DNA of 46,341 nucleotides from Vreelandella jeotgali Hwa (GTDB taxonomy: Bacteria > Pseudomonadota > Gammaproteobacteria > Pseudomonadales > Halomonadaceae), in contig NZ_AMQY01000012.1 in the NCBI RefSeq assembly GCF_000334215.1, positions 1 through 46,341 of the forward strand, read 5' to 3'. The position numbers were made by a program, and so were the translations under genes. Below the pieces are notes generated by a model. That model saw only the letters and a list, made by a program, of their open reading frames with translations, made no database searches and was not told where the DNA came from. Numbering within the stretch: the stretch's first letter is position 1; each line of letters starts with the position of its first letter. Shown in pieces: positions 1-46,341 of this stretch.

Positions 1-110
1 GGAATGCCGGTGCGCTGCACCTGCGCCACGCCTTGCCCAACCGCTGGTTCGCTCAGCGTGGGTTAGTCTCGGTATTGGATACGGCAAGAGGGCCCAGTCG
101 TTCTTCGTGA
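1..110 (+). CDS. Group II intron reverse transcriptase/maturase, C-terminal fragment
   Basis: Reading from base 3, an open frame of 35 codons enters from the left edge and stops at TGA 108-110. The peptide includes LRHALPNRWFAQRGLVS, which resembles the extreme C-terminus of bacterial group II intron-encoded proteins (family knowledge, from memory). The stop lies one base before domain V of the intron RNA, the usual place for the maturase end. The rest of the protein is outside the window, so activity cannot be judged. Identification rests more on the RNA structure that follows than on these few residues. Confidence 0.7.
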   Translation, partial: NAGALHLRHALPNRWFAQRGLVSVLDTARGPSRSS

Positions 111-182
111 ACCGCCGTGGTACGGAACCGTATGCCCGGTGGTGTGAGAGGACGGGGGAGGCAACTCCCCCTCCTACTCGAT
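1..182 (+). mobile_element. Group II intron, 3' end (domains V and VI)
   Basis: Domain V is at 111-143: ACCGCC (111-116) pairs with GGTGGT (138-143), and TACG (121-124) pairs with CGTA (129-132). Domain VI follows at 146-179: GAG (146-148) pairs with CTC (177-179), AGGA (149-152) with TCCT (172-175), and GGGGGAG (154-160) with CTCCCCC (165-171) around a GCAA tetraloop. This leaves A176 bulged, the expected branch-point adenosine, about 7 nt from a 3' splice site after 182. Such introns splice as RNA and move by retrohoming. The 5' part is outside the window, so class and completeness are unknown. Confidence 0.85.
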
Positions 183-188
183 CGTGCG

Positions 189-233
189 GTTAATTCACGC
201 TGCTATGGCCCGACAAGTGCTATTTGAATTAAC
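189..233. repeat. 9-bp inverted repeat between the intron and the toxin gene
   Basis: GTTAATTCA (189-197) is matched by its perfect complement TGAATTAAC (225-233), with 27 nt between the arms. It lies 90 bp upstream of the zeta-like gene and just after the intron end. It could be an operator for the toxin gene or part of the structure the intron inserted beside; nothing further in the sequence decides this. Confidence 0.4.
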
Positions 234-323
234 GCTCTCCATCGCTGAAACTGATCCTTCGCACGGATAATCGAGCGCATGGCTGAAAAGGCTTTTCATG
301 CCTGTGTGAGGGAGTAGGTGACG

Positions 324-914
324 ATGAGTTCTGAAAGGCGAATGCCGACCTGCTGGATCGTTGCCGGCCCTAACGGAGCCGGTAAGACAACGTTTGCGCT
401 TCACTATTTACCTCAGGTAGCGAACTGCTCGCGCTTTATCAACGCCGACTTGATTGCCGCCGGATTATCGCCCCTGGCACCGGAAAGAGAGCTTCTCTCT
501 GCCAGCCGTATTTTTCTTCGCGAGATTGAAAATGCCGTTGAACAGGGTGAGGATTTCGGCTTTGAAACGACCCTTTCGGGTCGAGGATATCTGAACCTGG
601 TGAGGCGGCTGGTTGATCGGGGCTGGCGAGTTGAACTGGTATACTTGGCACTTCCTTCGGCAGAAATGTCGCGTTTACGCGTGGCAGAGCGAGTCTCCCA
701 TGGTGGTCACCTCATTCCGTTGAAGGATATTCAGCGCCGCTTTCCGCGGAGCCTTTACAATTTGCTGATGCTCTATGCGCCCAGTGTTTCCCGAGCGCGC
801 TGTTTTATGAACGCCGGAGATACACCACAGCCGGTTTTTGAACAGGTTGGGCAGGAGCGCCAGGTTCTCGATAATCAACACTACAGTCGACTCGTCAGGG
901 AGGCGCAGCCATGA
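324..914 (+). CDS. Zeta-toxin-like P-loop kinase
   Basis: A 196-residue protein with a Walker A motif GPNGAGKT at residues 15-22, followed by an N-A-D-L motif and FGFETTLSG, the pattern of the zeta toxin/AAA_33 P-loop kinase family. Zeta toxins phosphorylate UDP-N-acetylglucosamine and block wall synthesis, but many chromosomal relatives have no proven target, so the substrate here is unknown. I chose ATG 324: GGAG at 311-314 is 9 nt upstream, whereas the in-frame GTG at 318 would leave only 3 nt. The stop overlaps the next start (ATGA, 911-914), so the two genes are translationally coupled. A classical epsilon antitoxin gene upstream is absent. Confidence 0.8.
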
Positions 915-1105
915 CTCAGTTGGCACCGGATACCCAAGAAATGCTCAAAAGCCTCCGCACTGCCGTCGCTGATACGCTGGAGCGTAAGCGTCGCCTGGGG
1001 CAGTATGCCGTGATCTGGCAGGATGGTAAGCCAGTGTTGGCCGGCGATGATGCGCTGGCTCAAGAAGTGAACGTCCAGCATGAGCAGGGCGAAAAATCTC
1101 ATTGA
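911..1105 (+). CDS. Small partner protein of the zeta-like kinase (possible antitoxin)
   Basis: A 64-residue, mostly helical protein with a charged middle ([20 protein letters not shown]) and an acidic, glutamine-rich tail. I do not recognise a named family. It starts inside the stop codon of the zeta-like gene (ATGA), which strongly suggests the two products are made together and act together. The position makes an antitoxin or toxin-modulating role plausible, but the order (toxin first) is the reverse of classical epsilon-zeta modules, and no DNA-binding fold is evident. The function is inferred from context only. Confidence 0.65.
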
Positions 1106-1582
1106 TTCTGTCATTTTTGGCTCTTCGGCATCTGATATGAGATTCCCCACACGCCGTGCCTCAGCTTGAAAAACGCACCGAGGTATTGTCGTTCTCGATG
1201 TTTTCGATATGGCAGAGGATATTCAAGCTGCGTTCGAGCCGTTTGCCACTGTCATATCATGACCCTTCGGGGCGCCACACCGGAAAAGCAGCGCGCCAAA
1301 TTCGTCACTCTCAACAACAACAGCATTCGCTGGCAGCCGGGGTTTACGCCAGGCAGGTTGAAAACTTGACCCTTCATGGATGCCTGTGACGCTTAATCAG
1401 AATGTTGCAATCAACGGCTTGCCGGCAGAAGCTGAACCCGGGCCGTGGGAATGAGCGTGCGCGCAAGCGCCGTGTGGTGGAGAGGGGGCCGTGTAGTGAA
1501 AGGGGAAGGGTGCGGCGAAAAGCACGCGTGGCGAGACAGAGTCGCTTTACATCAAGGTAACAGGTAATAAAGGATCAACCCG
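1106..1582. other. 477-bp stretch without a supported gene
   Basis: Several short frames exist (for example 1156-1389 forward), but none has a good ribosome-binding site, recognisable motif or convincing composition. One short frame near 1190-1258 encodes a peptide containing DVFDMAEDIQAAFEPF that reads like part of a real protein but is closed by stops on both sides. It may be decayed mobile or toxin-module DNA. AAAGGA at about 1569-1574 is the ribosome-binding site of the following chemoreceptor gene. Confidence 0.5.
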
Positions 1583-3073
1583 ATGCCGAATGTATCTTTC
1601 CGGGATCATGTGGCGCGTACCGACAGAATCATGTGGCTGCCTCTGGTCTCGATTGTTGTGTTCTGCCTGATTGTGGGAATTTTTACCCGGACGCTGCCGC
1701 TGGCACTGGTCACGGGCGTCGTGACGCTTCTGCCGACCCTTGCCTTGCAGCGCTGGGCGCCGGGGCACCTGGCAAACGGTTTTCTCAAGGCGGCCGTGAT
1801 GATGGTGTGGTCGGCGGTATTGATTGATCAGACCGGCGGCCTGATCGAGGCGCACTTCAGCATTTTTATCCTGCTTTCGGCGCTCATCCTGTATAGCGAC
1901 TGGCGAGTTATCGGCTGCGGCGGCCTGGTGATTACGGTGCACCACGTGGTGTTTACCTGGTTGCAGCAACAGGGCGTGGTCGAGATTTATCGCAATATGG
2001 GCAGCGGGGGACACGGCGAATACGAGACCGCCATGGATCTTTTCCAGTGCCTGCTTATGCACGGCGGTGCGGTTGTGGTGCAGGTCGTTATTCTCGGGTA
2101 CCTGGCTATTGTGTTGAAAAGAATGGTGATGGAAGGGCTGCATGTGAGCCGTTTTGCCGTCGCTGCCGGCGCCGGTGAGCTGGATATGGACTTTACCCCC
2201 AAGCAGCGCCGGCTGCCTGCGGTGGCGGCCGTACTCAACATGCGCGACCAGGTCGTGGCCAGCCTGCGCAAGACCCGGGAGGCCGCCGGCCAGGTATCGG
2301 AATACAGCCAGAACCTGTTTGACTCCCAGGAGCGCCTGAGCCAGCAAACCACGCGTAACAGTACCCAAACGGAGAAAATGTCGAGCAATACCACCGAGCT
2401 TGCGGCGACTACCCGTGAAACCGCAGACGAGTCACGCCAGGTACAGCAGCTGGCCAGTCAGGCGGAAGAGATGGTGGAGCAGAACCGTCGGCAGGTGGAT
2501 GAAATGCGCGAGATGATGGGCGTGTTGAGCGACTACGCCGGTCAGGTACACCAGATGCTGGGAGAGATCGACAACATTACGTTCCAGACCAATCTGCTGG
2601 CGCTGAATGCCTCGGTCGAGGCGGCCCGCGCCGGTGAGCACGGTCGCGGCTTTGCCGTTGTCGCCAATGAGGTACGCACCCTGTCGAGCAATACCCGGCA
2701 GACGGCGGCGCGGATACGCGACGTGATCGGCATGACCAGCGAACAGGTCGCCCAGGGGGTCAAGCAGACCGACGCCGTCTCGGAGACCACCGGCTCGCTG
2801 ACCCGCAGCTTTGCGCAGGTATCCGAGCGCCTGAGCAACATGGATGGCGCAATACAGCAGCAGCACCAGGGCGTGGAAGAGCTGGAGCAGAGCGTCACCG
2901 AAATTTACAACGCCCTGGAGCAGTCGCGCGAGGCGGTCGAGCATGCGCACCACATGGCCAATCAGCTCTCCGGCACGGCGGATACCATGATGGCATCGGT
3001 GAGCGAATTTACCCTGCCCGCCTCGGGGCAGTCCGAGCGGCCGGACAATCCGCCGTCGCTGCCGGGCGCCTGA
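1583..3073 (+). CDS. Methyl-accepting chemotaxis protein with a multi-helix membrane sensor
   Basis: A 496-residue chemoreceptor. The N-terminal 180 residues hold about six hydrophobic segments (roughly 16-34, 39-56, 68-84, 92-106, 108-126 and 155-178) with no large periplasmic loop, so sensing is probably within the membrane. Cytoplasmic coiled coils follow, with the conserved hairpin tip at about 327-370 ([20 protein letters not shown] then [12 protein letters not shown]), which contacts CheA and CheW. The C-terminus has no obvious CheR-docking pentapeptide. ATG 1583 is preceded by AAAGGA at good spacing. The gene stands alone; no other chemotaxis gene is in the window. The ligand cannot be read from the sequence. 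Confidence 0.9.
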
Positions 3074-3086
3074 TGCGTTGCAGGCC

Positions 3087-3187
3087 CTGCCCGCTCGGGC
3101 GGGCAGCCTGATAAGTGACCGCTCTGTCGGGCGGCGTTGGTAGAACACGCACAGAGGGAGCGCTGCTGATGGACGGCGCGCTCCCTC
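3087..3187 (+). terminator. Two hairpins after the chemoreceptor gene
   Basis: CTGCCCGC/GCGGGCAG forms an 8-bp stem with a TCGG loop at 3087-3106. GAGGGAGCGC/GCGCTCCCTC forms a perfect 10-bp stem at 3154-3187 with a 14-nt loop. Neither is followed by a real T-run, so termination here is likely but not certain. Confidence 0.45.
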
Positions 3188-3244
3188 ATTTCATGGTGGA
3201 TCACGGGCGCCGGCCGAGGGTCGGCATGACGAGGGTAGCGATTC

Positions 3245-4744
3245 GTGCAGAGTCAGGCTGAATCAGGCAAGACGCAGGATGAGGTGGGCCGCGATCCGAT
3301 ACGCTGGCGGGTGCTGATCGTGCTGCTGGGGGCCATTGCCATGTCCCTGATCAGCGTCAGCATTGTCAACGTGGCGTTGCCGTCGGTACAGGCAGGGCTG
3401 GACGCTTCGCAGTCGGATCTGCAATGGGTGCTTTCCGGCTATGCGCTGACCTTTGGCGTGGTGCTGGTCGCGGCCGGCCGCGCCGGGGACATCATGGGGC
3501 GCGGCGGCATTTTCATCATCGGCGTCATGGTGTTCACTCTGGCCTCGGTGGCGTCGGGGCTCGCGCCCAATGCCACCGCGTTGAATACCGCGCGGTTTAT
3601 TCAGGGCGTTGGGTCGGGGCTGCTCAACCCTCAGGGTGTGGGCATGATCCAGCAGTATTTTCGCGGTAGCGAACGTGGCCGCGCCTTCGGTTTTTTCGGT
3701 AGCGTGGTCGGGGTCTCGGTGGGCATTGGCCCGGTACTGGGCGGCCTGCTGATCGGGCTGGGCGGCCCCGATATCGGCTGGCGGCTGACGTTTCTGGTCA
3801 ATGTGCCCCTGGGAATCATCACGCTGATCATGGCGTTTGCCTGGTTCCCGCGGCCGCTGTTGCGCGGCGCGCCCGGCAGTGGCAGAGGCGTCGCCCATCA
3901 GGTGCGCTATCTCTGGCGCTCGCTGGACCCCATCGGTTCGTTGCTGCTGGGGCTTGCGGTATTTGCCATGCTGCTGCCCTTCATGGAAGCGCATACCACG
4001 CCGCTGAGCTGGTTGTGGCTGGCGGCGGGGCTGGGTCTGCTGGCCGTCTGGGTCCGCTGGGAGCGTTTTTACGCGCGCCTGGGGCGCAGCCCGATGGTCG
4101 ACCTGAATATCTTTGCCACCCGCAGCTTTACCAACGGCTCGCTGATCATGATGCTGTACTTCACGGGCATGACCAGCATCTGGGTGCTGGTCGCCCTTTA
4201 TATACAGGAAGGCGTGGGCAAAACGGCGTTGCAGGCGGGGCTGGTGAGCATGCCTTCGGCGCTGCTCTCGGCGGTCTCCGCCAACTGGGCGGGCAAGCGC
4301 GTTGCTCGGTACGGCCGCAAGGTGGTTATTGGCGGGCTCTGTTGCGCTGTGCTGGGGCTGTCGCTGTGCATCAGCGTAATTCTGCTTCACGCCGGTGGCT
4401 ATATCAGCCCCTGGTGGCTGATGCCGGCGCTGGCGTTGGTCGGGCTGGCCCAGGGCTCGGTGATCAGCCCCAACCAGACGCTGACGCTGGCCGAAGTGCC
4501 GCTGGCCTATGCCGGCAGCTCCGGGGCGATCATGCAGACCGGTCAGCGGATCGGCACGTCGGTGGGCATCGCCATGATTACTGCGGCGGTGTTCACGCTG
4601 GTGGAGGTGGCTTCCTGGCCGGTGGCAGCAGCCGGCGGCTTTGCTATTATCGCGCTGGTGGTTATCGCCGCCCTGGCGGTGGCGATCAAGGATCAGCGCG
4701 AACGGGTCGCGGCCCGGAAGTCCGCCCCCGGCGGGCCGGCATGA
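3245..4744 (+). CDS. MFS transporter, DHA2/EmrB-like drug-proton antiporter
   Basis: A 499-residue, strongly hydrophobic protein with about 14 membrane helices, the number expected for the DHA2 family (EmrB type). The first-half motif A loop is GRAGDIMGRGG, and the loop after helix 4 carries FRGSERGRAFGFFGS. Members export drugs or metabolites against proton influx at the inner membrane; the substrate here is unknown. The start is GTG 3245 with a GAGGG site just upstream at about 3230. No TetR/MarR regulator or EmrA-like adaptor gene is adjacent, so this looks like a lone exporter. Confidence 0.88.
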   Translation: MQSQAESGKTQDEVGRDPIRWRVLIVLLGAIAMSLISVSIVNVALPSVQAGLDASQSDLQWVLSGYALTFGVVLVAAGRAGDIMGRGGIFIIGVMVFTLASVASGLAPNATALNTARFIQGVGSGLLNPQGVGMIQQYFRGSERGRAFGFFGSVVGVSVGIGPVLGGLLIGLGGPDIGWRLTFLVNVPLGIITLIMAFAWFPRPLLRGAPGSGRGVAHQVRYLWRSLDPIGSLLLGLAVFAMLLPFMEAHTTPLSWLWLAAGLGLLAVWVRWERFYARLGRSPMVDLNIFATRSFTNGSLIMMLYFTGMTSIWVLVALYIQEGVGKTALQAGLVSMPSALLSAVSANWAGKRVARYGRKVVIGGLCCAVLGLSLCISVILLHAGGYISPWWLMPALALVGLAQGSVISPNQTLTLAEVPLAYAGSSGAIMQTGQRIGTSVGIAMITAAVFTLVEVASWPVAAAGGFAIIALVVIAALAVAIKDQRERVAARKSAPGGPA

Positions 4745-4862
4745 GCGAATGCCGCCGTGCCGGCAGGCGCTGTCAGTCAGCAGCGGCGTCTTTGCTTCGG
4801 CAGCGTCCTTGCTTCGGTGGCCTTTTTGCTTCGTTAGAACAGCCGGATGAAAAGGGAGCTTT

Positions 4863-6056
4863 ATGGGATTTCGATTTCAGCGGCGCATGACCCTGGCCCC
4901 CGGTTTGTGCCTCAATGTAAGCAAAAGCGGCGCGGGGATTTCCGTGGGGCCGCGCGGGGCCAGCGTGAGCCTGGGGCCGAACGGAGCCTACGGTCATGCG
5001 GGTATTCCCGGCACCGGCCTGGGGTATCGGACCAAGCTGAACAAGGCCGGGAGTGCCCAAACCGGAGCGTCGGCATCGGCGCCTTCGGGGGAAGGAGGCC
5101 TGGCGGTTGAGCTTCAGGTCAGCGATTCGGGGCAGGTCGCGTACCGGTACGCCGACGGCACACCCATGAGCGATACGGATGCCCGGACCCTGCGCCGCGA
5201 AGCCGAGGCGGAGATTCGCGAGCGCCTGCAGGCCCTTTGCGAGAAGCGTAATGCTGACCTGGTGGCGCTGGGCGAACTGCATCAGGATACGCCGCCGCCG
5301 GGGCCGGAGGGCTATGAGCCCCGGTCGTTTGACGAGCTGCCGCCCACGGCACCAACGTTGCGCCCTCTGCGCTGGTGGCAACGCCTCTGGCCGCCGGCCG
5401 GGCGTCGTCGGGCCGAGGATAACGCTCGTCGTCGTGCCGACTTTGATGCCGCCTATCGCGATTGGGAATGGCGCAAGGGCGAGTTTGATGCCGCCGAGTT
5501 TGCCCGCCAGCAACGCGAGAACAGGGGCGTCTGGGACGACTTTGACGCCATGGCCAAAACCCTCCACGAGCGCCTGGAAGAAATCGACTGGCCCCGGGAA
5601 ACCGAGGTGGATTTTGACCTGGGCACCGATGAACGCACCATCGCCCTGGACATTGACCTGCCGGGCGAAGACGAAATGCCCGACCGCGAATGGAGCATGC
5701 CGCCCAAGCGGCTCAAGCTGACCCCCAAAAACCTCAGCGCCACACGCCAGCGCAAACTGTACCGCGACCACGTTCACGGCATTGCCTTCCGCGTGCTCGG
5801 GGCGGTGTTTGCACGGCTGCCGGCGGTACAGGAGGCGCGGGTATCGGGATATCGCGAGTCCGTCGATGCGGCGACCGGCAGCAGGCATGATCAGTATCTG
5901 TACAGCATCAAGGTGACCCGGGAGCGCTGGGAGCGCATTCACTTCGATGCGCTGGAAGAGGTCGACCCGGTTGCCGCCGTGGAAGCGTTTACCCTGCGCC
6001 GGGACATGACCAAAACCGGTATTTTCCGCGGGATAGACCCGTTCAAGCTGGTATAG
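4863..6056 (+). CDS. DUF4236 domain protein with long charged C-terminal region
   Basis: A 397-residue protein. Residues 1-55 match the DUF4236 pattern: an aromatic FRF start, then glycine-rich strands such as [15 protein letters not shown] and [10 protein letters not shown]. The remaining 340 residues are rich in Arg, Glu and Asp, with no membrane segment or known catalytic motif. DUF4236 usually occurs at the N-terminus of short proteins of unknown role; the long tail is unusual in my recollection. ATG 4863 has AGGGAG about 7 nt upstream. No operon partner is evident; the next gene begins 266 bp downstream. A short reverse frame in that gap (about 6110-6290) has AAIEKAVPGK, vaguely PepSY-like, but cannot be supported. 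Confidence 0.75.
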
Positions 6057-6322
6057 GCCCGGCGTGATGGCGGTGTAACGCGCTTTTACAAAAGCGATGC
6101 AATATACGCTTTTTGTGGAGTTTTTGCTGCGTTAGTATCACCTCTCTGGATATTGTCAACCAACCCGGCATGTCATCATGGGTCTTTTCAGAAATGATTT
6201 TTCCGGGAACGGCCTTTTCAATAGCGGCATGCACCAGCACAGCAGGCGCGGGAAGGGCATCTTCCAGCAGCTTGCTGAAGCGGCATGCCAACGCGGATAA
6301 CGAAAAAGCGAGGAGCCTCATC

Positions 6323-7003
6323 ATGAGCCAACGTATCCTGATCGTACTCACGTCCCACGATCAGCTGGGCGATACCGGCAATCCCACCGGCTTCTGGCTG
6401 GAGGAGCTGGCCGCGCCCTACTATGTCTTTCAGCGCGCCGGCGCCGAGCTGACGCTGGCCTCACCCGCGGGCGGGCAGCCGCCGCTGGACCCCGCCAGCG
6501 ATAGCGAAGACGGCCAGACCGATGACACCCGCCGCTTCAAGCAGGACAGCGACGCCCAGGCGGCGCTGAGCGCGACGCACCGCCTGGCCGAGATGAACGC
6601 GGACGATTTCGACGCGGTGTTCTACCCCGGCGGCCACGGCCCGCTATGGGATCTGGCCGGTGACGACGACTCCCGCCGCCTGATCGAAGCCTTCATCGCC
6701 CAGGGCAAACCGGTGGCCAGCGTGTGCCACGCGCCGATTGTGCTCGCCAATGCCCGCAATGCCGACGGCGAGCCGCTGGTCAAGGGCCGCGAAGTGACTG
6801 GCTTTACCAACGGTGAAGAAGACGCCGTGGGGCTGACCGAGGTGGTGCCGCATCTGGTAGAGGACACTCTCAAGCAGCAGGGCGGTGAATATGCCAAGGC
6901 CGAGGATTTCGCGCCCTTTGTGCGCGTGGACGGCCAGCTGATTACCGGACAGAACCCGCCGTCCTCGGCGCCCACGGCCGAGGCGTTGATGGCCTGGTTT
7001 TAA
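6323..7003 (+). CDS. DJ-1/PfpI family protein (class I glutamine amidotransferase-like)
   Basis: A 226-residue protein of the DJ-1/PfpI superfamily. The nucleophile elbow is SVCHAP, with the conserved cysteine at about residue 134, and the acidic partner is in FWLEELAAPYY near residue 27. YPGGHGPLWDL is the typical glycine-rich loop before the elbow. Relatives act as glyoxalase III, chaperone or protein/nucleotide deglycase; the exact reaction cannot be chosen from sequence. The frame stays open upstream, but ATG 6323 is preferred because GAGGAG at about 6309-6314 precedes it and family similarity begins there. It converges on the PAP2 gene, separated by 32 bp that contain AACAGGC/GCCTGTT (7011-7037), a weak hairpin. 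Confidence 0.85.
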   Translation: MSQRILIVLTSHDQLGDTGNPTGFWLEELAAPYYVFQRAGAELTLASPAGGQPPLDPASDSEDGQTDDTRRFKQDSDAQAALSATHRLAEMNADDFDAVFYPGGHGPLWDLAGDDDSRRLIEAFIAQGKPVASVCHAPIVLANARNADGEPLVKGREVTGFTNGEEDAVGLTEVVPHLVEDTLKQQGGEYAKAEDFAPFVRVDGQLITGQNPPSSAPTAEALMAWF

Positions 7004-7035
7004 CCGCCGCAACAGGCTGACAAGCCCGCCGCCTG

Positions 7036-7761
7036 TTAGTGCGGGCGCTTCAGCAGCCATGCCTTGAGCCTGTGCTGGCTGCGCTCCATCCCCCCGGCGA
7101 TAGCCGCGCTACTCTTGCGCGCGACCGGCGTGCACAGCACCCAGGGCAACAGCAACAGCACAATCGAAAGCGAGCCGACAAGGATGTCGCTCAGCCAGTG
7201 GGCGCCCACCATGACCCGGGGCGCGACCGCGCAGGCCACCAGCGCCAGGCTGACGATTCGCGTCAGCCGATCACCGAACGTGAGCATGAAAGCGGCAAAA
7301 ATCATCGACATGATGCCGTGATCCCCGGGAAAGCTGCCGCCCGACTGATCCTTGGTAGCGAAGTGCACGAACTGCGAGAGCAGGTTGGCATCGTCGAATA
7401 CCCTGGTGGGGCTGGGATGCGAGTAGGTGATCAGGTTGCGTACCAGCTCGTTGACCAGCCCCGCGGTGATCAACATGGTCACACCGCTACCGAACCAGCG
7501 CCGGAACCCGCCCTGCCGGTCGCGATAGCTTGCCAGTATCATCGTGGCCAGCATGGCGACCATGATCACTATGTCGTACTTGCGGTTGTTGAGCGCGGCC
7601 AGTACCACGCTCCAGCGCGGATTTTCGTCGCCGATGGTCTGGTTGAAGAACCAGAACACGGCGTCGTCGAGATACGTCCAGACGGTAAAGGACGGCATCG
7701 CCCAGCTCAGTAGCAGAGCAATGCCCAGGGTGTTGAGGATGATGATTCGGCGGGACAGCAT
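7036..7761 (-). CDS. PAP2-family membrane phosphatase
   Basis: A 241-residue protein with about six membrane helices. The PAP2 acid-phosphatase signature is present in modified form: FPGDHG in the place of the usual PSGH motif, and RVMVGAHWLSDILVG with the catalytic His and Asp. The first motif (K-x6-RP) is not clear. Such proteins dephosphorylate lipid pyrophosphates or phosphatidic acid at the outer face of the inner membrane; the layout is reminiscent of LpxT/LpxE-type enzymes, but the substrate is not determined. The gene is preceded on its own strand by a large terminator-like hairpin (7791-7874), so its expression may be controlled by readthrough. Confidence 0.82.
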   Translation of the reverse strand: MLSRRIIILNTLGIALLLSWAMPSFTVWTYLDDAVFWFFNQTIGDENPRWSVVLAALNNRKYDIVIMVAMLATMILASYRDRQGGFRRWFGSGVTMLITAGLVNELVRNLITYSHPSPTRVFDDANLLSQFVHFATKDQSGGSFPGDHGIMSMIFAAFMLTFGDRLTRIVSLALVACAVAPRVMVGAHWLSDILVGSLSIVLLLLPWVLCTPVARKSSAAIAGGMERSQHRLKAWLLKRPH

Positions 7762-7790
7762 GGCAGACTCCGGGGCGCGGCAGCGGGCTG

Positions 7791-7874
7791 AAAAAACTCG
7801 CCGGCTCTGTGGACGGTGTACCGCGGCAGGAGCAAATGTCTGCCGATAAAAACACCGTTTGAGAACCGGCGAGT
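7791..7874 (-). promoter_or_regulatory. Nested hairpin with U-run in the leader of the PAP2 gene
   Basis: Three nested perfect arms: ACTCGCCGG (7796-7804) with CCGGCGAGT (7866-7874); ACGGTGT (7813-7819) with ACACCGT (7852-7858); CGGCAG (7824-7829) with CTGCCG (7840-7845), closing a 10-nt loop. The plus strand has AAAAAA at 7791-7796, so on the minus strand the 79-nt structure ends in six U. It lies 30 nt before the PAP2 start and after the M42 gene. It can be read as a terminator for the upstream gene, an attenuator of the PAP2 gene, or the 3' end of a small RNA. Confidence 0.6.
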
Positions 7875-7913
7875 GCTACTTTACCAGCCTGGCGATGGGT
7901 CCGCTATTTTTAT

Positions 7914-7942
7914 CCCCCGAGGCGGGCAGGCCGCCCCGGGGG
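7914..7942 (-). terminator. GC-rich hairpin after the M42 peptidase gene
   Basis: CCCCCG (7914-7919) pairs with CGGGGG (7937-7942) and GGCGG (7921-7925) with CCGCC (7931-7935), around a 5-nt loop with one mismatch. It begins 14 nt after the M42 stop codon. No T-run follows on either strand, so it may stabilise the mRNA end rather than terminate. Confidence 0.4.
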
Positions 7943-7955
7943 CGTTTCCCTGAAT

Positions 7956-9206
7956 TTACGACGCGTCGTCGTCGGGCTTGTCGCTGCCCTGGTGGGCCAG
8001 CGGCCTGGCGTGATCGAGTCTCGGGTGGTTATCGAGGAATTCACGCGCGAGATCGGGCATCTTGTCCAGCGACTGAATGGCCTGGGTCAGGCCGTGGATC
8101 GCCGCCATCACGTCCCGGGTGTTGCCGGTTTCCGAGATGGTGTGCATGTTGCGGATGGGAAAGCCGATGGACGTCGCCGCGCAGTCGACGCTCGCCAGCA
8201 CGCCGGCCATGCCGTCGGTGCCGGTATCCACACCGACGATATCGCGCTGAAACGGAATCTCGTGCGCCTGAGCGGCCTGGGCAATCACCCGGTTGAGCTG
8301 TTCGCTGGCAATCGAGCCCACCGACATGGTGAAGCCCTTGCCCATTTCCAGCGGCTGCATGCGCTTGTCGCCGATGCCGGGTGCGGCCACGTAGTCGTGA
8401 TTGACGTCGACGCCGATCAGCGCGTCGGGCTTGAGTTCGCCGGCCAGCACGCGGCTGCCAAAGCGGCCGATTTCCTCGTAGCTGGCCACCGCAAACATGA
8501 CCCGTACCTGGTCGGTGCCGCCGGCCTCGGCGATCAGCCGGGCGATCTCGGCGGTAGCAAAGCAGCCCAGGCCGTTGTCCAGGTAGGCGCCGTAGAAGGT
8601 GTCCGGGCTGAAGCCTTCACGGATGGGCCGGTCGAAGATAATCGAGTCGCCAGGACGCACGCCGAGGTTTTCCACCTGCTGTTTTTTGTTCTCGCCGTGA
8701 ATCTGCAGATCGAGGTAGATCTGTTCCTTTTTGATGCCTTTTTCACCGCTGCGCTGTGCCGGCGCGGAGAAGTGGATCGCGCCCAGCGCCTCCACGGTGC
8801 CGCCTTCCAGACAGCGGTAGTCGCCGGGCGCGTCCGGGTCTTCGCTGAACAGCTTGACCTCGTGGCCGATGAGTACCGAAGGCAGGAAGGAGTCGGTGTT
8901 GATCCAGATCTTGCCGTCCTCGCCGATGGAGCGCACCTGCATACGGATCTTGTCGGCGTGGCCGATAAGCATCAGCTTGAACATATCGTCGCGGCCGGGA
9001 TGGGTGTCCAGCACCACGCCGGCGTTGCCCTTGAACTGGTGCAGCTGCCAGTCCTTGGGCGCAAAGCTCTCAAAGTGCGGCTTGAGCACGCCATAGGTCA
9101 TGGCCGCTTCCAGACCCACGGGGCTGGGAGCGGCGAGAATGTCGCGCATCAGGGAGAATTGCGCGTCGGGCATGCTGTGTTGCCAGGGGGCCTGGGTTGT
9201 GCTCAT
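7956..9206 (-). CDS. M42-like metallopeptidase (NAGGN-associated type)
   Basis: A 416-residue protein of the M42 glutamyl aminopeptidase clan. Candidate metal ligands occur in order: His in IGHADKI, Asp in YLDNGLGC, the Glu pair in ASYEEIGRFGS, Asp in GVDVNHD, and His in RNMHTISE. The sequence resembles the M42 subfamily usually encoded with the N-acetylglutaminylglutamine amide (NAGGN) osmoprotectant genes (remembered family pattern). Those synthesis genes (asnO-like, ngg-like) are not in this window, so the gene is an orphan here. It may recycle the osmolyte or a related peptide in the cytoplasm. ATG 9206 matches the family start. Stop at 7956; a hairpin follows. Confidence 0.8.
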   Translation of the reverse strand: MSTTQAPWQHSMPDAQFSLMRDILAAPSPVGLEAAMTYGVLKPHFESFAPKDWQLHQFKGNAGVVLDTHPGRDDMFKLMLIGHADKIRMQVRSIGEDGKIWINTDSFLPSVLIGHEVKLFSEDPDAPGDYRCLEGGTVEALGAIHFSAPAQRSGEKGIKKEQIYLDLQIHGENKKQQVENLGVRPGDSIIFDRPIREGFSPDTFYGAYLDNGLGCFATAEIARLIAEAGGTDQVRVMFAVASYEEIGRFGSRVLAGELKPDALIGVDVNHDYVAAPGIGDKRMQPLEMGKGFTMSVGSIASEQLNRVIAQAAQAHEIPFQRDIVGVDTGTDGMAGVLASVDCAATSIGFPIRNMHTISETGNTRDVMAAIHGLTQAIQSLDKMPDLAREFLDNHPRLDHARPLAHQGSDKPDDDAS

Positions 9207-9587
9207 GGTGATACCTTACTGGTTGGTTGCCGGTGTTGGTTGCCGGTCGGCTGCGTCGTTTGTGGCCAAAAGGCCGTGCGCACGGGCGGCGCCGCCCACG
9301 GGATCGGCCCAGGCGTCGGGGTAAGCCCGGCGTCGGGCGGAGGCGGATCGATTGCGCGAAGAATAAGCCGTATATCGTAATATTCTGTCACGGGCCGGCC
9401 AAATCAAGGGCTGAGGCGGCGGCGGGCGCTTATGGCGTCGCCATTGCCCGCTATTGGCTGATGGTCTGACGCCCGTCGGCCGTCGATTGTGTCATGCTGC
9501 CCCGGCGGTGTCGGGATGCGGGAGCCCGGTGCGTCGGGTAAAATCGCGCCACATGATGATGTCACGAGTTAAAGGGATGGGGTGCCA
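9207..9587. other. 381-bp divergent intergenic region
   Basis: It separates the leftward M42 peptidase gene from the rightward NSS transporter gene and must hold both promoters. A 13-bp direct repeat, GTTGGTTGCCGGT, occurs twice near 9222-9248. An AT-rich patch around 9365-9386 (TATATCGTAATATTC) is the best promoter candidate, but no hexamer pair is convincing. No coding region is supported. Confidence 0.5.
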
Positions 9588-11045
9588 ATGACAACTTCAC
9601 AACAACCTCGCGCGCAGTGGCTGGGCCGCTGGGGCTTTTTGCTGGCGGCGACAGGCTCGGCCGTGGGGCTGGGGAACATCTGGAAGTTCCCCTATATTAC
9701 CGGCGAGTTTGGCGGCGGCGCCTTCGTCCTGGTGTATCTGGTATGTATTTTTGCCGTCGGCGTGCCGGTGATGATGACCGAAATCTCGCTGGGCCGGCGC
9801 GGGCGAGGGAGCCCGGTGGATGCCATCCGCCGCGTGATTCACGAATCCGGCCGTGGTTCGCTCTGGTCGCTGCTGGGCTGGATGGGCATGCTCTGCGGCT
9901 TCATGGTGCTGTCGTTTTACGTGGTGGTCGCCGGCTGGTCGTTTTCCTACCTGTGGAAAATGCTCAGCGGCGGCATCACCGGCTCCAGCGTCGATGACAT
10001 GGTGGCGGTGTTCTCGGCCAACAACCAGAGCCCGCTGAATCTGGGTTTCTGGAGCACCCTGGTTACGCTGGCGACGATGTTCATCGTCGGCAAGGGGGTG
10101 CAAAAGGGCATCGAAAAAAGCGTCGGCTGGATGATGCCGGGGCTGGTGCTGATGCTGCTGCTGTTGATCATCTACGGCGCGTTTTCCGGCGGTTTTGGCG
10201 AGGCCGTGCATTTTCTCTTCGCCTTTGACGCCGGCAGCCTGTCGAGCGCCGGCATGCTGGCGGCGCTGGGGCACGCGTTTTTCACCCTGTCGCTGGCATC
10301 CGGGGCCATTCTGACTTACGGCAGCTATCTGCCCAGTAGCGCCTCCATCGGGCGTACCGCCATTGGCGTGGCCATTGCCGATACGGTCGTGGCGCTGATG
10401 GCGGGGCTGGCGATTTTTCCCGCGATTTTTGCCAACGGCATGGACCCCGGTGAAGGCCCGGGGCTGATCTTCATGAGCCTGCCGCTGGCGTTCCAGTCGA
10501 TGCCGCTGGGGACGCTGTTCGGCGTGCTGTTTTTCGCCATGCTGTCCATGGCCGCGCTGACGTCGTCGATTTCCATGATCGAGGCGACGCTCTCCTGGCT
10601 GTGCGACAACAAGGGGCTTTCACGCCCTCAGGCGGCCTGGGGCGCGGGTATCGTGCTGTGGCTGGTGAGCACTCTGGCGATGCTGTCGTTCAACGTCGGC
10701 GCCGACTGGACGCTGTTCGGCAAGAACTTTTTTGACTGGCTGGACTATCTGACCTCGCGCCTGATGATGCCGCTGGGCGGGCTGGGCATGGTCGTGCTCG
10801 CCGGCTTTGTGCTGAAAGGCGAGATCTTCCGCAAGGAGCTGGCGCTGTCGCCGCTGATGCACGCCGTCTGGCTGTTCATGGTGCGCTACGTCAGCCCGCT
10901 GGGGATTCTGGTGGTGTTTATCGATGCGCTGGGTCTCTACCAGGTATCCTTTGCCGCTCACTGGCCCTGGCTGCTGGCGATTCTGGTGGCGATGGTTGTG
11001 GCCGGAGAGCTGTCAAGCCCTCGGCTGGCCCGGACGCTGCGTTAG
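9588..11045 (+). CDS. Sodium-dependent transporter, NSS (SNF) family
   Basis: A 485-residue membrane protein of the neurotransmitter:sodium symporter family (LeuT fold). The first helix has the hallmark ATGSAVGLGNIWKFPY, including the unwound GNIWKFPY segment that binds sodium and substrate. About 11-12 helices are visible. Bacterial members import amino acids such as alanine, methionine or tryptophan with Na+; the substrate is not readable here. ATG 9588 fits the family start and has GGGG at 9579-9582; an in-frame GTG at 9582 is the alternative. No MetS-like small subunit follows on the same strand, but a tiny membrane frame converges on its stop from the other strand. Confidence 0.92.
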   Translation: MTTSQQPRAQWLGRWGFLLAATGSAVGLGNIWKFPYITGEFGGGAFVLVYLVCIFAVGVPVMMTEISLGRRGRGSPVDAIRRVIHESGRGSLWSLLGWMGMLCGFMVLSFYVVVAGWSFSYLWKMLSGGITGSSVDDMVAVFSANNQSPLNLGFWSTLVTLATMFIVGKGVQKGIEKSVGWMMPGLVLMLLLLIIYGAFSGGFGEAVHFLFAFDAGSLSSAGMLAALGHAFFTLSLASGAILTYGSYLPSSASIGRTAIGVAIADTVVALMAGLAIFPAIFANGMDPGEGPGLIFMSLPLAFQSMPLGTLFGVLFFAMLSMAALTSSISMIEATLSWLCDNKGLSRPQAAWGAGIVLWLVSTLAMLSFNVGADWTLFGKNFFDWLDYLTSRLMMPLGGLGMVVLAGFVLKGEIFRKELALSPLMHAVWLFMVRYVSPLGILVVFIDALGLYQVSFAAHWPWLLAILVAMVVAGELSSPRLARTLR

Positions 11046-11134
11046 CGTACCAGCCAGGCGCCCACGGCAATGGCGGCGATGAGGGTAATAAAAAAGATGC
11101 GATTGCGCGCAACGGTATCCCGGTGTGGCTTCAT
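11042..11134 (-). CDS. Candidate 30-residue single-helix membrane protein
   Basis: A reverse-strand frame starts with ATG at 11134 and stops with TAA at 11042-11044. The peptide has a basic N-terminus (MKPHRDTVARNR), one hydrophobic helix (IFFITLIAAIAVGAWLV) and a final Arg, the plan of a genuine small membrane protein. AGGGGG sits 4 nt before the ATG. Its stop overlaps the NSS transporter stop in the TTAG tetranucleotide 11042-11045, the same convergent arrangement seen for two other gene pairs nearby. Function unknown. Such a short frame could arise by chance. Confidence 0.45.
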   Translation of the reverse strand: MKPHRDTVARNRIFFITLIAAIAVGAWLVR

Positions 11135-11169
11135 GGCGCCCCCTGGCGATGCAGAAAAGGTAAACGGTA

Positions 11170-12075
11170 ATGCAAGACATTGATCCTGGCATGGTAGCCG
11201 CTGAGGCTCCCGGCGTCACTTCCCTGACGCTGGCCGAGGGGCGTCTCGGGGCGCTTGCCTGGGGGCGCTCCGACGCCCCGGTGTGGCTGGCGCTGCACGG
11301 CTGGCTGGATAATGCCGCCAGCTTTTCGCGGCTGGCCCCGGGCCTGGCCGAACGGCTGGACGTGCGCATCGTGGCGCTGGATTTTCGCGGCCACGGCTTA
11401 TCAGCGCCCCATGTCGCGGGCGGCAGCGACTATGCCCTCTGGGACTACTGCCACGACGTGCTGGACGCCCTGGACGAGCTGGACGTGGCGCGGGCGGTGC
11501 TGATGGGGCACTCCATGGGCGCGGCGGTGGCATGCCTGCTGGCGGCGGCGTTTCCCGAAAAGGTCGAGCGTCTTGTCCTGGTGGATGGGCTGGGCATGCT
11601 CAGCACGTCGGCGGAACAGGCCTCGGATCAGCTGCGGCGCGGCCTTCTGGCACACCGTATGCGCCCCTCGCGGATGCCCGGCTATGCGGATGCCGACGCC
11701 GCCGTGGCCGCCCGGGTGGCCGGCAGCGTGACGCCCATCGATGCCGATACGGTAGCGCCGCTGGTGGCGCGTAACTGTCAGCGGCTGGATAGCGGGCGGA
11801 TCGCGTTGCGCACCGACAGCCGGCTGCTCAAGCCGTCGCTGGTGCGCTTTACCCGGGACCAGGTACTGGCGCTGCTGGGCGATATTGGCTGCCCGGTTCA
11901 GCTGATCGAAGGCGACCAGGGCATTCTGGGCGAACGCGCCTGGGCGAAGCAGGCTCGCGCTGCGGTGCCGGATCTGACCCGCTGTGTATTGCCCGGCGGG
12001 CACCACCTGCACCTGGAGCGCGACGGCGTCGACAGCGTGCTGGAGGCGGTGGTTAACCACCGCCAGGGCGAGTAG
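11170..12075 (+). CDS. Alpha/beta-fold hydrolase
   Basis: A 301-residue alpha/beta hydrolase. The oxyanion-side motif LHGWLDNAASF is followed by the nucleophile elbow MGHSMGAA (Ser at about residue 117), a late acid in IEGDQG, and a catalytic His in PGGHHLHLE near the C-terminus. The LHGWLDNA form is typical of the serine hydrolase group related to MEST/SERHL and bacterial esterases. It probably cleaves a small carboxyl ester in the cytoplasm; there is no signal peptide. ATG 11170 has AAAAGG about 9 nt upstream. The patatin gene follows after 18 nt, so the two are likely cotranscribed lipid or ester hydrolases. Confidence 0.86.
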   Translation: MQDIDPGMVAAEAPGVTSLTLAEGRLGALAWGRSDAPVWLALHGWLDNAASFSRLAPGLAERLDVRIVALDFRGHGLSAPHVAGGSDYALWDYCHDVLDALDELDVARAVLMGHSMGAAVACLLAAAFPEKVERLVLVDGLGMLSTSAEQASDQLRRGLLAHRMRPSRMPGYADADAAVAARVAGSVTPIDADTVAPLVARNCQRLDSGRIALRTDSRLLKPSLVRFTRDQVLALLGDIGCPVQLIEGDQGILGERAWAKQARAAVPDLTRCVLPGGHHLHLERDGVDSVLEAVVNHRQGE

Positions 12076-12093
12076 CCCGCCGCAGGAGGGCGT

Positions 12094-13146
12094 ATGGACG
12101 AAGCCATGAAAAGCCGTGGGTGCAAGGTCGCGCTGGTGCTGGGCAGCGGCGGCGCACGCGGCTATGCACACATTGGCGTGATTGAAGCGCTGGAAGCGCG
12201 CGGCTTCGAGATTATCGCCATCGCCGGCTGCTCAATGGGCGCTGTGGTCGGTGGCGTGTACGCCGCGGGCAAGCTGCCCGAATACCGCGACTGGGTGTGC
12301 CGGCTGGATTACCTGGACGTGCTGCGGCTGGTGGACGTCACCTGGAGCCCCATGGGCGCCATGCGTGCCAACAAGGTCATGGACAAGCTGGCCGGCCTGG
12401 TGGACGACATCGAACTGCAGGACCTGTCGGTGCCGGTGACTACCGTTGCCACCGACATGACCCGCCAGCGCGAAGTCTGGTTTCAGCACGGGCCGCTGCT
12501 GCGTGCCATTCGCGCCTCCATTGCCGTACCCGGTGTGATTACCCCGGTAACGCTGGGCGACCAGGTGCTGGTCGACGGTGGGCTGCTCAATCCGCTGCCG
12601 ATCATGCCGGTGCTCGCGGCGCACGAAGCGGATATCGTCATGGCGGTCAACGCCACGGCGCATACGCCCCGGCCGGTCACGCTGGATGAGATGCTGCCCG
12701 CCGATGCCGCCCCGGCCGAGCCGCCGGCAGCTACCCGGGAGGGCGCCGACACCATGGGCCACTGGGTTAGCGAAGTGAAAAGCGCGACCCGGCGGCTATG
12801 GGGCGGGTTGGGCTGTGCCGAGGACAGGTCCGACGCCGAGCTGCCCGGGGCAGAAGCGCCGGATGCCGAGGCGCGCGGCAAACGCGAGTGGGGCAAGCTC
12901 GACATGATCCTGCAATCGTTTGATATTACCCAGGCCGCGCTCGCCAGGTACAAGGTAGCCGGCTACCCGCCGGATGTGCTCGTGGAAGTGCCCAAGACCG
13001 TATGCAGCGCCTACGAATTTCATCGCGCGGACGCCCTGATACGGCTGGGACGCACTCTGGCCGACGAGGCGCTGGAACAGCATCTGCGCAGCGAGGCGCG
13101 GCACGACTCGCCCTGCGTCGATAATCCCCCCGACGAGCCCGATTAG
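12094..13146 (+). CDS. Patatin-like phospholipase (RssA-like)
   Basis: A 350-residue protein with all patatin landmarks: the oxyanion loop GSGGARGYAHIG near residues 13-24, the nucleophile GCSMG at about 47-51, and the catalytic Asp in VDGGLLNPLP. Patatins hydrolyse acyl chains from phospholipids or acylglycerols with a Ser-Asp dyad. Cytoplasmic bacterial forms such as RssA/YchK share this layout, with a C-terminal extension like that seen here. AGGAGG lies 5 nt before ATG 12094. The stop overlaps the convergent smrB stop at 13143-13146 (TTAG), leaving no room for a terminator between them. Confidence 0.9.
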   Translation: MDEAMKSRGCKVALVLGSGGARGYAHIGVIEALEARGFEIIAIAGCSMGAVVGGVYAAGKLPEYRDWVCRLDYLDVLRLVDVTWSPMGAMRANKVMDKLAGLVDDIELQDLSVPVTTVATDMTRQREVWFQHGPLLRAIRASIAVPGVITPVTLGDQVLVDGGLLNPLPIMPVLAAHEADIVMAVNATAHTPRPVTLDEMLPADAAPAEPPAATREGADTMGHWVSEVKSATRRLWGGLGCAEDRSDAELPGAEAPDAEARGKREWGKLDMILQSFDITQAALARYKVAGYPPDVLVEVPKTVCSAYEFHRADALIRLGRTLADEALEQHLRSEARHDSPCVDNPPDEPD

Positions 13147-13727
13147 TCCTGGCCGCGCCCGGGCTTGCGCAGCAGCACGTAGAGTGCGCCGGTGCCGCCG
13201 TCGGCGTCCGTCGCCGAGCAGAACGCCAGCACTCCCGGCCATTCGCGCAGCCAGGCGTTGGTATGGCTTTTGAGTACGGGAAAGTCGGCCATGCCGCCCC
13301 GGGCCTTGCCGTGTACCACCATCACGCAGCGCATCGCCCGGGCGCTGGCGTCGTGCAAAAAGCTCTCCAGCTCGATGCGCGCTTCTTCCAGGGTGTAGCC
13401 GTGCAGATCAAGCCCCGCCTGCCAGCCGGTCTTGCCGCGCTTGAGCTGGCGAAACGTGCGCCAGGGCAGGTCGGGCACCGAAAACGCCAGATATTCCGAC
13501 GGGCGCACGGCTTCCACCCGGCCGTCCGAGGTGCGGCCGGTGGTGTTCAGCGTCTGGCTTTCCACCGCCGCCTGGCGCCGGACCGACTTGTCGACAATGG
13601 CGGGGCGTGGCTTGCCGGTATTGGCCTGGTTCGTCTGAATGCGCCGCACGCCGGCGGCCTCGAGCGCCTGACGGAAGGCGCTGACGTCGTCGGAAAGGTC
13701 GTTATCGGGGTCGTGGCGGCGGGTCAT
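13143..13727 (-). CDS. smrB: Smr-domain endonuclease SmrB (ribosome collision rescue)
   Basis: A 194-residue protein with a C-terminal Smr domain: LDLHGYTLEEAR and, later, VVHGKARGG, the two motifs forming the nuclease site. E. coli SmrB (183 residues) is recruited to collided ribosomes and cuts the mRNA between them, feeding the tmRNA pathway. The identification is strengthened by position: smrB is divergent from prmB, followed by aroC, exactly as in E. coli. The frame continues upstream to 13943, but ATG 13727 fits family length. The final bases overlap the patatin stop. Confidence 0.9.
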   Translation of the reverse strand: MTRRHDPDNDLSDDVSAFRQALEAAGVRRIQTNQANTGKPRPAIVDKSVRRQAAVESQTLNTTGRTSDGRVEAVRPSEYLAFSVPDLPWRTFRQLKRGKTGWQAGLDLHGYTLEEARIELESFLHDASARAMRCVMVVHGKARGGMADFPVLKSHTNAWLREWPGVLAFCSATDADGGTGALYVLLRKPGRGQD

Positions 13728-13936
13728 GGCAAGCTCGTCGTCGGAAAATACAAAAAACGCAACAGGGTAAAAAACGTGAAAGCCGATGGCAGATGCACAG
13801 TATAGCGGTCCTGGCGCTGCTGTGAACCGGACCGCGCGGCAGGTACAATCAACGCCTGTCGCGCCGCGGCATGGTGCGTCCCGCCTGTGTTCCGTGAGAC
13901 CGCCCTCGTTGGAGGGTACCGCCCGAGGAGTCCCGT

Positions 13937-14899
13937 TTGTCATTCACCGCCCGTCGTTCGCCCCGTTTTGCTTCAACGCTTGCTCAGTCCGACGCCGAGC
14001 TCGCCGCCGAGCTCCCCCGCCTGCGCGACTGTATGCGCTGGGTAACCAGCGAATTTCACCTGGCCGGGCTGCATTACGGCCACGGCACCGCCTCCGCCTG
14101 GGATGAAGCCGTGGGGCTCACCCTGGGAGCGCTGCACCTGCCCTGGGACGTGGACCCGGCGGTGCTGGATGCGCGGCTGCTGCCGGTGGAGCGGGCGCGG
14201 ATCGTGGCGCTGGCACGTCAGCGGATTACCCGCCGCGAGCCGCTGCCGTATCTGCTCGGCGAGGCCTTTTTTGCCGGGCTGGCCTTCAACGTGGATGAGC
14301 GCGTGCTGATTCCCCGCTCGCCCATCGCCGAGCTCATCGAGGACGGCTTTGCCGCCTGGTTCGGCGATGAACCCCCGGCGCGGGTATTGGACCTGTGCAC
14401 CGGCTCGGGCTGTATCGGCATTGCCACGGCGCTGTATCTGCCTACCGCCGAGGTAACGCTTGCCGACATCAGCCAGGACGCGCTGGCGGTGGCGAAGGAA
14501 AACATCACTCGCCACGACGTCGGCGATCGCGTGCGGGCGGTGGCGTCCGACCTGTTCGCCGGCCTCGCCGGCCAGCGTTTCGAGCTGATCGTCGCCAACC
14601 CGCCCTACGTCGATGCGCGCGATCTGGCGGCCATGCCGGCTGAGTATCGTCACGAGCCGGCGCTGGCGCTGGGAGCCGGGCACGACGGCCTGGATATTGT
14701 GCGGCAGATGCTCCGCGAGGCGCGCGAGCATCTGACCGATGACGGCTGGCTGATGGTGGAAGTCGGCAACTCCGATTGCCACCTGGCGGCGGCCTTCCCC
14801 GACGTGCCGTTCATGTGGCTGGAATTCGAACGCGGCGGGCAGGGCGTTTTTGTGCTCTCCGCCGCTGAACTTGACGCCTGCGCGGCGTCTTTTGCGTGA
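13937..14899 (+). CDS. prmB: 50S ribosomal protein L3 glutamine methyltransferase
   Basis: A 320-residue SAM-dependent methyltransferase (E. coli PrmB is 310). A helical N-terminal domain precedes the SAM-binding motif [12 protein letters not shown] and the catalytic NPPY in [11 protein letters not shown] at about residue 220, which places the glutamine amide. It methylates Gln150 of L3 during 50S assembly (E. coli knowledge). The start is TTG 13937 with GAGGAG 6 nt upstream (13925-13930). aroC begins 13 nt after the stop, so they are probably one transcript. A second PrmC-type enzyme is encoded at 43957-44853; the neighbours distinguish the two. Confidence 0.93.
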
Positions 14900-14912
14900 G
14901 GACATAACGCCC

Positions 14913-15986
14913 ATGTCAGGCAATACCTTTGGCAAACTGTTTAGCGTCACTACCTTTGGCGAGAGCCACGGCGAAGCGCTGGGCGCGATAGTGGACGGCT
15001 GCCCGCCGGGGCTGGCGCTGTGCGAAGCCGATCTCCAGCGCGATCTGGACCGCCGCCGCCCGGGCAGCTCGCGCCATACCACCCAGCGAAAGGAAGCCGA
15101 CCGGGTGCGGATTCTGTCCGGCGTGTTCGAGGGGGAAACCACCGGCACGCCCATCGGGCTGCTGATCGAAAATACCGACCAGCGCTCGAAGGACTATTCG
15201 AAAATCAAGGATCAGTTCCGCCCGGCCCACGCCGACTATACCTACCACCACAAGTACGGCCGTCGGGACTATCGCGGCGGCGGGCGCTCGAGCGCTCGGG
15301 AAACCGCCATGCGCGTGGCCGCCGGCGCCATTGCCAAGCAGTACCTGGCCGCCCGCGGCGTTGGCGTGCGCGGCTACATGAGCCGGCTGGGGCCGCTGGC
15401 GATGGACTTCAAAGGCTGGGAAGCGGTGGAACACAACGCGTTTTTCTGCCCGGATGCCGAGCGCGTGCCCGAGCTCGAAGCCTATATGGATCAGCTGCGC
15501 CGGGATCAGGACTCCGTGGGCGCGGAAGTGACCGTGATTGCCGAGGGCGTGCCGGCGGGGCTGGGCGAGCCGGTGTTTGACCGCCTCGATGCGGATATAG
15601 CCCACGCGCTGATGGGCATCAACGCCGTGAAAGGCGTCGAAATGGGGGCGGGCTTTGCCGCGGTGAGCCAGCGCGGCAGCGAACATCGCGACGAGATGAC
15701 GCCGGCAGACGGCTTTCTATCCAATAACGCCGGCGGCGTCCTCGGCGGTATTTCCAGCGGCCAGCCGGTGGTGGCGCGGCTGGCGCTCAAGCCCACGTCC
15801 AGCATTACCACGCCGGGACGTTCGGTTGATGTCCACGGCGAGGCGGTCGAGGTGGTTACCAAAGGCCGCCACGATCCCTGCGTGGGCATCCGCGCCACGC
15901 CCATCGCCGAGGCGATGATGGCGTTGACGCTGATGGACCACTGGCTGCGCCAGCGCGGCCAGAACGGCGGCGTTGGCCAGCGTTAA
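14913..15986 (+). CDS. aroC: Chorismate synthase
   Basis: A 357-residue protein (E. coli AroC has 361). It catalyses the last step of the shikimate pathway, EPSP to chorismate, using reduced FMN. Signatures include GESHG near the start ([11 protein letters not shown]), [13 protein letters not shown] [13 protein letters not shown] at about 125-138, and GGISSGQP toward the end. The frame is open upstream of ATG 14913, but the family start [10 protein letters not shown] is unambiguous, with GAGG at about 14898-14901. The stop overlaps the convergent lnt stop in TTAA 15983-15986. Confidence 0.97.
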
Positions 15987-17473
15987 ACCGCTGACCGGCG
16001 GCGTATCAGCCCCGGCAGCAGCATTCCCCCGGCCAGTAGCCAGGTGGGCCAGCTGCCCAGCCGGGTAAAGGGCGTAACGCCCTGCATGGCGTAAAATTCG
16101 CCGTTGAGCGTTGCGGTTTCAAACTGCGGCGCTCGAGCCTGGATATCCCCCTGCGGATTGATGATCGCGGTAATGCCGTTGCTGGTGGCGCGCAGCACGT
16201 AGCGGCCGTTTTCCCGGGCGCGCAACCGCGCCATCTGCAGGTGCTGGTGGGGGCCGATGGAGCCGCCGAACCAGGTATCGTTGGAGACGGTGATCAGCGC
16301 ATCGCTGGTGCGGGCGCGCCGCGCAACCAGCTGCGGATAAATGATTTCGTAGCAGATGGCGTTGCCCAGTGCCACGCCGGCCGCCTGCATGGGCGGCTGC
16401 TTGCCGTCGCCCGAGGCAAAGGCCGACATGGGCAGGTCAAAGAAGTCGATGGCGCCGCGGAGTACGCTTTCCAGCGGGATATATTCGCCGAACGGCACCA
16501 GGTGTTCCTTGCGGTAGCTGCCTTCCACGTCGCCGGTGCCGATCACGCTATTGAAGTATTGCCCGGCCGCGTTGCGCTGGACGATACCGGTGACCAGCGC
16601 GGTGTCCCCGGGCAGGTTGCTCTGCACCCGGGACAGCACCCGGCGGGCGTTGTCTTCGGTCATGGGCAGCGCGGTTTCCGGCCACAGGATCAGGTCCGCG
16701 TCGTCTGCCACCTGCCGGGTCAGGCGGGCGTAGGTGTTGGCCGCGTTGCGCTGCCCTTCGGCTGTCCACTTGGTCAGCTGGGAGAGGTTGCCCTGGAGCA
16801 GTGCCACCCGGGTCGGCGTGTCGCTTGCCGGCTCTGTCCACTGCCCGGGCAGGGCCAGCGGCGCCAGCCAGATAGCCGCGAGCGGCGCCAGCGTCCAGAT
16901 CCGGCGGCAGAGCAGCAGCTCGGCCAGCAGAGTGCCGCTCAGCGCCACCAGCAGCGAGAGCAGGTAAACGCCGCCCACCGGCGCCCAGCCGGCGAGCGGC
17001 GAGTCTATCTGGCCCGTGCCCAGCAGCAGCCAGGGAAAGCCGGTAAAGAGATAGGTGCGCAGCACTTCGCCGAGTACCCAGACGCCGGCAAAGGACAAAA
17101 ATGCCCCTCGGGGCGTGGTCAAACGGCGGTAAAGCCAGAAGGTGGCAGCGAAAAACAGCGCGAGGACGGCGACGAACAGCGCCGTGAGGGACACCGCCAG
17201 GGGGACGCCGGTGTAGCCGTAGTCGTGAATCGAAACGTAGACCCAGGATGTGCCGCTGGCGAAGAGCCCGACGCCGTAGACCCAGCCTTTCAGCGCCGCC
17301 TGCCGGGGCGTCAGCCGGTGCAGGCCAACGTACATCAGACCCGCTGCCAGAGGTCCCAGCCACCAGAGGCCGAACGGTGAGGCGGTCAGAGTGGTGAAAC
17401 CGCCGGCGATCAGCGCGGCGAGCAGTTGCCCCCACAGCGGCTTTGCCGCGAGGGCCGGAAACAATCCCGTCAT
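15983..17473 (-). CDS. lnt: Apolipoprotein N-acyltransferase
   Basis: A 496-residue inner-membrane enzyme that adds the third acyl chain to the N-terminal cysteine of lipoproteins, completing their maturation. The N-terminal third has several membrane helices; the periplasmic nitrilase-like domain carries the catalytic triad: Glu in WPETALPM (about 266), Lys in [12 protein letters not shown] (about 321) and Cys in AICYEIIYP (about 372). ATG 17473 has AAGGA 7 nt upstream; a longer frame would run into corC. It is the last gene of the phoH-ybeY-corC-lnt operon, the classic gammaproteobacterial order. Confidence 0.95.
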
Positions 17474-17516
17474 CAGGTAGTCCTTGCAAGGGCAGGCGCC
17501 GCACGGCGGCGAGTCG

Positions 17517-18395
17517 TCAGTGGCTATCCCCGGGCTGGCTGTCTTCGTCCTGGCGGACATCCAGCAGGCGGATGCGGCGGTTATCGGCGTTGAGCACGGT
17601 AAAGTGCCAGCCGCCCAGCCGGGTCTGCTCGCCGCGCCGGGGCAGGTGGCCGAACCGGCGCATCAGCAGCCCGCCCAGAGTGTCGAACTCGTCGTCGGCA
17701 AAGGTCGTGGCAAAGCGCTCGTTGAAGTCGTCGATCGACGTCAGCGCGCGCACGGCAAAGCCGCCGTCGTCGAGCGAGCGAATATCCTCGTCGCCGTCCG
17801 AGTCGTGCTCGTCCTCGATGTCGCCGACGATCTGTTCGAGAATATCCTCGATGGTAATAATGCCCGCCGTGCCGCCGTATTCATCCACGACCACGGCCAT
17901 GTGGTTGTGGGTGTCGCGGAATTCCTTGAGCAGGCTGTTGAGCCGCTTGGACTCGGGAATGAACATGGCCGGGCGCAGCACGCTGTCGAGGGTGAAAACT
18001 TCCCGCTGCTGGCGCGACTGCAGCAGCAGCGGCAGCAGATCCTTGACCAGCAGAATCCCCTTGACGTCGTCGATGTTGTCGCCGATCACCGGGTAGCGCG
18101 AGTGGCCGGTTTCCTGGATCAGCGGCAGGTAGCCATCGCTGGTCTGGTCGAGGGTGATCGCCACGACCCGGGAGCGCGGGATGAGAATTTCGCGTACCTG
18201 CTTGTCGCTGATATGCAGCGCGCCCTCGATAATCGTCAGGGCATCCTGGTCGAGTTTCAGCCGCCCGGTACTGTCACGCAAAAAGGCCATGAGCTCATCG
18301 CGTGAATTCAGGTCCTCGCTGTCGCCGGAAAAAGCGCCAAAGAGTTTGTCCATCCAGTTTCTGGCAGGCGGCGTGCTCGATCGGTCATCGCTCAT
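17517..18395 (-). CDS. corC: CorC/HlyC family transporter-associated CBS protein
   Basis: A 292-residue protein, the same length as E. coli CorC (YbeX). Two CBS domains are evident (about residues 65-190, with LIPRSRVVAITLD and VVDEYGGTAGIITIEDILE), followed by the C-terminal CorC_HlyC domain (GHLPRRGEQTRLGGWHFTV). CorC has been linked to Mg2+/Co2+ efflux and, more recently, to ribosome-related phenotypes through its ybeY/ybeZ neighbours. No membrane helix is present. It lies 29 bp after ybeY and 43 bp before lnt. Confidence 0.93.
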   Translation of the reverse strand: MSDDRSSTPPARNWMDKLFGAFSGDSEDLNSRDELMAFLRDSTGRLKLDQDALTIIEGALHISDKQVREILIPRSRVVAITLDQTSDGYLPLIQETGHSRYPVIGDNIDDVKGILLVKDLLPLLLQSRQQREVFTLDSVLRPAMFIPESKRLNSLLKEFRDTHNHMAVVVDEYGGTAGIITIEDILEQIVGDIEDEHDSDGDEDIRSLDDGGFAVRALTSIDDFNERFATTFADDEFDTLGGLLMRRFGHLPRRGEQTRLGGWHFTVLNADNRRIRLLDVRQDEDSQPGDSH

Positions 18396-18424
18396 GCGGG
18401 GGTCTCTTGTTGTCTCGCGTCACG

Positions 18425-18916
18425 TTAACCGCCGGAAGCGTAGGGATCGCTGATACCGAACCCGGCCAGGATGTCACGCTCCAGCTGTTCCATGTTGTCG
18501 GCTTCATCGTCCTCGATGTGATCATACCCGAGTAAGTGCAGGGTGCCATGTACCACCATGTGGGCATAATGCTCGTCGAGCGCCTTGCGCTGGTGGCAGG
18601 CCTCGTCGTTGACCACCGCGTGACAGATCACCAGATCGCCGAGTAGCTCCAGGGGTATCCCCGGGGGCGCCTCGAACGGGAACGACAGCACGTTGGTGGA
18701 CTTGTCCCGGCCGCGATAGTCGCGGTTGAGCGTTTGGCTCTCGTCCGGGGTCACAAAGCGCACCGTCAGCTCGGCTCCGGCCTGAGACGGGTGGCGGGCG
18801 AGCACGCCGTCAACCCAGCGTTCAAGCGCCGCCTGAGACGGCAGGGCCTCGGCCTCCACGGCGACCTGGCGATCAATAATGGCGCCGTGCGGCGCCTGGT
18901 GGTCGGGCGGGGTCAT
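18425..18916 (-). CDS. ybeY: Endoribonuclease YbeY, rRNA maturation factor
   Basis: A 163-residue metalloprotein. The metal-binding signature [11 protein letters not shown] at about residues 120-130 supplies the three histidines that hold a zinc ion. YbeY is required for 16S rRNA 3'-end maturation and late ribosome quality control. The start overlaps the phoH stop by 4 nt (ATGA, 18913-18916), giving translational coupling. All conserved residues visible in the family are kept. Confidence 0.95.
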
Positions 18917-19971
18917 GACGGGCGCGCCCCGGGACGGGACTCGCGTTCCTGTTGGCGCTGTTGGTGACGCTGCTGTTCTTCGGCTTCCCTGGCCGATTCA
19001 AAGGCGTCGTACGCCTCGATAATCCGCTGCACCAGCGGGTGGCGCACCACGTCCCGGGCTTCAAAGCGGGTTTCGCCGATCCCCGGCGTGCCCTTGAGCA
19101 CGTCGAGCACCTGAAGCAGCCCGGAACGTTGGCCCCGGGGCAGGTCAATCTGGGTCACGTCGCCGGTAATCACCGCGGTGGAGCCAAAGCCGATGCGGGT
19201 CAGAAACATCTTCATCTGCTCGGGCGTGGTGTTCTGGCTTTCATCGAGAATAATATAGGCGTTATTAAGCGTGCGCCCGCGCATATAGGCGAGCGGGGCA
19301 ATCTCGATAATCTGGCGTTCGATGAGCTTGGCGACCTGCTCGAAGCCGATCATTTCATACAGCGCATCGTAGAGCGGGCGCAGGTAGGGGTCGATCTTCT
19401 GCGCCAGATCACCGGGCAGAAAGCCCAGCTTCTCGCCAGCTTCCACCGCCGGGCGGACCAGCAGAATACGCCGCACTTCCTGCTGGTTGAGCGCTTCCAC
19501 GGCGGCGGCCACCGCCAGGTAGGTTTTCCCCGTGCCCGCCGGGCCGATACCGAAGTTGATATCGTGCTCGCGCACGCTGGCCACGTAGCGCTGCTGGTTG
19601 GGTCCGCGCGGCTTGATCATGGTGCGCGGGGTGCGGATAACCACGCCCTCGGCGGGGGCCTCGTTTTCCTCCTCGGCAAGCGCTTCCAGACCGGATTCCT
19701 GCAGGAAGAGGTGCACCGTATCGGCTTCCAGATCCCGGGACTCGGTTTCGCGGTAGAGGTGCTCCAGCACGTTGGCGCCGGCCTTGATGCGGTTGGCCGG
19801 GCCGGCCAGCTGAAAGACGTTGCCGCGGTTACGCAGGGTAATGTCCAGGCGGCTTTCAATCAGCTTGAGGTGTTCATCCTGCTGGCCACAAAGACTGGCG
19901 AGCCGCTGGGGATCGTTGGGTTCAAGGCTGAGGGAGATGATGCGATGGGCCTGAGATGATGGCTGGCTCAA
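18913..19971 (-). CDS. phoH: PhoH-family ATPase YbeZ
   Basis: A 352-residue P-loop ATPase/putative RNA helicase of the PhoH/YbeZ type. Walker A is GPAGTGKTY at about 142-150; the Walker B region is [10 protein letters not shown], followed by [21 protein letters not shown]. YbeZ works with YbeY in rRNA metabolism. I place the start at TTG 19971 (reading [11 protein letters not shown]), because similarity begins there; the open frame continues to 20130 with unconvincing sequence, and no strong Shine-Dalgarno site is visible at either point. It heads the ybeZ-ybeY-corC-lnt operon. Confidence 0.9.
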
Positions 19972-20095
19972 AAGGGGAAAACTCGTCGGTTGATGGGTTC
20001 GCCCCCAGCTTAATGCCCCGGACGGTATCGGGGCAATTGCCGGGGGCTGCTGACAAGGGTGCAGCCCGGATTTATCGACGTTGGCGATGACCAGG

Positions 20096-20196
20096 GAGCC
20101 GGGGACAGATCGGCGAGGGAGCGCTATCAATCCCTCCCTGGACGCTATCTACGCCATCCCTGGCGGTAGCCCCTCTCTTCGACCTGTCCCCGGCTC
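20096..20196. repeat. 101-bp palindromic element (REP/BIME-like)
   Basis: Perfect 13-bp arms GAGCCGGGGACAG (20096-20108) and CTGTCCCCGGCTC (20184-20196) enclose further pairing: TCG with CGA, GAGGG with CCCTC, and an inner CGCCA/TGGCG hairpin. It lies between phoH and miaB. This form resembles dispersed palindromic repeats I recall from other gammaproteobacterial genomes, often linked to RAYT transposases. Only one copy is in this window, so its repeat status is inferred. Confidence 0.6.
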
Positions 20197-20254
20197 AAAC
20201 CGAGTCATTGCGGTTAAATGCTATAGCGCCTGAATATGCTTGAGCCCGCCGGGA

Positions 20255-21598
20255 TCAGAAGCGCTCGGCCGAGGCCAGCTCGCCGCGCAGCGAGTTGGGC
20301 AGCGCTTCGAGAATATCCACGTCGACGAAGTAGCCGATCAGCTCGGTAGGGTTGGCGGCGCGGAAGTTGACCACACGGTTGTTCTCGGTGCGCCCGGAGA
20401 GCTTGCCTGGGTCCTTGGGCGAGAAGCCCGAGACCAGAATGCGCTGGGTGGAGCCGACCATGCGCCGGCTGATCTGCCCCGCCTGCTGGAGCACGCGCTG
20501 CTGCAGAATCGCCAGCCGCTCCTTTTTGACGCTTTCCGGCGTTTCGTCTTCCAGCGAGGCCGCCGGCGTGCCCGGACGGGCAGAGTAGACAAAGCTGAAG
20601 GAGTGGTCGAAGCCGATACGGCCGATCAGGTCCATGGTGTCGGTGAAATCCTGCTCGGTTTCGCCGGGAAAGCCGATAATAAAGTCCGACGAGAAGCTGA
20701 TGTCCGGGCGGTTGGCACGGATACGCTCCATCTTGTCGACGTATTCTTCCGCCGTGTGGCCGCGCTTCATGGCCGCCAGGATATTGTCGGAGCCGGACTG
20801 CACGGGCAGGTGCAGGTGGCTGACCAGCTCGGGAATCTCGGCAAAGGCATCGATCAGGCTGTCGCTGAATTCCACCGGGTGCGAGGTGGTAAAGCGGATG
20901 CGGTCAATGCCCTCGACCGCGGCAACGCTGGCGATCAGCTCGGCCAGGTCGATCTCGTCGCCCAGGTCGTCTTCGCCGCGGTAGGCGTTGACGTTCTGCC
21001 CCAGCAGGTTGACTTCGCGCACGCCCTGGTCGGCCAGGTGCATGACCTCATCCATTACCGCATCGAAGGGCCGCGAGACCTCTTCGCCGCGGGTATAGGG
21101 CACCACGCAAAAGCTGCAGTACTTGGAGCAGCCTTCCATGATCGAGACAAACGCCGTGGCGCCGTCGGCGTGGGGCTGGGGCAGGTGGTCGAACTTCTCG
21201 ATTTCGGGGAAGGTCACGTCCACCGCGGCGATCTGGTTGTCGCGGTGCTTGTCGAGCATGCCGGGGACCCGGTGCAGGGTCTGGGGGCCGAATACCATGT
21301 CGACCTGGGGCGCGCGCTTGCGCAGCGCCTCGCCTTCCTGGCTGGCCACGCAGCCGCCCACGCCAATGACCAGGTCAGGGTTGGCCTGCTTGAGCTTCTT
21401 CCAGCGGCCCAGCTGGTGAAACACCTTTTCCTGGGCCTTTTCCCGGATCGAACAGGTGTTGAGCAGAATGACATCGGCATCCTGCTCGTCGTCGGTGAGT
21501 TCCAGCCGGTGCGACTCGCCGAGCATGTCGGCCATGCGCGCCGAGTCGTACTCGTTCATTTGGCAGCCGTGCGTTTTGATGAAAAGCTTTTTCGCCAT
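20255..21598 (-). CDS. miaB: tRNA-2-methylthio-N6-dimethylallyladenosine synthase
   Basis: A 447-residue radical-SAM methylthiotransferase. The N-terminal domain keeps three cysteines for the auxiliary iron-sulfur cluster (in [20 protein letters not shown] and GGCVASQ); the radical-SAM cluster motif CSKYCSFC is at about 157-164; a TRAM domain closes the protein. It adds the methylthio group at A37 of tRNAs reading UNN codons. ATG 21598 reads [15 protein letters not shown], the typical start. It lies upstream of phoH, separated by 283 bp that include the palindromic element, and is divergent from the tRNA-Asn array. Confidence 0.96.
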
Positions 21599-21757
21599 CG
21601 GTACCTGGGGTCGCTGTGTATCGTCGGGGACGATGTGTCGTCAGGGGGACGAGCATCGAACGGGACGAGATGAATGGTGACGCGGCCATACCGCGTGTAG
21701 TGACAGGGCATTATACGGACAGGCCCGGGACTCTGCCAGCATCGCGCCAAAACGTAC

Positions 21758-21785
21758 TTGACCCGCCTGGCGTTATCCGTATACT
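21758..21785 (+). promoter_or_regulatory. Promoter of the tRNA-Asn array
   Basis: TTGACC (21758-21763), a 16-nt spacer and TATACT (21780-21785) make a strong sigma-70 promoter, placing the start of transcription near 21792, about 14 nt before the first tRNA. The stretch after the -10 box is GC-rich (ACGCAGCG), as in stringently controlled stable-RNA promoters. Confidence 0.75.
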
Positions 21786-21805
21786 ACGCAGCGTGTTTCG
21801 GCAGA

Positions 21806-21881
21806 TCCCCGATAGCTCAGTTGGTAGAGCAAATGACTGTTAATCATTGGGTCACAGGTTCGAGTCCTGTTCGGGGAGCCA
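21806..21881 (+). tRNA. tRNA-Asn (GTT), copy 1
   Basis: 76 nt with encoded CCA. The acceptor stem TCCCCGA pairs with TCGGGGA; the anticodon loop is CTGTTAA with anticodon GTT; the T arm is ACAGG-TTCGAGT-CCTGT. It is the first of three near-identical copies downstream of a strong promoter. Confidence 0.97.
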
Positions 21882-21906
21882 GACACGGCGTTTGTACGCG
21901 CATGCT

Positions 21907-21982
21907 TCCCCGATAGCTCAGTTGGTAGAGCAAATGACTGTTAATCATTGGGTCGCAGGTTCGAGTCCTGCTCGGGGAGCCA
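21907..21982 (+). tRNA. tRNA-Asn (GTT), copy 2
   Basis: 76 nt with encoded CCA. It is identical to the neighbouring copies except in the T stem, where the outer A-T pair has become G-C on both sides (GCAGG...CCTGC), a compensated change that preserves pairing. The spacer from copy 1 is 25 nt. Confidence 0.97.
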
Positions 21983-22013
21983 GTCACAGCCTGCAAGCGT
22001 TCCCCCTCTCGCT

Positions 22014-22089
22014 TCCCCGATAGCTCAGTTGGTAGAGCAAATGACTGTTAATCATTGGGTCACAGGTTCGAGTCCTGTTCGGGGAGCCA
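22014..22089 (+). tRNA. tRNA-Asn (GTT), copy 3
   Basis: 76 nt with encoded CCA, identical to copy 1. The spacer from copy 2 is 31 nt. A weak hairpin (AGCGGA 22089-22094 with TCCGCT 22107-22112) follows, and the transposon target site lies 53 nt downstream. Confidence 0.97.
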
Positions 22090-22141
22090 GCGGATTTTCC
22101 TCTTGTTCCGCTTGAAACATCTACCCTGCTTATAACACTCT

Positions 22142-22149
22142 GTTTTAAA
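22142..22149. repeat. Target site duplication, left copy (GTTTTAAA)
   Basis: The 8 bp directly before the left transposon tip are GTTTTAAA, identical to the 8 bp directly after the right tip (30071-30078). ISL3-family elements make 8-bp duplications, usually in AT-rich targets, which fits this site. Confidence 0.93.
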
Positions 22150-22173
22150 GGCTATGTGCAATAAGTGGTTGTA
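22150..22173 (+). repeat. Left terminal inverted repeat
   Basis: It starts GGCTATGTGCAATA and continues with GGTTG at 22167-22171, matching about 19 of the first 24 bases of the right end. The transposase stop codon (22198-22200) lies about 25 nt inside it. Confidence 0.9.
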
Positions 22174-22197
22174 ACACTCATTACAAACCGTCCGCAA

Positions 22198-23472
22198 TTA
22201 TTCCCCATTTTCATCCGCCAAGGTTGGAATGTAGGGGCCATACTCCACATGTTTCTGCGGCGTGGTGGTTGAATCTGGCAGCACTGATCCTCTGCCAACC
22301 TTTCTTGCATGATCTGCATAGAGTGCCCGAGCGCGGATCATGTCGTAGCTGTATCCTCGCCCCAATCGGTTCGCCATTTTGACGATCCCGTTCAGACCTT
22401 CTGTGTAGGCATTCGTGATTCTTGCCGGCGCATCCCAATAGGCAAAGATGTCGGAATAGTGGTTATGGACTGTGCGCGCCAGGGCATGAAACCTGGGCCA
22501 TTTGCTTTCCGGCAGCGTGTTTTCCCATGCCTCGAATGCCTGCATGGCGGACGCTTTATCAGGCTCGTCATATATCTGGTAGAACAGTTCCTTGAAGTCG
22601 TATGCCTCGGCAAGTGCTGGCATGTTCTGGCGTAACAGCGCCATGTCCTGCTGTTCATCCACAGTCAACGCGTGTGGTCGTTTGAGGGTGAGCCAGCGGA
22701 GCGACTTCTTCAATCTCAGGCGCTCCTTGCGACCGAGCTGCGCCTGATGTTGCTTGCGCTCATGCTCAAGCGCCTCTGACGCCATTTTGACCACATGAAA
22801 CTTGTCGATAACTAGCTTGGCATTGGGCAAGTAAGGCCCAAAAGACCGCTTGAAGGGGCGCCACATGTCGGTACACACCCACTCCACGTTCTCGCTGTCG
22901 GGCAGCTTCCGGAAAAACGGCTTCATATGATTTTGCGTTCGCTTTTCCAGCATGTCGTAAATGCTGTTGGTGGCCAGATTGGTAATGATGCAACGGTAGC
23001 TGCCCGCCAGATTCAACTCATCAATGCCCATGATGACAGGCGTTTCATACCGCACTGTGGTATCCAGTTCGTCGATCAAATCCTGCGCGATGTTCTTGAC
23101 CGTATTGACGGCCAGCCCGGTTTCGTCTGCCAAACCATGAAAGGTGCGCGAGAGACAGCGTTCACGGATGGCCCCTACCAGACGCTTTGTGACCCGGCGT
23201 TTCTCGTCGAGGAACGCCAACTCCGGCATGAGCGTCTTGCCACAGTCCGCGCAGCGGTAGCGCGGCCGGTCGATTTTCAGCCGGACGGGCATCATCTGTT
23301 GCGGCGTATCCGCAAACATGATTTGTCGATGGCCATGGCGGTAAAGCGTATTGCCACATGAGGGGCAGGCCGGCGGCTGCGCGGCATCGACTTGTGCATC
23401 AATAATAATGACGCCTTCGTCGTATTGCAGGTCAACAGGTTGGACGCCGGGCAGATTCAGTAAATCAAGCAT
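22198..23472 (-). CDS. tnpA: ISL3 family transposase
   Basis: A 424-residue transposase. The N-terminus has a zinc ribbon, CPSC at about 36-39 and CADC at about 72-75, for end recognition. A DDE catalytic core follows: Asp in MGIDELN (about 151), Asp in VIDKFHVVK (about 221) and Glu in YTEGLNGIVK (about 359). All three acidic residues are present, so it may be active. ATG 23472 begins MLDLLNLPGV, as in ISL3 relatives; this start lies inside the end of hsdR (8-nt overlap), making the transposase the fourth cistron of the restriction operon. An in-frame start further upstream would overlap hsdR more. Confidence 0.93.
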   Translation of the reverse strand: MLDLLNLPGVQPVDLQYDEGVIIIDAQVDAAQPPACPSCGNTLYRHGHRQIMFADTPQQMMPVRLKIDRPRYRCADCGKTLMPELAFLDEKRRVTKRLVGAIRERCLSRTFHGLADETGLAVNTVKNIAQDLIDELDTTVRYETPVIMGIDELNLAGSYRCIITNLATNSIYDMLEKRTQNHMKPFFRKLPDSENVEWVCTDMWRPFKRSFGPYLPNAKLVIDKFHVVKMASEALEHERKQHQAQLGRKERLRLKKSLRWLTLKRPHALTVDEQQDMALLRQNMPALAEAYDFKELFYQIYDEPDKASAMQAFEAWENTLPESKWPRFHALARTVHNHYSDIFAYWDAPARITNAYTEGLNGIVKMANRLGRGYSYDMIRARALYADHARKVGRGSVLPDSTTTPQKHVEYGPYIPTLADENGE

Positions 23473-26400
23473 CCCGGTCGTCCAGATCGATGTCTTCCCC
23501 TTTGGCCAGCAGGTCATATACCAAGTTGGTCAAGGCAGTCATCGCCTGCGTATCCGATTTGAGCAGTTGTGTGGCCAAGTCCTGGTGGGAGTTCAAAGCA
23601 CGTACAACACCCTGTTGTACCGTGCTCGACAGATTCCCTTTCAATGCTTGCTCGCGCGTGTTGTTTTCCACCTGGGCCATGACGACATCGTTTTCCCTGG
23701 AGATGCCCGCAATTTGATTGACGAAAGTAGCCCGGTCTTTAATCGGCGTGGCCTCGCCGAAAATTCGATTAAGGCGGTCAATGATCTCTTGCAGGTAATT
23801 TGCCTTGTCAGCCCGGCCACCACCGCCAGCACCGCCTGGCTGCAATACAGGTGCCTCGTCATCATCTTCGCCGGCGTCTTCCTTGTCCTTGATGTCGAAC
23901 CCAGTCAACACCAAACCGGATAGGTCGATGGTTTCGGGCGGCACGTCGTCGAGTCGCTTGGCAAGCAACTTGGCAAAGGCTGCGAAGTTCTCCAGCTCCG
24001 GGTCGCCGAAGTCGATCAACTGGGCGACATAGGCATACGTTCGGCCAAACCGGGATAATCCTTTCTTGAACGTCATCAAATTGGCGACCTGCTCGGCATA
24101 CTCATTACGCTGGTGATCGGCGGATTTCATGCCTGCGTCGTCGCCGCTGTGATGCGCCTTTTCATAGGCATCTTCCCACGTCGCCACCGCGTCACGCAGC
24201 ATTTTCAACTGTTCATTGAAAAGTCGTGTGGGTCGTTCCGTCGCCGCATACATGGCTTTGTGTTGCGGTTCACTGGCCGATGTGATGTCTCGCAGCGTCT
24301 TGAAGCGCGCCTGCTTGAAGGCGTCGAGGTCGGATTCGTCGTACAGATCGTGGTCATCGAGCTGCTTGGCGATGTCGTACACGACATTGAGGTCTTGCAC
24401 CTGTTCGATCTCGGCACCGTCGTCGTACTTGGCAAACGCTGCCCGCACGCTTTCCGGTTCGTTCACGAAATCAATGACGAAGGTTTCGTCCTTGCCGGGC
24501 GCGGTACGATTCAGTCGTGACAGTGTTTGCACGATCTCGACATCGTTGGCGATCTTCTTGTCCACGTACATCGCAACCAGCTTCGGCTGGTCGAAGCCGG
24601 TCTGGAACTTGTCGGCCACCAGCATGACCCGATACTCGGGCCGCTCGAACGCGTTACGCAAATCCTGGCCGGCCACGGCCGGGTTCAGGTTATTTTCGTT
24701 GAACTCGGCGTCTGCATCTATGGCCAACGATCCGTCGTCCTCGGCATGTTGAAGCTGCCTGCCGGTCAACTTGCCGGAAATCGCCACCAGGGAATGAATA
24801 TGCCGGTGTTCGGAGTGCCCTTCGATGTACTTGTCGAAGTGCATCTTGTAACGCACCGCAGCGGCTCGGGAGCTGGTCACGACCATGGCCTTGGCTTTGC
24901 CATCCAGCCGGTGGGCCACGTTGCGGCTGAAATGCTCGATGATGAACTGCACCTTCTGCGCAATGATGGTCGGGTGCAGGTCGATCCACTGCGCCAATGC
25001 CCGACGAGCCGCCTTGTTGCCGACACGTTTGCTGTCCAGCAACTGCGTGGACAGGTTCACGGCGGTTTCGTAAGGGGTATAGCCGGTCAGCACATCCAGG
25101 ATGAAGCCTTCCTCGATGGCCTGACGCATGGGGTAGCGATGAAACGACACCGGCAGATTATCGTCACTGGCGCGGCGACCATCCTGCGTGCGTCCGAACA
25201 GCATCATCGTCGAGTGCTTGGGCGTGGCCGTGAAAGCGAAATAGCTGATGTTGTCGGGCCGGTGCCGGGCTTGTTGCAAGCGTTCCAGCAACTGCTCCAC
25301 GTCCATGTTGGCCATGTCGTCCTGGCTGGACAACGACAAAGCAGCTTGCAGCTTGGCGGCGTCCGTACCGGTCTGCGAGTTGTGCGCCTCGTCGATGATG
25401 ACCGCGAAACGGCTGTCCTTGAGCCGGTCATCCGTGACCATGGCTTCCATCGCATACGGGAAGGTTTGCAGCGTCACGACCACAATCGGCGTGCCTTGGG
25501 TCAGGGCCTTCGCCAGTTTCTTGCTCTTGGATTCGCTACCCTTGCTGCGATCAATCGCGGCAATCATGCCGGATTGGTGGTCAATCTGTTTGACCGCATC
25601 CTGGAGCTGGCTGTCGAGCACCGTGCGGTCGGTGACGATGACCACGCTGTTGAACTTCGGGGTGCCATCGTCGTGCCGCAGCTTGACTAGATCATGCGCC
25701 GTCCAGGCAATCGTGCTGGTCTTGCCGGAACCGGCGCTGTGTTCGCACAGGTAATTCATACCTGCGCCGTTGACATCGGCGTCGGCGATCATCTTGTTGA
25801 CGGCATCCCACTGGTGGAAGCGTGGGAAGATGAGCGTTTCCTTCTTCTTCCAATTGCCTTTCAGGTCAACAACGTCCTTTTTCTCCAGATACACGAAGCT
25901 GTGAAAGACACGCAGCCAGGCATCCCGTTGGCAAACCTGTTCCCAGAAATAGGCCACCGGGTACTCGCCATCGTCACGGGCCGGGTTCCCGGCATGGCCG
26001 TCGTTGCCCTGATTGAACGGCAGGAAGGTGGTATTGGCTCCATCCAGTTTCGTGGTCATTTGAATGTCCGACTCGGACACCGCGAAATGCACTACTGCGC
26101 CGCGCTGGAAGGTCAGCAGCGGTTCGACCCGCTTGGTCTTGGGGTCTTGGGGTAGCCGGTCTTCCTTGTACTGCTGAACCGCCGCATCCGCGGACTGCGT
26201 GAAGTCGGTCTTGACCTCGACTGTGGCCACCGGCAGGCCGTTGATAAAGAACACCAGGTCGATGGCCAGGTTGCGGGGCGGGTGGTATTGAAGCTGGGGC
26301 ACCACCCGCAGGATATTGGCCTCATACCGGTGCAACACGTCCTCATTGCGCTTGTCCTCGGGCGCCGCTTCGGATAAGTCAATGTGGCCACAACCGGCGA

Positions 26401-26686
26401 TCTTGAAGCCTCGGCGCAACGTCTGCACTGTGCTGGTGTTCTTCTGATCCAGATGTTGGGCCAGACGCGACATGAGCGCGCCTTGCGGGCTGTCCGGGTA
26501 GTCCTCGCACAGTTTGTCCCACTTGTCCGGCTGGGTCGCCTTGAGCCAGGCCATCAGGTCGGCTGGATAGAGGGCGGTTTCGGTGTCGTACTCGGACGTG
26601 GTGCCGACCTTCCAGCCTTGCTGTTCGAGCTGGCTGACGATGTAGTTCTCGAAGTGCTTTTCCCGGTGGGCGGTGTCGCCGTTCAT
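23465..26686 (-). CDS. hsdR: Type I restriction enzyme, R subunit (motor and nuclease)
   Basis: A 1,073-residue HsdR. The N-terminal nuclease domain has the PD-(D/E)xK pattern: LAIDLVFFINGLP followed by TVEVK near residue 157. The helicase motor has Walker A SAGSGKTST (about 320), DEAH in VIIDEAHNS (about 429) and TATPK (about 487), then a motif VI region QTLSRLNRTAPGK. A helical C-terminal domain joins the M2S core. The subunit translocates DNA past an unmethylated site and cuts at a distance. The start overlaps the hsdS stop (ATGA, 26683-26686). No frameshift or internal stop is seen. Confidence 0.95.
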   Translation of the reverse strand: MNGDTAHREKHFENYIVSQLEQQGWKVGTTSEYDTETALYPADLMAWLKATQPDKWDKLCEDYPDSPQGALMSRLAQHLDQKNTSTVQTLRRGFKIAGCGHIDLSEAAPEDKRNEDVLHRYEANILRVVPQLQYHPPRNLAIDLVFFINGLPVATVEVKTDFTQSADAAVQQYKEDRLPQDPKTKRVEPLLTFQRGAVVHFAVSESDIQMTTKLDGANTTFLPFNQGNDGHAGNPARDDGEYPVAYFWEQVCQRDAWLRVFHSFVYLEKKDVVDLKGNWKKKETLIFPRFHQWDAVNKMIADADVNGAGMNYLCEHSAGSGKTSTIAWTAHDLVKLRHDDGTPKFNSVVIVTDRTVLDSQLQDAVKQIDHQSGMIAAIDRSKGSESKSKKLAKALTQGTPIVVVTLQTFPYAMEAMVTDDRLKDSRFAVIIDEAHNSQTGTDAAKLQAALSLSSQDDMANMDVEQLLERLQQARHRPDNISYFAFTATPKHSTMMLFGRTQDGRRASDDNLPVSFHRYPMRQAIEEGFILDVLTGYTPYETAVNLSTQLLDSKRVGNKAARRALAQWIDLHPTIIAQKVQFIIEHFSRNVAHRLDGKAKAMVVTSSRAAAVRYKMHFDKYIEGHSEHRHIHSLVAISGKLTGRQLQHAEDDGSLAIDADAEFNENNLNPAVAGQDLRNAFERPEYRVMLVADKFQTGFDQPKLVAMYVDKKIANDVEIVQTLSRLNRTAPGKDETFVIDFVNEPESVRAAFAKYDDGAEIEQVQDLNVVYDIAKQLDDHDLYDESDLDAFKQARFKTLRDITSASEPQHKAMYAATERPTRLFNEQLKMLRDAVATWEDAYEKAHHSGDDAGMKSADHQRNEYAEQVANLMTFKKGLSRFGRTYAYVAQLIDFGDPELENFAAFAKLLAKRLDDVPPETIDLSGLVLTGFDIKDKEDAGEDDDEAPVLQPGGAGGGGRADKANYLQEIIDRLNRIFGEATPIKDRATFVNQIAGISRENDVVMAQVENNTREQALKGNLSSTVQQGVVRALNSHQDLATQLLKSDTQAMTALTNLVYDLLAKGEDIDLDDRDA

Positions 26687-27918
26687 ACGGCCTCCGTTTG
26701 TTGGTCGCGCACGTCAATCTTGCCGGTGACGGCAGCGGTTATCAGGGCCGAGCGTTTTTCTTTGAGTAATCGAATAGATCGTTTTTCTAGCTCTTTGAAG
26801 CGATATTCCATTTCTACCAATCGGGCGATTTCGTTTTGTAATGCCATCGGCGGGATGGGGATTCTTTTCTTCGCCAGATCGTCGATGTTTAATGGGCGGT
26901 TCCTCCCTGCCGACCCGTGGGAGCAATCGTCGAGAAGAAAATGCCCCTCATGCGAAGTGAAGTACGCCCATAAATATCGCGTGTTAAGAATATCGGGCTT
27001 TCCGCGATATACATGGTAGCGATGGGACACAATGCAGCCATCTTCATTTGAAGTAACCAATGCTACGGCTCCTTCCCAAGCGAATTGTCCACTTAAAATT
27101 AAATCGTCTTTTTCAACCCAAAGGAATGAGGATGATCCAAGCTCATCGCCTGCTGCTTCGGGCTTCTGGAATATGCCCCGTCCCCAGTTATAAAGCCCGA
27201 GACGTATATAGGACTGGTCATCGACTCGGCAAACAGGCCTGTCAATGCGAACCACATTCCACTGGATCCGATCGCGATATGTTTCGGGGTGAACATGTGC
27301 TTTGTGAACCAACGCCTGGCGCTTTTCCTTGAGCAGTTCGATGAAGCGGGTTTTCTTTTCGATCAGGGTGTCGATGCGGGTGGTTTCGCGGTCAATCTCG
27401 TTTGCGATCCTGATCTGCTCATTCTTAGAGGGAACAAGAATGGGAAATACTCGAAAATGATCGGGGTCTAAATCCCATTGTCCAACTCTGATCCCCTTTG
27501 AAATCGAAATGTATCCAGCGATGTAAGGAAGGCTTCTCAATAAATAGTGTGCGTATTTGCCATACATGCCGCCGACTGGCTCATATACGAAATATGCTGG
27601 GCTAACGATACCGCGTATTTCACTGACAGCGATTGATCCCTGCCAAGTCTTCATTTTGTTCGTCACCAAAAAACCCGGCTTTATAAGCTGATACGGAGAC
27701 AGGTCTAATGAAGCTCTATTCCGGTTATCATCTCGCGAGTGTTTGAATACAACTCCATGATCGCGGTAGACAGACAATAGCGTTTCTTCCGCGTACCCGG
27801 TCAATTTTATCGGGCTATACAAAGTCCAAAATGGTTTTATGTCCCACTCCTCGGGGATTGAATCAACCAACTCAACCCCGGAATCCTTGTACTCGGGATA
27901 CGCCTTGTAACGACTCAT
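26683..27918 (-). CDS. hsdS: Type I restriction enzyme, S (specificity) subunit
   Basis: A 411-residue HsdS with two target recognition domains (about 20-170 and 215-370), each followed by a helical spacer: EIDRETTRIDTLIEKKTRF near 180-200 and EMEYRFKELEKRSIRLLKEK near 375-395. The two half-sites are set by these domains. Base composition is mosaic: both recognition domains are AT-richer than the spacer and than hsdM/hsdR, the usual sign of domain shuffling. After the first spacer the text (ALVHKAHVHPETYRDRIQW) departs from the usual linker, suggesting a recombination joint. A good site, GGAGGTGAC, precedes ATG 27918, which overlaps the hsdM stop. Confidence 0.93.
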   Translation of the reverse strand: MSRYKAYPEYKDSGVELVDSIPEEWDIKPFWTLYSPIKLTGYAEETLLSVYRDHGVVFKHSRDDNRNRASLDLSPYQLIKPGFLVTNKMKTWQGSIAVSEIRGIVSPAYFVYEPVGGMYGKYAHYLLRSLPYIAGYISISKGIRVGQWDLDPDHFRVFPILVPSKNEQIRIANEIDRETTRIDTLIEKKTRFIELLKEKRQALVHKAHVHPETYRDRIQWNVVRIDRPVCRVDDQSYIRLGLYNWGRGIFQKPEAAGDELGSSSFLWVEKDDLILSGQFAWEGAVALVTSNEDGCIVSHRYHVYRGKPDILNTRYLWAYFTSHEGHFLLDDCSHGSAGRNRPLNIDDLAKKRIPIPPMALQNEIARLVEMEYRFKELEKRSIRLLKEKRSALITAAVTGKIDVRDQQTEAV

Positions 27919-29939
27919 TCCGTCACCTCCGCCAGTAGATCGGCAATCTCGCCTTCTACTTTGTCCAAATCGGCGTCGATTTCCTCCAGCGATCTCGGCG
28001 GCACGTACTGGTAGAAGTAGCGGTTGAAGTTGATCTCGTAGCCCACGCGGCCTGTCTTTTCGTCGCGTTTGTCCGTGTAGGATTCGTCAATCCACGCATC
28101 AGGCACATGAGGTAGCACTTCGCGGGCGAAGTAGTCCTCGATGGCCTCGTCCAGCGGCACGTTTTCGTAGTCCGTCAGGTCGCTGTCGGACAGGACGTCG
28201 CCTTTGCTGTCGGTGACCGGCGTGCCACCGGGGTCACGCACACCGAATGCCTTGCGCATGGCGTTGATGAACGGTTTGGTTGCCTTGACCGAACCTGTGG
28301 CGACGGCGCTTTCCGTGGCCTTGGCAAATTCCTCGGCCCAGCCGTAGCGGTACGTTTTGCCCAGATGTTCCAACAAAACGCTGTGCCATGTATCCTGTTG
28401 ATCTTCGGGCAGCTTCTGCCACTGCTTGTTTTGCGTCAAGGCGTCCAACCCGGACTCCGTAATTTCCAGGTGCATCCGCAGCGGGCGCAGCACCTTGATC
28501 CGGCGATAGCCGAAGTGCTGGTAGTCGTAGACGCGGCTGTGTTCGCCTTCCTCGAAGGCCGCGTGGATGTCGGCAATGGTGCGCATTTGTTCGCTGCTGA
28601 TCCGGCGACGCTTGTTGCCTTCGTTTTTCATCGGCACCCACTGGTCGGTGGCGTCGATCAACTGCACCTTGCCTTGGCGAGATTCGGCCTTCTTGGTTGT
28701 CAGAATCCACAGATAGGTGCCGATCCCGGTGCGGAAGAACAGCTCTGTCGGCAGCGCCACAATGGCCTCGACAAGATCGTTTTCCAGCAGGTAGCGCCGG
28801 ATTTCGGATTCACCAGAGTTGGCGCCACCATTGAACAATGGGGAACCCGACAGCACGATGGCCGCTCGGCCACCGCCGTTCTCGGGTGTTTCTAGCTTGT
28901 CGGCCAGGTGCATGAGAAACAGCATCGAGCCGTCGCTGACCGACGGCAGACCCGGCCCGAAGCGCCCGGCGTAGCCTTTCTCATCGTGTTCGGATGTGAC
29001 TGCTTCCTTGTCCTTGTCCCATTTCTTGCCGAACGGCGGATTAGCCAAGCCATAGTGGAATTTTTGGCCGGCGTAGGCATCGCGGGACAGCGTGCTCGAC
29101 GGCCCGGCGATGTTCTGGCTCAAATCCCGGCTGGGATCGGACGGGTGCTGGCGCAGCAGCATGCTGGTCAGGGCAACGGCATGGGTTTCCGGTTCCAGCT
29201 CCTGACCGTGCGGTATCAGTACCGGCGGCACCTTCTCTGTGTTGCCGTAGTCGGCCACATACGCCATGGCATCGGACAAGAAACCGCCCGTGCCACAAGT
29301 GGGATCGTACAACGTGCGAATCAAACCGGGCTTGGCCTCAAACAACTCTGCATCAGGATCGAGCACCAAAGTTGTCGCTAGATGCACCACGTCACGCGGC
29401 GTCATGAAATCCTCAGCGCCTTCGTTGACTTCGGCGCCAAAGCGACGAATCAAGTGCTCGTACAGGGTGCTCATCACCCGATCCGGCACGGCCTCCGGAT
29501 GCAAGTCGATGTTGGCGAAGTTCTGCGTGATTCGGTAAAGCAGATTGGCCTTGTCCAGTCGAACAAGCGTGTTGCTGAAATCGAACTGCTCGAAGATTAC
29601 ACGGGCGTTTTCCGAGAACCGAGCAACGTAGTCCTGGAGATTCTGCCGGGTCTTGGTGCTGCCCAACGTGGCCAGCGAATAGTTGGAGGTGTTGTAGAAC
29701 GGATACTGGCTGGTTTGTCGCAGGATCAGATCGGTGTCGATGCCACTGTCCTTATGCTCGGCGTATTTCTCACGCACTTGCTTTCGGGTCGGTTCCAGGA
29801 CACATTCCAAACGCCGAAGCAGTGTAAACGGCAAGATGATCTTGCCGAAGTCGGTGTGTTTGAAATCCCCCCACAGGTCGTCAGCGTTTTTCCAGCACTC
29901 GGCTGCCAGTGAGGCGCCAAAACTCTTCCCGTTTGCCAT
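27915..29939 (-). CDS. hsdM: Type I restriction enzyme, M (DNA adenine methyltransferase) subunit
   Basis: A 674-residue HsdM. The SAM-binding motif is DPTCGTGGFL at about 213-222 and the catalytic NPPF (ANPPFGKKW) is at about 301, the N6-adenine type. Together with HsdS it methylates the recognition site and protects host DNA. The frame is open to 29969, but ATG 29939 (MANGKSFGASL) has GGAG 6 nt upstream and fits the family. It is the first gene of the transposon operon, 131 bp inside the right tip; its ribosome-binding region lies beside the innermost copy of the terminal motif. Confidence 0.94.
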   Translation of the reverse strand: MANGKSFGASLAAECWKNADDLWGDFKHTDFGKIILPFTLLRRLECVLEPTRKQVREKYAEHKDSGIDTDLILRQTSQYPFYNTSNYSLATLGSTKTRQNLQDYVARFSENARVIFEQFDFSNTLVRLDKANLLYRITQNFANIDLHPEAVPDRVMSTLYEHLIRRFGAEVNEGAEDFMTPRDVVHLATTLVLDPDAELFEAKPGLIRTLYDPTCGTGGFLSDAMAYVADYGNTEKVPPVLIPHGQELEPETHAVALTSMLLRQHPSDPSRDLSQNIAGPSSTLSRDAYAGQKFHYGLANPPFGKKWDKDKEAVTSEHDEKGYAGRFGPGLPSVSDGSMLFLMHLADKLETPENGGGRAAIVLSGSPLFNGGANSGESEIRRYLLENDLVEAIVALPTELFFRTGIGTYLWILTTKKAESRQGKVQLIDATDQWVPMKNEGNKRRRISSEQMRTIADIHAAFEEGEHSRVYDYQHFGYRRIKVLRPLRMHLEITESGLDALTQNKQWQKLPEDQQDTWHSVLLEHLGKTYRYGWAEEFAKATESAVATGSVKATKPFINAMRKAFGVRDPGGTPVTDSKGDVLSDSDLTDYENVPLDEAIEDYFAREVLPHVPDAWIDESYTDKRDEKTGRVGYEINFNRYFYQYVPPRSLEEIDADLDKVEGEIADLLAEVTE

Positions 29940-29948
29940 GCAGTTCTC

Positions 29949-30070
29949 CAACCGGTTATTGCACGGCACAGCCTAGCACACTGCTATAGCTTCAACCATA
30001 TATTGCACATGACGGACATATTGAGCGAAAGCGAGCGCTCTAGATGTTCAACCGGATATTGCACATAGCC
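29949..30070 (-). repeat. Right terminal inverted repeat plus two subterminal copies
   Basis: CAACCGGATATTGCACATAG at 30049 begins the terminal repeat. Two related copies occur further in: CAACCATATATTGCACATGA from 29993 and CAACCGGTTATTGCAC at 29949-29964, at start-to-start distances of 56 and 44 nt. All share CAACC-N5-TTGCAC (ATTGCAC in each). The inner copy is about 10 nt from the hsdM start. These are probable transposase-binding sites and also lie where the hsdM promoter must be. Confidence 0.8.
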
Positions 30071-30078
30071 GTTTTAAA
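30071..30078. repeat. Target site duplication, right copy (GTTTTAAA)
   Basis: GTTTTAAA directly follows the right transposon tip and is identical to 22142-22149. Removing 22150-30078 would rebuild an uninterrupted tRNA-Asn to prc intergenic region. Confidence 0.93.
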
Positions 30079-30116
30079 CGCCTGCTTTTGTGTCTGGCGT
30101 CTGCTTTTGTGTTCGT
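30079..30116. repeat. 19-bp direct repeat beside the insertion site
   Basis: Two units of 19 bp share the core CTGCTTTTGTGT (30082-30093 and 30101-30112). The stretch lies just past the right target duplication and belonged to the original intergenic region downstream of the tRNA array. No gene is seen from here to the prc terminator. Confidence 0.6.
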
Positions 30117-30205
30117 CGTGCCTTCCTGCTGCTGGCCGAGCGCGCCGACGACCGAGGCGGCTGTTCCTGTGCGCGACTGAATGCGCTGCCTGAGTGCGCG
30201 GCATG

Positions 30206-30228
30206 AAAAAGCCCCGCCGGGGCGGGGC
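30206..30228 (-). terminator. Rho-independent terminator of prc
   Basis: On the minus strand the 7-bp stem GCCCCGC/GCGGGGC (30211-30228, 4-nt loop) is followed by five U (AAAAA at 30206-30210 on the plus strand). It lies about 50 nt past the prc stop. Confidence 0.85.
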
Positions 30229-30280
30229 GTAGTATGCCGGCGAGTTGTGCTGTGCCGGCGTGGCGTTGCCCGTCAGCGGG

Positions 30281-32335
30281 TCAGTCGTTGGCCAGGCGGA
30301 TGTCGTCCGCCATGCCGGCGTAGTCGAGCAGAATCCTGACGGCTTCGATCACCTGGGCGCGTTCCGCGGGCATGGCGTCGTCATCGCTGTCTTCCCGGGC
30401 GTCGATCCAATCCTCCAGCTCGTCCATGCCCAGCGCCCGGCGGCGCTGGTTTTCCAGCGAGAGTTGCTCGGCTTCCTGGGCCTGCATTTCCTTCTGCCGC
30501 TGTTCGCGGTTGAGGCTGACGCTGGTGTGCTGCTCGCGCAGCTTGCGGGCCAGTTTGGACTGGCGCTCAAGGTAGCGGAAGTTGGGGTTGCTATCGGCGC
30601 GTTCGGCGTGGCGTTTTTTCAGCTTCGGCAGCGAGGCGTCCGGGTTGCCGTAGCGGCGGTATTGCACGTCGCTGACGGTATCCCAGGCCAGGGCGTTGTC
30701 CAGGCTGCTTTCGCCGATACGCTCGGGGTCGGTCAGGCCGGGGAAGGTGATATCCGGCGTGACACCACGGTTCTGGGTGCTTTCTCCGGAAATCCGGTAG
30801 AACTTGGCCCGGGTCAGCTTGAGCTCGCCGTGGCTGAGCTCGTCGAGGGTTTGCACCGTGCCCTTGCCAAAGGTGCCGGAACCGAGAATCAGGCCGCGGC
30901 CGTAATCCTGGATGGCGCCGGCAAAAATCTCCGATGCCGAGGCGGAAAGGCGGTTGACCAGCACGGCAAGCGGGCCGTCATAGAGGGTGCCGGCGTCGCT
31001 GTCGCCGTACAGTTGGATGCGGCTCTGGGCATCGCGCACCTGCACGGTGGGTCCGCGGTCGATAAACAGACCGATCAGCGAGTTGGCTTCCTGGAGGGCG
31101 CCGCCGCCGTTATTGCGCAGGTCGAGCATGATGCCGTCGACATCCTGCTGTTTGAGCTTTTTGATTTCATCGGCCACGTCGCGGGTGGTGCTGCGATAGT
31201 CGTCCTCGCCGGCCTGCCAGGCGTCAAAGTCCACGTAGAAGGTGGGCACGGTGATAACGCCCATTTGGTGGGTGTCGCCGTCGCGCTCGACCTCGATGAC
31301 CTCGCTGCTGGCGGCCTGGTCTTCCAGGTCCACGGTATCGCGGGTGATGGTAACGACGTGGGAGCGGGTGGTATCCACCGCCTGGGCGGGGATCACTTCC
31401 AGCCGGACGTCAGAGCCCTTGGGGCCGCGAATCAGATCGACGACGTTATCCAGGCGCATGCCGATGACGTTGGTCATGTCTTCGTTGTCTTCCTGGCCCA
31501 CGGCGATGATGCGGTCGGCAGGCTTGAGAACCCCGGCACGCTCGGCCGGGCCGCCGGGCACCAGGCTGGCGACCTTGACGTATTCGCCGTCGGCCTGGAG
31601 CAGCGCCCCGATGCCTTCCAGCGAGAGACTCATCTGGATGTCGAACGACTCGCCCTGGCTGGGCGACAGGTAGGCAGTGTGCGGCTCAATGCTGCCGGTG
31701 ACCGCCGACATGAAAAGGCCGAAGACGTCTTCCGGCTCGGTCTGTTCCAGACGCGACAGCTGGCCTTCGTAGCGCTGGCGCAGGGTGTCTTCTACCTGTT
31801 CCTGATCCTGGTCGGTCAGCGCCAGCGTCAGCGCATCGTTTTGCAGGCGTTTTTGCCAGAGCGTGTCGAGTGCCTCTTCGCTGCGGGCAAAGGCAGAGTC
31901 TTCGCGGTCCAGGGCGAGCCGTTGATGGCTGTCGAAGCTGAAATCCAGCCCGCTGTCCAGGCGGTCGAGCAGCCACTCCAGGCGTGCCTTGCGCCGCTGG
32001 GTGGCGCGTTCGTGCAGGGCAAAGACCTCGTCCAGCTCGCCGTTTTCCAGCACCCGGTCGAGTTCGCTACGCAGGTGGTTGAACGGTTTGATGTCGGCCT
32101 GTAGCAGGTAGGCACGCTGACCGTCTAGAATATCCAGATAGCGATCAAAGGTGTCTTTGGACCACGCCGCGTCAAAGGTGACGTCGGCATAGTGCCCGTA
32201 GCGTAGCGAGTCCGCGATTTCCACGGCGGCTTGACGCTGTTTATCGGTCGATTCCAGCGCCAGGGCCGCCGGGCCGGTCAGTACCAGCACAAGGGTAAGG
32301 ACGACCAGACGCGAAAGGGTGGCAAACCAGCTCAT
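30281..32335 (-). CDS. prc: Carboxy-terminal processing protease Prc (Tsp)
   Basis: A 684-residue periplasmic serine protease (E. coli Prc has 682). A signal peptide is visible at 1-27 (LVVLTLVLVLTGPAALALES). A PDZ domain lies at about 245-330 and the S41 core follows, with the catalytic Ser in SASASEIF (about 468) and Lys in GTFGKGTVQ (about 490). It trims or degrades proteins by their C-termini, including lytic transglycosylase-related substrates in E. coli. ATG 32335 is preferred; a TTG codon directly precedes it. It is divergent from the M18 aminopeptidase gene and has its own terminator. Confidence 0.95.
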   Translation of the reverse strand: MSWFATLSRLVVLTLVLVLTGPAALALESTDKQRQAAVEIADSLRYGHYADVTFDAAWSKDTFDRYLDILDGQRAYLLQADIKPFNHLRSELDRVLENGELDEVFALHERATQRRKARLEWLLDRLDSGLDFSFDSHQRLALDREDSAFARSEEALDTLWQKRLQNDALTLALTDQDQEQVEDTLRQRYEGQLSRLEQTEPEDVFGLFMSAVTGSIEPHTAYLSPSQGESFDIQMSLSLEGIGALLQADGEYVKVASLVPGGPAERAGVLKPADRIIAVGQEDNEDMTNVIGMRLDNVVDLIRGPKGSDVRLEVIPAQAVDTTRSHVVTITRDTVDLEDQAASSEVIEVERDGDTHQMGVITVPTFYVDFDAWQAGEDDYRSTTRDVADEIKKLKQQDVDGIMLDLRNNGGGALQEANSLIGLFIDRGPTVQVRDAQSRIQLYGDSDAGTLYDGPLAVLVNRLSASASEIFAGAIQDYGRGLILGSGTFGKGTVQTLDELSHGELKLTRAKFYRISGESTQNRGVTPDITFPGLTDPERIGESSLDNALAWDTVSDVQYRRYGNPDASLPKLKKRHAERADSNPNFRYLERQSKLARKLREQHTSVSLNREQRQKEMQAQEAEQLSLENQRRRALGMDELEDWIDAREDSDDDAMPAERAQVIEAVRILLDYAGMADDIRLAND

Positions 32336-32475
32336 CAATCAAGCTCTCCCGGGGTTAGGTAGACTCATGCCCTTGCACGGCAAGCGGCAGAGGTGTCGCG
32401 TGAACCGAACAGGCATTGTAGCAGGTCGCCTGCCTCGCCGAGACTCCAACATCGATTCCTCTCAGGGAGATTATC

Positions 32476-33789
32476 ATGTCCGAAGGCCGCGATGCCGATG
32501 CCATTAGCCGTCTGCAGGATTTTCTGCGTGATTCCCCCACGCCGTGGCACGCCACCCGCAACATGGCCGCGCGGCTGGAAAGCGCCGGCTTTCAGCGGCT
32601 GGAAGAAATCCGCGACTGGGCGTTGACGCCGGGCGGGCGCTACTACGTGACGCGCAACGACTCCTCGATCATTGCCTTCCAGCTGCCGGCTGCCTCGCTG
32701 GCATCGCTGCGCATGATCGGCGCGCATACCGACAGTCCCGGCCTGCACGTCAAGCCCAACGCCACCGAGCACGCCGCCGGCTGGCTGCAGCTGGGCGTGC
32801 AGGTCTACGGCGGCGCGCTGCTGGCGCCGTGGTTTGACCGTGATCTGGGGCTGGCCGGGCGCGTCCACGTACGCCACGCCGACGGTCGTCTGGAAAGCCG
32901 GCTGATGAACGTCGATCGGCCCGTGGCGACTATTCCCAACCTGGCCATTCATCTTGATCGTGAGGCCAACAAGGGGCGGGCGATCAACCCGCAGACGCAA
33001 ATGGCGCCGGTGCTGATGCAAGGCGAGAGCGCCACACTGACGTCGCTGGTGCAGACCTGGCTGGCCCGGGAGCACGGCCTGAAAGACGTTGAGGTGGTGG
33101 ATTTCGAACTGGCGTTCTATGACGTTCAGCCGCCCGCGCTGGTCGGCGTTGAACAGGAGCTGGTGGCCAGCGCGCGCCTGGATAATTTGCTGTCGTGCTT
33201 CATGGGCGTGGAAGCCCTGCTCGAGTGTGACGGCGAGCAGGGGGCCCTGCTGGTAGCCAACGACCACGAAGAAGTCGGCAGCGCCAGCGCCTGCGGCGCC
33301 CAGGGGCCGTTTCTGGGAGACGTGTTGCGGCGTCTCAACGAACAGGTGGGCGGCGGTACCGAAGCGTCGTTGATCCAGCTGATCCAGTCATCGTGCATGA
33401 TCTCCTGCGATAACGCCCACGCGCTGCATCCCAACTTCATGGACAAGCACGATGCCAACCACGGCCCGGCCATCAACCAGGGGCCGGTGATCAAGATCAA
33501 CGCCAGCCAGCGCTACGCCACCAACAGCGCCACCGGCGCGTTGTTCCGCGATGTCTGCCGCGACGCCGATGTGCCGGTGCAAGCGTTTGTCACCCGCGCC
33601 GACATGGGCTGTGGCAGCACCATCGGGCCGATCACCGCCACCGAGGTGGGCGTACCCACGCTCGACGTCGGCGTGCCCCAGTGGGCCATGCACTCCATCC
33701 GCGAAACCGCCGGCGCCCGGGATATCCACCATCTGACCCGGGCGCTGCGGACATTTCTCGATCGGCCGTCGCTTTCGCTGACTCGCTGA
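32476..33789 (+). CDS. apeB: M18 family aminopeptidase
   Basis: A 437-residue zinc aminopeptidase of family M18. Metal-binding and catalytic residues appear in order: His in IGAHTDSPG (about 83), Asp in LDNLLSC (about 235), the Glu pair in NDHEEVGS (about 265), and the late His in WAMHSIRE (about 405). M18 enzymes remove acidic or neutral N-terminal residues in the cytoplasm. AGGGAG stands about 7 nt before ATG 32476. A bidirectional terminator follows 10 nt after the stop. Confidence 0.94.
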   Translation: MSEGRDADAISRLQDFLRDSPTPWHATRNMAARLESAGFQRLEEIRDWALTPGGRYYVTRNDSSIIAFQLPAASLASLRMIGAHTDSPGLHVKPNATEHAAGWLQLGVQVYGGALLAPWFDRDLGLAGRVHVRHADGRLESRLMNVDRPVATIPNLAIHLDREANKGRAINPQTQMAPVLMQGESATLTSLVQTWLAREHGLKDVEVVDFELAFYDVQPPALVGVEQELVASARLDNLLSCFMGVEALLECDGEQGALLVANDHEEVGSASACGAQGPFLGDVLRRLNEQVGGGTEASLIQLIQSSCMISCDNAHALHPNFMDKHDANHGPAINQGPVIKINASQRYATNSATGALFRDVCRDADVPVQAFVTRADMGCGSTIGPITATEVGVPTLDVGVPQWAMHSIRETAGARDIHHLTRALRTFLDRPSLSLTR

Positions 33790-33799
33790 TCGCCCACGC

Positions 33800-33829
33800 A
33801 AAAAAGCCCGCTCAAGGGCGGGCTTTTTT
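33800..33829. terminator. Bidirectional Rho-independent terminator
   Basis: AAAAAAGCCCGC and GCGGGCTTTTTT pair around TCAAGG, with A6 on one side and T6 on the other. It serves apeB on the plus strand and could stop tRNA-Met transcripts on the minus strand. Confidence 0.92.
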
Positions 33830-33841
33830 CGGTAATCGGGT

Positions 33842-33918
33842 TGGTAGCTACGCCCTGATTCGAACAGGGGACCCCATCATTATGAGTGATGTGCTCTAAC
33901 CAACTGAGCTACGTAGCC
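33842..33918 (-). tRNA. tRNA-Met (CAT), elongator
   Basis: 77 nt with encoded CCA. The D arm and anticodon arm (CACTCATAATG) match the elongator methionine tRNA of gammaproteobacteria. The first acceptor pair is a G1-U72 wobble rather than G-C. It lies between ychF and the terminator, transcribed leftward. Confidence 0.95.
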
Positions 33919-33977
33919 ATTCAACGGAGGCGGATGCTACCCGGCGGGGGTAGCAACGTCAAGTATGCTGTACTGGC

Positions 33978-35069
33978 TTAGACGTTGAAACGGAAGTGGA
34001 TGACGTCGCCGTCCTTGACGATGTAGTCCTTGCCTTCCAGGCGCCACTTGCCGGCATCCTTGGCACCCTGCTCGCCGTTCAGGCTGACAAAGTCGTTGTA
34101 GGCAACCACTTCAGCGCGAATAAAGCCCTTCTGGAAGTCCGAGTGAATGACGCCTGCGGCTTCCGGCGCCGATGCGCCTTCGCGTACCGTCCAGGCGCGG
34201 ACCTCCTTGACCCCGGCGGTGAAGTAGGTCTGCAGGCCCAGCAGTCCGTAGCCGGCGCGGATCACGCGGTCGAGGCCCGGCTCCTCCATGCCCATTTCGT
34301 CGAGGAACATGGCGCGTTCCTCATCGTCGAGCTCGGCCACTTCGGCTTCGATCTGGTTGCAGACGGGTACCACGACCGCGCCTTCCTCGGCGGCAATCTC
34401 GTTGACCACGTCGAGATAGGGATTATTGTCGAAGCCGTCTTCGTTGACGTTGGCGATGTACATGGTGGGCTTCAGCGTCAAAAAGCCGAAGCTCTTGACC
34501 TGATGCTGCTCCTCGTCATCCAGCCCGGCGCTGCGCAGCGGCTGACCCTCGGCCAGGTGTGGCTGGACCCTGTCCAACACAGCCTTGGTGGCCACGGCAT
34601 CCTTGTCGCCGCCTTTCACCGCGCGTGCCAGCCGCTGGATGGCTTTTTCCACGGTATCCAGATCGGCCAGCGCCAGTTCCATGTTGATGATTTCGATATC
34701 GGCGCGAGGGTCGACCTGGTTGGAGACGTGAATCACGTTATCGTTGTCAAAGCAGCGCACAACGTGGGCGATCGCCTGGGTCTCGCGGATATTGGCGAGA
34801 AACTTGTTGCCCAGCCCCTCGCCCCTGGAAGCGCCGGCCACCAGCCCGGCAATATCGACAAACTCCATGGTGGTCGGCAGCACCTTCTCCGGCTTGACGA
34901 TGGCCGAGAGCGCGTCCAGCCGGGGGTCGGGCATGGGCACAATGCCGACGTTGGGCTCGATGGTGCAGAAGGGGAAGTTTTCGGCGTCGATGCCTGTCTT
35001 GGTCAGCGCGTTGAAAAGCGTGGACTTGCCGACGTTGGGCAGGCCGACAATACCGCAGTTGAAACCCAT
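33978..35069 (-). CDS. ychF: Ribosome-associated ATPase/GTPase YchF
   Basis: A 363-residue member of the Obg-related family, the same length as E. coli YchF. The P-loop is GLPNVGKST at about 8-16. The usual NKxD motif is replaced by a form around NVNE, in keeping with the ATP preference of YchF/Ola1. A coiled-coil insertion (about 130-200) and a C-terminal TGS domain follow. It binds ribosomes and affects stress responses. It follows pth by 66 bp, the conserved pth-ychF order. Confidence 0.95.
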
Positions 35070-35135
35070 AACGATGATTCCTGAAAACTGATGTGAAGTG
35101 CGACGCGGGCCAGGACGGTGCCGGTCAGGGGCGCG

Positions 35136-35717
35136 TCATTTTAAGCTGTGCAGCCGGTTCATGGCCTGAGCCCAGTCGCCGCCGACGGCAAGCGGCAGGG
35201 TAGTCAGACAGGCGTCCAGCGCCGTGTCGATGGCGGACTGCTCGGTCTTGCCCGGCCGGTTGAGGACGTAGTTGACGACCCGGTTGGCATCCCCGGGGTG
35301 GCCAATGCCGATGCGCAGGCGGTGAAAATCCTTGCGGTTGCCCAGCGCGCTGACGGTGTCGCGCAGACCGTTGTGGCCGCCGTGGCCGCCGCCGGTCTTG
35401 TAGCGCGCCTGGCCGGCGGGCAGGTCAAGCTCGTCGTGGGCGACCAGCAGCTGGTCGGGGCTGAGCTTGAAGAATTGGCACAGGGCCGCCACCGACGCGC
35501 CGCTACGATTCATGAAGGTGGTGGGGTTGAGCAGGTGCAGTTCGACGCCGCCCAGCCGGGTTTTGGCATGGAGGCCGAAAAACTTCTTTTCCGGGCGCAG
35601 CTCGGTATGCATGTCCCGCGCCACCGCGTCGACCAGCCAGGCACCGGCGTTGTGTCGCGTGGCGGCGTATTTGGGCCCGGGGTTGCCCAGGCCGATAAGC
35701 GCCATAACCTGGCTCAT
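35136..35717 (-). CDS. pth: Peptidyl-tRNA hydrolase
   Basis: A 193-residue enzyme (E. coli 194). It frees tRNA from peptides dropped by the ribosome. GLGNPGPKYAATRHNAG holds the substrate Asn and catalytic His; the catalytic Asp is in VAHDELDLPAG. ATG 35717 has a near-perfect site, GGAGGTGA, 5 nt upstream. That site is immediately preceded on the mRNA by the U-run of a terminator hairpin, so pth may depend on readthrough from rplY or on a promoter close to the hairpin. Confidence 0.96.
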   Translation of the reverse strand: MSQVMALIGLGNPGPKYAATRHNAGAWLVDAVARDMHTELRPEKKFFGLHAKTRLGGVELHLLNPTTFMNRSGASVAALCQFFKLSPDQLLVAHDELDLPAGQARYKTGGGHGGHNGLRDTVSALGNRKDFHRLRIGIGHPGDANRVVNYVLNRPGKTEQSAIDTALDACLTTLPLAVGGDWAQAMNRLHSLK

Positions 35718-35729
35718 TTTGTCACCTCC

Positions 35730-35758
35730 AAAAAAAATCAAGCGCCGGAGCGCTTGAT
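35730..35758 (-). terminator. Terminator between rplY and pth
   Basis: ATCAAGCGC (35737-35745) and GCGCTTGAT (35750-35758) form a perfect 9-bp stem with a CGGA loop. On the minus strand it is followed by eight U (A8 at 35730-35737). The U-run leads straight into the pth ribosome-binding site. Confidence 0.88.
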
Positions 35759-35769
35759 CGTAACATGGT

Positions 35770-35795
35770 GCGGGCCGTGCGAGGGCACGGCCCGC
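35770..35795 (-). terminator. Strong GC hairpin after rplY
   Basis: GCGGGCCGTGC and GCACGGCCCGC make a perfect 11-bp stem with a GAGG loop, 14 nt after the rplY stop. It has no U-run but stands in tandem with the terminator at 35730-35758. Confidence 0.6.
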
Positions 35796-35809
35796 GGGAG
35801 CATGCCGGG

Positions 35810-36460
35810 TTACTCGGCGCTGTTGTCTTCGCCTTCGCCGGCGTCTTCGGCGTCGTCATCGTCCTTGTCACTGCCGCGAACCTTCTGCTTGGCAATGTTG
35901 ACGACGGCGGCGTTGTGATCCTCGCCGTGGGACAGCTCAACCGAGCGAACGCCCTGCGGCATACGGATATCGGACAGGTGCAGCGTGGTACCCACTTCCA
36001 CGTTGGCAATGTCGATTTCCAGATAGTCCGGCAGATCTTTGGGCAGCGAGTAGACCTGGACTTCAACGGCCAGAGCATGGAGCTCGCCGTCCTGGTCCTT
36101 GATGCCCACGCACTGATCTTCACCGACGACGTGCAGCGGCACATTGATGGTGATTTCCTGATTGGCGTCTACGCGCATGAAATCCGCGTGGGTCACCAGC
36201 GGCTTGAAGGGGTGGCGCTGCAGGTCACGCACGACAACCTGCTCTTTGGTGCCTTCGATGTTGAGATCAACCACCGAGGAGAAGAAGGCCTCGTCTTCAA
36301 TCGCCTTGTAGAAAACGGTCTTTTCCACGGCGATGGACTGCGGGGCCTTGTCGCCGCCGTAAACCACGGCGGGAATCTGTTCGTTTGCACGACGCAGGCG
36401 GCGGCTCGCACCTTTCCCCAGGTCGGAACGAACGCTGGCGTTAAGGATAAAATCGGACAT
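35810..36460 (-). CDS. rplY: 50S ribosomal protein L25/general stress protein Ctc
   Basis: A 216-residue long-form L25 (Ctc type). The N-terminal part ([27 protein letters not shown]) binds 5S rRNA; the C-terminal beta domain ends in an acidic tail rich in Asp and Glu. The short E. coli L25 lacks this second domain. ATG 36460 has AGAGG about 9 nt upstream. It lies between prs and pth, the usual order. The acidic tail fits a salt-tolerant host, though this is weak evidence. Confidence 0.95.
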
Positions 36461-36487
36461 GAAATGTGCCTCTTGGGTTAAAGTCGG

Positions 36488-36523
36488 AAAGCGCCGCCGC
36501 CCGCGACCAGGCAACGGCGCTTT
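36488..36523 (-). promoter_or_regulatory. 9-bp inverted repeat in the rplY leader
   Basis: AAAGCGCCG (36488-36496) and CGGCGCTTT (36515-36523) are perfect complements with an 18-nt loop, 28 nt before the rplY start. The hairpin may end prs transcripts weakly or control rplY, since ribosomal protein leaders are often structured. Confidence 0.5.
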
Positions 36524-36573
36524 CAAAAGCGGCAGGGGCGCCGGGAGCGCTTGTCCGCTACGGGGTCAGGCAA

Positions 36574-37515
36574 TCAGTGAAACATTGCGCTGACGGATTC
36601 TTCGTTGCTGACACGGCGGATCGCTTCGGCGATCAGGCCGGCCACGCTCAGCTGGCGGATGCGCCCGCTGCGGCGTGCGGTTTCGGACAGCGGGATCGTA
36701 TCGGCCACGACGACTTCGTCGAGAACCGAGCCGGTAATGTTGTCGACCGCCGGGCCGGAGAGAATCGCATGGGTGGCGTAGGCCACGACATTGGTGGCGC
36801 CGCGCTCCTTCAGCGCTTCGCCGGCCTTGCACAGGGTGCCGGCGGTATCGATCATGTCGTCGACCACCACGCAGGTGCGGTCCTGGATGTCGCCGATGAT
36901 GTGCATCACCTGCGCCTGATTGGCCTGGGGGCGACGCTTGTCGATGATGGCAAGGTCCACGTTCAGCGCCTTGGCAATGGCCCGGGCGCGCACCACGCCG
37001 CCCACATCGGGAGACACGACGACGAGATCGCGATAGTTCTGGCGCTCGATATCGTCGAGGAGGATCGGCGAGCCGTAGACGTTGTCGACCGGCACGTCGA
37101 AGAATCCCTGGATCTGGTCGGCGTGCAGGTCCATGGTCATGACCCGGTCAACACCGGCCTTGACCATCATGTCGGCGACTACCTTGGCGGAAATCGGCAC
37201 GCGCGATGAGCGCACCCGGCGATCCTGGCGGGCATAGCCGAAATACGGCAGAACGGCGGTAATGCGCGCTGCCGACGCCCGACGCAGGGCGTCAACCATC
37301 AGGATCATCTCCATCAGGTTTTCATTGGTCGGGGCACAGGTGGACTGGAGGATGAAGACATCCTTGCCGCGTACGTTTTCGTTGATTTCGACTGCGGTCT
37401 CACCGTCGCTGAACTGACCAACCGTGGCATTGCCCATGCGGCTGTCCAGACTATCGGCAATCTTGTGAGCGAGCTCGGGATTGGCGTTCCCGGCGAAAAC
37501 CATCAATTTTGACAC
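36574..37515 (-). CDS. prs: Ribose-phosphate pyrophosphokinase
   Basis: A 313-residue PRPP synthase (E. coli 315). It makes phosphoribosyl pyrophosphate from ribose 5-phosphate and ATP. Motifs include FGYARQDRR in the ATP site, [13 protein letters not shown], and the PRPP loop [13 protein letters not shown] at about 215-227. The start is GTG 37515 (reading [15 protein letters not shown]), with AAAGG about 10 nt upstream. It directly follows tRNA-Gln and ispE, the conserved order. Confidence 0.97.
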
Positions 37516-37565
37516 GCGCAGCCACCTTTGCAGTGTTGGTAAATCCGGGTTTTTCTACCGTTGGC

Positions 37566-37640
37566 TGGCTGGGGTAGCAGGATTCGAACCTGCGCATACC
37601 GATACCAAAAACCGGTGCCTTACCACTTGGCTATACCCCA
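37566..37640 (-). tRNA. tRNA-Gln (TTG)
   Basis: 75 nt with encoded CCA. The acceptor TGGGGTA pairs with TACCCCA; the anticodon loop TTTTGGT has anticodon TTG. It lies between ispE and prs. Its first 10 nt overlap the end of ispE: the ispE stop TAG is tRNA bases 8-10. Confidence 0.96.
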
Positions 37641-38554
37641 AAAGAGCTTCCAGCATTAACGGGAGGCGTCTGGCCGCCCGGAGCATCGTGGAGAGGAGAG
37701 ACGTTACGCCCTTGAGCGATCCATACTGCACCGTATTGGCCGGCCATCCGCGCGACGCGCCCGGCTTCCTGTCGGCCCCGGGGTGTTCCCTCGAAGGCGG
37801 CGAAGACGCAGGCGCCCGTGCCGGTGAGCCGGACGGGGGCAAAACGGGCAAGAAAGCTCAAGGCTCTGGCGATCGGCGGGTACTGTGCCTTGACCACGGC
37901 TTCGCAGTCATTACGCCATGCAGTCGCTCCCCCCTGCAGTGCGCGCGCCATACTAATGCGCGGGGTATGGCGTGTCAATTGCGGATCGCCAAACACCCCG
38001 GGCGTCGACACGCTCACACCGGGGTGAACGATCACGAACCAGGGGATATCCAGAGTCACCGGCGTGAGCTTTTCACCGACACCCTCGGCCCAGGCGCTGT
38101 GGCCTTTGACAAAAACCGGAACGTCGGCGCCCAGCGTCAGTCCGAGCGCCGTCAGCTTGGCGGGAGACAGCCCGAGCTGCCAGAGCGAATTGAGCCCGAC
38201 CAGTACCGTGGCCGCGTTGGAACTGCCGCCGCCCAGGCCGCCGCCCTGGGGCAGGTGCTTGTCAATGTGGATGCCAGCGCCGCAGCCCGCAGCGGCCGGT
38301 ACGCGGCTTTTCAGCAGCCGGGCGGCGCGCAGCGCCAGATTGTCGTCGTCGGCCACTCCGTCAAGGGCGTTGTCCAGCTGCAGTTTGCTGTCCTGGCGCG
38401 AGGTCAGGGTGATCGAATCGCTCAGGTCGACAAACTGGAAGAGAGTTTGCAACTCGTGATAGCCGTCGGCGCGGCGGCCGATAATATGCAGCATTCGGTT
38501 CAGCTTGGCCGGTGCGGGCAGCTTCAGGGTCGCGGGAAGCCGGGAGTCGGTCAT
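37631..38554 (-). CDS. ispE: 4-diphosphocytidyl-2-C-methyl-D-erythritol kinase
   Basis: A 307-residue GHMP kinase of the non-mevalonate isoprenoid pathway. The substrate lobe has PAPAKLN near the start; the ATP loop is PQGGGLGGGSSNAA at about 103-116; a GTGACVFA motif comes late. The C-terminus runs through tRNA-Gln: the last codons GGG GTA TAG are the first bases of the tRNA. ispE is somewhat longer than E. coli IspE (283), probably because of this tail. It starts 4 nt after the lolB stop, so lolB-ispE-tRNA-Gln-prs is likely one transcript. Confidence 0.95.
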   Translation of the reverse strand: MTDSRLPATLKLPAPAKLNRMLHIIGRRADGYHELQTLFQFVDLSDSITLTSRQDSKLQLDNALDGVADDDNLALRAARLLKSRVPAAAGCGAGIHIDKHLPQGGGLGGGSSNAATVLVGLNSLWQLGLSPAKLTALGLTLGADVPVFVKGHSAWAEGVGEKLTPVTLDIPWFVIVHPGVSVSTPGVFGDPQLTRHTPRISMARALQGGATAWRNDCEAVVKAQYPPIARALSFLARFAPVRLTGTGACVFAAFEGTPRGRQEAGRVARMAGQYGAVWIAQGRNVSPLHDAPGGQTPPVNAGSSFGV

Positions 38555-38558
38555 GGGA

Positions 38559-39239
38559 TCAATCGCCGGTCTGCGGGGCGTCGGGATCGGGCTGCCAGCG
38601 ATTGACCACCAGAATCACCCGCATGTCGTCGTAAGTCAGCGTTAACTTGCGCGGCAGCCATAGAGTGTCTTCTTCACGACCGGCTTTTGCTTTACGGCTG
38701 ACGTTGACCCAGTCGCGGTAATCGATCGTCCAGCCGTTTTGCGCCAGGTGGGCAGGGAAGCCGAAGGCATCGGTTTCCAGACGGTAGCTGTCGTCTTCGC
38801 CGGGCAGGCCGCGTACCCAGGAGGGCAGGTCGCGCACCGGCAGCGACCAGCCCAGCTGATCGTTCATCAGCGCCTCGGGGGTTTCGGCCTCAAAGCGGCC
38901 GTCGCCGTTGGTTAGTGAGAAACGCCCCTCGCGCCCCTTGAGAACGGTGCGGCCGCTGCCAAAGGGCCCGCTGACCAGCATACGGAAATAGTGGGGAAAC
39001 TGGTTCCAGTCGAGGTTGGCGCTATGGCGTTCGTCGCTGGTGCGCAATGAAGCCTTGCCCACCAGCGACCAGCGTTGCAGATCCTCGAGCGTGGTTTGCT
39101 GATCGTCCCAGTCGCCGCGCTGGCGACCGTCGCTGTCCATTGGAGTTTGGCTGGCACAGCCGGCGAGCAGCGCCAGCGAGGCCAGGCCGGAAAGAAAGAG
39201 CATTTTCAGCCCCGGGCGTGGGGAAGCAAGTCGTTGCAT
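38559..39239 (-). CDS. lolB: Outer-membrane lipoprotein receptor LolB
   Basis: A 226-residue lipoprotein. A signal peptide ends in the lipobox LLAGC, giving a lipidated Cys at about residue 28. The mature part has the LolB pattern (WSLVGKASLR, then FGSGRTVLKG). LolB takes lipoproteins from LolA and places them in the outer membrane. ATG 39239 has a modest GGA site; ATG at codon 13 is an alternative. Its position between a TPR lipoprotein gene and ispE is the standard one in gammaproteobacteria. Confidence 0.92.
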   Translation of the reverse strand: MQRLASPRPGLKMLFLSGLASLALLAGCASQTPMDSDGRQRGDWDDQQTTLEDLQRWSLVGKASLRTSDERHSANLDWNQFPHYFRMLVSGPFGSGRTVLKGREGRFSLTNGDGRFEAETPEALMNDQLGWSLPVRDLPSWVRGLPGEDDSYRLETDAFGFPAHLAQNGWTIDYRDWVNVSRKAKAGREEDTLWLPRKLTLTYDDMRVILVVNRWQPDPDAPQTGD

Positions 39240-39358
39240 GATGGGTTCCAGGACTCAATACGGTATTTAGTGTTGATGGTGATCTTGGCTGTGCGGTGTC
39301 GTGAATGGATGACGGCGTAAGCTTTTGGGCAGCCGGCATCCTTTATTGTCGCTGCTGT

Positions 39359-39416
39359 CTATTCTCGGTACTTTCTATTCTCGGTACTTTCTGTTCTGAA
39401 TGCTTTCTATTCGCGG
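39359..39416. repeat. 16-bp tandem repeat at the 3' end of the TPR gene
   Basis: The unit CTATTCTCGGTACTTT occurs at 39359-39374 and 39375-39390 exactly, as the variant CTGTTCTGAATGCTTT at 39391-39406, and partly as CTATTCGCGG from 39407. The last part contains the stop codon and final codons of the TPR gene, so the repeat seems to have grown from the gene end. Confidence 0.85.
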
Positions 39417-41218
39417 TCGTCGGGTGACAGTTCCGGGTGGCGCTCGAGCAGCGCGTCGATCGCCGGGTGTTCATCGGCGCCGGCCAGGGCCGCGCGTACC
39501 AGCCGGCGGGCACGCGCGGTCTTGTCCAGAGCGTGCAGCACCTCGGCCAGGTGAGCGGTCACTTCCTGGTCCGGCATGCTGTCGTGGGCGCGCTCCAGCG
39601 GCGGCAGGGCTTTTTGCGGCTGCCCCTGACGAAAATAGACCCAGCCCAGGCTGTCCTGTATTGCCGGATTGTCCGGTGTGAGCTCGTGGGCGCGCTCGAC
39701 CAGCTCCCGGGCATCGTCCAGGCGGCCGGGCACTTCCTCGTCGGCCAGCGTGTAGCCCAGGGCGTTGAGCGCCATGACGTTGTCGGGGTCGTCTTCGAGT
39801 ACGCGCTGAAGGTCATGCTCCATGCCGGCCAGATCATCGGCCCGCCAGGCGCGCATGGCCCGCCGGTAACGCAGCCCGGCGGTGTCCGGGGTCTTTTCCA
39901 GCCCCCGGGCCAGCAGCGCATCGGCGTCGGCATGCCGGCCCCGGTCGTCGAGCAGCTCGGCCTCCAGCATCAGCAGGGCGTTGTAGTGCCCGCTGAAGCG
40001 CTGACGCTGAGCCTTGAGAAACGTGCGGGCATCGGCCAGGCGGTTGGCGTCGACCAGCATCCAGGCGGCCCCGGCGCGGGCCGGCAGAAATTCGTCGCCT
40101 TCCTCGACCTGGCGGAAGTATAAAAGGGCGCTATCGACGTTGCCGAGGGCCTTGTCGGCGCTGCCCAGCAGGAAGTAGCCGGTGGCGGAAAGGTCGTCAT
40201 TGCTTGCCAGTGGGCGCAGTAACTCTCGGGCGGCGCCGGGCTCACCTTCCTGCAGATACAGCCGGGCGAGTGCCAGGCGGAGTTCGCTGCCGCCGTCGTG
40301 ACGCTCCAGCAGGGCATCCGTCTGCGCCACCGCGGCGTCAAGGTTGTCGAGGCGGATCTCGGCCTGTGCCAGCAACAGGTTGAAGCGGGCGTCGTCGGGG
40401 GCATGCTGCATGCCCTGGCGGGCGGCCCGGCGTGCCGCGCGATTATCGCCCTGTTCCAGCGCCAGGTGCGCTCGGGTGCGCCATAGCGCCGGGGACGTCG
40501 GCACCAGCGACTCTGCGCGGTTCAGGTGACGCCGGGCACTGGCCGTATGATCCGCGGCTTTTTCCAGCTGCGCGGCGGCCAGGTGGGCATCGGCCCGGCC
40601 GGCGGCGGGTAGGTTGTTATCGTCGGCCAGGGCGTCGTCCAGGCGCTGCAACAGCGGGGCCGGCGCAGCGCCCTGGGCAATCGCCTGCTCGGCGAGTTTG
40701 GTCAGGCCGGCGCTTTCTCCCCGGGCAGCCAGCGTCAGACGCCGGTCGAGGCTTTCCGGCCAGTCGCCCCGCTGGACTGCCAGGGCGGAAAGTAGCCGGT
40801 TGGGGGTAGCGCTGTCGGGGGCCAGCGCCTGCCAACGGGTGGCCGCCGTCTTGAGCAGGTCGGGAGAATCGCCAAAGCGGGCGGCGAAGGTGGCACGCTT
40901 TGCCAGCTCGGGGTCCGGGTAGCGTTCGGCCGCCTTGAGGTAGCCCCGGGTGGCCTCGCGATAGCGCTCGCGCTGACCGGCCAGCTCGGCGGTCAACAGC
41001 GTGCTCAGGCCGTCGGCGTCGAGCCCGCGAGTGACGGGCGGAGCCGAGGACAGCAAAGAGTGATCGCCGGTCGCATCGGGCGGCACCGCCTGGCAGCCAC
41101 CCGCCAGGGCAGCCGCCGCCAGCGTCGCCAGCACCGCCGGGCGCCCGGGCACCGACGGCAGCCGCCGAATGGCAGATGGCACAAGGGCCGATAAAGGTAA
41201 CGTCGCGCGAAGTGGCAT
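39407..41218 (-). CDS. TPR-repeat lipoprotein
   Basis: A 603-residue protein with an N-terminal signal and lipobox-like LAGGC (Cys at about residue 42), then tetratricopeptide repeats over most of its length (for example NALGYTLADEEVPGRLDDAR and DSLGWVYFRQGQPQKALPPL). Such lipoproteins upstream of lolB in pseudomonads and halomonads are thought to scaffold envelope complexes; no defined function is known. The gene is divergent from hemA, and lolB follows after about 170 bp that contain the 16-bp repeat. Confidence 0.85.
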   Translation of the reverse strand: MPLRATLPLSALVPSAIRRLPSVPGRPAVLATLAAAALAGGCQAVPPDATGDHSLLSSAPPVTRGLDADGLSTLLTAELAGQRERYREATRGYLKAAERYPDPELAKRATFAARFGDSPDLLKTAATRWQALAPDSATPNRLLSALAVQRGDWPESLDRRLTLAARGESAGLTKLAEQAIAQGAAPAPLLQRLDDALADDNNLPAAGRADAHLAAAQLEKAADHTASARRHLNRAESLVPTSPALWRTRAHLALEQGDNRAARRAARQGMQHAPDDARFNLLLAQAEIRLDNLDAAVAQTDALLERHDGGSELRLALARLYLQEGEPGAARELLRPLASNDDLSATGYFLLGSADKALGNVDSALLYFRQVEEGDEFLPARAGAAWMLVDANRLADARTFLKAQRQRFSGHYNALLMLEAELLDDRGRHADADALLARGLEKTPDTAGLRYRRAMRAWRADDLAGMEHDLQRVLEDDPDNVMALNALGYTLADEEVPGRLDDARELVERAHELTPDNPAIQDSLGWVYFRQGQPQKALPPLERAHDSMPDQEVTAHLAEVLHALDKTARARRLVRAALAGADEHPAIDALLERHPELSPDDRE

Positions 41219-41520
41219 GCAGCCCTCGATCCGTTGGCAGGGGGCTCAGCATAGCCGTTTGCCGGATGATGGCAAAGGGGCTTTTATCCGCTCAGCGCCT
41301 TGATCCGCTCAACGCCTGCGCTGCAGTTCGCCGACCGGTTGAAGGCTCAACCCGGGTGATGACGGTTCAGCCCGAGTGATAAAGGCGATAGTCCTGCTGC
41401 ACCAAAGCGGTGTGGGTCAGAGCCGATGCGGCTGTGATAGAATACCGGATTAACTTGACTGGCATCGCCCTGTCGGGCGTCAAACCGGATGACCGATACA
41501 CTAGCGAAGACGCATAACGC
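41219..41520. promoter_or_regulatory. 302-bp divergent region between the TPR gene and hemA
   Basis: An extended -10 box, TGATAGAAT (hexamer TAGAAT 41438-41443), is the best hemA promoter candidate, 77 nt before the ATG; its -35 is poor. Two degenerate tandem duplications precede it: a 17-bp unit (41283-41299 and 41300-41316, TATCCGCTCA-GCGCC type) and a 20-bp unit (41344-41363 and 41364-41383, CCCGGGTGAT/CCCGAGTGAT core). No gene is seen. Confidence 0.5.
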
Positions 41521-42852
41521 ATGACGCTTCTTGCCCTGGGAATAAATCATCGTACCGCCACGGTTGCCGTGCGCGAGCAGGTGGCCTTTACGCCGACACA
41601 GCTATCGCAGGCGCTTGAAGAGCTCCACGAGCTGCCGCAGATTGAAGAAGCGGCGGTGCTGTCAACCTGTAATCGTACTGAGCTTTACTGCGTTACCGAT
41701 GCCGCCGGCGAACAGGTCGTGCTCGATTGGCTGGGGCGCTTTCATCAGCTGGATATCGACGACCTGACGCGCTGTGCCTACCACTACCTGGATAACGACG
41801 CCGCTCGCCACCTGATGCGCGTTGCCGTGGGGCTGGACTCGATGGTACTGGGCGAGCCCCAGATCCTCGGGCAGCTCAAGGAGGCCTACCAGCAGGCGCG
41901 CGACGCCAACGGCCTGGGCGGCGAGCTGGATCGTTTGTTCCAGCACACCTTTGCCGTGGCCAAGCAGGTACGCACGCAAACCGGCATCGGCAAGAATCCG
42001 GTGTCGGTGGCCTACGCAGCGGTAAGCATGGCCAGCCGCATCTTCGACGATTTCAGCCGCGCCCGGGCGCTGCTCATCGGCGCGGGCGAGACCATCGAGC
42101 TGGTCGCACGGCACTTGCACGAAGCCGGTGTGCGCCAGCTGACAGTCGCCAACCGCACCCGCGAGCGCGCCGAGACGGTCTCGGCGGCGCTGGGCGGCGA
42201 GGCCATCGCCCTGCCGGATATTCCCGACGCGCTCGAAAACGCCGATATCGTGATTTCGTCCACCGCGTCACCGCTGCCGATTCTGGGCAAGGGCATGATG
42301 GAGCGCGCGCTGAAAAGCCGTCGTCACGGCCCGGTATTCATGGTGGATATCGCCGTGCCACGGGATATCGAACCCGAAGTCGGCGACCTGGCCGACGTGT
42401 TTCTGTACACCGTGGATGACCTCGACGTGGTTATCCAGGAAAACCGCCGCCACCGCCAGATGGCCGCCGACCAGGCCGAATCGATCATTGAACACGGCGT
42501 CAGCAGCTGGCTGCATGAACGGCGCATTCGCAGCGGCGGCCAGCTGATTCAGGCCTACCGCCAGCATGGCGAGGCGCTGCGCGACCTGTCCCGGGATCAG
42601 GCGCTGGCGCGTCTGGCACGAGGAGAAGACCCGGCCAGAATCATCGAGCGTCTGGCGTACCAGCTGAGCAACCGGCTGATGCATCAGCCCACCCAGGCCA
42701 TCCGCGATGCCGCCTCGAATGAGGAGCATGGTCTGCTTGACGCGGTCCCGCGCCTGCTGATGCCGCCCAGGCCCGCGTTCGAAACCCAGGAAACGACGGC
42801 CGCGTCCCGCGCTGCGGATGCGCCCTGCCAACAGGATGAAAAGCCCGTATGA
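41521..42852 (+). CDS. hemA: Glutamyl-tRNA reductase
   Basis: A 443-residue enzyme, the first committed step of tetrapyrrole synthesis: Glu-tRNA to glutamate-1-semialdehyde with NADPH. The catalytic Cys is in [10 protein letters not shown] at exactly residue 50, as in E. coli. The NADPH domain has [14 protein letters not shown], and a C-terminal dimerisation domain follows. The start ATG 41521 reads [13 protein letters not shown]. Its stop overlaps the prfA start (ATGA, 42849-42852), so the two are translationally coupled, the common hemA-prfA arrangement. Confidence 0.97.
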
Positions 42853-43940
42853 AAGACACGCTGCGCCAACGTCTGGACGGCTTTGTGGAACGCTTCGAGG
42901 AGCTGGCCATGCTGCTGGCCGACCCCGACGTGATCAGTGATCAGCGCCGCTTCCGTGACTATTCAAGAGAATACGCCGAGCTGGAAGAGCTGGTGGCCGC
43001 CTGGCAGCGTTATCGCGGCATTGAAGGCGACATCGAGGCCGCCGAGCCCATGCGCCAGGATAGCGATGCGGAAATGCGCGAACTCGCGGAGATGGAAATC
43101 AGCGACGGCCGTGAACGGCTGGAAACGCTGGAAGAGGACCTCAAGCGCCTGCTGGTTCCCCGGGACCCCGATGACGACAGCAACGTCTTTCTCGAAGTCC
43201 GCGCCGGCACCGGCGGCGACGAGGCGGCGCTGTTTGCCGGCGATCTCTTCCGCATGTATTCGCGCTATGCCGAGTCCCGCGGCTGGCGGGTCGAGGTGGT
43301 GAGCGCCAACCACGGTGAAATGGGCGGCTACAAGGAAATCATTGCACGTATCAAGGGCGACAGCGTGTATGCGCGGCTCAAGTTCGAGTCCGGCGCGCAC
43401 CGCGTACAGCGAGTGCCGGCTACCGAATCGCAGGGGCGCATTCACACCTCGGCCTGTACCGTCGCGGTGATGCCCGAGGTCGAGGACGTCGGCGATATCG
43501 ACCTCCAGACGGCCGACATGCGCGTGGATACCTTCCGCGCCAGCGGCGCCGGCGGCCAGCACGTCAACACCACCGATTCCGCCATTCGCATTACGCACCT
43601 GCCCACTGGCGTCGTGGTAGAGTGCCAGGAAGAACGTAGCCAGCACAAGAACCGCGCCAGGGCCATGTCGCACCTGGCCGCCCGGCTCAAGCAGAACGCC
43701 GAGGACGAGCAGCGCCAGCAGCAGGCCGATGAGCGCCGCTCGCTGGTCGGCACGGGGGATCGCAGCGACCGTATTCGGACCTACAACTTCCCCCAGGGGC
43801 GGGTGACCGACCATCGTATCAATCTGACGCTGTACAAATTGGGCGACGTGATCGGCGGCGAGCAGCTGGACGACGTTATCGACCCGCTGATCCACGAATA
43901 TCAGGCCGACCAGCTGGCCGCGCTTCAGGACAGCGCATGA
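42849..43940 (+). CDS. prfA: Peptide chain release factor 1
   Basis: A 363-residue RF1. It reads UAG and UAA through the P-A-T motif (RVPATES, about 189-191) and triggers hydrolysis with GGQ ([13 protein letters not shown], about 234-236). It is distinguished from RF2 by P-A-T in place of S-P-F and by its hemA neighbour. It is the substrate of the next gene's product, PrmC, which methylates the GGQ glutamine. The 16-nt gap to prmC supports one transcript. Confidence 0.98.
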
Positions 43941-43956
43941 CCACCGGAAGCCGCCC

Positions 43957-44853
43957 ATGACGCTGGATCAGCTGGTGCGCCACGCCGCGCTGCGTCTGCA
44001 AGCTGCCGGCTCGCCCAGCCCGCGCCTGGACGCCGAAGTGCTGTGGATGCACGTCACCGGCCGCGACCGTACCTGGCTATATACCTGGGGTGATCGCACT
44101 TGGGGAGATCGTACTCGGGGCGACCGCACGGCAGTCGATAGCGCCGAAGCGCGCTGGCAGCAGGCGCGTTTTGACGCGCTGATTGCCGCCCGGGCGCAGG
44201 GGATGCCGGTGGCGTATTTGACCGGCGAGCGTGAATTTCACGGGCTTGCGCTTGCTACCTCGCCGGAGACGTTGATTCCCCGGCCGGATACCGAAACTCT
44301 GGTCGAGGCGGCGCTTGAGCGTGCAACAGCAGCCAGCGGCCGGCTGCTGGACATGGGCACCGGCACCGGAGCGATCGCGCTGGCGTTTGCCGGCGAACGC
44401 CCCGGCTGGCAGGTCGACGGCGTGGATATCGGTCCGGAGGCCGTCGCCTTGGCCCGGGACAACGCCGCCCGGCTGGAGATCGGCAATGTCAGTTTCGTTC
44501 ACGGCGACTGGTTTTCGGCCCTGGCAGATGACCCGTTGCTGGCGTTTGATTTGATCGTCGCCAATCCGCCGTACATCGATGCCGCCGATCCGCACCTGCG
44601 CCAGGGCGATGTGCGCTTTGAGCCGCGCTCGGCGCTGGTGGCCGCCGAGGCCGGCCTGGCCGATCTGCGTCACCTGGTCGACCGCGCCGGAGGCTATCTG
44701 ACCCCCGGCGGCTGGCTGGCGCTGGAACACGGCCATACCCAGGCCCGTGCGGTACGCGATATGCTCGACCAGGCCGGCTATGCCCGGGTGGCCAGCCTGC
44801 GCGATCTGGGCGGCCACGAGCGCGTGACACTGGGCCGGCAGCCCGGCGACTGA
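43957..44853 (+). CDS. prmC: Release factor glutamine methyltransferase
   Basis: A 298-residue SAM-dependent enzyme that methylates the GGQ glutamine of RF1 and RF2. SAM motif LDMGTGTGAIALA; catalytic NPPY in VANPPYIDAADP at about 202. The N-terminal helical domain contains a threefold 5-residue repeat (WGDRT, WGDRT, RGDRT at residues 44-58), absent from family members I recall; it explains the extra length over E. coli PrmC (277). Position directly after prfA confirms identity. Confidence 0.95.
   Translation: MTLDQLVRHAALRLQAAGSPSPRLDAEVLWMHVTGRDRTWLYTWGDRTWGDRTRGDRTAVDSAEARWQQARFDALIAARAQGMPVAYLTGEREFHGLALATSPETLIPRPDTETLVEAALERATAASGRLLDMGTGTGAIALAFAGERPGWQVDGVDIGPEAVALARDNAARLEIGNVSFVHGDWFSALADDPLLAFDLIVANPPYIDAADPHLRQGDVRFEPRSALVAAEAGLADLRHLVDRAGGYLTPGGWLALEHGHTQARAVRDMLDQAGYARVASLRDLGGHERVTLGRQPGD
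44086..44130 (+). repeat. 15-bp tandem repeat inside prmC
   Basis: Three in-frame units: TGGGGTGATCGCACT, TGGGGAGATCGTACT and CGGGGCGACCGCACG. They encode WGDRT, WGDRT and RGDRT. Most differences between units are third-position changes, so the array is not brand new. Confidence 0.9.
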
Positions 44854-44890
44854 TCGTTCCTTTCCACCGTTGACGCTATGGAATCCCGCC

Positions 44891-45391
44891 ATGAAAGCCA
44901 AAAACAAGACGCTGGACCGTATCGACCTCAAGATCCTGCGCTGCCTGCAGGAAAACGCCCGCATCTCCTACGTCGACCTGGCCGCCGAGGTCGGGTTGTC
45001 CACCACGCCCTGCCTGGAGCGCGTCAAGCGGCTGGAGCGCGCCGAGGTCATTCGCGGCTATCAGGCCATGCTCGACCCCTGCGCGCTGCGCGCCGACCTG
45101 CTGGTGTTTGTGGAAATCAGCCTGGAAACCCAGACTCCCGCCGTGTTTGACGAGTTTCGTCGCGCGGTGGAGCAGCTGCCGCAAATTCAGGAGTGCCACC
45201 TGGTCTCCGGCCAGTTTGACTATATCCTCAAATGCCGGATTCCCGAGATGTCGGCCTATCGCCAGCTGCTGGGCGACGTGGTGCTGACGCTGCCCGGCGT
45301 CAAGGAATCCAAAAGCTATGTGGTGATGGAAGAAGTCAAGGAAACCTGCAGCCTGCACCTGCCCGAGATTGCTGATCTGGAGGAGAAGTGA
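44891..45391 (+). CDS. lrp: Lrp/AsnC family regulator, Lrp-like
   Basis: A 166-residue regulator (E. coli Lrp 164). An N-terminal helix-turn-helix (about 10-60, with LSTTPCLERVKRLER) precedes the RAM ligand domain, which keeps LVFVEISLE, IQECHLVSG-FDY and PGVKESKSYVVMEEVKE. The match to E. coli Lrp is close along the whole length, so it probably responds to leucine or related amino acids and controls amino acid genes globally. The frame extends upstream to 44870, but ATG 44891 fits the family. It lies between prmC and moeB, an unusual place. Confidence 0.9.
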   Translation: MKAKNKTLDRIDLKILRCLQENARISYVDLAAEVGLSTTPCLERVKRLERAEVIRGYQAMLDPCALRADLLVFVEISLETQTPAVFDEFRRAVEQLPQIQECHLVSGQFDYILKCRIPEMSAYRQLLGDVVLTLPGVKESKSYVVMEEVKETCSLHLPEIADLEEK

Positions 45392-45394
45392 CCC

Positions 45395-46165
45395 ATGATG
45401 GATGACCAGGCGCTACTGCGTTACAGCCGCCAGATCATGCTGCCCGAAGTGGATATCGGCGGCCAGCAGCGCCTGCTCGACGCCCATGCGGTGATTATTG
45501 GCGCGGGCGGGCTGGGCTCACCGGCCGGGCTTTACCTGGCCGCCGCCGGCGTCGGGCGCATCACCCTGGTCGACGCCGACGACGTCGAGCTGTCCAACCT
45601 GCAGCGTCAGATCGCCCACGGCCAGGCGGATATCGACCGCAACAAGGCCGAATCGGCCAGCGACAGCTTTACTGCCATCAACCCCGGCTGCGAGGTCACG
45701 GCGATCGGCGATCATCTGCTGGGCGAAGCGCTGGAAAGCGTGGTCGCCACCGCCGATGTGGTGCTCGACTGCACCGACCGCTTTTCCAGCCGCTACGCGA
45801 TCAACGCCGCCAGCCAGGCCACCGGCGTGCCGCTGGTCTCGGGCGCTGCCATCCGCTTTTCCGGCCAGGTCGCGGTATTCGACCCTCGCGACTCGGAATG
45901 CCCCTGCTACGCCTGCCTCTACCCGCCCGACAACAGCGACGACGAAGCCATGAGCTGCGCGGAAAACGGCGTCATGGCCCCGCTGGTCGGCCTGGTCGGC
46001 ACCTTCCAGGCGGTGGAAACTTTCAAACTGCTCAGCGGCGCGGGCCGCGTACATCGCGGCCTCGCCGCCTTCGACGCCCTGAGCGGTGAGTGGCGCCACT
46101 TCAAACTCCCCAGAGATCCCGACTGCCCGGTGTGTCGGGGGCGATCTGATCAAGGGCACAGGTAA
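45395..46165 (+). CDS. moeB: Molybdopterin-synthase adenylyltransferase MoeB (ThiF/HesA family)
   Basis: A 256-residue E1-like enzyme. The ATP loop is IIGAGGLGSPAG (about 35-45), followed by DADDVELSNLQRQ and the zinc cysteines CYAC (about 171-174) and CPVC (about 243-246). It adenylates the C-terminal glycine of MoaD for molybdopterin synthesis; ThiF and tRNA-thiolation relatives look alike, and no moa or thi gene is adjacent to settle it. The length is close to E. coli MoeB (249). It starts 3 nt after the lrp stop, with GGAG upstream, so the two are probably cotranscribed. Confidence 0.88.
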   Translation: MMDDQALLRYSRQIMLPEVDIGGQQRLLDAHAVIIGAGGLGSPAGLYLAAAGVGRITLVDADDVELSNLQRQIAHGQADIDRNKAESASDSFTAINPGCEVTAIGDHLLGEALESVVATADVVLDCTDRFSSRYAINAASQATGVPLVSGAAIRFSGQVAVFDPRDSECPCYACLYPPDNSDDEAMSCAENGVMAPLVGLVGTFQAVETFKLLSGAGRVHRGLAAFDALSGEWRHFKLPRDPDCPVCRGRSDQGHR

Positions 46166-46244
46166 GGAGCTGCAAAGCGCTCCTGCTGTATTGAGCTGAG
46201 CCGCGAGCCTTATGTTTTGAAGGTCTGGGTTGGAAAGGGCAAAT

Positions 46245-46273
46245 TTGACCTTTTCATGGCTGTGCTCTATTGT
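46245..46273 (+). promoter_or_regulatory. Candidate promoter near the right edge
   Basis: TTGACC (46245-46250), a 17-nt spacer and TATTGT (46268-46273). Transcription would start near 46280, a few bases before a terminator hairpin. A second extended -10 box, TGTGTATACT, lies at 46328-46337. Confidence 0.5.
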
Positions 46274-46287
46274 TAATGGCAACACGG

Positions 46288-46328
46288 CCCCCGCCTCTTG
46301 GCTTTTACGAGCTTACGCGGGGGTTTTT
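46288..46328 (+). terminator. Rho-independent terminator near the right edge
   Basis: CCCCCGC (46288-46294) pairs with GCGGGGG (46317-46323) across a 22-nt loop and is followed by five T. It could end the lrp-moeB transcript or act as an attenuator for a gene beyond the window. Confidence 0.75.
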
Positions 46329-46341
46329 GTGTATACTGTTA

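What the first reader, a model, noticed from the sequence alone, without database searches (positions are those of the whole stretch)
22142..30078. A complete type I restriction-modification system carried as cargo in a single ISL3-type transposon
hsdM, hsdS and hsdR sit with an ISL3-type transposase between matched terminal inverted repeats (14 identical tip bases, GGCTATGTGCAATA), and the whole 7,921-bp unit is flanked by a perfect 8-bp duplication, GTTTTAAA. The usual reading would be an IS that happened to land beside hsdR; the repeats instead place the restriction genes inside the element. Type I systems are normally spread by islands, plasmids or integrative elements. I know of ISL3 elements with passenger genes but do not recall one whose cargo is a full HsdRMS set.
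Basis: partly seen in the sequence, partly recalled or inferred. Interest (0 to 1): 0.93.

Follow-up and report, generated by a model that had tools for sequence, protein, structure and literature searches.

The report
Jumping gene carrying a restriction system
A bacterial transposon here holds a complete set of predicted type I restriction-modification genes between its two ends and likely moves them as one unit; elements of this kind are already known (ISKpn25 is one), and extra copies of its end sequence at the start of the operon suggest that its transposase may also control the restriction genes.

Summary
A 7,921-bp unit (22150-30070) holds hsdM, hsdS, hsdR and an ISL3-family transposase between inverted repeats (14 identical tip bases, 19 of 22 in all) and is flanked by a perfect 8-bp duplication, GTTTTAAA. 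The placement of the restriction genes inside the element is also right. The claim of novelty is not: ISKpn25 (8,154 bp) has the same gene order and the same kind of ends, one paper calls its hsdM a passenger gene, and it has been captured jumping in laboratory E. coli with 8-bp duplications. The window holds a diverged new member (transposase about 64% identical to ISKpn25's).

Across relatives: of 44 loci with a transposase at least 54% identical, 43 have hsdR beside it and one contig is cut. Transposase, HsdR and HsdM distances track each other (rho 0.94-0.97), while HsdS is swapped. Base-precise empty sites exist for two E. coli copies. The hsdM-side end carries two further copies of the end motif in 25 of 26 ends examined, as a rule one at the -35 region and one at the ribosome-binding site of hsdM. 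I infer that the transposase binds them and controls the restriction operon; this is untested.

The parts
22142..22149 (.). target duplication, copy 1 (GTTTTAAA)
22150..22171 (+). terminal inverted repeat, transposase side
22198..23472 (-). ISL3-family transposase (ORF open to 23517; a start at 23472 gives an 8-nt overlap with the hsdR stop, as in 28 of 49 rows, window included)
23465..26686 (-). hsdR, type I restriction subunit (HSDR_N, Walker A GSGKT, DEAH)
26683..27918 (-). hsdS, specificity subunit, two halves
27915..29939 (-). hsdM, N6-adenine methyltransferase subunit (NPPF); ORF open to GTG 29969, likely start ATG 29939
29946..29949 (-). ribosome-binding site GGAG of hsdM (predicted), its first G being the last G of internal copy 3
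29949..29963 (-). internal copy 3 of the end motif TGCA-N6-GGTTG (predicted operator)
29970..29978 (-). extended -10-like TGCTAGGCT (predicted; not called by the consensus scan)
29990..29995 (-). -35-like TTGAAG overlapping internal copy 2 (predicted)
29993..30007 (-). internal copy 2 of the end motif TGCA-N6-GGTTG (predicted operator)
30049..30070 (-). terminal inverted repeat, hsdM side
30071..30078 (.). target duplication, copy 2 (GTTTTAAA)

Best explanation
This is a complete ISL3-family transposon of the ISKpn25 kind whose transposase gene is the last of four head-to-tail genes hsdM-hsdS-hsdR-transposase, and it likely moves the whole restriction system as one unit by transposition. Shown by sequence: one pair of ends, one perfect 8-bp duplication, gene borders that overlap by 4, 4 and (with the likely transposase start) 8 nt, and the same unit at other sites in other bacteria with different duplications. 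Inferred: the four genes form one operon; the DDE transposase binds the 22-bp ends and inserts the unit into AT-rich targets, duplicating 8 bp. Inferred: two further copies of the end motif, at the -35-like region and at the ribosome-binding site of hsdM, let the transposase bind there and damp its own operon, so that jumping and restriction rise and fall together. Inferred: HsdM, HsdS and HsdR form an ordinary type I methylase and restriction enzyme that protects the host and favours keeping the element, while exchange of hsdS changes the recognised sequence.
For: Unit, ends and duplication. Family assignment. 43 of 44 loci with transposase at least 54% identical have hsdR next to it, the other contig being cut inside the transposase gene; 0 of 35 loci at 39% or less match the window's Hsd proteins at 1e-5 in the DNA held. 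14 of 47 loci have both ends and a perfect duplication, plus ISKpn25, 4 of 5 E. coli records and 2 of 4 close viral contigs. Base-precise empty sites for two E. coli chromosomal copies. The hsd-linked transposases are one side of a branch, SH-aLRT 100 in a quick tree. Distance correlations in 30 elements: tnp-hsdR 0.97, tnp-hsdM 0.94, tnp-hsdS 0.34. ISKpn25 was captured moving in laboratory E. coli with 8-bp duplications (PMC8768599, passages). Internal copies: at least one in 26 of 26 left ends and two in 25 of 26, 44-47 bp apart. Columns of 24 ends anchored on copy 2: 1.76 and 2.00 bits in its two core blocks (partly by construction), 1.3-1.4 in those of copy 3, 0.25-0.40 between. Leaders match their own element's end (mean 14.7 of 22) better than the ends of distant ISL3 elements (11.5) or shuffles (11.2), and the reverse holds for the distant elements (15.9 against 11.4 and 11.2).
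Against: The window's genome has one copy only and no base-precise empty site was found for it, so movement of this very copy is inferred. The consensus scan does not call the window's own promoter: the -35 to -10 spacing is 14, not 16-18. NCBIfam hsdR and hsdM models match below their cut-offs. Binding of the transposase to the internal copies is untested; they could instead help transposition. Not every element fits fully: L023 has one internal copy, the -35-like TTGA is missing in L040, and GGAG directly on the motif is missing in 4 of 25 leaders printed (L009, L034, L037, L040). One unlinked hsdR (L128) nests inside the linked ones and an exclusive clade is rejected, p-AU 0.007.
Confidence: 0.88

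Rival explanations
1. An ordinary ISL3 insertion sequence landed beside a resident hsdRMS operon, and the far repeat is a coincidence.
For: An IS next to hsd genes is common (general knowledge).
Against: Matching ends and a perfect 8-bp duplication enclose the same genes at 14 of 47 loci, with different duplications; ISKpn25 is bounded the same way at 8,154 bp; whole-unit empty sites; the exact end motif occurs nowhere in the body of the window's unit between the left-end region and the end of the transposase gene.
Confidence: 0.02
2. The unit is a transposon, but the internal copies of the end motif serve transposition (extra transposase binding sites that make the two ends unequal) and not control of the operon.
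For: In the 17 transposase-side ends printed, the full motif is seen at the tip only (read by eye); subterminal transposase sites are known in other transposons (recalled).
Against: Copies 2 and 3 keep a nearly fixed phase to the -35-like region (TTGA in 24 of 25 elements with two internal copies) and to the ribosome-binding site (GGAG on the motif in 21 of 25 leaders printed). Distant ISL3 elements with other passengers repeat their own, different end motif in the leader, 4 of 13 with the same 46-bp spacing (L055, L056, L059, L079, the second and last being near-copies).
Confidence: 0.3
3. The copy in the window is a dead relic: a former transposon fixed between tRNA-Asn and prc, retained for restriction alone.
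For: Single copy in the genome; no close copy elsewhere (nearest transposase 72-73%).
Against: All four frames are open; ends and duplication are intact. The transposase shares 31 charged, Cys, His, Trp or Gly residues with at least 95% of 79 aligned ISL3 rows, but that list names only columns where the window agrees, so it is weak evidence.
Confidence: 0.15

Closest known systems
ISKpn25 (ISL3 family, Klebsiella plasmids; name from the records' annotation and papers)
   Same: Gene order hsdM-hsdS-hsdR-transposase, ends GGCTATTTGCATTC.., 8-bp AT-rich duplications, same triple repeat at the hsdM end
   Different: 8,154 bp against 7,921; transposase 64%, HsdR 69%, HsdM 67%, HsdS 27% identical; annotated transposase start lies just behind the hsdR stop instead of overlapping it; plasmid-borne in the record used; ISKpn25 is seen to move
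ISSm4-like element (name from the record's annotation) on a Serratia plasmid, L123
   Same: Same gene set, ends and triple repeat
   Different: A DUF1016/YhcG-type PDDEXK nuclease gene between hsdM and hsdS; 9,109 bp; no matching duplication at this copy
Tn7-like transposons with restriction-modification cargo (PMC8649781, passages)
   Same: A transposon that carries restriction-modification genes
   Different: Tn7-like transposition genes and ends (recalled); diverse cargo, whereas here one type I set is tied to one transposase lineage
Chromosomal type I systems without transposase (L146, L148, L149)
   Same: HsdR 56-61%, HsdM 55-64% identical
   Different: No exact end motif in the 400 bp upstream of hsdM; no ISL3 transposase match in the DNA held

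Membership tests
ISL3 insertion sequence family | ISL3-type DDE transposase with zinc ribbon and HTH | tested here: met
   PF01610, PF14690, PF13542 and NF033550 all above cut-off
ISL3 insertion sequence family | Inverted repeats beginning GG and an 8-bp target duplication (rule recalled) | tested here: met
   One search finds the same at 13 of 35 distant ISL3 loci, but that search demanded GG tips and at least 7 of 8 matching flank bases
ISL3 insertion sequence family | Transposition activity | not testable with these tools
   Inferred from relatives only
ISKpn25-like group (ISL3 with hsd passenger genes) | hsdM-hsdS-hsdR-transposase in one direction between one pair of ends | tested here: met
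ISKpn25-like group (ISL3 with hsd passenger genes) | Transposase in the same clade | tested here: met
   46 hsd-linked rows on one side of a branch against 34 others, SH-aLRT 100, quick tree, rooted for drawing only
Type I restriction-modification system | HsdM with N6-methyltransferase domain and NPPF, HsdS with two target-recognition halves, HsdR with HSDR_N and helicase motifs | tested here: met
   Pfam's Methylase_S matches one half of HsdS only, PADLOC specificity models match both
Type I restriction-modification system | NCBIfam cut-offs for hsdR (TIGR00348) and hsdM (TIGR00497); a naming threshold, not part of the definition | tested here: not met
   157.9 against 284.55 bits and 69.4 against 242.75; Pfam cut-offs are met and PADLOC models match, so I file it as a diverged type I set on those
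Type I restriction-modification system | Methylation and restriction of a bipartite site | not testable with these tools
   no methylome or phage data
Composite transposon (two IS copies around cargo) | Two IS copies | tested here: not met
   One transposase gene in the genome and one pair of ends

The most novel reading that the evidence does not exclude
The transposase is the repressor of the restriction system it carries. Copies of the transposon's own end, which change in step with the ends as transposases diverge, are built into the -35 region and the ribosome-binding site of hsdM; on entering a new cell the operon would be open, methylation would come first, and rising transposase would then shut down both jumping and restriction. 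The same left-end control module would be the general design by which ISL3 elements carry operons (type I and type II restriction, P-type ATPase, Fic).
Probability: 0.5. Interest if true: 0.72.

Novelty: new member of a known kind. Interest (0 to 1): 0.5.

Why it matters
How a mobile restriction system enters a naive cell without cutting its chromosome, and how such systems spread, is an old question. Here one transposase lineage has stayed with one hsdM-hsdR pair while the specificity subunit changes, so specificity change, host range and mobility can be followed on one object. If the internal end copies are transposase operators, mobility and immunity share one switch, and this can be tested with one protein and one 130-bp fragment in a laboratory strain.

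Tried and rejected
Stray IS beside hsdR: rejected. Composite transposon: rejected. Base-precise empty site at the window's own locus: tried by aligning two relatives and scanning five for the end tip; too diverged. Other copies of the transposase in the own genome: none. DNA-level copies in phage records: none; phage records hold only ISL3 transposases under 60% identity. No solved structure by sequence. No structure prediction was run; the family is clear from profiles. Exclusive clade of linked HsdR: rejected by the AU test, because one unlinked system (L128) falls inside; read as likely loss of the transposase. Counting copies in one E. coli record by the genome search was not possible because the record is not held.

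Possible bias: one of the six peptide patterns (residues 1-8) lies in DNA that also encodes the end of hsdR and could favour hsdR-linked loci. The unbiased sample has only 2 of 369 genomes with a close transposase (the window's genome is one of them; the other gives the same HsdR as L042), both hsd-linked. In the wider sample, at least four HsdR relatives of 57-62% identity are in genomes without a close transposase, so HsdR of this group also lives outside the transposon. Members outside Pseudomonadota (L018, L026, L027, L037, L044) are single contigs, four of the five from metagenome bins, so binning error is possible.
Full report
What is there. From 22150 to 30070 lies a 7,921-bp unit with ends GGCTATGTGCAATAAGTGGTTG and GGCTATGTGCAATATCCGGTTG (14 identical tip bases, 19 of 22 in all) and a perfect 8-bp duplication GTTTTAAA outside both ends. 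It holds four genes on the - strand: hsdM, hsdS, hsdR and an ISL3-family transposase. Neighbouring genes overlap by 4, 4 and 8 nt if the transposase starts at ATG 23472. A start codon stands at exactly that 8-nt overlap in 28 of 49 rows with hsdR beside the transposase (window included; L042 and L150 are the same element); in the others it lies elsewhere, often within a few bases behind the hsdR stop, and in L027 and L035 far behind the end of the hsdR match. The unit sits between three tRNA-Asn genes and prc.

Is it a mobile unit? A scan of species genomes with the transposase gave 79 loci. Of the 44 loci at 54% identity or more, 43 have hsdR beside it and one contig (L041) is cut inside the transposase gene; none of the 35 loci at 39% or less matches the window's Hsd proteins in the DNA held. 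Of 47 loci tested for ends (the 44, two plasmids and the window), 14 have both ends and a perfect 8-bp duplication; 4 more (L008 with a worn left end, L011, L020, L081) have both ends and 3-6 of 8 matching flank bases; the others lack a recognisable end or are cut by the contig. ISKpn25 on a Klebsiella plasmid gives ends 8,154 bp apart with GAAATTAG on both sides, which is the length stated in print and so checks the method; the ISSm4-like copy has both ends but no matching duplication. Of five E. coli records fetched, four have perfect duplications and one (L154) does not. Two of these were compared with other strains: the sites in opgB and yidE are empty there, with one copy of the 8 bp, to the base. 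One E. coli strain has five chromosomal places and one plasmid place that match the hsdR-transposase part. Two of four close copies in viral contigs are complete with duplications; the other two are cut by the contig, and the hsdM match of L159 is in two pieces. The duplications are AT-rich, 0.84 over 19 of them.

Is it old and coherent? The hsd-linked transposases form one side of a branch with SH-aLRT 100 (46 against 34 rows, quick tree). In 30 elements with all four genes well covered (of 35 with an hsdS found), distances of transposase and HsdR correlate at 0.97, transposase and HsdM at 0.94, transposase and HsdS at 0.34. In the 14 closest pairs, with HsdR 95-99% identical, HsdS is 29-67% identical. 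ISKpn25 and the TOK-001 copy share 98.5% of HsdR and 41.8% of HsdS. So one chassis has moved as a unit while specificity has been exchanged. Against full exclusivity, one HsdR without a transposase (L128) falls inside the linked group and an exclusive clade is rejected (p-AU 0.007), and other HsdR of the same wider group have no transposase. Some members carry more genes between hsdM and hsdR. Thirty such ORFs from 17 loci were scanned: 16 match Pfam, among them GmrSD, RhuM, Abi_2, DUF1016/YhcG nuclease, Schlafen-type AlbA, PIN and Fic domains, and 14 match nothing. In the window only hsdS lies there.

The left end. Twenty-six left ends were examined. All have at least one internal copy of the end motif TGCA-N6-GGTTG (at 8 or 9 of its 9 fixed bases) and 25 have two, 44-47 bp apart. 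The first internal copy starts 45-67 bp behind the tip copy in 25; in L039 the copies lie behind a long insert with masked bases. The exception, L023, has one internal copy whose right side is that of copy 3, as if the DNA between two copies had been deleted. GGTTGA of copy 2 supplies the -35-like TTGA in 24 of the 25 elements with two internal copies (not L040). GGTTGGAG of copy 3 supplies the GGAG before the hsdM ATG in 21 of 25 leaders printed (not L009, L034, L037, L040; L039 not printed). With 24 ends anchored on copy 2 (L023 and L039 left out), its two core blocks hold 1.76 and 2.00 bits, which is high partly by construction; those of copy 3 hold 1.3-1.4, and the stretch between 0.25-0.40. 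In 13 distant ISL3 elements with other passenger genes, 12 repeat their own, different end motif in the leader (14-18 of 22; L075 scores 11; shuffles average 11.2 and reach 16), 4 of them with the same 46-bp spacing; three pairs of these elements are near-copies of each other or close kin. Leaders match their own ends better than foreign ends or shuffles in both groups (14.7 against 11.5 and 11.2; 15.9 against 11.4 and 11.2). Three unlinked hsd systems and the second type I system of the window's genome have no exact motif upstream of hsdM (4 of 4). The plain reading is that the protein that knows the end, the transposase, also knows the internal copies. That it represses the operon is an inference. 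In the window itself the promoter-like boxes are weak by consensus (spacing 14, extended -10).

What is known. I saw passages of ten papers, no whole text. PMC8796155 gives ISKpn25 as 8,154 bp with four ORFs of 684, 438, 1085 and 422 residues in this order; its labels for the first and last look swapped, since the fourth ORF is the transposase in the record's annotation. PMC5142620 calls hsdM one of ISKpn25's passenger genes. PMC8768599 lists seven ISKpn25 insertions captured on an entrapment plasmid in laboratory E. coli, 8,154 bp each, with 8-bp duplications. PMC12217459 reports higher ISKpn25 copy number after colistin exposure. So the kind is known and the window holds a new member. I did not find in print the wider clade or the internal end copies at the promoter. 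The searches were made, in an open-licence library only; two searches listed 20 of 49 and 20 of 105 papers, and most listed papers were seen as titles and abstract starts only. ISfinder itself was not at hand.

Verdict. Observation confirmed; placement inside the transposon right; novelty claim wrong at the level of kind. What remains of interest is the tight transposase-hsd partnership, the exchange of hsdS on a fixed chassis, and a concrete, testable model in which the transposase controls the restriction operon.

Noticed in passing
L151 (G000 contig C17, about 33735-36854): The same genome has a second type I-like system, HsdR 44% identical to the window's, with HsdS and HsdM beside it and no exact end motif upstream of hsdM.
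   Followed up: partly
L059:1670-6028: A distant ISL3 element (transposase 38% identical) of 4,359 bp with a perfect 8-bp duplication carries a type II restriction pair (Eco57I-like methylase and BsuBI/PstI-like endonuclease) in the same slot.
   Followed up: partly
L023:3367-3500: Copies 2 and 3 of the end motif seem to have recombined, removing the DNA between them that holds the -10 region in relatives; the same element's hsdM match is in two pieces.
   Followed up: partly
L159, L162: Complete ISKpn25-like units with perfect duplications lie in contigs classed as viral in IMG/VR, perhaps prophages.
   Followed up: partly
L153 (E. coli Nord8 chromosome): Five chromosomal places and one plasmid place match the hsdR-transposase part of ISKpn25, so the unit can likely multiply within one genome; one of them was fetched whole, with a perfect duplication.
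   Followed up: partly
L146:7317-14542: A chromosomal hsd system without transposase whose HsdR (61%) nests inside the transposon-borne group, perhaps a settled descendant (same HsdR as L128).
   Followed up: partly
L095: In one relative the tRNA-Asn to prc gap is about 1.3 kb instead of 0.2-0.7 kb, so something else may have inserted there.
   Followed up: no
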